NCBI GenBank assembly: GCA_000349905.1
Contig: KB722742.1
Location: forward strand, 984,354-1,048,353
Source of the DNA: Volvariella volvacea V23
Taxonomy: Eukaryota; Basidiomycota; Agaricomycetes; Agaricales; Pluteaceae
DNA: 64,000 nucleotides
Reading direction: 5' to 3'
In this document: piece after piece, positions 1-64,000 of the stretch
Layout: the number at the start of each line of letters is the position of its first letter
How positions within the stretch are numbered: the first letter of the stretch is position 1
Position numbers and translations under genes: made by a program
Notes under the pieces: model-generated
Databases searched by the model: none
Told to the model about the DNA's origin: nothing
Seen by the model: only the letters and a program-made list of their open reading frames with translations

Positions 1-307
1 CGTCTCTTTGGTTCACCGTTTTCTGAGCTGCCTCGCAGATGAGATTTCTCAGATGACTGATCAAGTCGCGTGACTACCCTAGATGCACCCAACCCGCTCT
101 TCCACCCAGGTGTGTGTAGGTTCGGCAAATTCCAATTTGCATCGACCAGGTTACGACAGCCCACAGACTAGCATTGATGCTTTTACATTCCCCATCAATA
201 TGCAAATCGTTTTTTCAATTGCCGATTTTATTATATGCAGTAGTATAATGCGTAAACTAGAGCAGACTCAATGCAGGCGTAAAGGCGAATAGCAAAACCT
301 GAGAGAA
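1..307. other. Intergenic, 3' side of DOP1 gene
   Basis: No supported gene. The + strand is open for about 70 codons here, but that reading is compositionally ordinary and has no recognisable family. The stretch is A/T-rich near 180-260 and probably holds the 3' UTR and terminator of the minus-strand DOP1 gene. Confidence 0.5.
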
Positions 308-3300
308 TCATCCATCAAATGTATCATTCATGATACCTCTTTCTACCTCGTCCCAATCGATGTTCCCACCACTTGCATAGACACTTTCATAAGATGAGAT
401 GCTGATTGCAGAGAAGAAGGGTACTAAATCTCGAATACTATCGATTTGTTTCAAGGCGTTGAGCATCGGTCTTCTCATTGGCCGTTGATTGGGCAACGCG
501 GGGGTTTGAGGTCCTAGGCTAACCGGATTATCCTCATGTGTGTCCTAAATCATGCTGAATTGACTTCCGAGGAATACGCCTGAAGTCGAAGTCACGTACC
601 ACCNNNNNNNNNNNNNNNNNNNNNNNNNNNNNNNNNNNNNNNNNNNNNNNNNNNNNNNNNNNNNNNNNNNNNNNNNNNNNNNNNNNNNNNNNNNNNNNNN
701 NNNACAGGTAAACTATTTGCGATCTCCGCTAGTTGATCCATCAAGGCCTCAGGGAACCACCCGTGCGGTCTATAGATCGCATCCACCGTGTCTGTAATAA
801 ACACCCATTGGTGTATTTGGAATTCTTCTGTTTGCAGCACCAGCAAGAGATCCAGACATTTACAACATGCCAGGATTAGTTGTAGATCTTCTGACCCGTC
901 CGCAGGCAGGTTGGTAATAACTTGCTCAAAAATACGATACTAGTGACCAGTGAGAACGTACAAACCACGTCAAGAGGGAGCCACTCACCAGTTCCGTAAA
1001 TAGGACGGGCCAGAAACTCGTAAGGTTGTGGGGTGAGAGGCGGCATAAGAGCACCCTGATGCATAGAAAGACCTCACTCTGAACTACGGGAGAGGAGACA
1101 TTTCGTAAGATGTCAACTAGTTTCTCCTGAATTGTGGGCAACTGGGTGAGAAAGTGATTCTTCTCTGCAGTGAATATCACATATGCGAGTCGTCGCACAT
1201 TCAACGACCTCAGAAGCATTTCATATTCCTTATTTGTAAATATGTTTGTGGAAGGAGCGGTAGCAATTTTTGCTGAAACCCAGGGATCCAGAATCAGTAT
1301 GGATGATGAGTATGGCCGTAGCTCTGGCCGACATTTGTAATATAACTTACCAAGCAGCTCGGGCATTGCTGTCTTATCCGCGTCAAAAAGGGTCTTGATG
1401 ATTGGTCTCCACTTGGTGGCGGCATCTGTACCACAATTAAAAAGTCTATTGTCGTTTAAAAGTTCCAGGACTGGGGGACGCCAGACTTTCAGCACGCCCA
1501 GAAGCCGGCTCATCTCATACAGAATAGCCAGTGCGTTCTCGTCGATATCCATAGGCCTAAAATACCAATAAGATGACGTGATACAAGAGAGTCACCTTCA
1601 CCCATTCCTACTTACCGTGCTTTGCCTTTCATGGCTGGGCCAATGATATAGTAAACTATGTTGCTACAGGCACTAGCAACCTTATCATTGTCCGTGAAAA
1701 ACCGTCGTAAATTAGGTATGCCTGTTGTGGCCAAGAATTGGTTAATCTGGGTGAAGCCCTAAGTACACACAGAGATTGTCCATGGGATCTGGGTTCACCT
1801 GAGTGATTAGGTCGACTTCGGTGTTAACTTTGACCGGTGTCTCGACTGTTGGAAGGGAAACAGTGCTCGCATCCATCTTTTCATCAATTTTCAGATCTAA
1901 GACGGGCATTAAAGTTCATGCCAAAGATGGTTTCATGAACAAACGTACCGCGGGGAGCTGGGGAGTCCCTCCCATTCGTTAATACGTCCTTTGGGCCACG
2001 ACGGAGCCAAGAGCTGGAGTCACTCGAGCGACCCACGAAAGCAACGCATGCATCTAACAATTTCCCCAAATTATCCTTAAAATGGCATAAGCATTTCCAA
2101 TTATCTATATTCCCAAGCGGGATGGACACACCTGCAGTTCCTTCTTGATACGCTTGTCCTCTAAAGCCGTTGTCTGGGTGACCTTTTCGGCTAACACTGC
2201 TAAACATCTGACAGCTATATCGTAAATTTGACGCCCTCCGATAGGAATGAACGAACCTCAGAGAAAAGAAGTTTTGCGTTCTGGTGTCCCTGGAGCTTCC
2301 AATAATATCCTTTACCAGTTGCAGGAAGCGACCCCAAACCTGCACTGCAAGAGGACCCTCGAGTCGTTGGAAGTATTGCTCCATGAAAGTGAATAGTACG
2401 ACATCAGAGCTGCAATATCACATGAGATATTTCAAGTGGCGCAGTTAAAATCCTTACAGATCTGGGTTAATAACTTGTCTTCTAGATTTCTCTGATACTC
2501 CAGTCATTCGGAATGAGATACTTTCACACATCATATGAACAGCATTTTGAGCGCTAGCCATCAAGAGGTCCACTAGTTCAAATGCCGCATTTACAGGCAC
2601 CGAAAAACCCTGCAAAGAGCTGAGGCGAGTATCAAATCTAGGACGAGATACACGCTTACCAGGTCCCTGTTCCACCAATCCACGATAGACTCGAAGACCT
2701 CCGCAGAATGAGCTCGGAAAAGGTGTTCCAAAACTCGACGAGCACGCAGACGAGTCCGACTATATATCAGCGATAATGAGTCATCCTTTGAGGACCGCTC
2801 TTCGGGATTCATCCATCCTAAGGTACTCCATATCAAATATAATACTTTTACGCCTTCGTGAAGTGTTCGGTATCCGGTGGACTTGATCTACAACCAAATC
2901 AGTTCAAACTGAACATTGGTTTGTCCTAAGCGTATACCACTCACCGTCAATTGTTCTTCAGGCTGTTGCTGGGGAGTATCAGCCCCAAACACACCAGAGA
3001 CGTACCCAAACAAACCGCTGCTCTCTGACACTGACTTTTCCAAGGTATTTGCATCATCGTCTGTTGTGCTGGTTTCCGCTAGACTATGAGTCAGGCCTAA
3101 CAATATCAATCTCTCCAACCCATTCAGCAACATCGTAAACTCCGCGTCGGTAACCCGGGACCGTACGTCCTGTATACTGCTAGGTGAAGAGTTGGACGTA
3201 TTATGCAGCTCCTCCAAGGCGAGTAAAAGCTGTCGATAAATGCATTCGCTAAGAGGGATGACGAGTGGCTGAAGGGCTGGCTGGAGCTGGGGCACAGTCA

Positions 3301-6300
3301 TAAGAACAAAATCAAGCCAGTGCTGAAGGACAGGGCGGTTGGACGGTAATGATATGCCGTCAACTAGCGTCTGAGTCAATAAAGGGTTGAGGGAGTACGT
3401 CCGAACGCCTTCAGCAGTCTCCCCATGGTGCAAGCTATCACTTCCGGCGTCTTGTTTGTTTGGGGCGTTCGCACGACTCATCGCTTCATAGGAAGTCATG
3501 ACAGAGATCAGGGAGTGGAGGAGGTGAAGAAGCTTGTTCTGGAGGTCCAATCGCTTCGTATGAACGCAGAAGAATAGTTTGGACACTACTATAGCCTCAA
3601 TAGCTTCGATTGAGACAATGTCAATCTCTCCCCGCGCAACAATCGTTTGCAGTAGATCGACCACTGTGGAATGTATCTGTGAATTCAAAGAGTTCATGGA
3701 TACTTGCCCTGCTTCGCTGGGCTCGGACCGTAAGAATCTGGTTGAAGATCAGGTAAACTTCAGGATCTCAAAAATAAGCAAGCTTACTTGAGAGAAAGTT
3801 CAATTAATACATCCAGGTATGTGGCGTCAGCATGAGCTAGTCCAACTGCATTCTCATTGAACGCCCCATAAAGCTAACAATTAAGTTACCACTCACTTGA
3901 GTCAACTCGCTGGTCCAGGCCTATGTGATGGGAACGCCGTATGTAGACACTCCTAATGGTCTTTGCAAAGGCTTGAGCCCCAAATTGTGCAACGCATTGC
4001 AATAACACAAGTAGATGATTCATATATCGTTGATCGAACGGCCGTTCGTACTCGTAGATTTGAAGTTCTCTACCACGAATTTTTGTGATGGCGTGCTTTC
4101 TTCGTACAGTTGGGTCTAACAAATCGAATAGAATTGGGTCAAGAACACTACGCCCACATCATCAGCGGTCCAGGAGGTAATATTGTAAATCAATGCTCGG
4201 TAACATACCGAGAAAATGCCTTTAGGCTACATCGCATCCACGTTTCCCCTATTCGACGAAGGTGCGGGTCTTCGCTCTTGAGGGTATCTAGAACTATCAT
4301 CATCGGGACTTTAAACTTAAACCCAGGTTGCAAATGATCCTCTATACCAAAAAGGGATTAAAATCGAGGCAAAAACCTCCGAGCGGACTTACCAGTCAAT
4401 CTCCAAAGCACACCAAACGCGTCAAATGCTCCTTGCAATCCTCGAGCATCGGGTCTTGTTAGGGATTGTGCCACGATGGACTCGACATATGCTTTCCCTT
4501 GAGTCACGTTCTCAATGGCCCAAATTAAATTAACCGCCCGGACATGATAAGCTGAGTATTCAGGACCAAGGTACTGCAGCAGCTTCTTAACCATTTTTGC
4601 AGCCATCCTTCTCTCCTCTTCAATATCTTCAGCCAAGATGACAACTTTTTCCTTTTCCTTCGTGTTAGATGCCGCAAGGACAGTGCCAAGCGTTGGTGTA
4701 GACAAGCCGGATGCACTCTCTTGAGTCTTCCGGTGTGCAGCAGTTGTCAATAAAGGAGGTTTGAGGCCACGAAGTTGATACAAAACCACTGAAAGCCCCA
4801 CTGCCCGGTCAACGATAGTGAAGCTGATCGACTAAGTAAGTTAATTTGAATAGAGCTACGAGAAAATAAATAAGGCTTAGGCTTCACCTCATTGTGCTCA
4901 GACTCAAAAGTGGCCAAAATGGCATGTGACCACGCTTTTGGGTTCCAGGAGACCTCGATTGCGGTTGAAGCCCCGAGTCTGCCAATTAGTCTGTCGGTGA
5001 GGAGTAGGACCTGGGCTAGTGCTTCTTTGGTCAGGCTACTTGGGGGGGTCACTGAGACGGAGGCGGGACTTGTAATTTGTGAGGCAAAATGTGTGCTTAA
5101 CCGAGTAAGGGTCTCAAACGACGAAGTAAATGGTACACTGGATGATCCCTCGGCAACAGGAGAAAATTGAGGTGTCAGCCCGTAGAACGTACAAGCGAAT
5201 TGGTAAGAATGTTGGTCGGCTCGAGCTTTCTGTATCTCCGAAACCACTTCTGGAGGATGCATTAGGGCACTATGGGGAATATGGCGCAGAATTTGTTCCT
5301 CCAAGTACAAGCACTCCAAGATAGAGGCAGAGACATGTGTATGAGGTTGCGATAAGAAATGAAGCTGTGGGTTACGTCAGGGTGAAGTCATAATAAGCCC
5401 GTAGAAACCTACATGCACAAGGTCCAGGCATCCACTAAAGATGACCGGTAGGTGCAATGTTTGTATATCCTCATCTTGGGCGAAGTTTTGGAGGATGAAA
5501 TTTACCATTCGCATGGCCTAGCAATTCCATAAAAAACAAACACTCCAAGTGGGTGGGATAGCGTACCTCAAAACTAGACCCATTGCTTAATGTTTCGTTG
5601 AATAATGCCGCTAAGATGTGCTTCCAAAGGATTTGTGGTTCCACTGCCTCGTATAATGTACTCGCTGTCATCATGACCTTGAGAGTATAGTCAATAACGA
5701 GGATCGACGATCAGATGAAAGTGAAACGAACATCGTCCCGACTATCCGGGCGATTTTCCACCAGGTATTTCACAGCTTTGAATGCATCGAGAACCAAGGC
5801 ATCGGTTAGCGGCCCTCCAATCTCCCACTTATCCAACAAGGATATGAAGATTTTGAATGGTCGTGATTCCGAGTACTCCCCAGAAGGTGAAACCATCTCG
5901 TCCTAGTATCGGCATAGTTAGGCGAAACGTACATATATGCCGAATCAATCCAACACACCACTCACTTTCAGTGTTCCCTTCAACAGACCCAGAGCGTGCT
6001 CTCTGAAATATGCTACCTGTACTTCGCTCTTATCCTCCGGCCCCAGTAGCCAAGTGTACAACCTCCTGTTAAGGGATAAGTCCCTTCTCAAAACTACACT
6101 GGTTGCGGCTCTCATTATGATTGCCCGATCCTCCGCTTGGGCCCGTTGTATGGCCACACTATCGACTCGTATTGATTGTAACAGTAGGTCTAATGCTCCT
6201 CGTCTCACCAGCAGGTTTTCATCCTCTAGAGCAGCAGCAAAAGCGCGAATCATTAACCCAATATCATCTCCAACAACAGCGGCGATATCTACACAGCAAT

Positions 6301-7524
6301 GGTTAAATGAATCAATAATGTCTAGATTTGGAAATGCGCATATACGCACCTTCATTGGGGTTCAAATGAGGTAAGCGACGAGATAATAGATTAAGCGATG
6401 TACCCCGAGCAGATGGAGTTGTGAGCATAACGAGCCAGATGTTCTGGAAGAAAAAGGAAGGAGATACAGTGCCGGATAATCGGTCGAGTAAGCTTAGGAC
6501 CTGTGTAATGTGTTGAGGTCAAAGACGCGCAGAGGATAATACTAATCATGCACCTTCTCAAAGAACTCGCCGGTTTCTTCCTCTAACCCAGGTAATAATA
6601 CTAGTATGAAAGATTTCATGATCGGTCGCAGGCCAGCTTGGAGAGGAAGATAATGCGTGTCATAGAGATTGAGTAAAGTAGGCTGTGAAGTAATGCACTA
6701 TGAACATCCGCTGCCCAACCATGGCACTAGTTCAACAATACACCATACCTTGACAGAAGTTGCTGCATACTCGAAGAATGGAAACAGTCCGGAGGACCAG
6801 AGAGCTAAATCACGTTTCAAGCCCTCCGACTATGCATGTGATAAGCCCAAGCAATTGGGGGATGATATGCCAGAACACGTACACCCAGAACGGCCAATAT
6901 ATGCGCATATACGTCTAGCGCACGCTGATGTACACCAGTGGGTAGAGCAGGATTCAGACATTGAGCCAACCGTTTCGCGACAATTAGCTTTCGAGGAATT
7001 TCCTTGAATTGCATGTATGATTGGAAGGTCTATTCCGAGGTTCAGTTAGTATCATTCGATACTATTAGTGCTTAAGAAACATGCGCCGAAGACGACACAT
7101 CTGTTGAAACAGAGGAACAGAGAAAAGAATCTCAGCAACTCACCTTGAGCAGCTGCTTCAAGAACGCAATGAAATCCGCCCATTCTTGCACACTATCGAA
7201 TGAACTTAAACACTTCTCCACCTGTTGCGTATACTTCTTGAACTTTGGATCAGACGCATATGCCTGCTGCGCAACCACTATTACCCCAACCCGAACCCGA
7301 GATACCCAGCATCCAAACATCACGCCCAAATGAACACCACATTAAGTTTACGAAATTGGCATGCAAATGCTTATAATTAGCAAGTGAAAGGAACAAATCG
7401 AAGAGGTTGGTATGGGATGTAACTCACCACGTTCGCTAGCCCTAACTGCCAACAGGGCAGAGCCAGATTTAAGCGTCACCCCAGCCCCTTCTACATCCGA
7501 TATCGAAGGTGAGACAGAAGCCAT
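308..7524 (-). CDS. DOP1: DOP1/Dopey-family membrane trafficking protein
   Basis: Dop1 proteins are very large peripheral proteins of Golgi and endosomes that act with the Mon2 scaffold and flippases in vesicle traffic. The start ATG at 7522-7524 gives MASVSPSISDVEG, then an intron (GTGAGT donor) joins to the conserved N-terminal Dopey segment with YASDPKFKKYTQQVEK and QEWADFIAFLKQLLK. The next exon carries the second block (QALDVYAHILAVLGV-like, about 6820-6960). Downstream lie many exons of helical, repeat-like sequence, including 5945-6355, 4358-4801, 2888-3697 and 926-1552. The last exon ends NDTFDG at 308. I count well over ten introns, so internal joins are approximate. An assembly gap of 100 N lies inside the gene at 604-703, so part of the C-terminus is missing. 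The family call rests on the N-terminal blocks and overall size. Confidence 0.8.
604..703. other. Assembly gap of 100 N
   Basis: Exactly 100 unknown bases, the conventional size for a scaffold gap of unknown length. It interrupts the 3' part of the DOP1 gene, so the missing coding sequence may be longer or shorter than 100 bases. Confidence 0.98.
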
Positions 7525-8135
7525 GGTAACCTCAACCTCTGCTACGAATCACAATTCAGTTCGCGGAAGATCTAATGCAAGGGGCTCGATTTTGGAAATA
7601 CGACCTCCTCGCTCGTCGTTTAGGTCGTTGAATTGATGCGTGTTATTGAGTTGATGAATAGGAAGGTGACAGGAAGGAGGAGGAAGTGGGTGGGGGTATG
7701 GATTTCAGACCACGACTGATGGGGGTGCAGGCACTCAGTGAACGGACTCGCCTGATCGCCGTACGAGTCACGGACATGCAGAACGAATCTGTCACACAAA
7801 TGATCGACGTCATCCACTGCTGGTTCTCCAGGTAACAACATCCGTTCAGAGAAAATATATACACATAACAGATGAGCCATCGTAATGTATTTGCGACTAG
7901 TATTACAACTACGTAAAGTAAGTATTATAAAGTGGTGATGCGAATGCAAATATGCAAGACAGAAATAAGTGACCAATGAAAACTTGAATAATATGTGAGA
8001 AGAGATTCCATAGCAAAATAGGGAATTCTATGTGCCAACTCAGGTAGTGCCCAAGAGTTCTCAAAGACGGAGAGCATTCGTAAACAACAGCATAGTCATA
8101 CAAACCTTCAAACGGAAGGAGGATCAATGGGGCTT
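7525..8135. other. Intergenic between DOP1 and the 8.1 kb gene
   Basis: About 610 bases holding the DOP1 promoter side and the 3' end of the next minus-strand gene. Short open frames on both strands show no family features. No repeat or RNA gene is visible. Confidence 0.5.
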
Positions 8136-10416
8136 TCAAGCAGGAGGGGCAGTGGCCATCTCTACGTCCTCTGATTCTGAAGGTGCCAGTTGCAGTACCT
8201 CTCTCATCTTTGTTGGCCCCCTACTCGCCCCTGTCGCTGACGCGGAGGTGACGTTAGTCTGGGCCAAACCCTGAGGCGCATCTGGCGGGATTGCTGAACC
8301 ATCTCGGGATGGCGCAGCTGATGCTCCTGTTGAACCATGACCAGAAGAACCACCCACTCCAGCAGTTGCAGCCTTTGAACCTCTTGATCGAGATTTCCCA
8401 ACAGAAGCAGAAGCCGACATTGATAGCAGCTTTGGTAGCGCGACCCCAGGCAGCTTGTCGTCCTTGTCTTTATGACTCATTGCGGCTGCTGCTGCCTGAT
8501 ATGCTGCATACTCGGACTCCTTGTTCCCTACCCAAGTTCTAATGAACCATCTACCACCAGCGATCCCTCTAATTTCCCGTTGGGCAGTTCGCCAATGACG
8601 GGTCTTCTTCTTACTCTTGTCCAGTGGCATGAGAGGCGCGAAACCAGTTGGGATCTTGGGCGGAGGTTGCACGGGGAATGGTTTAGTTGGTAGTGGGTAG
8701 AGCGGTTGAGGTACGTTTTCCAAATTGATTACCTCCTCTGGCGGTAAAGCGCCAACAGCGGCAGACGCTGATGGTGCAGCACCTGTTTCTCCGAGTTCTC
8801 CATCCTTCGGCGAGTCACGATCTAGTTCGGGTCCAATTCTGGTGGAGTCGATATCCATACCATTAGTTATAGGAGACGATGGTACGGTTCCACTCGGAGC
8901 TAGAAACAACTTGAATATGGGGTATAATGTTGCTATGAACATATCTCACCTTCACTCGCAGCATCGTCGGCTATTTGAACAACAGCAGATAGTTTGGACC
9001 TATATCGGGCATAAATTCCACATATACGCCTCATAGCATAAAGATACACACTTTGCAGGAGCCCTCGCCTTCCGTTTTACAGGTGCACTGGCAGATTTTT
9101 TGGGCACTGCTGCTGCCGCCGCCGCTTGTTGTGCTTGCGCTTCCACCAGCCAACTGGGGGGGCCCTTCCGCGGAGGTGCAGGTTGGCTGGATTCTGCAGG
9201 TTCCGTCACTACGATAGCAGGACTTTGCTTCTCTTGAGCTGTGGCATCTTGTTCACCACTGCTCCGATTCGCTATATCCATGACATGGGTAGCCTCAGAC
9301 CACATCAATTGCGTAGCGTGTAGCGCACCTAGACTTTGGCCGTTGGTGCTTGATTGCTCCTTCTCTTTCTCCTTCCCTTCTTTGTCTTTGCCCTTCCGAG
9401 AGGTCTTCTTGGACGGAGTAAGGGGTTGTTGAGCTGGAGTTTGTGTTAGCCATTTGGGAGGATTTTTATTAACTCGAATCTGCCAACTGGATGTCAAAAC
9501 ACTTGTGGGCTCCTTTCCCGGCTCAGCAGGGGTTGTCAAACCAATTGAGGGCGCTTGTTGGCTCTGCTGGTCTGGTGCACTGGCTTCTTGATTGGCTACA
9601 CTCGCAGATAGTAGCTTTAATCTTTGCTCAATGGTAAAGAAGAAACAACGCACCCAAAGGTGGAGCATGAGCGTCCTTCTGCTCCTTCTCTTTCCCCCTC
9701 CCCTTCTCTTTTTCTTTCTCTTTCTCCTTCTCCTTTTTCCGCGTATTTGATGCACTGTCCTCGTCTGCATTCTTCTTTTCACTCTTCCGAGGTTTGCGTT
9801 TAGCAGGGGCCTTGCGTTTTTGCCCACCGGCCGTGCCCTCGATTGTAGTCGCTGCTGCTCCTGCAGCAGATGCAGCTGAAACCGAAGCACCTCCTCCCCC
9901 GGCCGAAATTGTGGCAGCGGCAGCAGCCCGACCAGCAGGATTCTGCAATGCCGTAGGAGGAACAGGTTTCATTAATTCGTCGTCATCATCGTCAATAAGC
10001 TGATCCTCCTCCTCTTCCGGCTCTTCGTTCAATTCATCCTCCGAAACCGACTCCTTTCTAATCGGGGGACGCGCCCAAGAAGGATGTTTAGGTGCAGCGG
10101 ATGCCTTGCTCCGCCGTGAACCAGAAGTGGACTTTGGTTGCGGCGGCGGAGTTTCCTCGTCACGGAGAATTGAAATTTGAGGTGCATCCATGTCCATGGA
10201 ATCGTCTTCTATTCTAGTATTTATTGTTGTCATTATTGGGGCTGCAGAAGATGGGCCCGACCTGGACGGAATGACAGAGGTTGCTGCCGCCGGACGGGAC
10301 TGTTGGGAATGAGTGGGACGAAGTTGGGTTAAGGGGGATGACGATGATGTTGAGGTGGAGGTAGAGAGGTTGGGTTCGTAGCTGACCCAGGGCGATGCGC
10401 GAAACCTGAGTGACAT
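8136..10416 (-). CDS. Low-complexity nuclear protein, possibly INO80 Ies4-like
   Basis: The start ATG at 10414-10416 gives MSLRFRASPWVSYEPNLS. Exon 1 runs to about 9652. A 58 base intron (GTGCGT to TGTAG) joins PPL to ANQEASAPDQ. A later intron pair isolates a roughly 50 base mini-exon (about 8952-9001, reading SKLSAVVQIADDAASE) before the last exon ends ATAPPA at 8136. The product is dominated by Ser/Ala/Pro/Lys tracts, including an acidic run (about 9970-10040) and a KEKEKEKEKG run (about 9680-9740). The one globular-looking block, KTRHWRTAQREIRGIAGGRW followed by FIRTWVG (about 8540-8610), resembles the short [RK]W...G..W...W core that I recall from fungal INO80 Ies4 subunits. That match is weak. 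A nuclear chromatin-associated role is an inference; otherwise the function is unknown. Confidence 0.6.
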
Positions 10417-11032
10417 GTTTGCCACTATGTATTTCCCTCTCGTATTCGCAGAAGTCCGGGGTCAACTACTCCCGGAATCAATAAGAAAAGGCAATCCCCG
10501 ACAACTTTGGTTAGGGGGTCCAGGAGGATTGCTCTCGAGTTTCGTCGTATGTCGGGGAGACAAGGTTGCTTGCCAGAGGAGAGGGGAAGGTAGGAAGGCA
10601 GGCGATGTTGGCAAATGGTGTATTAGACCCCCTCAATCTCGGCTACAGTACCCTAAATCGGTGCCTTGAATGGCTTAGCTGGCGGAGGGAGGAACAGCCA
10701 GCCTTGGGCCTCCTAGTTTTGGTTCCATTCCAGTTCTCGTCCCCCATTCAGTGGCATGACCCTTCTTGGCCGGAGGATCCTACAACTGCCACCTTTTTAC
10801 GCGTTATGGAAGGTGCTCCGGGGCACATGGATAATTGCCCCCACGAAAGGAGTAAGCATGGGCTATATAAGGACTGCTACGGTATTAGCGACGAGGACCT
10901 GGCTCAGAGGGTTCACAGCATGGTGGTCCGAATTTAGTGTTCCCTATGTCGAAAACGACACCATTTGTGATTCCCTAGATTGCATTATCGCTCGTTACAT
11001 CTCTGCACCTTGTGCGTCACGGAATCCTGTAC
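10417..11032. other. Intergenic, divergence and terminator region
   Basis: About 615 bases between the start of the low-complexity nuclear protein gene and the 3' end of the GFA-family gene. Overlapping + strand open frames of 85-125 codons are present, but they have no signal peptide, motif or plausible exon partner. I see nothing supported here. Confidence 0.45.
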
Positions 11033-11606
11033 CTAGCCCAATCTCCGGGATTCATTCTCGTAACCTTCCCATTTCCCCAAGTCATCGCTCACATCTAGCA
11101 TCCGCGTGCCATAGAAGATGTGCGCCGTGGGTTTGAGTTCCTCCCAGTGCTTAATCCTTCCGTCCCCGTCTCTCTCCAACTGCGCACCCCATACGCTGAT
11201 CTTGTTTGCCTTGGAGTTGTGCGATGCAACTGCACTCCCGCAGTTCTTGCACCTCCAGCGCTTCTTCCATGGCTTGTGATGAACCACGTAAGGATCTAAT
11301 ACAGCTTCCGCAGCTTCAGGGCTGTCTCTATGTGTCCAAGTAAAGCAATCGACGGGGAAATGCACAGTGTGGATAAGTGCAGACGCTGTTAGGGGTGGCC
11401 AAAGATAACGCGACATGAGTTCAGCCATGCAGAACCTGGAGATAAACGCACGGGGAACAACCATTTATTCGCTGACACACGGTGCAATGACAATAGGCTC
11501 GCAGGATAGGAGGACCAGTAACTTGATAGCTGACGGCACCACAGAAGCAACCCCCTTTGTAGAGCTTGGGTGCTTCCATTGGAGCTGTACCTTGTGAGGA
11601 GGTCAT
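11033..11606 (-). CDS. GFA/CENP-V family enzyme (S-hydroxymethyl glutathione synthase-like)
   Basis: Small zinc-binding fold related to glutathione-dependent formaldehyde-activating enzymes. Exon 1 begins MTSSQGTAPMEAPKLYKGGC and carries GGCFCGAVSYQV and CHCTVCQRIN, the paired Cys motifs of the GFA zinc sites. An intron of about 105 bases (GTTGTT donor, CTAACAG acceptor near 11391) joins IN to ASALIHTVHFPVDCFTW. The C-terminal exon holds RWRCKNCGSAVASHN, a third CxxC site, and ends ESRRLG at 11033. About 155 residues fits a single GFA domain. Fungal members of this family are numerous and their substrates are mostly unknown, so a formaldehyde role is not established. Confidence 0.85.
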
Positions 11607-12096
11607 GCCTACGCCAACGAGGTTGAGCTCAAGCTATTTCGGGAGTTGTTGTGATATCCAGAGTCAATGGCTGATACGCCTGAAAGGCAACATAAACAGG
11701 AATCTTATTGTCTCGAGGCGCAAAAGTCAGCATATATATTGATCAGCAGATGCACTGAATGCAAAGTCAATCGTCCGCGTGCCCGACATAATCTGTATGA
11801 GAGGGCCGAAGCGCGGAGCGTCATCGCACGCAAGAGGATCAGTGGATGCTTACATAAGCAGTTACCGAAATCCTCCGCCGTTTGAGTTTCCCAGTTGGCA
11901 TCAACTTTCCTCACAAACCCTCCCAAGTGAGTCCACGTTGCTCATAATCCTCGGTCGACTCACATACTTGTAACCATCGGCAGAAGAGGCCCTTTCTCCT
12001 CCTGTTCAACTCACAGCTCGAGAGAGGAGGAATAACACATCTTGCATTTTTTCATTCCCTTCGGGTTCTGGTTTAATCCACTATCAAAGTGTAAGG
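11607..12096. other. Divergent promoter region
   Basis: 490 bases between the divergent starts of the GFA-family gene (-) and the ATP synthase subunit e gene (+). No convincing coding sequence is seen, and the short open frames lack features. Confidence 0.5.
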
Positions 12097-12601
12097 ATGC
12101 CTTCAACCACTGTCAACGTGAGTATTCATACTACACACAAAATGCCATACAGTGTGCTGAACTGTCATTGCTTCTTCCAATCTCCGCCATTATCCTTGCG
12201 CTTGTTCAATACTCGGTCATTGCGCTTATGAACAATATCTTCGGACTCGCCGTGATAACGCAATAGGTCGTGCGATATTCGGCACTCCTTTCTGGTGTCG
12301 TTTATGGATGGTACCACCACCGCACACTCCAAGCTGCACATGACCAGCACAAAGTAGACCATGCAATCCACGAGAGAGAGAAGTTGATTGCTCAGGCTAA
12401 GGAGGCGTGGAAGAGAAAACAAGAGGCTGCTGCCTCCAGCAAATGTAAGCACTCTACCCTTATTCCAGCAACTCTTCCGGTTCCCCTTGTCATCGCGCTT
12501 GTGTGTAATACTTACGTATCATTTCAGCCATTGTGACCAACCCAGAAGACCCCCGCTTCGACCTTGAAGCCTTCGTCAACAGCTTGGAGAAAGCATCATG
12601 A
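12097..12601 (+). CDS. ATP21: F1Fo-ATP synthase subunit e, mitochondrial
   Basis: Small inner-membrane subunit of the ATP synthase that supports dimer formation and cristae shape. Three exons: 12097-12117 (MPSTTVN), 12267-12443 (VVRYSALLSGVVYGWYHHR, then a charged helix with HEREKLIAQAKEAWKRKQEA) and 12528-12601 (SIVTNPEDPRFDLEAFVNS, LEKAS, stop). Both introns have GT-AG ends and restore frame. The VNVxRYSAL start, the GxxYG glycine motif in the single membrane helix and the NPEDPRFDLE tail match yeast Tim11/Atp21. Roughly 90 residues is the usual length. The first coding exon is only 21 bases, so it is easily missed. Confidence 0.9.
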
Positions 12602-12969
12602 TTTCTTCAATAAGCCCTTTAGCTGATGTGCTACATGTTTGTGTGCACTAGACTCCGATGCGTGTTCTCGTAAAGGGTGGTGTTAATAGGGAGGGAAGAA
12701 CAAGATACACCTTGGTAGAAGGGCTCATACCGTCCTGTCGTATGCCCATTTGCCAGTACACTATGCATAGAATTTTGCTATTACAATTCCCAGCAGACTT
12801 TCTTATTTCTACGCATCCTTGCCCGAGTGCAGTGAGAAATTGATCGTGAGAAACGGCGCGTCGCGTTCTGATTGTCCGCGTGACTGATACCCCATTATCG
12901 TAACGGCCCTGCAAGTGCACCTTTACCACTCCGCTCGAGACTTTTTCTTGTGCCATCCACTTTGTCGCC
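12602..12969. other. Intergenic, promoter of HAT2-like gene
   Basis: About 370 bases with the ATP synthase subunit e terminator and the promoter of the WD40 gene. A C/T-rich run with TTTTTCTTGTGCC lies directly upstream of the next ATG. No other gene is seen. Confidence 0.5.
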
Positions 12970-15022
<2,053 letters not shown>

Positions 15023-15242
15023 AGGATACTATATCCTCGGTGGTGCCCAAGCAGTGTTGCTGTTTCGCTTGAGCTGTGCATGGGGTATGAAATCAAGTAT
15101 TATATTGGATAATGACCAGCAAATGTACAAGGTGTTCCCAGTGAGAAAGGAAGAGAGTCAAAGCCTCGGCAAGGGAATTGGCGACACATGAATAAGTACT
15201 AGATGAACGCAAGTCGGAGAGCGATGTGACGACGTTGGCACT

Positions 15243-15606
15243 TTATAGGAATATGAGCCGCACAAGCTCAAATATCACTATAGATAAAAGCATAAGCACC
15301 AAAGAGCATAGGCACGCAGAATAGACACGAAAGCTCACCGCCACCAATGACGACAAACAAAATGATACCGAGAGCCCATAGCGGTACAGGACTACGCTTC
15401 GCTAGTTTTTCTTGTCTGGAAGAGTGAACTGCCTTTTTCCCCTCTTTAACGTCCTTTGCAAATTTGGCGTTTCGCTGACGCATTTCGAATTCGGTGGGCT
15501 ACATTTGAGTGGTGCAAATGAAGGTTGTGGATGTGGATGTGGGGTAAATGAGACGGAATTGGTCAGTGGGTTGTAGTGCAAATGTTATTCAATGGGGACC
15601 CACCAT
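15243..15606 (-). CDS. RAMP4/SERP1/Ysy6-like ER membrane protein
   Basis: Tail-anchored ER protein that associates with the Sec61 translocon and stabilises new membrane proteins under stress. Three exons resolve it. The ATG alone is at 15604-15606, and an intron starts right after it (15499-15603). Exon 2 (15339-15498) reads PTEFEMRQRNAKFAKDVKEG, then KKAVHSSRQEKLAKRSPVPLW and ALGIILFVVIGG. A 61 base intron (15278-15338) leads to the last exon, VIFELVRLIFL, stop at 15243. The basic QRxxNxKFxK start and the single C-terminal helix with IFEL match the family, and the length of about 68 residues is normal. Without the last splice the frame would run into a false tail. The gene converges on the HAT2-like gene. 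Confidence 0.85.
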
Positions 15607-16443
15607 TTTGATGGTGCTGAAGACAACGAGTGAGCGACGAGTAGTGGTGGAAGTGGTGGTAAGAAGTAAGGGGTGTATATAACGGGTCTGTGCTTAAAGT
15701 CTTGCCAGCGTGTCCGGATATAACTTCCACGTTGGTCAATTCGGCGAAACGACTTCTGTTTGTCACCATCCCTGGAATCAAACACTTTTCCCGACGCGGT
15801 ACCACATTTGCTGGACTAGGTGTCTGAGTTGCTGTTTAACTATGACAGCACTTCGAGAGGATCAACCTAAAAATCGCCTTTCTGGACCAGTTGAAGCAAT
15901 ACATAATCCTCATTCTTCCTCCTTGAAGAACCAGAACCTTCGAGACAAACTACTTGCCAAGGACCCACACTCATTTTTGACTTGTTCAGCACCGCCTGAC
16001 TTACAAGTATGTCATCTGATTGACACAGTACATGCATCAGCTCCCAAGGAAGACATCGTAATTATTTTACTATCTCATTCTATAGACTCTCATCCTATTC
16101 AAAGGAAGAATTTCTTTCAGAACTTGGCATTATTGGTTCATACCGCTGTTTTAGACTTGACTTGGTTGCCAATAGTATTCTGCGTGAGCCATTCTCAAAT
16201 CAAGCACTAACTTGATCCTGACCTCATCACAAAAGTCAGTGCTTGTGAGCACATCAATTGGGATCTCTACGCCCTCTTCGTGTGCTTGTCCACAGAGGAC
16301 TGCCTCCTTGAAATACTCGAGAATTTACAAGACACCAACGTAGTATGGAAGCACTCAATGATGGAGCAGGGCTCTGAGACCTGTCGCCCCTTTGCACATT
16401 CCGATCTATGTTACGACGATGAGTAATCGTCATCTTCAGCTAG

Positions 16444-16870
16444 TGTGCTTTTGGACTATAGGACTTATTTCTCTTTCGAGTAGTTACAACTTCTTTCGGT
16501 AACTACAATAGCATTCCCCCATTCAGGTAGTATACGCGTCCATAGCTTACGCGTCCATAGCTTACGCGTACATATGACTTGAGTATAGCATTTCCTTTCA
16601 CAGCCATAACCTAATCCCACAAGAACGTATAAATACTTCGATTCTCTAGCATAGAACTTTAGCTTGACCTCCTGTTTCTTCCCTTGTATTCCCCTGTACT
16701 TTCTTAAGTATCAATAACAATCTCGACTCACCTCATTAACGCCTTTGACGGAACCTCGACTCAGCGAACGCTGGCTTTGTCCATTCTTGTCATCTTACTC
16801 GTTCTCGACGAAGGCGCTAGATCGCTGACGTCATAACTCTACGACGCATTAAGGAAGAGTCGCCGTAACA
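16444..16870 (+). mobile_element. Putative solo LTR inserted in the HNH-like pseudogene
   Basis: The block begins TGTGCTTTTGG and ends CGTAACA, so it has TG...CA termini. It holds a TATAAATA box at 16628-16635, followed by a pyrimidine-rich tract and a TATCAATAACAATCTCGACTC stretch like the R/U5 part of a retroelement LTR. Its position is fixed by comparison: the intact paralogue on the minus strand has only a few residues between RPMSAL and KWQV at this point. No clean target-site duplication is visible (GCTAG on the left against ATCTAG on the right). Size and termini are therefore estimates, and other insertion types are possible. Confidence 0.45.
16534..16574. repeat. 15 bp tandem repeat (about 2.7 copies)
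   Basis: Unit ACGCGTCCATAGCTT at 16534-16548 and 16549-16563, then a partial, slightly changed third copy at 16564-16574. It lies within the LTR-like insert upstream of its TATA box, where LTR promoters often have repeated motifs. Confidence 0.85.
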
Positions 16871-17557
16871 ATCTAGGCATGAAGTGGCAGATTGTTGTTC
16901 TTCACCCAGAGTATCTATGTCCAGAAGGTCAACCACTCATGATACCTAAGAGCCCAACCATGAAGAGCGAGTCAGATGTTGTTTGGGAGAAGTGGACTGT
17001 GTCAGAGGAGGACTTTACCCTCTGTGGCCCCAATGGCCAACAGCGCATCTTCGTCCACAAAAATCTCCGCATACCAAACCCCCCTTGGTATATCACTGCA
17101 ACCCCCTCTCCTTCTGAAGTCCCAACCCTTCGTACAGAGAACGAGGCGCTCTCCTCTATCGCAGCCATAATCAATGCTGATTCAAAATTTCGACATGCAA
17201 TTGCGCATAAATATCCATCCAGTTCAAGTCCATACGTTTCAAGGCTGGCAATGATCTGCTCTCAAGTGCTTGACGAGTTTTTTTTATCGTCCAAATTGGA
17301 CATCTACTCCTAAAGATAGTCACCATCATGCTGACCCTTGTATGGAGGATATGACCACCTTGGATCAAGAATTTCACGAAAGCAACATGACAGAGGAAGA
17401 GTTCAATAATCTCTGGACTATGTCAAGAGACCCAACACTAGATTCCCGCACTCGATCCCACATGGCAATGAGGCTGGTGACTGGGGATATGGGTGAGTGT
17501 TCTATGGCATCTGAACTGCCAATGATAAACCCTTGCCTCAGTATATGCATTGCCTGA

Positions 17558-17939
17558 GTTAGAGTAGTCAAAATATTGGTCTTCCATGTGCATAATTGTA
17601 TGGTATATGACATGTATTCACTCTTTTCTATTAGTTGAAAGAATTTTTTCCATATATATATAGTAAGTGCGGTCTCCCCTAATGATGCATCGTATGATAT
17701 GTTGCCGACACTTTGCTTGACGTTTGTCAGTCTTTAATTTCTATCGTTTCACTGTAATGTAAAATTTCACTTTGTATTCATTGACTACCGTATGACTGAG
17801 GTATGTTCCTTCCTTCAACCTTATCTTAAACCTGTGTAAGCCATGAATCGTGTAGCACGCTGATTGACAAGTAGCTACGCAACGGGATCATGGACTACTA
17901 TACGACTGAGCATGTTATTTGACAGCATATCGTTAACCA
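17558..17939. other. Intergenic between tail-to-tail HNH-like copies
   Basis: About 380 A/T-rich bases between the two convergent paralogues. It contains a short TATATATATA tract near 17653. No gene is seen. Confidence 0.55.
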
Positions 17940-19307
17940 TTAGTATGTGGGCCACAAAAGGGTGATTTGGGTACGTTGTATCCTAAAACATCGTTCAATG
18001 CTGGAATAATCTCTGAGAAACAACGGAATCTCACGGTGATTTCCAGTAATCAGCAGCTTCGCAAATTGTGCCCTTTCGTGCATTTCCAGTGCCGGGTCTC
18101 TGGCTTTTTGAAAGAGTGTCGAATATGATAGGACATCACAATCTTGCTCTTGGTCGAATTCTTGACTAAGAGGTTGAAGGAAACCATTCTTTGTGCCGAG
18201 GTCACTGACATCGTCTTGCTGTCGTGCCATAGTGGATGAGACATGTGGTTGATAGAAGAATTCGATGAGAATCTCAGTGCATAGACTTGCTAATTCTCTG
18301 ACGGATGTATTTGAGCTGCAAGGATAGTTATGGCTGAATGCATATCGAAACTTTGCGTCCGCATTGATAATTGCTGCTATAGGAGAGACGTTCTCATTTC
18401 GGTTGCGGTTGGTTGGGAACACGGAAGAAGTAGGGATGCCAGTATTGGAGTACGTGAAGATGCATGGAGGTAAGCTAGGGTTGCTGTGAAGGAAAGTGTA
18501 AGGACTGCCATGGGAACTACGAAGGGTGAAGTCGTCTTCTGACACAATCCAAGCTTCCCAAACGGGATTAGTGACCCTCTTCAAAATCGCATCCTTGAGT
18601 ATCATGACTGGCAAGCCCTCCGGGCACAGATAGCCTGGATGGAGGGCTATTACCTGCCATTTGAGGTCTTCTGCGAGAGCAGACATTGGGCGGGGAACAA
18701 GCCTGCCCTCTTTTGACACGAGGTGGTCCCAATTTCGATTGATCGAATACAAGGCGCGCTGGATCTCATGGAGGCAGTGCTTCGTAGGTAAAAACACAAA
18801 AGCACCATATAGTTCGAATTTGACGCGTTCACAAGCGCAAACTTGGCAAAGTCAGTGCTATACAGGTGTTCGGCGTTGGTGTTCAACGTTGGAGCGACTC
18901 ACGTAGAATGCCATTGTTGATGCTGTCTAGATCAAAGCGGAGGCCAGGACCAATAATGGCGAGGTCTGAGAGAAGATCTTCCTTCAAAGAGATTGAGTTT
19001 CTACAAAGGGAGCAAACAGTGGAGAGCTTACAACATCCTTCTTGCGTTTAAGTTCCTCTGGACTTGATCCGTGCACAGCACTGATCAAATGACACGCTTG
19101 CAAAGTTAGAGAGGCAGAACCAGTTAGGAAAGAGCGTAGGTCTTTCACGAGAAGTTTGTTTTGAAAGCTCGTGTCTTGTTCAGATATATACAGGGAAGAG
19201 CCAATAACGGTCTCTGATCCTGCTTTTCTCGCGAGTAGGATGGACTGCTCCTTAGGAGTGGGGTTCTTGACCAGAATTTTATCGCCCTCCTTTCGCAAGG
19301 TCGCCAT
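17940..19307 (-). CDS. HNH-endonuclease-like fungal protein
   Basis: Start ATG at 19305-19307 (MATLRKEGDKILVKNPTPKE). Exon 1 holds LLVKDLRSFLTGSASLTLQA followed by CHLISAVHG, the C-H-x-I block of fungal HNH_2 domains. Exon 2 gives KEDLLSDLAIIGPG, then LRFDLDSINNGIL, the usual NGI.L segment preceding the HNH histidine. After an intron with donor GTGAGTC (about 18900), the next exon gives ACERVKFELYGAFVFLPT and a long C-terminal part (KWQVIALHPGYLCPEG, AAIINADAKFRYAFSHNYP) ending at 17940. Such proteins are abundant, lineage-expanded genes in agaricomycetes with no known role. The usual HNH central histidine could not be placed with certainty, so activity is doubtful. It is the better preserved member of an inverted pair. 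Confidence 0.7.
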
Positions 19308-19804
19308 GGTTGTCGAGAGCGTGAATTCTGAGACGTGAATTAGATCCAGTCACAAGCGTGATACAAAACCGCGGTCAACACAACTGAGTCGATTATCGAC
19401 AGGCAATATTACCTTTCCTCTTCTTAACCATGCAACCCTGCTTACCGTAATTCCACCCACACATACACGTACGTTATACGACTGTTAAAGGTTTATATAC
19501 TCTCATGTCGACGTGGATAGGCGTGAATCAGGCTCGTGCCATACGTTACTTTATGTCAACTGAAGCGCTGTTGGTTATCCAAAGGTTTAGAACGATGTTA
19601 TGATTGATAGATATCTGATTTTGTGGTGATAGACTCTTGATGATACATGTACAATGCGGGGAGGCGTGGATGTTGAATTGAATCAACATGTATGACACAT
19701 GCAATGACGGCAAATCGCCGGGTATCGCCACTTGTATTGTGGACCGACCTTGAAAAGGCGTTAATCAGGAGTCGAGTCTTGAATCATGGTCTCGCAATGC
19801 TACG
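19308..19804. other. Intergenic, upstream of HNH-like gene
   Basis: About 500 bases with the promoter of the minus-strand HNH-like gene and the decayed 3' flank of the adenosine kinase pseudogene. No further gene is seen. Confidence 0.5.
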
Positions 19805-21050
19805 CACCAGTTGTACACGCATGGAACCAAGCTTATGCTCAATCAAAACGGCCTCGTCCTAACTCTTGCCAGCAACATATGCATCCAAAAATCCACCAGT
19901 AAAGGCATCTCCAGCACCGTTCGGTCGCCTATCTGTTCGGGTGTCAATGTCTGTACTGGGAAGATCTCGGTCTCCTCTTGATCACCGACGGCCATGATGG
20001 TGTGATGGTGTGCCTTGGGCCTTGAGTAAACACAACGACGCGAGGACGAGCGGTGTTGTGCTTTGGAAGACGGGCGACGGCTTTGGAAATTGCGGAATGT
20101 TCCTTTGGAGTTGGGTGGTTTGCGGGTCTAGAACGCAACCACCCGCCTCCAGGCCAGCTTCTTGAAATGATCCCTCAGCTCTGCGAATGTGTACGTTGGT
20201 CCAGGTTTCGGCTTCGGCTTCATTGCAGGTAATGATATCGGTGTTGGGTGTTGAAGAATTGAGTAATGAAGAAGTTCAAGACATTTGTCTTGAACGAGAG
20301 TATGTAAGTAATTGCATCGAAGCAGTACAAACCTTTCCTGCCTCCGAGGAACTTTTAGCCAAATTTAAAAGGATGGAAGCTCCATGGGTAATAAAATAAC
20401 CTTCAACGTAGAACACTTTCGCATTGTCGATGAGAGGAGCTACTTCTGGGGAGTCGAGATGAGATTGTTCAAATTTCTCTGTCGATCGGAGTATTGTGGC
20501 AAGGGTGCTATATCCTAAAAGGATAATAATTGCAAGGAAAATAAAGTCGTCGACACAAACCGATGTTGGCCGGTAATCACGACAGCACAAGCCCCAGTCT
20601 TTTCACCCTTTTTAACTTGATAAACCTGATCAAGCCCCTCGCGCTTGTTGGCTGCTTTCAATTGCTCAGCAAGGTCGTCATCGCCAACGCAACCAGTGTA
20701 GACGACAGAGCCAGGTGGAAGGACGTACTGCACGCGAACGCGTTTCGGAGAAAAGTAAAGCAGAATATACAAAGAGCACTCACTGCAGCCCCTCGAGCAG
20801 CATTTTGAGCAGCACCGCCAGCTACATACGTGACTTTGTGTTCTCGCACAATTTCATCATAGCTACACCAAAAGATAAGCCCAAAACAATTCTAATCAGC
20901 GTGAATAACCAACATCGGGGCGTGTTTTTCTTCTGCAAGGATGGCATCATTCGCCTTGAGGTCGTATTTCAAGAGTTCCTCTCCATTAGTGACTTGAATA
21001 TCAAACAGGGGGTTTCCCATGCAGAACAGTGAGTACGACGGTGTGGCCAT
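19805..21050 (-). pseudogene. Adenosine kinase pseudogene
   Basis: The 5' part is almost complete. The ATG at 21048-21050 gives [20 protein letters not shown]. Three introns leave VTYVAGGAAQNAARGAA, YVLPPGSVVYTGCVGDDDLA, EKTGACAVVITGQHRTLATI and VFYVEGYFITHGASILLNLA, the PfkB/ribokinase fold with the GxxGxN-like GGAAQN motif. The 3' part is broken. The block after NFFITQFF is deleted up to a CNEAEAETW remnant. LPKHNTARPRVVVFTQGP sits in a different frame from its neighbours. The catalytic NGAGDAFTGGFLDAYVAGKS block is preceded by a frame-changing loss (about 19915-19930) and followed directly by TAG at 19859-19861, after which DEAVLIEHKLGSM continues in frame. A functional kinase is not encoded. 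A second copy starts at 63749. Confidence 0.87.
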
Positions 21051-21514
21051 TTTGTGTGCAATCGCAAGGCAGGAGGGATAAGATAACCCAGGTACTACTT
21101 ACAATCGATAAACCAAACAACAAAATGACGCGCTGCCAGAATTCGAACACCAAGACTTAATGATCTTTGCCTAGCGTGCCAACAGCGTGGGGTGTGAGGA
21201 TAGCATGCAGATCACGAGAGTAATAACGCTCAGAGCTGGCGATTGGATGCCAAATCACTTAAGAAGTACGCTGTGTTCAAGTAGTGGCGTGCAGGCGGGC
21301 TGAAGGGGTGCATTTGAGGGTGCAAAGGACAGTATGTGGCCAAAATTTTATCAGGTAGAGCAAGGAAAGGCGTGGCGTACCCCAAGACTTAGCTCCTGTT
21401 TGTTGGAATCAAACACCTTGCGCCACCGTGACCAAGGCTTCCATCGCCACCGCTGTTGTATGTTCTCTTGCAACACGTTGGTGGTTTCTGAAGTGACTTC
21501 TGGCACAGCTAGTA
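21051..21514. other. Intergenic with shared ADK upstream block
   Basis: Roughly the first 100 bases next to 21050 match, on the opposite strand, the promoter of the second adenosine kinase copy near 63640-63748 (for example CGATTGCACACAAA and TCATCC/TTATCCCTCCT blocks). The rest is the upstream region of the BMT5-like gene and shows no gene. Confidence 0.6.
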
Positions 21515-22662
21515 ATGGGAAAATCAGGTCCTAAACTCAAGGCGGCTTTGCAGTCGCAGCAGCGTCGATTCAAAGTAAAAGAGAAACTCACACAAGCTGC
21601 TCAAACCGCAGAACAAAAGTCCAAGAAGAAACTGAAGGATAAGCAACAGCAGACCGGTCTTGGGAAAGCGAGTGCGGGGGAAAGGGGAAAGAGCGAAAAG
21701 ACTGCTGTAGACGCGACCTTACGACCTACAGTACCATTTCGACCTACAGACAGGATTCTCCTAATTGGAGAAGGCAATTTCTCGTTTACTCGAGCCTTGG
21801 TTCAGGAACCCCCTCCTGAATTGCTTCATCTACCACCTCAAAATATTACAGCTACAGCATACGACACTCAACGGCAATGCTACGAGAAGTATCCAGAAGC
21901 AGAGGGTATTGTCAAGATTCTGATAGAGAAAGGTGTGGAGGTTAGGTTTGGAGTGGATGCTACAAGATTAGAGAAAATTTCATTCTTGAAACGGAGGAAG
22001 TGGGATAAGATTGTTTGGAATTTTCCGCATGCAGGTGAGTCCCCTCACGGTCGATACACAGTTCCTACGGAGGGTGCTATGCGAAAGGGAAACATATCAT
22101 CTTACTTTCAACCGTAGGCAAGGGAATCACAGATCAGGATAGAAATATCCTGTCGAACCAAGTCTTGCTGCTGGATTTCTTGAAATCAGCAGCTAAGATG
22201 CTGGTTAGTGGGCCTATACCCAATTACACAGTGAAGAGAAAGAAGAAGCGGTCAGAGAGCGACGACGCAGATGACGACCGAAGCGATGGGGAGGAGGACA
22301 TCACGATGGACGACGATTCAGAAAACAAGCCGCCACAGTCAATGGTTCAAACTAGAGGAACAGTCCTCATTACACTACGAAACGTTCCTCCGTACACGCT
22401 TTGGTAAGGAGCTCTCGCCTTGTATCATCCATATCTAACGTTGCACAGGGATTTACCTCGGCTGGCGAAGAAGCCGCCACCGCCGACAAGCGGGAGTGGG
22501 CGACCCAATCCGATATATACCCAACTCCGTTCTTTCACATTTGTACGAAGTGCATGGAAAGGTTATGAACACAGAATGACCAAGGGAGAGCGTGCCCATG
22601 GAACAGGACGAACGGGTGAAGGCGGTGAGGATCGAACTTGGGAATTCTGTCTGAGGGATTAA
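21515..22662 (+). CDS. BMT5: 25S rRNA uridine-N3 methyltransferase, BMT5-like (DUF2431)
   Basis: Rossmann methyltransferase that in yeast modifies U2634 of 25S rRNA in the nucleolus. Exons 21515-22034, 22118-22403 and 22449-22662 join in frame. Residues 1-70 are a basic nucleolar-type tail (MGKSGPKLKAALQSQQRRFK). The SAM-binding core begins DRILLIGEGNFSFTRAL, the hallmark GEGNFSF of the family, with TATAYDTQ as the acidic strand, then FGVDATRLE and DKIVWNFPHAGKGITDQDRN, the NFPH.G motif. An acidic insert (SDDADDDRSDGEEDITMDDD) follows, then GTVLITLRNVPPYTLWDLP, TFVRSAWKGYEHRMTKGE and the stop. About 340 residues is typical. All motif residues expected for activity are present. Confidence 0.92.
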
Positions 22663-22991
22663 GTGTAGTTCAATGTAAAATACGCGCGGTAGCCAATCAA
22701 ATGTAGCATAGGTTCGTTCAATATATATGCCTAATGCTCGACCCATACAATCCTCTCACAAAGTTTGCTTTAGCGATTGAGCAGAGTCGGGTGGGAGACA
22801 ATACACCAGAACACGCGGCTCTTGTCTTTGAAAAGTTCCACAAATCGAGCAGTCCGGTATTGAACTGGTCTAAAATAGCAGGGCAAGGAATGGGGGTATC
22901 ATGGGTGTGTATGAGCTCAGACCCTGTTCTGTTGCCGCTACACAGTCGCAACATTGAATATATATATCCGCTCAACATATGGTAACGTACA
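22663..22991. other. Intergenic between convergent genes
   Basis: About 330 bases between the BMT5-like stop and the extended end of the F-box reading frame. TATATATATGCC and TATATATATCC tracts occur near 22722 and 22960. No gene is seen. Confidence 0.5.
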
Positions 22992-24706
22992 TCAAGGATC
23001 ACTGATCCAGACAAATTGTTCAAAAAAGAGCTCCAAATCATTGAACAAGGGAGCCTCAGAAAGTGGACCCCACCCCTTGAACGTTATCTCGTTCATACGC
23101 TGCGAATCTGGCGAGCAGTACAGTAGAAATCGTTTGAGCATCACGACCTGGCCCTCCACCAATATACCTCATATTGCTGCTCTGTGAGAATACATGAAAT
23201 TTGTCAATTTGGGGAAGTAAGTTGCCGAGAATTCTTTGTAGGGTTCGCAAAGCAAGTCCTTGAGATAGCTATGGTTGCCAGGACAGTCGCATATAGGTAG
23301 GAGGGAGTTCAGGGTACGAAGAACGGAAGGATCCGACAGCAGCTCCCCTATAAGAAGAGTTGTCAACGAAAGTGAAGGCGCAAATTCGAGAACGAAAGGA
23401 GCAAAGCTATCGAATGTCCCGACAAGCTCCAGGTGATGAAGGTCCTTAAGAGGCAGGGCTTTGACGAATTCAGTGTACGCTTGTCGCAATCTATCAATAG
23501 CCCCGTCGCTGGTGTCCCTAAATCCACCACAGAAGTAGTACTGCGCCTCTTCCTCGATGGTAGTGAAGGCGTCTAGTGTGATGTTAGAATATATGACGTT
23601 CGCTCCTATGGTAGTTGTGTCGGCCACGTCCATCCGAAGGAGACGAAAATTGGTGGACGGTGCTCGGGAGAGGGACTGGGAAGTAGTGGCGAGGAGTTCA
23701 GCCATTTGCTCGGTCCTACTGCCGCAAGTTCTCACAGCAATGCGGGTGGTGGGAGGAAATGAAATCGATTGAAGTATACATATACAGTGTTCTATGCTGC
23801 CGTCCACGAGCACGATCCGTTGAATCTGGGAGAACGATATGGAGATAGGTTGACTTGCTACAGGCGGTCCAAGGTGTGAGAGAGTCTGAATTAATTCGAG
23901 CTCTCGCAGGTTCCTCATTGGCACGAGGGAAAGAATGAAGTCATCCCACTGCATACCAAAGGTTGCGTAATCCAAACGCAAGCGTTGAAGCGTATCGTGG
24001 AGAAGACCCCTATCCAAATGACAGCATTCAAAGCACAGCGACTTTAGCTGGAAGGAAGCTACATGAGACCCAATAAACTGGGAAAATCTGTCGGACACCT
24101 CCTGTGAGGTTCCTCTGTCACATATCAAGGAAAGTTCCTCCAGATTGCCCAGGACTAACGGCAAGAACTCGGGGAGGGATGCCACGTCGGGTTCGTTTCC
24201 GCCTTTGATGGATAGCTGCAGGCGCTGTATTGGCCGTCTAGCTCCTTCATTACACAAGAAGCGCGAGATATAGTATGCGTTAATATTTTTTCCATAAGGC
24301 ACAGTGAAGCTGAGAGTCGATAGTGGCAACGGTTGAGACCTCAGAAGCAATTCATCAACCAAGTCCGGTTGGGCAGGTGGGATGTAAATGGCGGTCCAAA
24401 GGGTGGGGCAAATGAGTGTGAGGGTCCTCCAAGCGCGACAAATATGGGTAATCGTGATCCATTGGTATGTGCCAGAGGTGAGATACTCTGATTCATCTTT
24501 TCCTAGCCTAGAGTCTTCTTCTACTTGGTGTTTGTAGGTGAATACGATATTGAGCACGATATCGGATGGGAGTTGGCAGAAGGCATGCGTGCATGACGGG
24601 CTCCTTTCAGGTATTTCAACCATTCCTGCGCGCGGGTGATTTCCTCATCGAGCTGGACGATACTCAACTCGCTTGGGTTGGCAGGGGAAGGCGCAGAGAG
24701 TACCAT
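22992..24706 (-). CDS. F-box/LRR protein gene with possible lesions
   Basis: The main frame (24623 to a TGA at 23169-23171) begins with an F-box, QLPSDIVLNIVFTYK and WITITHICRAWRTLTLICPT, followed by poorly regular leucine-rich strands, as in agaricomycete F-box proteins that recruit targets to SCF ubiquitin ligase. Two oddities suggest decay. Upstream, from an ATG at 24704-24706, another frame encodes the leader usual in this family (LSIVQLDEEITRAQEWLKYL), but it does not join the F-box frame without a shift near 24600. Downstream of the TGA the same frame stays open for about 58 more codons (VEGQVVMLKRFLLYC, MNEITFKGWGPLSEAP) to 22992. The functional protein may simply be the 484 residues from 24623 to 23169, so the wider span is my reading. 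Confidence 0.65.
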
Positions 24707-24800
24707 GGACGTGTCTGTGATGGTCGTGACTACACCTGTCACGCGACACTTGTCACGTCATTTGAGGTTTTCTCTGTCAAAGCTCAGCCAAACTCGGACA

Positions 24801-25724
24801 ATGCTCGTCGCATTCTCATCCCGGGGCTCGACATGGCGAACAGCGTCCACAGTTTTCTACAAAGCACCTAGGGCCCATAGTTTACAATCTCGTAGCTATG
24901 CCATCTCTGTCCAACCACCTAAACCACTCCCCGGTAAACAACTACCACGCGTCTTCCGCGACAAGAAGGCATTCCAGTATAACTGGTACACGAGAATTCT
25001 CCAAACCAACACCACTTCGCCCATCTTATTCCTCCACCATGAAGAATTCTCCGCTGGGCGTTTGGTCAAGTTGCGGAAGGATATCAAGTTCGCGTATAAA
25101 CCCAAACCATCATTAAATTCACCTACACCCGTGCCCCCGCCATCTCCTACTCCATCACTGTCGCCGGTGGACAACCCAGGAGAACCCCAACTCACCATAA
25201 TACGAACAAGCATATTCGGTGCCGCTCTCCGTGACCTACCCGGTATCAACATCGATCAAGTAGACAAACTTTTCGCCAACCAAAGCGGCAACTTCGCCGT
25301 TCTCACACTCCCTTCGTTGGACCCACCTCAACTCAGTGCTATCCTACGAGCAATGGAGCGTGGTGTCCCCGCGCGTCCTCCAAAAACTGAAGAGGACCTC
25401 AAACGCGAAAAGGAAGAAAAAAACGCTGACCCTGCAACACCCGGTCGAAGGATGAAGCGCTCCAGAGCGATTTTACATCCACAGCTGAAGGTCGTCGGGG
25501 GCTTGATTGAGGGAAAAGTCTTCTTGCCTCAGGGAGTGCAGGATGTGGCCAAGTATCCTACTTTGGATACATTGCGAGCCCAGATTGTTGGATTGTTGAG
25601 TTCACCGGGTATGCAAATTGCGGGTGTGCTAAGCCAGGCGGGTGGTGCAAGGTTGGCGAGAACTTTGGAGGGATTGAAAAAGAGCCTGGAAGAGGAGGCC
25701 AACGGTGGTGCCCCGGCAGCTTGA
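24801..25724 (+). CDS. Mitochondrial ribosomal protein uL10m (MRPL11-like)
   Basis: Stalk-base protein of the mitochondrial large ribosomal subunit. I choose the ATG at 24801 because it gives a basic Ser/Arg-rich presequence (MLVAFSSRGSTWRTASTVFY, then SLQSRSYA), and no ATG lies between the F-box gene start and this one in frame. The body holds FRDKKAFQYNWYTRILQTN and PILFLHHEEFSAGRLVKLRK, the L10 N-terminal domain. A Pro-rich linker (about 25110-25180) and the C-terminal part (KVVGGLIEGKVFLPQGVQDV, LRAQIVGLLSSPGMQIAGVL) follow. It is a single exon of about 307 residues, unlike most neighbours. It starts only 94 bases from the divergent F-box leader ATG, so the promoters overlap. Confidence 0.85.
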   Translation: MLVAFSSRGSTWRTASTVFYKAPRAHSLQSRSYAISVQPPKPLPGKQLPRVFRDKKAFQYNWYTRILQTNTTSPILFLHHEEFSAGRLVKLRKDIKFAYKPKPSLNSPTPVPPPSPTPSLSPVDNPGEPQLTIIRTSIFGAALRDLPGINIDQVDKLFANQSGNFAVLTLPSLDPPQLSAILRAMERGVPARPPKTEEDLKREKEEKNADPATPGRRMKRSRAILHPQLKVVGGLIEGKVFLPQGVQDVAKYPTLDTLRAQIVGLLSSPGMQIAGVLSQAGGARLARTLEGLKKSLEEEANGGAPAA

Positions 25725-25914
25725 AATGTACACACTTAATATTCATCTTTAATATATAGAGCTAAGCTATCCTCCGCGCCAATTTATTATGTTCACCTGA
25801 GGGATGCATATCCATTCATTGTTATCGAGTAACTCTTGAGTTCTTCGACGTGCGATATTATGCATTCCTCAAATTACACAATCGTTGTAATAATCTTGGA
25901 GCTTGTACACGACA

Positions 25915-28900
25915 TTATGAACTCTCCTCATCAGCCTCAATATCCACCAACTCCTTCCCTTCTGCAACCATCTCACCCTTCTTACAATCCACAGCCTTGA
26001 TAACGCCTGCCACATCACTTCTCAAAACCGTTTCAGTCTTCATACTTTCCAAAACCACGATCGCCTGTCCCTTCTCCACTCTCTCACCAACCTTGACTTT
26101 CACGTCAACAACCAAACTAGGCATGGGAGATCTTATAGCTCCCTTTCCTGCACTCAAAACATCACCTCCAAGGGAGAGTAACCAGTTCGGTGAAGGGAGG
26201 ACCAACGTGGTCTTTTGTCCGCCAGTGAAAACGTGTAAGCGCTCCATCGTGTTATGGGATTGAGAAGCCGGAAGCGTTGGCGGTGGCAATTGAGAGATGA
26301 TCGTGCTGTTCAAGTTTTCAGCGTTGAGCGTCGTAGAGAGGGTTTTGCCGTTGACAAGCTCAGCAGAGATTGAAGAAAAGGTCGTAACTTTGCCCGATGG
26401 GCTGTTTACAGTGACATCGAATTTGTTACCGCCGACGGCTTTTACATTGACTGATGCGCTCGCCGTCGACTCGCTGTCCGCTTGAAGGGTAACAAGACGT
26501 TCATAGGCGTCACCGCCGAAACGCCTTGTAGACAACGATGTCCACGGTGTTTGTGTTGCTGACTGCTGCGGTTGTTCACGAAGGGCGACATATAGCGCTG
26601 CCTGTGCGAGGACTTCTGGGGATGGTTCGCTGAGGGGAGGAAATAGCTCATCAAAGTGTTTCTGTACGATACAATATTGTATTAGTAGGCAAAGTGTTAT
26701 GGAGCTGTAACGGATTTACCTTGATAAACCCAGTTTCAACTTCCTCCTCAATGAAGGCTTGGTTACCAGCCAACGTCCTCAAAAATTCAACATTGGTAGA
26801 AACACCGACGACATGGTATTCGTCCAACGCCCTTCGGAGCATCCTCAGTGCCTCTGTGCGATCACTTCCGTGGACGACTACTTTGGCAATCATAGGGTCA
26901 TAAAAGACACCGATCTGTGCTCCTTGCAAAAAGCCCTGTTCGATTCGTAATGAAGGGGCAATCGACCTGACGTCCTGCAAGCTCGTCGCTGGCACAAAGT
27001 CTGGCGCCTCAGCACTAGACGCGGACTGTGGTGATTGAGCGGGGAAGGGCGTGGCAAAGATGTGAGTTGGCTCGGGTGTTGAGAGGTAGAGCAATGAACC
27101 AGAATCGGGAAGGAAGTTGTTGCGTGGGTTTTCGGCATAAATGCGCGCTTCGAACGCATGGCCAACGAGAGGGATTGAAGGTTGCGTCAAAGGTAAAGGA
27201 TTGCCAGCAGCAACCTTAGACACCGGTTAAAATCTCCACAACGACACGAAATGTGTTGGAGCATACCTCGAGTTGCCATTCAACGAGGTCAAGGCCGGTT
27301 ACCATTTCCGTAACGGGGTGCTCGACTTGCAAACGGGTATTCCTGAGATAGTTGTTAATCGTAGAACGAGTTATTCCTTAGTTCGACCTACATCTCCATG
27401 AAGTAGAACTTCTGAGTATCGTTGTCGAAAATGAACTCTACAGTTCCAGCACCAACGTAATTTACAGCACGAGCAGCTGCAACAGCCTTGGCGCTTAAAT
27501 CTGCACGCAATTCAGGAGACAAGCCTGGTGCAGGTGCCTGTCAATGGACAAGTTAGATTGCAAGCAAAAATACCGAATGCTGAGCGCCCTCTTTACCTCT
27601 TCAATAATCTTTTGGTTTCGTCTCTGCACGGAGCAATCTCTCTCCCACAAGCTGACAACTCCACCCATTGTATCGGCAAAGACCTGCACTTCTACGTGTC
27701 TTGGGCGTTCGATGAACTTCTCAACAAGAACGATATCATTTCCGAACGCTTTCAAAGATTCACGCTGAGCTGAGGTAAGTGCCTCGTGGAACGCCTCAGC
27801 GGTTGGTTCGGTAACAGTCCTCATCCCTTTCCCACCCCCACCATGGATAGCCTTAATGAGAACAGGGAAGCCTGTGTCGTTTATGAGAGTGTTGTAAAGG
27901 TAATAAATCAGCTCAGCCATACCTATCCGTTTTGCTTCTTCAAATAGGAAGTTTGGATCTTGATTGTCTCCGTGGTATCCCGGTACGCAAGGTACACCCG
28001 CAGCTTTGGTGTTACTTGAGTATTCATTCTCGATTCATCAAGTTTGCTCCTACCTGACATGATATTTTTAGATTCGCTGAAGCCCCATGAGTACGGGGCA
28101 TCAAGCACGAAAGCCTCCAACGCACCTCTTAGATCCCATAGAAATGATAGCACTAGCAGGAGGACCGATAAACACGATCCCAGCTTCTGCAAGTTTCCCA
28201 GCAAAGGTCGCGTTTTCGCTCAAGAACCCATAACTATACGCCTCTTCGTTAGATATGACATCCCTTCATTTGTCATGCTTAACATACCCTGGGTGAACCG
28301 CCTATATATTTATGAGAATATGACGCTGGGTGAAGATGTATAGTACTCACCTGTGCACCGCTATGATGGCACACGTCGATGATTTTATCCATTCGGAGCT
28401 GCCAAGTACCGGAAAAAGCTTGTATCGTTTCCACTAGACGCAGAAAACAGACATACATAACTCTCTGCTGATGCAGCAGGACCGATGCAATAGGCCTCAT
28501 CAGCCTATTGGCAGAGCCAATTAGTCGTTGACATAGGGAAGTAATGCTTGCACACGCACCAACTTGACGTGGAGTGAATCTTTATCGACTTCACTAAACA
28601 CCGCAACAGTCTTGATGCCCAACTTCTTGGCTGTCCGAATAACTCGGCATGCAATCTCGCCTCTACACGGAACACAGGAAGTCAGTAAGCTCCTTGCCCC
28701 CTCCACCAAGAACAAGCTGAAACTACGTGCCGATTAGCAATTAGAATCTTGTTAAAGTGAGGCTTCTTCGAGCTATCCGTTGAAGCTGGAAGAGGCCGCC
28801 AAAGTACCCTCGTCAGATCTCCATGTGTCACTGCACAAGTGAACCCTTACCTTCAGCAGCATACCCCCTCCTCTGCATCACGCTCACACCACTCCCAATG

Positions 28901-29106
28901 TCCCGACTACTTCGCACCACATTTGCAACCCCAATAACACCGCTATGAAATTCCCGCTTCCTCAATCCAGAGCGGGTTTGTGCTGAGGCTTGAACGTCAA
29001 CAGCACTCGTCCTCCTCCCAATCGCCTCCGGAGCGACAGACGCGACAGACAACCGACTTAGAGATCTAGGAAGGTTCACTGCTGTTCTTCTGGTATTAGG
29101 TATCAT
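25915..29106 (-). CDS. MCCA: Methylcrotonyl-CoA carboxylase alpha (biotin) subunit
   Basis: Biotin-carrying subunit of the mitochondrial leucine-breakdown carboxylase; biotin carboxylase and carrier domains are in one chain. The ATG at 29104-29106 opens a mitochondrial presequence ([20 protein letters not shown]). Exons around 28521-28715 give [20 protein letters not shown], the start of the carboxylase domain. Then come [12 protein letters not shown] (ATP-grasp glycine loop, about 27830), [40 protein letters not shown] (about 27100) and [20 protein letters not shown]. The biotinyl domain near the end contains PMPSLV and ESMKTE, with the biotin lysine codon at 26038-26040. The gene has many introns. 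The MKT variant in place of MKM is usual for this subunit rather than pyruvate carboxylase. A beta subunit is not in the window. Confidence 0.92.
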
Positions 29107-29620
29107 TGTTGGCACTTGGTATTTGTCTCTGTAGACCTTCCGAATACGTCCAGGTTGATGAGAATTAAGCCTATACTTCGTTTATTCGTTTTCTGCTTCT
29201 AGAGAAGTGTGAAGCCACTATAATTGGGGTTTCTGGGTAGTGTAGTAGCTCGATGGAGGTCGAAGTAGTGAAGCAGGAATAAAGATAATTTCTATTCCGA
29301 CTTGAATTTCATGGTCCGGACGGACTTGCCATGTGGGATCCCCTAAGAGGGTTGAGATCCGGATCCCGGATCATGTGACGTCAGTTACCGGTCACATGAC
29401 CCACAGCCTCAGAAGTAACTCAGGATGTGGAATGAGATCGCAAAGTGTGTACTTGATAAGAAGGGTATCAACAATGCCTCATGTGGGAATATGTACGAAG
29501 GAATGGAGAAAAAGGAGTGAGGTATATGTACTGCGAAAATCTGGAAAGCAACCCGGTCCACCACGAAAACTATGAAAGCGCTAGTTAATGTAATGACGTA
29601 TTGAAATCAGCCTCCGTTCT
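29107..29620. other. Intergenic upstream of MCC alpha
   Basis: About 510 bases between the MCC alpha start and the EXO84 end on the same strand. A TGACGTCA site inside a perfect inverted repeat is listed separately. No coding sequence is seen. Confidence 0.55.
29371..29399. promoter_or_regulatory. CRE-like site within a 9 bp inverted repeat
   Basis: TCATGTGAC (29371-29379) and GTCACATGA (29391-29399) are perfect inverted arms with an 11 base spacer. The left arm overlaps the CRE/ATF palindrome TGACGTCA at 29376-29383. It lies about 265-295 bases upstream of the MCC alpha ATG. The arms also resemble E-box/M-box sites bound by bHLH factors. Function is an inference from position and symmetry. 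Confidence 0.5.
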
Positions 29621-32600
29621 TTAGATCATACCCTCTCCACGAGGAACCGCAACTGGAGGTGGTGGTGGACCCCTTGGTCCGGTAGCAGCCCCAGGTCGAT
29701 GAACAGACCTTGGTGGTGGCGGAGCGGGCCCACCAGGTCTCGGCGTTCTAGGTGTCAATGAGGGTGGTAGGACCCGCTCTCTTTCTCTTATTGAACTTGG
29801 AGCAGGTGTGCTGGGTGCAGTACCACTATTCCCGTTGGGGTGCGGCGGTGGAGGGGTGCGCGATCGCAAACTCGGAGAACCTGTGGGCAGCGGCACCGAG
29901 AGTGCTGGTGGAGTGCTTGGATTTGATGAAGCTCCAGAAAATGTGTTGGATACTGCCACTGGACGGGAGCGTACCGGCCTCGGTTGCGGTTGTAGGGGTT
30001 GTACTGGTGCTGGTGCTGGTGCAGGTATAGAGTAACTATTGGTAGTTATGGAAGATGAGAACGAGTTCGTAGGGGATATGGGGGGAGCACCAATGGATGT
30101 AATCGATTTGAGGGCGGAAGCTGTGATTGGTGGAACAGAAGATGGAAGTGTAGGAGAAGGTTCGGAAGGTGTGACCAGAGGAGTGGGCCTTGGCGCTGGT
30201 GAGCGATGACGAGAACCCTCAGTGGGTTTTGATACACGATGGGCCTGGAATGAGAATGTGGCCTGATCTTGGAGTCTTTCCTTAGGTTGTTCGACGAGCT
30301 GCTTCTCAAGAAGGAAGCGGAAATCTAATCCATATTCGGCCAATAGCTGAATTGAAATCTGTGTCAGCTGACGATGAGCGAGGAGACAATGCGCCTTTAT
30401 ACCTTCCGACTTTGGGTGTACGTTATTCTCAGTGCGTCCTCGACAACTTCGCGCTCGACATCAGAAACATAAACTTGTCTTCTAAACATCTCAGCATAGT
30501 CTTCCATCCGATTCTTTGACCAGTCGATGAAGGCTTAAACGAAAATTTACCAATGGATCAAAAACCCTTGCAAGATGAATGGAAGCTACTTACCGCTGGA
30601 CACTTCATTCTCCTTGAAACTTGCCAAAAACCAGTCAGCGGTGTGCTTAATGCCGGTGAAATATACCATAGCCAGATCGCTGACAAAGGACCCAATGTGA
30701 CCCTCGAATCTGATCCGCCTGACATTACTCTTGATGACTTCTGTTCGCATGTTGAGGAATGTACTTCTCGCGGCCGCTCCAGCTTTTAACCGCAGTAGCA
30801 AAGCGATGAGCTGTACGACAGTTGATTTACGGTTCGATTGCTGTGCAAGACATGCTAAAAGTTTACTTGTCAATTGCTGCGTCAGGGGATGAAGCTTGGC
30901 GCCGAGTTGAGGTATGGACGATAGCTTTTCGTTCCCTGCAAAGGTGGCGTCAGATGAGCGATATGTGAATGCATAGGTAATGATCACACCATTTTCGACA
31001 AGAAAAACTGCCTTATCCCATTCCTGCAGAGCAATGGCAACCGTTAGGTCATCGGCCCAATCATTGGTCCATCTTGTATCCCTCTCCGCTTGTTGCCTCG
31101 AGTCATCCAAACTGGGATCCCCCATCCTCATCGCCAAGTCGTTAAGGAAATCGGTTGGCACGGGAGGCACTAACGAATTACGCTGCAACAAAGGTATCGG
31201 AAGGAAGGTAAATGGTCTGGGTGTTGTGAAATGAGCGAGGGGTGCTCCGAGTGAATCAAACGTACGTCTCCTCCTCCTCCTTGCCACATACTTTTCCTTC
31301 TCTCATGTTCGCCTTCTCGCTCCTTCCTCTTCTTAGCAGATAGTTCCTCTGCTACCTGACGGAACTGAGCAAGAAGGGCGCGTTTATCATTCGGATTTTC
31401 CGTGCGATACACGTGCGTTTCTTTACCGTGTCTAATTTTGAAAACATTGGACAAGACTACCGGCGTTGAGTATGAGGAGTAAATGCTATAATAAAATAAC
31501 CATACCAGGTGAGTCCTTGGTATCCAACACCAACATTTCATTTAAAGGCCAACATCTCTCCGCAACCAATTTACCCTCATTCATAGTTCCCTTTCCGCCT
31601 CTTCCTTCATTAGCTGTAACTCTTCGCCTTCTCCGGGCGACCAATACGCAATCATCAAGTATGATGAATTTGACTTTGCCCATGGCCTTGTATGTTGCTG
31701 CATTCAAGGATAAAACACCATCAATGTCTCCTACCACATGACGACCAGGTATAGTGGGGGCAAACTTGGCTGAACCTTCGACTTCGGCGTGAAGTTCCTG
31801 CATTTGGTTGAAGTACATTATCCGTAGGTCTGCGACGGACGAACGTTTATATATAGAGACGGCATTTGATGAGGTCGAGGTGGGATCTGGGATATGAAGA
31901 AGGGATGGCATTGACTTGTATTCAGATATTGATTCCTTTAATTCGATCATTTCATTCTCTAGAGACGATATTTCTTTTGAGATCAGGACGAATTCAGCAT
32001 AACTGCAGAGCATTAGGGTGGCGTAAATCGTGTGAGCGATTGGTTAACGCACTTCTTGAATACGTTACGCTGGAGTTCTGCAGCCGTGTCATCTTTTGCG
32101 GAGCGTAGTGAGGACTGAAGTGACTTGATTTCGGCTTCTGTTGAGTTGGCTAGCTTGAGTTTCAGAACTAACAGTCATTCTAGTTAGACGTGCTTCGGAT
32201 GATTGGTCTAATCACCCACAAGCATCCGGGTCAAAGTCCTCTTGATCCAAAAGCTTCTTGTCATCGTTTGCAGCCCTCTCTCCTTCATTCACCTCCACGT
32301 AACCGTCCCTCACGACCTCGTCTGGATCTCTCCTCCCACCCATCGCTCCCATCCGGCCACCGCTTGGCAGTCCATCAATAATAGCAGCACCTCCCGGCAA
32401 TGGAGGCATAACAGGGACGCCATTCAATTCTGTAGGTCCAGATATATCGGCATACCTGGTAGACATCCGCTTCTTAATCTTGTCATCGACACGAGACTTC
32501 CTTCCATTTGGATCGCGCGGTCGGGGTGTCGGACCTGCACCTGGCTTAGCTAGCTTGTTCGGCGCAGTTCCTGCTCGTGTGTTTTTGCGCGATGGCGCGG

Positions 32601-32628
32601 TAGAGCGCCTTGTACGCAGGGATTGCAT
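29621..32628 (-). CDS. EXO84: Exocyst complex subunit EXO84
   Basis: Subunit of the exocyst that tethers secretory vesicles at the plasma membrane, important at hyphal tips. The ATG at 32626-32628 starts a basic low-complexity tail (MQSLRTRRSTAPSRKNTRAG). Exon 2 region carries SSLRSAKDDTAAELQRNVFK, then YAEFVLISKEISSLENEMIE, the conserved N-terminal helix. The PH domain follows with RHVVGDIDGVLSLNAATYKA and KVKFIILDDCVLVARRRRR. The C-terminal helical part includes NDWADDLTVAIALQEWDKAV (about 30990-31050), very like the Exo84 D.L.VAIA.RE.D.AV block. The last exon has a long Pro/Ser-rich tail with a PPPP..R pattern ending at 29621. Roughly seven introns. Confidence 0.9.
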
Positions 32629-33148
32629 GGAGGATCGGAGGTCGTGTGGTGGTCAGACTATTGATGTCCGTCTTGGCCTCGGATACAGCCACTGCAGGTA
32701 AATAACAGCAAATAAAATAGCTGACGTCGAACTGAATGCAGCCGACTTGGATGATGGGCTCAAGGGGATGAGAGACCGCTGAAGGAAAATGAATTTCCTG
32801 GGTATTGATCTTTTGTTTTTCCTGACCCATATGGCCTGCACACCAAATTCTGCGGTGCTACGACTGACCTTCCAAGAAGCCATGCAGAACCAGCCTAATT
32901 TCAAGGTAATCGGCAGAGCGTTATGGTAAACAATTCGAGGACAAAATGAAATACCCTCGATTTTACGGTCATCTTAATACGGGGTTCAGAGGACACCGGG
33001 GGTGATAAATTTGCTGCGGAGCACCAGGCTGTACGTCTCATTTACGGAGAGGAAAAAAACGAGCATCGAGAGGAAGCATTTATGTAGCGATCAAACACCC
33101 ATCAACTGTCTTTCTCCGCTACCATCACCAGCCCTCTTCATCTCCGCC
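32629..33148. other. Divergent promoter between EXO84 and SKT5-like gene
   Basis: About 520 bases between divergent starts. Small open frames occur, but none has features. A C/T-rich stretch precedes the ATG at 33149. Confidence 0.5.
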
Positions 33149-35091
33149 ATGTACGCCCCCCAACACCAGCGACCTTACCCCGACACACCCGACCAGCGTG
33201 ACTCGTATATTGCTTCCCCGAGAGGCCGCCCAAGCAAGGAATCACAACAACCCTTACCTCCTCTACCTCAACAATCGCCACCTCCGAACCAGCAGTCCTA
33301 TAATCCCCAGCCACATTACCAACCTCAACATCCGCAACAAGAACTTTACGATCCTGACCACGAAGATTACGACCCAGATAATCATACCCCACCGCCTCAA
33401 GACCACGAGGACGCAGATGACCCCGACGATTTCTTTACCGGAAACAACGGCAACGTCAACAACGCTGTACCCGCTAACAATAGTCCACGTCCCGGTAGTT
33501 CTTACACTCAGAACCCACGCGCTCCGGCGGAGCTATACCCTCCAGCACCCTCGATAACTACCAACTCAGTACGTGGTCCCTCACCACCACCAGGACCCAT
33601 TCTCGATCATTCCCATCTCAAACCTGGAAATCAAGCGGCTCTCCTTTCCCATGAACGTACATTGGAACTCTATCGAGCAAACGCAAAGAAAACTCAAGAT
33701 CCAGATTTACAATTCGAATTTGCCGTTTTTATGATAGATGCATCCAAATCGTTCCCCATACCGGAACACGTTCCCGGAAATCTTCTCGAAGTGGAGCGCG
33801 CGATGGAGAAGAGAGACGATTTGATTCGGGAGGCTATTGCCCTGCTGAAACGTCTTGCAGATCGTGGTCACGCTGCTTCACAATACTTCCTCGCTGATTG
33901 CTACGCCAATGGGATTGGAACACCCAAGAACAAGCAAGACTTTGATCGAGCGTACCCTCTTTTCGTGCTGGCAGCTAAACACGGTCATCCGGATGCTGCT
34001 TATCGTGCTGGAACGTGCTGTGAGAATGGCTGGGGGTGTAGAAGAGAATCTGCCAAAGCTCTGCAATTCTTTCGAAAGGCTGGAGCGGCACAGCACCCGG
34101 GTGCTATGTATCGGCTAGGTATAGCAGAGTTGAATGGCGAATTAGGGTTATCGAAAAGCCCCAAAGAGGGTGTGAAGTGGTTGAAACGAAGCGCGGAGCA
34201 CGCAACCGCCGAGTTCCCTCATGCTTTGCACGAATTAGCATTGCTGCACGAGAGGGGGATCGATAATGTGCTTTTCGTGGATTATGAGTACTCAGTTGAG
34301 CTCTTAGCTCAAGCGGCCGAGTTGGGTTATGCACCTAGTGCATATCGATTAGGCGAGTGTTATGAATATGGAAAGATGGGATGCCCACAGGATGCAGCTT
34401 TGTCGATCCATTACTACGTGAGTCTCAATGAATGCTCTTCAACTCGCATCACTCATCGCATTCTCATACGCAGAATATCGCGGCTCAACAAAACCACCGA
34501 GATGCATGTTTTGCGCTAACAGCTTGGTACTTGGTTGGTTCACCCGGGGTGCTACCCCAGTCCGATACGGAAGCGTATCTTTGGGCGAAGAGAGCTGCAG
34601 ATGCTGGCCTAGCTAAAGCAATGTATGCTGTTGGATACTTCCTGGAAGTCGGAATTGGTACGCCACCGAATGTGTCCGAGTAAGTACTTTTTTCTGCTAT
34701 TCCGTTTTCCTTTCCGCCTTTTTCTTGGCAAATCTTGTCGTGTCAATCACTACGTCATCATCCACATATTATATGCCAACTCCCTGCTCATACATAGTGT
34801 GGGCGACGATGTAGCTACTTATCCCCATCCCGACGAATGGGGAACAGGAAGCTGGGCCACAGTTTACGCGATTAAACTGATGAATTGGTCTATTTTTGTT
34901 ACAGTGCTCTGTCATATTACAAACGTGCAGCCGAGCTGGGTGATAAGCGTGCGACACAGAGACTGAAGAGTTCACAAAACCAACCGATGCATCAACCCGG
35001 TGGGCCTGGCGCTGTCCTTCATCGCGGTGACGCCATTGAAAGTGTGGGGAAAGGTAAAGATGGGAAGGATAAGGATTGCGTTATCATGTAA
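33149..35091 (+). CDS. Skt5/Chs4-like chitin synthase activator, Sel1 repeats
   Basis: Prenylated Sel1-repeat protein that activates and localises class IV chitin synthase (Chs3). Exons 33149-34417, 34474-34679 and 34905-35091 join in frame. Residues 1-160 are Pro/Gln-rich and disordered (MYAPQHQRPYPDTPDQRDSY). From about residue 220 at least seven Sel1 repeats follow, for example AASQYFLADCYANGIGTPKN, DAAYRAGTCCENGWGCRRES, SAYRLGECYEYGKMGCPQDA and KAMYAVGYFLEVGIGTPPN. The C-terminus is KDKDCVIM, a CAAX box ending in Met that predicts farnesylation, as in yeast Skt5. All expected features are intact. Related agaricomycete paralogues exist, so the exact partner synthase is unknown. Confidence 0.9.
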
Positions 35092-36045
35092 AGCGTGAGG
35101 TACCAATTTCTTTCCTTCAGTCCTCCATCGGTGTCGTAATGTTAAGCGGCTGAGATGGTCTGAGCGTTTTTCTGTTCTCGTTTCCTCTGCCTCTTCTCTT
35201 TGTTATACAAACGCTCAACACGCATTTCTCCAACTATATGCTTAGAATCAGCTCGCATGCATATTCAAAACCACTCTCATTTCCCCATCTGAACATGCTC
35301 TCTTTAGATCTTGTTAAGACTTCTTTTTTTCCTATTATTTATCTATAGCCCCATATGGCCTCTTGACCCAGAACGGTCCTTCTCGTCGCTCTTTTTGCTA
35401 CGTTTCCGGTTTTGGCTTCGGTTTGGTTTTTGGACGATCTTCTCGATTTGATTGAAGCAGCGGTACTATATATGTTTTGTGATCACTACCAGCACCATTC
35501 CTCTTCTCTCCTTTCTTCATTTTGCATTTTCATTCCCATGGACGACATCGTCGTAAAATATACATACGAGTACACGCGCACGTACACGCCCTTACGGTTC
35601 CACCCTTATTTCCAAGAGTATACCACAACCTATAGTATTAGTCGCATTATCTATTTCGAACTTATCACGTACAATTCCCCAACTTCGCGCTGAAGACAGG
35701 CTATATGGGAGCAGACGACATACCCGTGAAGGCTGATCAGATCCTGTAGAGAAAATACACCCCTTTAATGAATATCGGCACAATGCCCCTATTCCACCTA
35801 TATCAAGACTTAACCCGCGCTTCTGAGTATATGTTTCTAGATGTACGCTTGATCCGTAGTTTCACCCATTCATCCATTCATTGAAGCAAGTTAATTTAGT
35901 TGACTATATTACGATGGGGAACCTTCAATTTCCTCGGTGCAAATAGCGCATTTCTGTGAATTGGGGGGAGTTCCATACAGCATTAAAACATACGAAGGCC
36001 GAAAGAGGCGTCTAATCAATGCTACATGGATACTAAATCGACAAG
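35092..36045. other. Long intergenic between convergent genes
   Basis: About 950 bases, T/C-rich, between the stops of the Skt5-like gene (+) and the DUF3752-like gene (-). The open frame 35412-35693 is pyrimidine-driven and lacks any family signal. Probably two 3' UTRs and spacer. Confidence 0.5.
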
Positions 36046-37319
36046 CTATCCAAATCTTTGCTTCGCCAACTGTTGAAGCATGTCCATGGTAGCCTATGCA
36101 AGGAAACAACTTAAGTATGGCTGCATCAATACTCCGGGGGCATATACCTTGTCTTTCTCTCTGATTGCTTGTGCACGTTCCCGCAGTGCGTTGGCTTTCT
36201 CCTCTCTTGCGTTTTCCGCGCGTCGTCGCCCGGCGTCGCGTTTTGCAATCCTATTTGCGAGACACAAAAATCAGTATCACAAGTTCACATCGTTCACACC
36301 ACACCTACACAGCCTTAAAACTATCCCCTCCACCCATCAAGGTAGACTCATCAATTTCATCAAAGCCATCGCCCTTCCCCTCTCTAAACGCTTTATCATT
36401 CTCCCTCCTCGCTCTCTTCTTTTCCAGCATCCCTTCTCTTCCAACTTCTTTCGGCCCAACCATATCTTCTATTCTATCTTTTGCTTCCGCCTTGTCCCTC
36501 TTGCGTTTCAACTTGCGATCAACCTCAGCTTGCTCGGCCGCCATTTCTCTGGCAAGCGTTAAATCCGCTGTTGAAGGAAGCGTTGGCCCACGCATACGAC
36601 TGCTACCGGATGGCGCAACATCATCAAGTGAAGAGGCGTCACGAGCACTTGAACTAGCGTATGGCATATAATCGCGTTGGTTAGTGAGTGAATGTATTTC
36701 GTCCTTGGCAGCTTGAAGCGCCTCTTGGTCCGCACGGGACTTATTGGATGCAAAGGACCATTTATAGCCCGTCTGAGCGGAGAAAGAGCCTGTAGATGCA
36801 TCTACACCCGCATATAGAGACTCTGGGTGATGGTAAGTATGTGTGACGTTGAGCTGGGGCATGCGCATACTAGACAGTCTCCCTTTATTCCATGCCTAGA
36901 GAAGGTCTAAGTGAATATATCCACTAAGCCCAGAGTGAGGACATACTTTGACGAATTTTCGAAAGTACCTGTGTCGGTTGGAAGGGCGTTCACAAACGTG
37001 TTTATAGCATTAGGATTAACCACCAAATGTTCGATGACAGGCTTTACCTTCTCGCTTTTTCTCCAGATAGTTCGTCAAAGTACTGTTCGTATGGATTATT
37101 AGACTATACAAGCTGTAGTGCATCACAACATACCCGGTCCTTTTCGTCCTTTAGCCACACCCGAAATTCGTCAATCTTCAAGAAATAATCAGACTCAGAT
37201 ATAGGTTCTGCGTTATGTGGCAGCTTTCGGCGTTCTCGTTCTCGCTCTGGCGAGCGGGAGCGTGAGTGCGAATACGAACGATGAGAACGCGAGCGGGAAC
37301 GGGAGCGACGTGAAGGCAT
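36046..37319 (-). CDS. SR-rich nuclear protein, DUF3752/GPALPP1-like
   Basis: Start ATG at 37317-37319 gives an RS-rich N-terminus (MPSRRSRSRSRSHRSYSHSR), then SESDYFLKIDEFRVWLKDEK. An intron follows, and YFDELSGEKARKYFRKF-type sequence (about 36950-37090) continues a conserved helical block. The exon 36305-36868 holds SRMRGPTLPSTADLTLAREM, a GPxLP motif, followed by KLKRKRDKAEAKDRIEDMVG and STLMGGGDSF. Last exons read NRIAKRDAGRRRAENARE and ATMDMLQQLAKQRFG, stop at 36046. The GPxLP motif with IEDMVGPKE and the K-rich C-terminus match the DUF3752 family, whose human member is GPALPP1, of unknown function. A role in splicing is suggested only by the RS tail. Confidence 0.75.
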
Positions 37320-37685
37320 AATGACGAAAGGATGCGGGGCCGGAGATTGCTCAACCCCTTGGTCTGTAGGTGCTTACATAACCACTGACTGACTTTTGCC
37401 TTTGCACTCTTGTTCCTCTGATCAGCCAACCACAATAATACTGGTTCACGAGCTCTAGCCTTACTCAGCCATCATCGGCGTATCCGAGGAGGGACCATGT
37501 CATGGGTTGGCTTCAGGGACTTGCATATTCTTGTGCACTAGGACCGCATATCGGACAGCCTGGATGAATAATATAAACGGTTTACAACTTTGAAGCAGAA
37601 GGGCGCCGAATTCGAAGGAAGGGCCAAAGTCATATAAGTATCAGAACAGACTGAGACAGTGGATTGAGGTTTCACACCACCCACC
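37320..37685. other. Divergent promoter, DUF3752-like / MDR oxidoreductase
   Basis: 366 bases between divergent starts. A TATAAGTA element at 37634-37641 lies about 50 bases upstream of the + strand ATG and may be its TATA box. No gene is seen. Confidence 0.5.
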
Positions 37686-38938
37686 ATGGCATCCACAAAG
37701 ACTCACACCGCGGCAGCTATCACGGCAGTTGGCAAAGTTGAGGAAATTCAACTCCCCACGATTGCCCCAGGACAGGGCGAGGTCCTCGTCAAGGTCGCCT
37801 ATGGTGCTATGATCCCGTTTGACACGTATCAGTCGGACACAGGATATGCGGTTGTAGGCTATCCCACTGTCTTGGGATTTAGCGTAGGCGGCACAGTTGT
37901 AGAAGTTGGTCCGGGTACCCGAGATCTCAAGGCTGGCGATAGAGTAAGTGCTTCCCAGAGGCGCCTACCAAGTCCTACGATTGTTAATCGACATAGATCG
38001 TCGCATTCTCCTACATCCCTCCGCTAGCCAAAGCGACGCAAGAGTATGCAACTCTTCCACACACCGTGGTTGGCAAGGTATTAGACTTTCACATACCTTG
38101 ATCATGATCTCATGGGCATATTACTTAGATTCCCAATGATCTCCCCTTCGATCAAGCGGCTGCCTTCCCTGACAACTTCGTTTGTGCCTTCTACACCCTG
38201 TTCAATCAACTTAAACTACCTATTCCATCCTCATTTCCATCTACCACCCCTCCACCCAACCCTCATGTACCGATCCTCATCTACGGTGCAGGTTCAACTG
38301 CGGGTCAGTACGCCATTCAACTTCTCAAACTCGCAGGCTACACCAACATCGTCGCAACTGCTTCACCAAGCCATCATGATTACATCACTTCACTTGGTGC
38401 ACACGCTGTAATCGATTACCGATCCCCGTCACTCGAGCAGGAGGTTACAAAGGCCTTTGGTGGAAAGAAAGCCAAAATAGTGCTGGACGCCATTTCCTCC
38501 AGGGCGACGCTGAAGATTATTTCGAAGTTGGTCGATGAGAATGAGGCGACCATGGCGATATTGTTGCCGGTAAAGAAGGGTGAAGGCTTGATTGAACAAT
38601 CAGCCGAGGATTATGTGTTGGCTGTTCCTGAAGGAGATGCAAATCCTCTACCTAAAGGCGTTACGGTCGTTGGCGTGAGGACGTTCCTCTATCAGCAGGT
38701 AATACGCTTCGTCAACTTCTGGCAGGTGAATTTCTCTAATCTTGTACAGGACGAGTATCTGAAGGAAAACTTAATGCCCAAGATTCTACCCAAGCTATTG
38801 GCTGATGGGCTGATTGCACCTAACAAAGTCAGGCTGATGGAGCAAGGCTCCCTCAAAGACCGCGTTCTGGCTGGGTTGGAGCTGCTCAGGACTAATCAGG
38901 TTAGAGGGGAAAAGCTCATAGTCAAGGTCATTCCTTGA
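37686..38938 (+). CDS. MDR-family zinc-independent oxidoreductase (GroES-like)
   Basis: NAD(P)H-dependent medium-chain reductase of the quinone/enoyl reductase type. Exons 37686-37943, 37997-38077, 38129-38698 and 38750-38938 restore one frame of about 365 residues. The N-terminal GroES-like part has GEVLVKVAYGAMIPFDTYQS, GYPTVLGFSVGGTVVEVGPG and KAGDRIVAFSY. The nucleotide-binding part has ILIYGAGSTAGQYAIQLLKL, the GxGxxA-type loop (GAGSTAG), then IVATASPSHHDYITSLGA and KIVLDAISS. The catalytic zinc ligands of alcohol dehydrogenases are absent. Such genes in agaricomycetes include stand-alone reductases and trans-acting enoyl reductases of polyketide clusters. No cluster genes surround this one, so the substrate is unknown. 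Confidence 0.88.
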
Positions 38939-39660
38939 AGCAGACGTCGTATCAATAAGCGTGGACACAAAAGAAAATGCAATTAGTGCCTATTCGAATA
39001 CACTGCACTGAATTATGTATCCATCTTCGGGGTCTTGCAATCACCACGTTCTGCCTTGCCATTCTTTTAGGCGCGTCAGGGTCCAAATCTACAGGTCTGA
39101 CCCTTAACCACTGGCAGGATTGTCAACTTTCTTTCAGGTTTGATATCTACGCAGGCATTTGGCTTGCTTTTGGGGTGGTGCCCGGAAAGGGGGCCTGTAT
39201 GTAATCGTTTCCATCAATTCAGTAGTGTCCGTTTCAGGTACGCTGCAGTCAACTCAACACACAGCAAATAAGTCCATGCAAGGGCACGTTTTCTCGGTAA
39301 TCACAGCAGTGGTGCTGTTTTTCCACTTTGAAGAATTGTATGACCCCCTTTGCGGTGGTGCTGGCAGGGTCCAACCCAACGCACAACTCCAACAGCACAA
39401 TCCCCGCTGATGTATGAAGCTATCTCTTCTTTTGTGGCGTAGAGGGATCCAAGAGTTGTCGCATTGCATTACGGTGAGTGAGTACTGGAATTGATATAAT
39501 TTATAACAATTCTAGCGTGATTTTTTAGAGCTTGCTGTACGAGTGATTCACCTCTTCTGTGGCATATTTTTGTAAGTGACCACTTTATCGCTTTGGCCGA
39601 GTACCGTCGCTTTTACATCCCGCTTGGAGCGATACTTCTGACGTACAGCTGATCTCTGCC
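38939..39660. other. Intergenic region, no supported gene
   Basis: About 720 bases with short open frames only, T-rich in parts. An open frame at 39159-39410 has a hydrophobic start but no recognised exon partner. Confidence 0.45.
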
Positions 39661-39668
39661 GTTCCAAG

Positions 39669-41220
39669 ATGGGAGTACTTCTCGACATTTGGGTTTGAAT
39701 GGGCAATATATACGAAAAGGCGATCATTTCACTGGTCAAACTTGGTTCGTCCTCTGGATTTTTACTGTTGGTATTGGTCAAATATATTTGCCCTTTACAT
39801 TACAGATATACATTGGATCGAGGTTCTGCACCCTCATTGTTTCTTTAGATATGCTATGCGGGTTCAACGCCACACACGAAATCAATTGCCTGGTACGCGC
39901 GATCCCACTGCTAAGTTGGCTCGTTTAAGATAACAGGTCCTACATTTTCCAGGCATGGTGGAAGAGTGTCTTTGTCCGTAACGATGTCTACTTCACGTCG
40001 CGTTTCCTTACTTGGATTTCCTTCGTTGCAAATTTGCTATAGGCGTTTGCCCTTACTGGTCTGGAGCTCGCGACTGCCTTACTTTGTCTTCGCGTGTGAG
40101 CGTTATCGCAAGGGTCTAATTTTAGCATTCTGGTTGATGGCTCTATCAAGCATTGCATTCTGGCAGAGACACCCCGCTGTTCTGGTAATCGTAGGGTTGC
40201 TGTACGGAGGCAATATAGGATGCATGGCATATGGTAACTCCTCCGATACTTCATTCCGGATTCGACGATTCACTAATAGACCCTATGTGGAAGGTGGAAT
40301 CCAGGTAATTCAAACCTTGCACATGTTATCGCATGAACCGTGACACTGGCGTTAGGTGCACTCAGGGTGGGATGACGATGTCACGGGTTGCATGAACAGC
40401 AAAACCCATGCTATACTCCCGGTCGCGAGTCTATTCGTTGTTACAGACTCCGGTCTTTTTTCTCTTATGCTAGTTGGTCTGTGGAGAACACGGTCAACTG
40501 GGTCGCTGTGGGCATTGGCGCGTCGCCAGGTGAGTTAAGTCATTCCTCAGTGTTGCTTCTGCAAGGCGGGTGCGTATGATGGGCTTGCTTGGATGTTCAC
40601 AAAGCGGTTTATAAGGGCATTGTATGGATATTCGCAGCAGTTGTAGTGGAAGCTCCTCTTGTGGTACGTACCATAGTATGTCCCCGTGTTTTCACAAGTC
40701 TAGTTGCCAAATATCTATATTTGTAGATTCTCTTGGTAATGAACTTTAACGGTTGGCTTCTAGCACTTCTGTGGACAGAAAGCATCAATGCTAACTCCTA
40801 GCGGACCAGCAGAACCACTTAATCTGGTATGTGACTGCTGTATGGTCGACACACCCATTGATAATGAAGATGAATACATCCCTTGTAGCTATTTCAAACA
40901 CCATCTGGTAGATATCAGGTTCGAGTGTCGGTGCATTGCTCTAACCATATATTTTGCAGTGATCATCATGTGAGGAGTATTATCAATCAGGAGCTACCAG
41001 GCTGACAGACACTAAAGGGTTATTTGCGCAACCCGGATGTACCGGACTATGATCCTGTTCTCTGAGCGCAACAGAATGGAGTAAGTAAATGCTTGGATCA
41101 CCACTATTTGCAACCTGAACCTATTTTAAACCAGCGGCACGACCGTAGCAGTGACATGGCATTTGCGCAAAATACCAACCCTGGACCATCGACGACAGTG
41201 GAATCGCACCTGCACGACAA
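39669..41220 (+). pseudogene. Fragments of a degenerate membrane-protein gene (uncertain)
   Basis: Several hydrophobic fragments follow one another on the + strand in shifting frames. They include WFVLWIFTVGIGQIYLPFTL (about 39730), SRFLTWISFVANLLYAFALT then GLELATALLCLRV (about 40000-40100), HPAVLVIVGLLYGGN, and KGIVWIFAAVVVEAPLVILL then VMNFNGWLL (about 40610-40760). They suggest a multi-pass protein of six or more helices like the lineage-expanded seven-helix DUF6533/DUF6534 proteins of agaricomycetes. I could not assemble a clean exon chain, because some joins need implausible introns or cross stops. It may be a real intron-rich gene that I failed to splice, or a relic. Confidence 0.3.
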
Positions 41221-41668
41221 TCTACTCATGAGATAAATTGAGGGTAATTCCACTCGATGTCTCTAAACTAATGTCCCTTGCGTGTAGCAGATACGGCATG
41301 GATGAAGATTCTGGTTGTGGGATCCCTTCTTTTACTCCTATATATTTCTCGTGCTTGAGATTGAGAACGAGTACCGGTAGCTGTAGTGGTTGCGCATGTG
41401 GGTAGCAACTATAATACAGATACATTTCTAATTCCCGCAGGACATGTTTCTGAATACATATAGCAGTATCATAAATATGCACCAATAACATGTGATAATA
41501 TCCATCCTATGCGAGCGAATAATTCAAAACGCAGTTTGGAGGGTGAAGTCAAAATATAGCGAAGGATCGTAGTTCGAGCACGAAAACTACATCAAGCGGA
41601 GTGATCCTACAATCAGCACATATCTATAGCACATTCATAAGCGCGACTCGCACTTGTCAACAACACAC
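41221..41668. other. Intergenic, no supported gene
   Basis: About 450 bases downstream of the F-box gene stop. A 90 codon minus-strand open frame has no features. Confidence 0.4.
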
Positions 41669-43221
41669 TTAACCCAACAAATCAACTATCTCAAATCCCT
41701 GCAATCCAGTCCACGTAATATGCTTTCCCTCTGCTTGCAAAAGACGCAAAGCTGCGATGTCCCGTTCGTGGCCATGCATTTCTGTCCTCATGTGAAGCTC
41801 TGCAAACCGCAACCCGTATCGGAATCGCGACTTGATCATGGAAGCCACAAGTCCGTCGACTGTAGTGAAACATCTGTGTAGCATAAGATGTCGTAACGCG
41901 GGAAGGAACACACTCCCGAGGCGTTCTTCGTCGTCATCGTGAATGGTAAGGTGGTGAACTAAGGCGTCCGATATGCGCATATCTTGCAGTTCAAGTCGTT
42001 TTAGCGCCGTTAAGTGTTGTCGTGACTGCTGGAAGAAATCTAAAAAATCCCTTTCCGTCAGTCTTCTGTCTTTAATATCCAGCGAGACAAGAGAACATCC
42101 AGAACGAGAAATCATGTCGCTCAAAACTGGCATGTTCAGAGTCCCGCTTCCACTTCGTATCATCAACTTCTCCATCTGAGGCACGACCAAGTGGTGTAAT
42201 AGGACCAACGAGCCAAGTCCCGATAGATCCAAGGTGCGAAGTGATGGCAGATGAATTAGCGTATCGTCGACCACCAATTCGCTAGTCGGTATCCGGGCGT
42301 TAACGTGCAAGATTTCGAGTCGCTGCAGTCTTGATAAATTATATGCGAGAAACTGCACAGTTTCAGTTCGGCATGTGACCTCCTTGATTTGCGTCCATGG
42401 TGTTGATTCCGGAGGAGGTAGGTTTCGCCAATCTACCGTTCGAAGACGTGTGGAGGCATTGATTGCATCCCATACTCTGTACTGCAGAGAGGGTTCCCAC
42501 TGAGCTAACCATAAAGTCGCTGATTCCAGATTTCGAGGGACGGGAAGGGATACTAACGGTTCGCGGGGAGACTCGTCTTGAAGATAGAACCGAATACTCT
42601 GCCACCGATCAACATAAGATATGAACAGCCTGAGTATTTCGGCAGTGGAGAAATATTCCTCTTCTGATAGGTCATCTTCAGCATTCTGATAGAGACCCAA
42701 TGTCAAGGGACACCTTTCCCCTGTGCGTATGAGCCACAATTCAACTAGTCGTACGTGGCGGGTTTCGGGGAAGTAAACCGAAATCGTAGACCAAGAAGTC
42801 GGCATACTAGTGGAGATGAAATGACGCCAAGCTCTGCAGACATGACCAAGTCTCATGATAGGAAAAAGTTGCATCAGAGCCGTAGACCGTGATGGATAGC
42901 AGGTGGGATCATTGGCGTAGCTGAATATGCTGATCAGCAGTTCCGCTGGGAGCAGGTGAAATGGTGTAGCGTCCGTGCTCAGATGCTGCAGCGAGGTTGC
43001 AATGGCATCTGTATCATCACTATTGGTTATAGACGCCTCGGCGCTTCCTAGTGCTGTGCGTTCACTAGGGCAACTTTGGGCCAGCTCACTGGCTTGCCAC
43101 GAAGATGATGAGAGGTGCTTCCTCCAGAACTGCAGCTCTGCAAGAGACCCTAAACCTACTCAGTTCTCGGCAAAAGCATCGGACAACTAGGTGCGGTACC
43201 TGTTGTGGGCTGAAATGCCAT
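41669..43221 (-). CDS. F-box/LRR-like protein
   Basis: The ATG at 43219-43221 gives MAFQPTT on a 22 base exon (43200-43221). A 62 base intron (43138-43199) restores frame to ELQFWRKHLSSSSWQASELA. The F-box is FHLLPAELLISIFSYANDP, with MRLGHVCRAWRHFISTSMPT as its second half. After it come irregular leucine-rich strands such as LRTVDWRNLPPPES, LPSLRTLDLSGLGSLVLLHH and LKRLELQDMRISDALVHHL, ending EIVDLLG at 41669. About 490 residues with one intron fits the agaricomycete F-box expansion, probably substrate receptors of SCF ligases. Unlike the 23-24.7 kb member, this one reads cleanly. Confidence 0.82.
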
Positions 43222-44002
43222 TTGATGGGATTGGCTCTCAGAGGAGTCAAAGGACGAAGACTGAGTATCGCTGAGTACTGAGTCCAAACTTGGTTAATCA
43301 TACAACCGGCAATGCCCGCAAGAATTCACACACCACCGAGGGGCGTAGCAACTTTGGCGCACAATTCAGACCACATTGGTGTTAAACAAACTGTGCGACG
43401 CCAATGGTATGAAAGGATGCAGCAGGTGTGTGATTTAAACCCACTGAGTGAGGACACTTCAGCGCCTGCCTGTCTGTGGTATATTTCTCTGCGTTCAGAG
43501 GCTATTATCAGCGTGTACTCAGTGGATCTTCGTTGCGTGCACCTCTTGGCGAGTTCATTGCATCATATTTGTATCGCTTTTACTGACTAAAGCACGCTCA
43601 GCAATGGATAACCCCCACAATCTTACCCACCGGGTTTGACGCAAGCAATCCACTGTTGGTTTAGTAATTTAGCTCTCGCCTGATAAGATACTTGTTCTTA
43701 TAGCACATTCAAATACTCCTAACATTTCTATATAATCTATCCTCCTTGGTTATTCGCTGCCCACATCACTCGTCATCTCATTATACCGTCATGTACGTTC
43801 GCAGTTTTAGAGAATTTCTTCCGATCATCTCGTCACAGCATTCAATGAGACGTACTTTCATCCGCGTTGTTATTTTGAACAAAGAGACTAGTGCATAACT
43901 CGCAGCAAAATACAATAAACTTGAAATGCGATGACGCCAAATAACGTGAAAGCAAGCCCACTATTACCTCTCCATCGTCAACACATGATTACTATAAGCA
44001 GC
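43222..44002. other. Intergenic, promoter of F-box gene and FIP1 3' side
   Basis: About 780 bases. A TATATAATCTATCC element near 43731 and short open frames on the + strand occur, none with family features. No RNA gene is seen. Confidence 0.45.
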
Positions 44003-46727
44003 TCATCGCCTCTTCGATCCCCTGTCATCCGGCCCAGGTGAGTTCCTTCGTTTCCTAGAAGTAATCAGAGGCGAATTAGTTCCCAGAGTCTCAAAGCGTG
44101 ATGGGTAAATGAAAGAACAAGCAAAACAGCGGGTAGACGGTACAATAGAGTTCCAAATCGCCAAATACGACTTACCGACTCGAGCTTCGGTCTTCAGGCT
44201 CGCCACTCGAGGTTCTCCCGCCGCTTCCACCAAGTTCTTTGCCACCGGAAGAGCTCCCACCACCACCGCCATAATCGAGGCCATCAACAGCAGGTCCGTT
44301 GTTATCCCGATCCTTATATTTGTTCTGATTTCGTGGACCTGTGGGTACGTTTGGCGGTAGAGGAGAAGCGGGCCTCGGGATTGATGGAGGTGCTGTATGT
44401 AGGTGATGATATGGATATATACGCGAGTATATGCGCAATTGCAAAACGGTTCGTGGGCGAGATCCGAAACAAGAGGAATGGAAAAGGTTATCAAGCAGCA
44501 GAAATTGGCTAGAAAATGGGGATAAACGTACCACCACCATCATACATTCCTCTTCCGCGCCCTCTTCCCGGGAAACCTCGCCCACGTAAGCCTGCACCTG
44601 GTGGCATAGCACGCCCTCTAAATGGAACAGGTGTTCCACCTCTTGCACCCGGTCCAGGAGTCACAGATCCAGGGACTTCCATATTCTGATACATTGGTTG
44701 TCCCATAGCATTTTGCTCCTAACATCGCGCAAAAAGGGAAACAATAGAAACACGACCCAGTGCGGTGGGCATCAAGAGAGGCAGAAAAGCCATACCCGGG
44801 GAGAGAGGAACCGATCGGGAGAAGAATAGAGTCATTTCTCTAATAGAATTCATGCAACGAGCCGATGTAACGAACCTGCATAGCAGCAAAGTCACCTCCC
44901 ATACCCATAGCCATCAGATTAGGACCTCCGGGACCAGCTGAGAATCCATCCTGCATCATTGGAACACCCGCTCCAACCTGCTCTGGCGTGGCATTTCCTC
45001 CAACCCCGACACCCCCTTGAGCTGCTTGTCCGTCTACTCCCATTTGCATCATAGGATTACCCATGCCCATGTCACCATTCATGCCCATTCCCATTGGGCC
45101 CATCATTGACATGTCCATCATTACGCCAGGGTTCATCATGGCCGCTGCATTCGTGCCAGCCCCGTTCATCATGGCTGTTGCACCCGTCATGACCATCTGT
45201 CGGACCTCTGGGGGTAGCGCAGTCAGCTGCTCTTCTGGCATACCGGCAAAGTTCTGTCACGGGACAAATACACCCGGTTATTTGTAGAAACGAGAAAGCA
45301 AACAGGAAACTCACGATGACATTTGTCTTCAACACATTAGCCATATCTCCCAAATCCCTCCGTCGATAGCAATATGCCTCCCAAGATATTTCATCAAACC
45401 CGTAATTGAACCAATCGCTGATATCCGAACCAGGTCTCCGCCACGGTTTTTCAGCCAGCGCATTTATATCCGTCTCGAATATAGATCTCCCGTCAAAAAC
45501 CCCAGGTATTGTAGGGTCAATTGCGGGATGAGATGGTGGAGCTGTTACAGGCGGGAGTTTGGATGTGTCTACGCCATCGGCGATGGAATTTGCGGTGTCA
45601 GTCGCAGAATGTTGCGCTTGTTGTTGGGTCGAGTGTGGGTGATTTGCGGGAGCGGTGGGGATGGGCTGATGAGGTTGAGCAGCAGCTTGTATCGCGGATT
45701 TTGCCGCTGCGATCGCGTCCCCTCGTTGTATTGGAGTGTATTCTGTCGTGAGGGATGGCTGGGGTCCTGTAAATCATGTTATTTGTAAACTCGTTGGGCA
45801 CACATGCTCAATAGCGCAGATAGTGAACTAACCTTTAGGTATTGAGCTTGCTGTTCGATTTTTGGGGACATTTTGTCTAGGCGATCTGATGAGTACGAAC
45901 GTGCCAGCGTTGAGGAGCGTTTCGCTCACCGGAAGTCAAGGGAACGTGAAACGGGTTGCATTATGATTTCTACATCATCCTAGCATAGGTTCCCCATGTG
46001 AGCAGCTGCAGTGCAGAGGTAGGCTTTGACACTCACCTCGTCATCACTATCCTCCGGAGGCTCGTCCTCTTCCTCCTCCTGCTCCACCACGCCGTCCTTG
46101 TCCTCCTGATCTTCATCCAACGCACTAGCTGCGACCTCGGCTTCTAGGCGTGCCACGACACCATTGGACGGCTTGCTCTGCTCAAGTGACAGCCTGCATA
46201 AGAATAGAGAAGCAACAGATTGCCGAATTCAATGAGACTCGGCCAGCCAACGACAACTTTGTGCAAGACTCACGGTTGAGGCACTAACAAATCACGCGCA
46301 ACAAGGTCAAAAAATATGTCATTCAAGCGGGTAAAGAGGAACAGGCAGTGAACAAGAGCACGATGTCGGGCTCGTCGGGGAGGGTGGATATATAACACGT
46401 CTTCCAACTTATTTCTTACCAGAGGTAGGTGGTGGCGATGGTGCTAGCTTGGTTTCAACGGCAGCTGAGGAGCCATACAAGAATTCGTCGTCGTCATCCC
46501 TGCTCTCATCGATATTAGCGCCTGTACTCCCAGAGGTAACTGCACCAAACACACATGACTGCTTGGTTCATTGTCGAGACCGGGTCGTGCACACGGGAAA
46601 GTCGAGGTGAAGATGCTTTGCGTGACCGCGGCTTTGTGTCACACTCGAGTCGTGACTGACTCTCATCGCAGACTTCCAACTTCCGAACCTTTGCGACCAA
46701 TTGCGGCCAGGGTGGATACACATTCAT
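44003..46727 (-). CDS. FIP1: Pre-mRNA 3' end processing factor FIP1
   Basis: Subunit of the cleavage and polyadenylation factor that tethers poly(A) polymerase. The diagnostic Fip1 motif is encoded at about 45360-45470: KPWRRPGSDISDWFNYGFDE followed by WEAYCYRRRDLG. Upstream exons are acidic (about 46030-46200) and include DESRDDDDEFLYGSS (about 46470-46520). My best start is the ATG at 46725-46727 (MN), spliced to SCVFGAVTSGSTG through an intron ending CAAGCAG. That first exon is uncertain. After the Fip1 motif the protein has a striking Met/Gly-rich stretch (about 44880-45200), then RGRGRGMYDGG-type RGG sequence (44520-44700) and an arginine-rich tail ending KRRNSPGPDDRGSKRR. The RGG and RD-like tail is normal for Fip1. 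The Met-rich part is unusual. Confidence 0.85.
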
Positions 46728-47613
46728 CCACGACGATCCTTGTCAGCTCTGCAAGACAACATCGGCAATTTCACCCGAATTATCCTCTTCCGCTTCACCC
46801 TCCCAACTAAGAATTAGGTCAAGAGTAAGAATCAGAGCATCCTGACAGACGGGCAATCCAGGATTCCCTCGCAAAAAGGCCAGGAATCCAGCACCAGATG
46901 CCCGCGAAGAGGCTCGCTACAGTTTGCGATAACACTGGTGTGGAGCTATCGTTAATAATTTCATTCGATTACTGGACAAGGAGGTAAGCAGAAAACGTCA
47001 GGATTTCCGTCTATGTACGTAGTTCGCGATACAATCCTGGGAAGGACAATCTCTTGTATATAATAAAGCACATGTGCACGTTCCAAGACCAGACCTTCCC
47101 TCCACGGCAGACCTGGTCGTAAGTTGTCGTAGTGCATGAACTGGATAAGCAGATCAGAGTCAAAGTCTGCTCGTTCAGCTCTAATAACTACGCGGCCTCT
47201 AGCCTCTAGCATCGTCTAGTGCGAGCGTTCGAGGGGTGTGATGAAAATGGCAGGACGGGTGGATAGCAAATTCCAGGTGCTCTGGTACAAGAGGCCTAAA
47301 ACTGCTTGTGGATGGGCAGAAAAAATCTAGTTCGGGAAGGCGCCGGTAACGGCTGGTGGGGACCACCCCAAGTACCTCTGGACTCTAACCTACCAAATAT
47401 CGAGCCCGCTTTCTGGCCCGGAATGTACCGAGTACTGGGAATACCATTTCACAATACACTTCCGGGGTGATCCTGACTGGAAGAACAACCGCTTTCCATG
47501 CCATGTATAATGGAATGAGTGAAGAGCCTGTTGGTTGAACAACACGTCGCCACCCCATGATATATTTTGAGAGATGCTATAGGATATCTTTTAATGTTAA
47601 GTCTCATCTAAAT
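46728..47613. other. Intergenic, upstream of FIP1
   Basis: About 885 bases. A minus-strand open frame at 46961-47212 (83 codons) has no start context, motif or exon partner. I see no supported gene. Confidence 0.4.
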
Positions 47614-49009
47614 CTAGAACTTGAAGACCTGAGAATCGCACATATTAAGCACAATTACCAGTATGCAACAAAGAGAAGACGTACCTGGTCCTCCGTATAG
47701 CCAAGCTCCTTCAGTATACCACCAAGCTCTCCTTGCTTGAACCCTGCCTTCTTTCCGGCGACTGCAGCGACTTGTCCAGGAGGACCTGCAGTTCAAAGAG
47801 TCACTCAACCGTCCAGAGAAGATACATGACCACAACATACCGCAAACGAAGACCTTTACTTTCTCTCCAAGAGAAGCAGGAGCTACGTATTGCTTGATTA
47901 TATCCTTGGTGATGAAACCAGAGGGTCCTGCAGTATCTTATCAAGACATTGCTAAATGGAGCCCAGTAAAGTACGCACCAGTCCACTTCTCGTCGGGCTT
48001 ATCAACAAGGTAGACGGTGTTGAAGGTCTTGGGGTATTTCTTTTGCAGCGCATCAAGCTCTTCGCGGAGCAGGATATCTTTCTCGCTGATGTTGGAGAAC
48101 AGCAGGGTGAACTTGGTCTTGTTGGACGGATCAGCCAGGGCATGGGTGAGGACTTGGTATAGAGGTGTGCTGGGGTAGCGGTCAGGCAGACGCTTGCAGA
48201 TGCATACAGTGCTTCTTACATTCCAGTGCCTCCGCCAATTAACGCGACCTCGTCAAACTCGTTGGCTGCAAGAGGGTCAGCTCGGCAGTGGGAACGCAAT
48301 GGCACGTGCCGCACCTTTGTAAGGGAACTTGGGAATGGGGCCCTTTATGGCCAGGGTATCTCCTTCCTAGCAGCGCATACATACATTTATTACGAGACTC
48401 AAGAGCAGGGTTGGCTTACCTTGAGGCTGTGGATGTGTTTGGAAGCATTCCCGTTGTCGTACTGCTTGATCAAGAACTCGATTTCTCCCTTGACGTCGGG
48501 CTGTGAGATGGGGGTGTATGGTCGAACAATCGGCCTGTCCTTGCTGTCCTTCAGGGCTTCGGGATCGGAGGCGCGAACAACCACACAGGAAGCCACGGGA
48601 AGTAGCGAGGCTTCGTTATTGGGGATTTCAAATACGAATCTGATTACATGAGAGCGCGTAATCAGGGATTGGTCAAGGCCCAACTCACTTGGACGTGTTG
48701 TGATTGTAGGGAACGACCTTCTTGAGCTTAAAGTCGATGAACTGCTCTGGGTCAAAGGGGCTCTTGGTCTGGGGAGGGACGGCGTGCTTTTGGTTGTAGT
48801 CGAGGTACCAGTATGCGCCCATGCCGGCAGCGCCTGCACCGAGAAGGTAGAATGGGAGGTTGGAGGAGCGCTTTGGTGCAGAGCCAGCTGCAGACGTGGC
48901 ATAGCGACGGGTGTTCGCTGCCTGGAGCGGACGGTCAGCGTCGATGGAGGCACGACGGGCGGGGACGTACGAGAGCGCGGGCAGCTACGAGGCCTCTGAG
49001 GACGGACAT
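47614..49009 (-). CDS. MCR1: NADH-cytochrome b5 reductase, mitochondrial (Mcr1-like)
   Basis: FAD enzyme of the mitochondrial outer membrane and intermembrane space that passes electrons from NADH to cytochrome b5 or ergosterol-synthesis acceptors. The ATG at 49007-49009 gives MSVLRGLVAARALSYVPARR. After an intron, SNLPFYLLGAGAAGMGAYWY supplies the presequence and membrane anchor, as in Mcr1. The FAD domain has RPIVRPYTPISQPDVKGEIE, the RxYT motif, then HIHSLKEGDTLAIKGPIPKF. The NADH domain has a GGGTG loop (about 48240), KFTLLFSNISEKDILLREEL and VFVCGPPGQVAAVAGKK, ending DQVFKF at 47614. Five to seven short introns. All cofactor motifs are intact. Confidence 0.92.
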
Positions 49010-49282
49010 GGTTGACCAAACGAAGGGGTGACAAATGATGGATGCACTCGGGTGCCAATCAGCGGCAACGCATTACGTCATCGCACACCCAGCGAGGCTC
49101 AGCGAGAAGCGTAAATGGCTAATGCTAAATGTGCGGGCAGGGACTGGCTGAAAAAGCGATATCGATCAGGAGACAAGTGATCTATTGTCGTCCATTTATA
49201 AGGCACAAACAACCCTCGCCTTTCCGCGGCACCAAGCCTTCCCATACCCTCTCTCCACCTCCACCCCCCTCCGCTGCGCACA

Positions 49283-51057
<1,775 letters not shown>

Positions 51058-51926
51058 TACCTCGTCTACGCATCCCTACCCATATCCACCCTCTTGATTT
51101 GAGTCGATTCGGATCGTTTGTCGCCCGGCCTTGTATCACGATTAGGTCCCCCCCTCATGTTTGTGTACTCTCGTTGGTTCCCGAATAACTGCAATGTATT
51201 GGTTCCTGATGGTGTGTTCATAATACTACAATTTAAACACGACTGTTGTTTTCTATTGTGGTTGATGTACGTATCCGTTTTGGACATGGTTTGTGCACTC
51301 CCCGTTTATGTTGTAATTTTTTTCTGCGGATTGCTGCTAGCGCTCAGGTTGGAATTTATTTCTTACTTACTTAGAAGTATCAATGCAAGTCTCTGATGTT
51401 TTGATGTTGGATTCTGAGGTGCTTAGTGATCGCGTATTCGACCACTTGGCGCCGCGGAGTTGCACTCGTCCAATCAAGAAACCTTAACGTTCGTGGACAT
51501 GCGTGTGGGTGGTACCACCCATTGATAGTATGGCTCCTTTCTTTTTGTGGTTACGGTCGTACTAGCGGCGGCGGCGGCAACGAAGCTCCAAACCCTACGT
51601 GAATGCGGCGTACTGCCAACCCATCATCGCAGGAATTTGGCGCAAATTGCTTCCTTTACACTCGGTACTTCCGTATCTGCATTTCTCCCTAGTTTCCAGC
51701 TTTGCTTCTTGCTAGTGTAGGGCTTTGTACGGCAACAGAACCGGGGGGAAGGAGGTGTGGTGATAGAGCACGAGAAGGCGCTTGGGCGATAAGGGCTGCG
51801 GATCCGTCTCTCTCGAGGTGGTGTATATGGATTGGGAGGTGGAGGAGAGCGGGGCTTCCTCTCATCCCTCTCCTTCCCTATTCTATTACACGCCCTTGCA
51901 TGGTCTGCATTATACTTGGGAACGAT
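51058..51926. other. Intergenic downstream of HOG1
   Basis: About 870 bases with T-rich 3' UTR-like sequence, a short GGCGGCGGCGGC tract near 51566 and the GH17 gene promoter. The long open frame running into the GH17 exon from 51702 is likely fortuitous upstream sequence. Confidence 0.45.
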
Positions 51927-53278
51927 ATGCATTCGTCAGTTTATCCCAACTTGCAACGGGCGGTTACAGCTTTTTTGTGCATATGCCTCGTCATGGTGTC
52001 AACCATGCCGATGGCTGTCCTATCCGCGAACCACTTTGAAGGAATTGTGGCATCTAACAGTATCGGAGGAGACTCGAGATACAATTGTAGAACTCAAGCC
52101 CAGGTGAGTGAGTTCCTTATTCTTCCTCCAAAATTGTTTTTAACGCCTCCTCGTGTGATTGTATGAAAACTTGAATAGTGGAATGTGCTGGCACGAGATG
52201 CGAGAGGTGCCGGGTTTGGTGCCATCAGGATTACGGGGTTTAATTGCGATGCTTTGGAGAGGGCGTCGGTGGCTGCCGCTATGGCGGGGTTGAAAGTCTT
52301 GGCCGGGATCTATATTTCGGTGAGGACGCGTCCTTGAGCATTGACATTTTCGTCGAAATGACTGGTGATGCGTGTTTAATATAGGGGAGCGTTGCGTCGA
52401 GTGTGGGCCAGGTCATGTACATTTGCCTATTTTAGCTGGTGCACCACATGTATTGAAGCGCTGATTTGGGTTTGGCGTTGATCATCTAGGGCGGACGTTC
52501 GACGGTTCGAGGCGGCGTATAAGCGGTTTGGCGCTTCTGGATATGTGGCTCTTACTGTTGGAAACGAGGTGCGTTTGTGTTCGCATTCGGCGCGAGTTGC
52601 CAACCATGAAGTTGATATTAGGTGAACGATAGTCCTGGTAACATCATGAGCATTGTTCGCCAGGTTAGATGTAAGTGGTCAAGGCTCAGGATGAGGGTGC
52701 TCTGGATTGACGTTAACCGACTAGCCCACCTACGGTCAAATGGAGTCGCAATACCCGTTTCAACTGTCCACACCTGGATAAATATAAGCAACAACCCAGT
52801 CCTATGTGACGCAGACTTTGTCGCTGCCAATGCTCAGTAAGTCAACCAAGTTGATAATGTCGAGTTTAGGCTTCAGCTGATGAACGTGTAGCTCCTGGTA
52901 CGATGGAGGATATCGCTCTGAGCAAACGGGTCATTTTGTATTTGGCGTCGTAGTTCCAAATCTTAAAAGGGTTTGCCCGGGGAAGAAAATTATAATCACC
53001 GAGTGAGTTTCTTGCCTTCCCACTAGTGTATATTCATCTAACATTCGTTCATATCGAGGTCCGGTTGGCCATCTCGCGGCCCCCCGAACGCGAACGCATT
53101 TGCTTCCATTGCTGACGAGCATGCCGCGTTGGCGAATTTGAACTGTGCATGTCGAAATGACCCTAGTGTGGACGTGTATGCGTTTGAGTACGATGATCAG
53201 CGCTGGAAAGATGGCGATGTGGAGAAAAGTTTTGGAATTATGGGGAAGATGGATTTGGGTTTTAGTGGTGCGTGTTAA
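51927..53278 (+). CDS. Secreted GH17 beta-1,3-glucanase-like protein
   Basis: Cell-wall glucan hydrolase or transglucosidase of family GH17. I pick the ATG at 51927 because it yields a signal-peptide-like start (MHSSVYPNLQRAVTAFLCIC, then LVMVSTMPMAVLSA). Exons then give HFEGIVASNSIGGDSRYNC, WNVLARDARGAGFGAIRITG, ASVAAAMAGLKVLAGIYIS, YVALTVGNEVNDSPG with the acid/base glutamate in GNEV, a DAD..AANA segment and SWYDGGYRSEQTGHFVFGV. Finally KKIIITESGWPSRGPPNANA carries the nucleophile in ITESGWPS, followed by DVYAFEYDDQRWKDGDVEKS and the stop at 53276-53278. Both catalytic acids are present. At least six short introns. It ends without an obvious GPI signal. Confidence 0.82.
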
Positions 53279-53792
53279 CGGACACCGTGTAAAAGAAGGA
53301 TGCACTCCCCCCATATGCCGCCCCAGTATTACCAGCTGGTGCTTTCTGCCGACGCGTAATTCAACAGAATTATATTAGAATTTGAATGTGATATTCACCG
53401 CGCTGAAAGGACATTGGAGAAAACTGCCGATTTCTTTTCCATGCTGCGTGTCAGAACTTGTCAAGAACCACGTCAAGAACAACACACTAAGGGTCGAGGT
53501 GTAACAAAACCCTCATTTTCGTATTCTAGGCCTGTGAATTTGATAATCGCGCTGCGCTGAATATACCCTCCAGGTACTCAGTCACCAACTCAATAGTTTT
53601 TGCCGGCGCTGTTCAGGTGTGATTGAGGAACAAGGGGGGGAATTATTTAAAGCGCTTGACAGCTTTTGTCGCTTTGGATAGCTCCGGAGAATGTGGGCTT
53701 CATGGTATAAAAAGCCATTGAAACGATAAGGAATGGTCAAACGCCCTTCGTAGACCCCAACATCTTAATACCGCCCTCCACATTGATTCGGA
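53279..53792. other. Intergenic, promoter of hydrophobin-like ORF
   Basis: About 510 bases. It contains a poly-G run (GGGGGGG near 53635), a TTATTTAAAG element and a strong TATA box listed separately. No gene is seen. Confidence 0.55.
53706..53713 (+). promoter_or_regulatory. TATA box TATAAAAA
   Basis: TATAAAAA at 53706-53713 is 80 bases upstream of the hydrophobin-like ATG at 53793, the usual arrangement for strongly expressed small secreted-protein genes in fungi. Confidence 0.6.
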
Positions 53793-54029
53793 ATGTTGTC
53801 CAAGATTGCAATCCTCGCCACAGCCTTTGCAGCTGCCACCCTCGTAGCAGCAGACTGTACTTCCACACCCTTATGCTGCAGCGACGTCCAATCCTCTGTC
53901 GATGAAGCCAGCCAGTCCCAACTGGCTGACATATTCGGTGTGGACGCATCGACTGTGACTGGCTCTGCCGGAGTTGGGTGTACAACCGATTTCACGTCCT
54001 GGTTCGCATTCGTGGCATTTAATTCTTAA
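53793..54029 (+). CDS. Small secreted hydrophobin-like protein, apparently half-length
   Basis: The 78 residue ORF has a clear signal peptide (MLSKIAILATAFAAATLVAA) and then a class I hydrophobin-like first half, C-x5-CC-x33-C. Hydrophobins are amphipathic surface proteins with eight cysteines. The ORF has only four and stops at FNS (54027-54029), so the second C-x5-CC-C half is missing. An intron from a GT within DFTS (about 53994) to the CTGTTCAG acceptor near 54065 would instead lead to TIVLCCDLKDECRLSC, which adds cysteines but not the expected spacing. The options are a truncated relic, a misread gene with a further exon, or another family of small secreted cysteine protein. The strong TATA box suggests it is expressed. 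Confidence 0.5.
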   Translation: MLSKIAILATAFAAATLVAADCTSTPLCCSDVQSSVDEASQSQLADIFGVDASTVTGSAGVGCTTDFTSWFAFVAFNS

Positions 54030-54468
54030 TGCATACAACTAATGATTCCTTTTTGAACTGTTCAGTGACACAATTGTCTTGTGCTGTGACCTTAAGGATG
54101 AATGTAGGTTGTCTTGTTCTAGCTTTGGAGCGGCATTCATAATATGGTTTACAGACAATCTAGTCGTTGCAAACTGCAAGCCAGCGGATCAGTGATCGGC
54201 ATAAGTTGGAGGAGACGTATACCCAATGCTTTGAATAAGTCATTAGCTCTCTGCTCTTCGGTTGGGTTGTCTATGTAACTAGCACTGTCGTGTTTGGAGT
54301 GTAGTTGATCTATTCAAGCAGATACTATAATTCACGAACGTCAAAATAGGTGCATATCTACCACTTGCGCTGCAATGGGAAATGCACCACTAAGATAAAA
54401 CGGCCCAGTGTCAGAAATATCCGAGAAAATAGTTGAACGAGTGTAGAGAAAAATTGTCCGAAAAAAAA
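54030..54468. other. Intergenic, between hydrophobin-like ORF and ABCA gene
   Basis: About 440 bases, holding the 3' end of the hydrophobin-like gene (possibly a further exon near 54066-54200) and the ABCA terminator. No other gene is seen. Confidence 0.45.
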
Positions 54469-57400
54469 TTACTTCAGCCAGGACCAAAATGACCGCTGAG
54501 CCTCTGTGTCTTCTTCCGCAACATGATTCTGTCGGATGACCTTCATGAAAATACTTTCTAGTGTTGCCCTTTCAACCGTGTATTCGGAGAAGTGGCCCTG
54601 ACTTGAAAGGGTGTGGAAAAGTTGCGCCAAATTGTAGCGCCCGTCGATTGGTACTTCAAACCGCGTAGCCACATCGTCAGCCATACGAGCCCCAGGAATG
54701 GAAGCCATGAGACTTTGGGCTTGGGCGACGTCTTCTCGTGATCGACAAACAAAGTGTACTTCGTACATGGCAAACCGCGAGGAAAGGGTTTCTGAGCTTC
54801 CGACAGCTGCGTGAACACATTGGCCGGTTAGTTCCAAGCCATCAATTGTGAACTGATAAGAGCGTACCGAGTAAGCGTTTGGCTAGAATTCCGACTTTGT
54901 TGGCAAGTGCAGAAGCTTCCTCCATGGAGTCTGTATCGAGGTCTTAAGTTTCCGCATGTTCAATAACAAACTGAGTTGCTCAGACTTACGAGTAGTGATT
55001 ACAACTGCCTTTCCGGGTATGACATTCCTGAGGGTCTGCCACATTTCTCTCTTCATTTTGGCATCAACACCAGAAGAGAATTCATCAATCAGCAAGACCG
55101 ACGGATTACCTATTGACAATCACAATCAAGTCTAACCCCTTTGTCGAAGAAGAATGAACACATACCCATCATTGCAATAGCCAGGGTCAGCTTCCTTTGG
55201 TTGCCGCCAGAGAGCTTGCTTGCAAGTCGATCAGCATAGGTTTCCAAAGCAGCTCCCCTCATGACGTCATTGACATTGCGCTCCAGTTCATCTCCAGGCT
55301 TCAGACCCTTAAGGCGGCCGTATACACGAAGGTGCTGACGGACTGTCAGTTGGGAGTCGATAGCCGAGAACTGCGGGCAAACGCCAAGAGAGACCCTTGC
55401 TGACTGCGGATGTGAAATGACAGAAGTTCCGTCAATGAAGATGTCGCCCGTATCTGGGATGATATCACCGCCTGAGAAAGCAATGAGACTGTGTTCGTGC
55501 AAAAAGAAGAATGGACGCACGAATGAGATTAAAGGTGGTGGTCTTTCCTGCCCCATTGGGTCCCAACAAGGCGAAGACGGTATCCCGGGGGACAGTAAGG
55601 CTCACATCGTTAACTACTTTCTTACCGCCGAACGCCTTGGAAACCGAAAGAAGTCTTAAGAGATCTGACGAGCGAGCAGCATTCTCAGCTTCCTGCTTCA
55701 CATCATCACCAGGCTCCTTTTCGCCACTAACCGCCTCCGATCGTCGTGGGGTCAGTTTACGGGGTAAAATCGAGCCTGAATCAGCCCAGAACAGAAGGCC
55801 CAATAGGAAGAAGGACTGCAGGATAAGGTAGAGAATGGGGCCACCAAATCTAGTTATCGTCCCCGCTGTTCCGGCTGTCACAGGCTCAGTACCATCGCAG
55901 TAGAGAGAAAACATGTTGACAGAGACAAATGCAGCACGCAGCTGGGTAAATTGGTCAACGAAAAATATAGAATTGGACGAAATAGGTACCCACTACACTG
56001 GCAACGGGAGAAATCAAGGACATCGTGAAATGTATGATTGTTGTAATGCTCTCAGTCTCGGATGCAGGTGCATAGGTTTGTGCTAGCAAGTATCCGGTAA
56101 GGTAGAGCTACCAACATTCTGTAAGCATTTCGGATTGCACTGTGTAAGAACTCACCAGGAAGAAGACAACTTGATACCCAGCCACAACTGCAAACGATGC
56201 GAGAGGGGACGACACCACCAGAGAGACGCAGTATGCGAATAATGCACCCGAAATTCCATAGAGCACCAAAACGAGCCACTAGAATAAACTAAATCAATAG
56301 GACGCGTGAATGAAGACACTTAAAACTCACAAATAATCCGAGGGCGTGGAAGTGAACAATTGACGTTGTGAAGGTGCCAACGCAGATTGAGGCGATGACG
56401 AGAACGAGTATGGTATCCCACATGAGATGACCAAGCCATAGCCCGATAGGGTTCGTAAGGCCATTAGACATTTGCATGGCCTGTATCGATGACCTCCTTT
56501 CCCTTGAAACGTACAGAGTGAAGAACGCAGGAAAAACAGCCTACGTGGAGGAGAATAAATGAGACTCATCTGCTAGTGCTTGAGCATATACACTACATAC
56601 CATTGCAAGACTAAAGAAGATAGCCCATTGTAGGGCGGCAGCGCCAACAAGACTAGCGCCGGGGAGGTGTGCATATTCCGCTTCGATGATAACTGGTGCA
56701 CCTGTGGACTCTGAACCAACACTTAAAGCGCGATTCAGCAATACGTTGCTAATCAGGTTCAATAGTACAGGACCGCGCTGTCCCGTGGTTGCCTCCCAAG
56801 CAAACAGTGAGTCACCAGATTCGAGGTCAATCGATACACCACCAAGTGGGATGGATGTATAATTACGTCTGAAAGCTTCCACGAAAGTGGCAGCGTCGGG
56901 GATGCTAATTGTTTGAATGTCTTCAGAATCTGGTTCTAATACCGACAAGATTCCGGGTGGGGATGCAAGGACTGGTAGCCTGACAAAATCGGAGTCTGGG
57001 AGATAAAGGGGAATGGGAGTTGTTGAGACCCAAGTTGCTGGTCGTCGGGAGGCGAGCTCGTCACAAGATAGACCAGGTTGTTCAATCAGTATTAATGGGA
57101 CGGTTGCACCCAGGACGGCAACCAAGATGGCTAGCAATGGTGATAACCAACTACGACGAGCAACGAGACAACGCTTGTAAAATATTGTCCAGGCCTGGTG
57201 GAGTGGTGATACTTTGCGACCGTTGTCGAGATGTATGGGTGAAGAATCCAAGTGGACTGCATCGTCAGACTGCATGTTAACCTTGTGTTTGACCATCTGG
57301 TCCAGGAATACGTCCTCAATAGTGGTGCCGAGAATGTCATAGGAAGCGATACCAAAGGTGGTTCTAGAGTCTTCCAGTGCAGAAAGCACGCGTTGTACGA

Positions 57401-60132
57401 TTGCTGGTTCCTTGACATTGAGATGATACATGATCTGATTCTGCATGATGGGGGAGGACGTAACTTGTGGGGCATGCTTCCGGATTTCCTCGAGCAATTC
57501 TGCTGCCGTGCGATCGTAGGATTTCTCCATGTCATTGGATGAGGCGTGAAATGAGACTTGGACAGAGTAACCTGTGCCGAGGTCGCGTTTCAAAGCTACG
57601 GGGGAGCCCTCGGCCAGCAGCTTTCCTGGGGAGGCGAGAATGGCAATGTGATCTGCGAGGAGATCTGCCTCATCCAAGAACTATGTAATACGATACTGCT
57701 TAACCAAGGTCATGCACAGCGTGAAATGGCTCACATGCGTAGTGAATATAATTGTTCTGTCCTCACGGAAGGTTGTTAACGTCCTCCACAAAGCGCGTCG
57801 GCTCAGGGGGTCAACTCCCGATGTGCATTCATCCACAAGCACGACTAAATCTATCTTAGAGTACTTCTATTCAGCGATGGAGTGCACTCACCCTTTGAAC
57901 CACCAAGCAGCCCTATGGCAAGCTGTAGTTTCCGTTTCTGGCCTCCCGACATTGTATTCGCGTTGGAGTTAATCTTCAGCCTCAGGTCGCAATCTCGCAG
58001 GAGCTGTTCTAAATCCTCGTCTGCCTTTGAGTTAGGCGACCATTTTACAGCACGCCAGACCTTCAGCGTTTGTAAGCAGGTCAATTCAGTGAAGAGGACG
58101 TTCTTCTGCGGAACGATACCGAGAGTTCCGCGTGGGGGTCGTGTGACTCCGCCTTCGTAGACTACTGATCCTGAAGTCTGGGTAGACAACCCTCCCAAAA
58201 TTGATAGAGTGGTGGATTTTCCAGCTCTGGAATGCATGTTCGGGTCAGTGTATAATAGAACCTTAGTATTACTCACCCGTTTGACCCTAAGAGCACGTAG
58301 ATACCGTTCTTTGGCACGTCTATACTGAGATCTCCAACAGCAGTGAAGGAGTCCTTGCTGGGCCAAAAAACAGAAGACTTGAAGGTCTTATTTAAATGAC
58401 GAATAGAGATAGCGACACCACTGGGAATATTGTGGATGACTTTCTTGGCCTTTTTGAAGGGTATCCAGGAGCTTCCCGCCGCTGGGGCATCGTATAGAGC
58501 TTGCTCGAGTACAATAGCAAGGTAAGGCCAGACAAAAATAGCGATCTAGTGGTTGCACTGTCAGGAGGGCTGGAAAGAATTTGAGCTTGGCAACTTACAA
58601 TGACAGCAACAATAAGAGGCAATATCCTCAGTCCTTTGTCCGGATCCGGTTCAAGCGCGTTGGTCGGAATGACGTTGTACTCAAAACCGCATACAGCCTT
58701 GATAGCAAAAATATAAAATGACGGAGGGAAGATTATCGACATTATCACCGCGACGCCATTAGATGGATTCGATATGATATGCGCAACCACAGCGAAGAGT
58801 AAGCAGATGAATGTGGTCACAACGGCAGCTAATTGCGGGCTCTTGCCAAATGGGGAGGTCAGGAATAATGACCAACTCGTCAATGACCATCCTGTGAGTA
58901 GGTGAATAACAAGTATCAGTCCTGCGTTGGTGCCGCTAAAAATCTTGGCGCGCCAAATGAAAGAGACGACGATCCAAGCAGGGAGATAAGCTAGTGAAAG
59001 GCTCAAATGCCAAGAGCTAATAGTAACGAGATCAAACAATCAGTAGTGATTTGTCAAATAGCAGGCTCTACTTGCATCATGCGAGCTGAATCGAGGAGGC
59101 CCATGGCCTTCATGTGCGGCGTGATGAGCAGGGCTCTCTCTGTAGCTACAGTCCCAGGAAGATGATACGCGATACCGATATAGGCGACAAAACTGAAGAG
59201 AGATCAGTCCAACCAGGGGTAATCTGGGGAGCTACGTACAGTGCGAGGACGACAATATCGCGGATCGTTTTAATCCAGCCTAACGAGGTCTCAATAAAGG
59301 AAAAGACAGAAAATAATGCAATACACACTTCTTCTGTCGTCGAGTTCATATTCCTCTTGAGTCATTTGAGTGTATGGCCATTGCTGGGGGGTCGACGGGG
59401 TGGCCCCGGCCTTGAGCTCGATGATTGCCTATAGGAGCCAATCTTTGTTAGTAGATATTAGGTGCAGTGACGAGTGGACCTGCCTGGTCTATTGCCCATT
59501 GTAGAGGCAATAAAGTGGTTTCACGGAGACTGGAATGCCCGGTGACATCCACAAACAAGTTATTGGCGTCTCCACGAATTCTATACCTGATCGGCGCCGA
59601 GCCACTGGCCGGGATGTCGTAAAACTCGATTCCAGCGAAACATTCGGAGCGGAGGTTAAAATTCTGCGGGCACTCTGCCCCGAGCTCGTCGGGCGAATCA
59701 ACTTGTCGCACCAAGTTCAATTGGTCCGGCGAAAAGGATGAAGTAAGGCGAGTCATGATCTCGCTAGGAGAGGGAGAGCTGTTTCCATCTGTAGCATCTA
59801 CCCATATGAGCTTGGTATCGTGGATTTGGTGATGGAGGTCATAAATTGGGATGGGGTCGCCAATTCCAAACTAGAGCAGATAAATAAGCATGGCGAGCGC
59901 GGAAGTTAGGGACGCAATTTACATTACTGGGTTTCGTCAATAGTGAAGGAGAGATTGCTATGAAAATACCATAAGCTATTGGAAGTATGAGACAGCGAAG
60001 GAGATTAAGCTAAATTTCTGGTAAGTGGGATTCATGACGATGAAGGCCGATACGTACGATAGGGTGTTTAGAAAGTACGATCCAGTTCTTCACAAAAAGG
60101 GCTTTAAATTGAATCCAAAAAAGCCCTTTCAT
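54469..60132 (-). CDS. ABCA-type full ABC transporter
   Basis: Large two-halved transporter of the ABCA class, which moves lipids in animals; fungal members are few and little studied. The ATG at 60130-60132 opens [20 protein letters not shown], the short cytosolic start and first helix. A luminal loop (59448-59756) precedes the first membrane block (58392-59039). NBD1 has a split Walker A (GSNG-AGKST, exon join near 58230), [18 protein letters not shown] and [10 protein letters not shown], with a following [20 protein letters not shown] second membrane half spans 55800-57200, starting with [23 protein letters not shown]2 has [54 protein letters not shown] and a TTHSMEEA H-loop restored by an intron near 54970. 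It ends RSFWSWLK at 54469. About 20 introns. Both NBDs look catalytically complete. Confidence 0.88.
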
Positions 60133-60594
60133 CGTCAAGAGAGGCGCAGGTCCCGAATGAAGAGAGAAGAGCTGTTGGGGAGGTCGTTGTTTGTGGGAGA
60201 ACGATAATTGAACTACCAAGTGCTCTTTAACAGCCTCAACCCTGGATACGTTTCAGGGATCATGCATAACTAGTTTATTAAACCTACCGTAGGAATTTTA
60301 CCGCAGGCACAGCCTTGATTGGCAGGGCATGGCTGGAAAAACCCACTTGCAGATAATGTACTGCGGATTGATGGGCAACTCTTGGGTTGTCAATTACCTC
60401 ATTGCGGTGTCCATGTGTTACTAAAACTTGCTGTTCTTGCGCGGTCTAGTTGTGAAGAGCGAGGATAAGTACGCTGTGGAATACAGCCCTCATGTAGCAC
60501 ACTTGGTGTGCACGCAGCCTTAAGTGCACGTTGATCGGAACCGCAGCTTGGTGTGACTCATGTCACATAAGTTCAAAGTAACACTGGCCGAGGC
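60133..60594. other. Divergent promoter, ABCA transporter / RNA-repair protein
   Basis: About 460 bases between divergent starts. No clear TATA box or coding sequence is seen. A repeated GTGCACG/TGTGCACGC pattern occurs around 60505-60535. Confidence 0.5.
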
Positions 60595-63264
60595 ATGCTT
60601 CATTCAGAACATCGCTCAAAGGCAAAATCCACCTCTGTTCACCTTATCCTAGATATGGTTGTGACGTTGCAGTCTGCTCGGGGCATAATTGGTCTCGTTG
60701 GATCGACGGTCGATGAATTCGCACACGAAGGGCTGCGATCGGCCGCCCCACATTTCCCTTCCCCAATTTCGTTCCAACCTCCCTACCACATTACCCTTTT
60801 CTCAAAGGAAGAATTGAAACAGATATCCATGGAGAAAATGCGGTCGTTGGATGCCGACACGCGGTTCGTTCATGCCATCGGAGTTGGAGGACATCACAAA
60901 CGCGGTGTGTACTTTGTTGTGATTATATGGGCAGCCGGCCAAACTATCCGGAAGCAATTTGGTTTACCTCCGAAGGATTTCCACATAACGCTTTCTACGC
61001 AGGATGATCACAACATTAGCAAAGGAATAGATTCTTTGCTGCCGGGTCAATTTCCCCTCTCACCAAGTGCAGACCTACTTGATCACCTCGCATATACGCT
61101 TTTTATTGCTGGTCACTATGGCGAGGCACAGCAATATTCAAAAGACCTAATTCTCCAGGTACCCGATTCACATCGTGGATTTCTACGTATTGCCGATGCT
61201 GCATTATCCGAGGGAAAGTTCAAGTTGGCTATGCTTGCGTATGGATGCGCACACGAACGTGCTGATGAAGAAAGGGTGAAGAATTATGCGCTCAGGAAAT
61301 TAATTATCTGCTCGAAACAGACTGAATGGGGTGTCGTTTCTTTGGAGCACGAGACACATCAGGTTCCAGCAGAGATAGGAAAATTCCTCCTGAAGCCTTG
61401 GTCCGCTGACCTGCGCACCGCCATTACGGATGCTAACATAACGCCCACACTCCAGCTCGAACCCCGAGAGTCGCTCTATATACCGCACTGGGCTCTAGGT
61501 TCCTCCACTCCTACTTGGTATAAGCTTCCCCGGTTCTTTCGCTGGCTAATCCCCTATCATATAGCAATCATGTCTACACCTCGTCGGGAGGAAGACATCG
61601 ATGCCCTCGCCTCTTCGGCCTTAGGAATTAGCCATATTCTGACGTTAACTGAAGAAACACCGCTTCCCGCAGCATGGTTCCTTTCCCGACCTGTCACTAA
61701 TACATTCCTACCAATCGCCAACTACCACGCTCCATCCATTGAACAAGTGGACCTTGTGATGCGGTTGATAAGCAATCACAATAATGCCCCAATGCTCATA
61801 CATTGTGGTGGGGGGAAAGGACGCGCCGGAACCGTAGCCGCATGCTACCTGTCAGCCTTTGGTTTCAGCAGACCGAGGTATGATCAAGAGCGACCCGAAT
61901 TGTCTGCAGCCGAGGCCATTTCAACACTTCGTCACCTACGACCTGGATCTATTGAGACCTCACAGCAAGAAGACTTCGTTTCAAAGTGGTGTAGCACAAT
62001 ATGGAAACGCCAGTCTGTCTATCCGTCCTTGCCGTCGGAGCCTGCGCCTTGTCCCCTGGAAATAGAAGGAACGCTAGGGAAGGAGTACGATTTATTGGTA
62101 CTGGTTGGATTGCCCGGGTCGGGGAAGTCATGGTTCTCTAAAGCGCTCTTGGCGCGGAACCAAAGTGGATGGCAGAGGATTTCACAGGACGATTCAGGAA
62201 GCAGGGCATTCTGCGAAACCGAGATCGGGAGGGCCAGAGGGCGGGTCTTACTGGATAGGTGTAATACGGCCGCAACCGATCGGAAATACTGGTTAGACCT
62301 TGCCTCGAACTGGTGCAAGCACCCCATATGCGTGTGGTTCGACTATGATGTGGAGCTTTGTACCTCCCGTGCCCAGATGCGTCCTGGCCACCCCACATTA
62401 CCGCCCGGAAGTCGAGTACGGAATGCCATAGACCAAATGCAAAAAACGTTCTCTAGACCGCAGCTCACTGAAGGCTTTGACGCTATAGCCATCGTCAAGT
62501 CTTTCGCCGCTGCGCAGGAGCTGGTTGGGCTACTGTCTCCTCCCGTTACGATTTACAAATTCCCCAGGACCCCACACCTCATTAATCTTGGTGCTGTGAG
62601 CGAAGACGACATTATAGCGGACAGCCTCAGTCTTCTAAATCTTGGAAGCGAAGGTGCCAATATCGTCATTACTGAAAAGGTTGACGGCGCCAACATGGGG
62701 TTCTCCCTTTCCTCCGACCGCTCCAACATCATCGTCCAGAATCGATCTCACTATGTCAACTCGTCATCTCACGAACAGTTCAAGAAGTTAGGTCAATGGG
62801 TCGACCAACATAGAGCGGACTTATACCACGTCCTGGATCGCGATCCTTATTTCGCGGAAAGGTACATCCTATTCGGGGAGTGGATGTTCGCGACGCATTC
62901 AATCCCGTATATGACACTACCAGACAGGTTTTTGGCATTTGACCTCTACGACAGGACTAGGGATGTTTGGGCAGATAGACGAACGTTAGAGCGGCTGTTG
63001 AAGGGCACAGGAATACAACTAGTACCCGTAATACAGGAGGGCAGTGCGATACCGAGCGAAGCGGAACTCAAGAGTCTTGTCCAAGGACAGTCGCGATTCT
63101 GGGAGGGGCGGATCGAAGGGGCTTATGTCAAGGTAGAAAAGGGCGGGTTTGTAATTTCGCGAGGTAAGGTGGTTAGAGGGGATTTCATTGCTGGAAATGA
63201 ACACTGGACAAGAGGAAAGCTAAGAGTCAATGGGTTGGCAAGAGAGGAGGAACCTACCACCTAA
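60595..63264 (+). CDS. Multidomain RNA-repair protein: 2H-DUSP-PNK-RNA ligase
   Basis: A single uninterrupted ORF of 889 codons, unusual in this intron-rich region. An N-terminal 2H phosphoesterase-like domain (about 20-150) has HIT motifs at H65 and H130 spaced as in LigT/CPDase folds, predicted to open 2',3'-cyclic phosphates. A helical TPR-like segment (about 155-250) has GHYGEAQQYSKDLILQVPDS. A DUSP23-like cysteine phosphatase (about 310-475) has HCGGGKGRAG at 403-412 and RPGSIETSQQEDF. A P-loop kinase (about 495-650) has GLPGSGKS at 505-512, SQDDSGSR at 530-537 and DRCNTAATDRKYW at 554-566, like polynucleotide kinases. An RNA ligase core (about 660-880) has KVDG with K695 as the adenylated lysine, FGEW at 760-763 and EGAYVKVEKG at 841-850. 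This would heal and seal RNA ends in one chain. All roles are inferred from motifs. The start could be M21 (60655), which still leaves the 2H domain whole. Confidence 0.85.
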   Translation: MLHSEHRSKAKSTSVHLILDMVVTLQSARGIIGLVGSTVDEFAHEGLRSAAPHFPSPISFQPPYHITLFSKEELKQISMEKMRSLDADTRFVHAIGVGGHHKRGVYFVVIIWAAGQTIRKQFGLPPKDFHITLSTQDDHNISKGIDSLLPGQFPLSPSADLLDHLAYTLFIAGHYGEAQQYSKDLILQVPDSHRGFLRIADAALSEGKFKLAMLAYGCAHERADEERVKNYALRKLIICSKQTEWGVVSLEHETHQVPAEIGKFLLKPWSADLRTAITDANITPTLQLEPRESLYIPHWALGSSTPTWYKLPRFFRWLIPYHIAIMSTPRREEDIDALASSALGISHILTLTEETPLPAAWFLSRPVTNTFLPIANYHAPSIEQVDLVMRLISNHNNAPMLIHCGGGKGRAGTVAACYLSAFGFSRPRYDQERPELSAAEAISTLRHLRPGSIETSQQEDFVSKWCSTIWKRQSVYPSLPSEPAPCPLEIEGTLGKEYDLLVLVGLPGSGKSWFSKALLARNQSGWQRISQDDSGSRAFCETEIGRARGRVLLDRCNTAATDRKYWLDLASNWCKHPICVWFDYDVELCTSRAQMRPGHPTLPPGSRVRNAIDQMQKTFSRPQLTEGFDAIAIVKSFAAAQELVGLLSPPVTIYKFPRTPHLINLGAVSEDDIIADSLSLLNLGSEGANIVITEKVDGANMGFSLSSDRSNIIVQNRSHYVNSSSHEQFKKLGQWVDQHRADLYHVLDRDPYFAERYILFGEWMFATHSIPYMTLPDRFLAFDLYDRTRDVWADRRTLERLLKGTGIQLVPVIQEGSAIPSEAELKSLVQGQSRFWEGRIEGAYVKVEKGGFVISRGKVVRGDFIAGNEHWTRGKLRVNGLAREEEPTT

Positions 63265-64000
<736 letters not shown>

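Follow-up and report, generated by a model that had tools for sequence, protein, structure and literature searches.

A single uninterrupted gene of the mushroom Volvariella volvacea very probably encodes an RNA end-healing and sealing enzyme, in which a 2H phosphoesterase, TPR-like helices, a DUSP23-like cysteine phosphatase, a polynucleotide kinase and an RNA ligase follow one another in one chain. Judging from aligned relatives, its phosphatase is non-canonical, the usual catalytic acid having been lost in nearly every relative checked. The gene (60595-63264, plus strand; 889 codons, no internal stop) lies in the window, the whole 64,000-nucleotide stretch of DNA that was analysed, which comes from a 35.4 Mb assembly of 54 contigs. 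Its product shares 99% identity with an entry for the agaric mushroom Volvariella volvacea WC 439, 'hypothetical protein AX16_004094', and is the Volvariella member of a fungal family whose domain order annotators already know: it scores 76 bits against the Pfam model 2H-SAK (PF22547) and 193.8 bits against PTP-SAK (PF22784), each with a cut-off of 27. 'SAK' in these names stands for 'Swiss Army Knife', and the two models describe two domains of the chain.

A preliminary description of this DNA had read the same five regions, in the same order, from the letters of the frame, and Pfam and motifs bear this out, as do structure comparisons for the TPR-like helices, phosphatase, kinase and ligase, the N-terminus matching 2H-SAK and the C-terminus the PF09414 ligase family, neither outside the superfamily that had been claimed. 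The suggestion that the order looked new does not hold, since Pfam models for SAK exist and the chain is conserved in many mushrooms. Its further remark, that it knew of no characterised enzyme with this order, fared better: our literature search, with most subscription journals outside its reach, found no experimental or biochemical study of the protein, although the architecture itself has been named. Taken as a whole, the earlier interpretation is partly supported. The features discussed below are as follows; conservation counts refer to 133 rows (the window protein and 132 database proteins) or to a narrower alignment of 121 rows.

60595-63264 (+): SAK open reading frame, 889 aa, a single open frame including the stop
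60685-61011 (+): 2H-SAK phosphoesterase, residues 31-139 (PF22547, E 4e-21)
60787-60795 (+): first HxT motif, H65-I-T67
60982-60990 (+): second HxT motif, H130-I-T132
61069-61314 (+): TPR-like paired helices, residues 159-240, from AF2 models, with TPR domains among the best aligned chains
61528-61980 (+): PTP-SAK cysteine phosphatase, residues 312-462
61720-61722 (+): Asn376, at the aligned position of the DUSP23 general acid Asp65
61801-61833 (+): P-loop HCGGGKGRAGT, with C404, K408, R410 and A411
61954-61956 (+): Glu454, at the aligned position of VHZ Glu134 and ShufPTP Glu132 (Q-loop)
62077-62541 (+): P-loop polynucleotide kinase, residues 495-649
62107-62130 (+): Walker A motif GLPGSGKS, with K511 in 133/133 rows
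62542-63261 (+): RNA ligase (nucleotidyltransferase), residues 650-889 (PF09414, E 2.8e-33; NgrRnl profile and Foldseek matches)
62677-62679 (+): Lys695, the expected adenylylated lysine of EKVDGAN, in 133/133 rows

All four enzyme domains are supported by Pfam and also by fold or sequence against solved structures. Relatives numbered 440 at E <= 0.001, and most of the 120 listed carry the same Pfam set; a second search, from a Jaapia protein, gave 402 relatives, again with the same domain set in most of the 120 listed. By these comparisons many mushrooms share the full chain, and its conservation is uneven: averaged over columns, the commonest residue has a frequency of 0.57 in the 2H domain, 0.59 in the TPR region, 0.79 in the phosphatase, 0.75 in the kinase and 0.73 in the ligase. 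Pfam E-values and conservation rule out a chance or artefactual frame, and two minus-strand frames inside the gene (62019-62327 and 62138-62398) were taken as shadow frames. The real start is probably the ATG at 60655 (869 aa), since the structure model has low confidence over the first 20 residues, and residues 4-18 face gaps in 111-118 of the 121 rows. An adenosine kinase gene (63749-64000, plus strand; first exon E 1.4e-9 against adenosine kinases) begins 485 bases past the SAK stop on the same strand. The deposited gene models of Mycena maculata (P0046) and Cytidiella melzeri (P0103) run from SAK into a PfkB domain and are best explained as fused neighbour genes, so this gene order is probably old. 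On the other side, pieces of an ABC transporter gene lie at 57851-59039 on the minus strand (ABC_tran E 2.1e-13; an ABC2_membrane_3 match fell below the cut-off), and a PADLOC search for a defence system gave no match at E up to 1.

The phosphatase shows the fold and HCx5R motif of the DUSP23/VHZ type, with DUSP23/VHZ as its closest solved relative, and residue equivalences were taken from alignments to 4erc (DUSP23), 9e9l (ShufPTP), 5z59 (TkPTP) and 25xa. Whereas DUSP23/VHZ, the archaeal TkPTP and ShufPTP have the Asp65-type WPD/IPD-loop acid and a Thr or Ser after the P-loop Arg, the SAK domain has Asn and Ala: the Asn376 column holds Asn in 131 of 133 rows, Asp in one (P0010) and a gap in one (P0018), and Ala411 is found in 133/133. 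Cys404, Lys408, Arg410 and the Q-loop Glu454 are each present in 133/133. Searching with the phosphatase alone returned 28 hits (17 with Asn and Ala, three with Asp and Ser/Thr, none mixed, eight for which the two sites could not both be read), and because the two changes occur together, the pair appears to mark the SAK phosphatase. Two such hits have His in the Glu454 column (P0130) or Leu in the Cys404 column (P0146), both in short sequences that end or align poorly there. Phosphatase genes matching at 36-37% over about 101 SAK phosphatase residues also occur in four of 50,697 phage records (Vibrio phages, H1-H4), in a translated search with SAK residues 310-649 as query.

Loss of the Asp need not mean loss of function. 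According to one study, Glu134 is the primary general acid in VHZ and Asp65 is subservient (PMC9038691). A JACS Au paper reports that D63N ShufPTP keeps activity (kcat 0.12 vs 8.6 s-1; 0.01 vs 4.7 s-1 for D63N TkPTP), with simulations indicating Glu132 as a back-up acid, a role unconfirmed by double mutants, which were inactive and poorly expressed (PMC12848742). Since Glu134 is primary in VHZ and D63N ShufPTP is active, an Asn-bearing phosphatase of this kind can still work, and SAK looks, from its conserved residues, like a family in which the back-up Glu became the sole acid.

Walker A, QDD and DRCN....R motifs and a kinase fold identify a kinase of the PNKP/Trl1 type, in agreement with the earlier reading, and D532, like K511, is present in 133/133 rows. 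Its best sequence matches are Mucorales kinases solved with GDP, 9d8a (Rhizopus azygosporus) and 9drz (Lichtheimia corymbifera), at about 31% identity over the kinase; these differ in being separate short chains of 172 and about 162 residues, whereas the SAK kinase is fused, and we found no paper on them. The ligase core proposed earlier is likewise complete (KxDG, NRS, GEW, EGxYxK and the motif V Lys), with R717, E762 and K858, like K695, in 133/133 rows and K846 in 132/133. PF09414 has one match in the genome, the SAK gene. A single-sequence search found no solved structure matching the ligase, and a profile built from 13 ligases (taken from the window, from viral contigs and from a single bacterial contig) matched Naegleria gruberi NgrRnl (E 7.8e-6, residues 157-324) and archaeal ligases. 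Foldseek also pairs the SAK ligase with NgrRnl (E 2.1e-7) through a shared nucleotidyltransferase core, but the SAK ligase, about 240 aa directly after the kinase, has no counterpart of the first ~150 residues of NgrRnl and no NgrRnl-type N-terminal OB domain before the nucleotidyltransferase.

Relatives of the ligase in viral contigs stand alone (235 aa in L026, 295 aa in L036), with 28-35% identity in the best rows. By labels read from sequence, the L036 ligase lies near a kinase gene with a DxDG-type phosphatase-like half, and frames near other ligase relatives (L075, L015) pair an HD-like stretch with a P-loop. In the Proteobacteria MAG contig L015, a SAK-like ligase and then, by eye, an HD-type/P-loop frame (ORFs 1095-2381 and 2378-3520) resemble a bacterial RNA repair pair. 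SAK therefore shares its ligase module with phage and bacterial repair genes. The idea that the entire chain came from a phage or giant virus was rejected: viral matches (80 kept of 90 loci) are confined to residues 491-888, with none over the phosphatase or 2H domain, and the 11 prokaryote loci match only residues 590-879, in scans that used two short patterns only and that a distant fusion could escape.

The 2H domain behaves differently. Both HxT motifs noted in the preliminary description are present in the window protein, and 100 of the 121 family rows retain the two HxT/S motifs; the pair fails in 21/121 when all rows are counted, or 22/133 in the wider set, which adds the partial P0156. 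With P0018 (gap at the acid site) and P0081 (without the 2H region) left out, 19 rows have lost one or both motifs, which needs 11 changes, at least 10 of them forced by well supported branches, on a quick, midpoint-rooted tree with 30 of 118 inner branches open. A single clade of 18 rows, with Mycena, Roridomyces and Favolaschia among its named members, accounts for eleven of the 19. The Mycena chlorophos protein (P0111) is one of the relatives with a broken 2H site. Most of these losses look like substitutions rather than gene-model errors, since flanking residues are kept (for example, PYCVSLL for PYHITLL). While the 2H motifs break, the phosphatase sites, Glu454 and the kinase hold in 121/121 rows and the ligase in 120/121. 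The TPR-like segment next to this domain, also noted in the earlier description, appears as paired helices in a confident N-terminal model, and TPR chains fill its structure match lists.

The most likely reading of these observations is a complete repair scheme, to which we give a probability of about 0.5. The 2H domain would open a 2',3'-cyclic phosphate, leaving a monophosphate at the 2' (or 3') position, which the cysteine phosphatase would strip through Cys404 and Arg410; with Asn in place of the usual Asp, the Q-loop Glu454 would be its sole acid/base. The kinase would then phosphorylate the 5'-OH end, and the ligase, via Lys695-AMP, would join the 3'-OH and 5'-phosphate. The TPR helices may dock a partner or an RNA-protein substrate, and the biological role would be repair of nuclease-cut tRNA or other RNA bearing 2',3'-cyclic phosphate and 5'-OH ends. 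The domain identities, conserved catalytic residues and co-existence with Trl1- and Tpt1-like genes are observed; from these we infer every chemical step, substrate, order and role. A ligase of the Rnl2/NgrRnl kind would need the 2'-phosphate removed. The scheme would explain why a phosphatase is fused here, since 2H-type healing leaves a 2'-phosphate: healing of the yeast and plant type does so, and ligation there typically depends on it, whereas T4 Pnkp leaves a cis-diol (PMC3400036).

Against the full scheme stands the repeated decay of the 2H domain (19/121 rows, at least 10 forced changes) beside a phosphatase that is never broken. If the phosphatase acted solely on the 2H product, joint decay would be expected, unless another cyclic phosphodiesterase substitutes. 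With neither the WPD-type Asp nor the P-loop Thr/Ser, the enzyme would also be expected to act slowly on poor leaving groups, among them ribose 2'/3' monoesters. A tentative reading, which we consider possible rather than probable, is that nature has here made a one-acid cysteine phosphatase for RNA ends: with Asn and Ala fixed, the SAK domain would depend entirely on the Q-loop Glu, a back-up in archaeal and human kin, and its substrate would be other or wider than the 2H product. Such a substrate would explain the repeated retirement of the 2H site while phosphatase, kinase and ligase hold.

Alternatively, the phosphatase may trim 5'-ppp or 5'-pp to 5'-p for the ligase, in the manner of the RNA 5'-end tri/diphosphatases MCE1 and PIR1/DUSP11, with the 2H domain and kinase serving other end kinds, so that the protein accepts several end types. 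Phosphatases lacking the WPD acid include MCE1, baculovirus RNA 5'-phosphatase, DUSP11/PIR1 and Siw14, and a PP-InsP phosphatase of this acid-less sort works with no residue as general acid (PMC9038691); since acid-less enzymes thus include RNA triphosphatases and inositol pyrophosphate phosphatases, a substrate of the tri/diphosphatase type is a genuine rival. In SAK, too, the Asp is missing, and the P-loop carries an invariant Lys408, comparable to the Lys in the AtPFA-DSP1 P-loop, and such a substrate would explain why the phosphatase is retained while the 2H domain decays. However, the domain is closest to DUSP23/VHZ in both sequence and fold, and Glu454, whose equivalent is the working acid in VHZ, is invariant; no RNA triphosphatase appears among the 50 matches listed, which proves little. 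We regard this alternative as unlikely, though worth serious consideration.

Less probable again is a slow or trapped phosphatase that is in effect a sensor, Cys404 taking up or binding the end phosphate and keeping the broken end at the disposal of the kinase and ligase, or passing the phosphate to another hydroxyl. PRL phosphatases have Ala after the P-loop Arg and a long-lived phosphocysteine, and VHZ transfers phosphate to alcohols; the joint fixation of Asn for Asp and Ala for Thr/Ser in SAK would fit such behavior. A pure binding domain, however, would not need Cys404, Arg410 and Glu454, all invariant. Finally, SAK is very unlikely to duplicate Trl1 as a second splicing ligase for tRNA or mRNA, because, although it shares the three activities of Trl1 (CPDase-like, kinase and ligase) and adds a phosphatase that could replace Tpt1, Trl1- and Tpt1-like genes occur in the same genome and its ligase family differs (PF09414, with PF09511 not among the Pfam matches).

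The Trl1-like gene lies on contig C26 (ligase 464881-465776, kinase 464017-464472, CPD 463195-463917) and Tpt1-like matches lie on C20, some of these matches crossing in-frame stops that were taken as introns; an Ire1-type RNase domain is also present elsewhere in the genome. With these genes in place, tRNA and HAC1-type splicing would not need SAK, and RNA repair is the likelier role. A second tRNA_lig_CPD domain (178 residues, E 3.8e-19; L003/L004, C26) lies some 3 kb away from the CPD domain that belongs to the Trl1-like gene. Fungi are usually said to rely on Trl1, and pieces of an RtcB-like gene lie on C3 (1018249-1027314; L010-L012), with a 134-residue exon at E 1.3e-16 in Pfam that matches, among solved structures, only the bacterial RtcB TTHA1785. 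The SAK gene is one 2.67 kb open frame, whereas matches to the Tpt1-, Ire1- and RtcB-like genes of this genome are split into several pieces.

Many mushroom genera appear to carry all the tools for RNA repair in a single protein, alongside the tRNA splicing ligase. The fixed Asp-to-Asn and Thr/Ser-to-Ala changes offer a clean test of an acid-less cysteine phosphatase on RNA ends, and the repeated 2H losses supply natural variants for comparison. The one-acid reading, if true, would add a new type of chemistry to the healing of RNA ends by single-chain repair enzymes. Should the activities prove real, RNA with cyclic-phosphate and 5'-OH ends could be mended with this protein as a one-tube reagent. 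An already-named architecture thereby gains a new puzzle, a non-canonical phosphatase beside a disposable 2H domain.

Among known systems, fungal Trl1 (ligase-kinase-CPD, acting on 2',3'-cyclic phosphate and 5'-OH ends) resembles SAK in combining a 2H-superfamily phosphoesterase, a P-loop kinase and a ligase in a single chain. SAK differs in its order (2H-phosphatase-kinase-ligase), its additional cysteine phosphatase, a PF09414 rather than PF09511 ligase and another 2H family; neither PF09511 nor PF08302 is among its 15 Pfam matches. T4-type Pnkp with Rnl2 and the bacterial HD-Pnk operons heal both ends and then seal, with DxD or HD phosphatases in separate proteins, whereas here a 2H domain and a cysteine phosphatase share one chain. 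The SAK naming reportedly stems from Burroughs & Aravind 2016. The table of a phage paper also names a HAD domain of 'Swiss Army Knife RNA repair proteins' (PMC7765460). Pfam has a SAK model of this kind as well (HAD_SAK_1, PF10307), for which the Volvariella genome gave no match in a search whose control likewise matched nowhere; the Volvariella protein carries the other two SAK-named domains in one chain with a kinase and a ligase.
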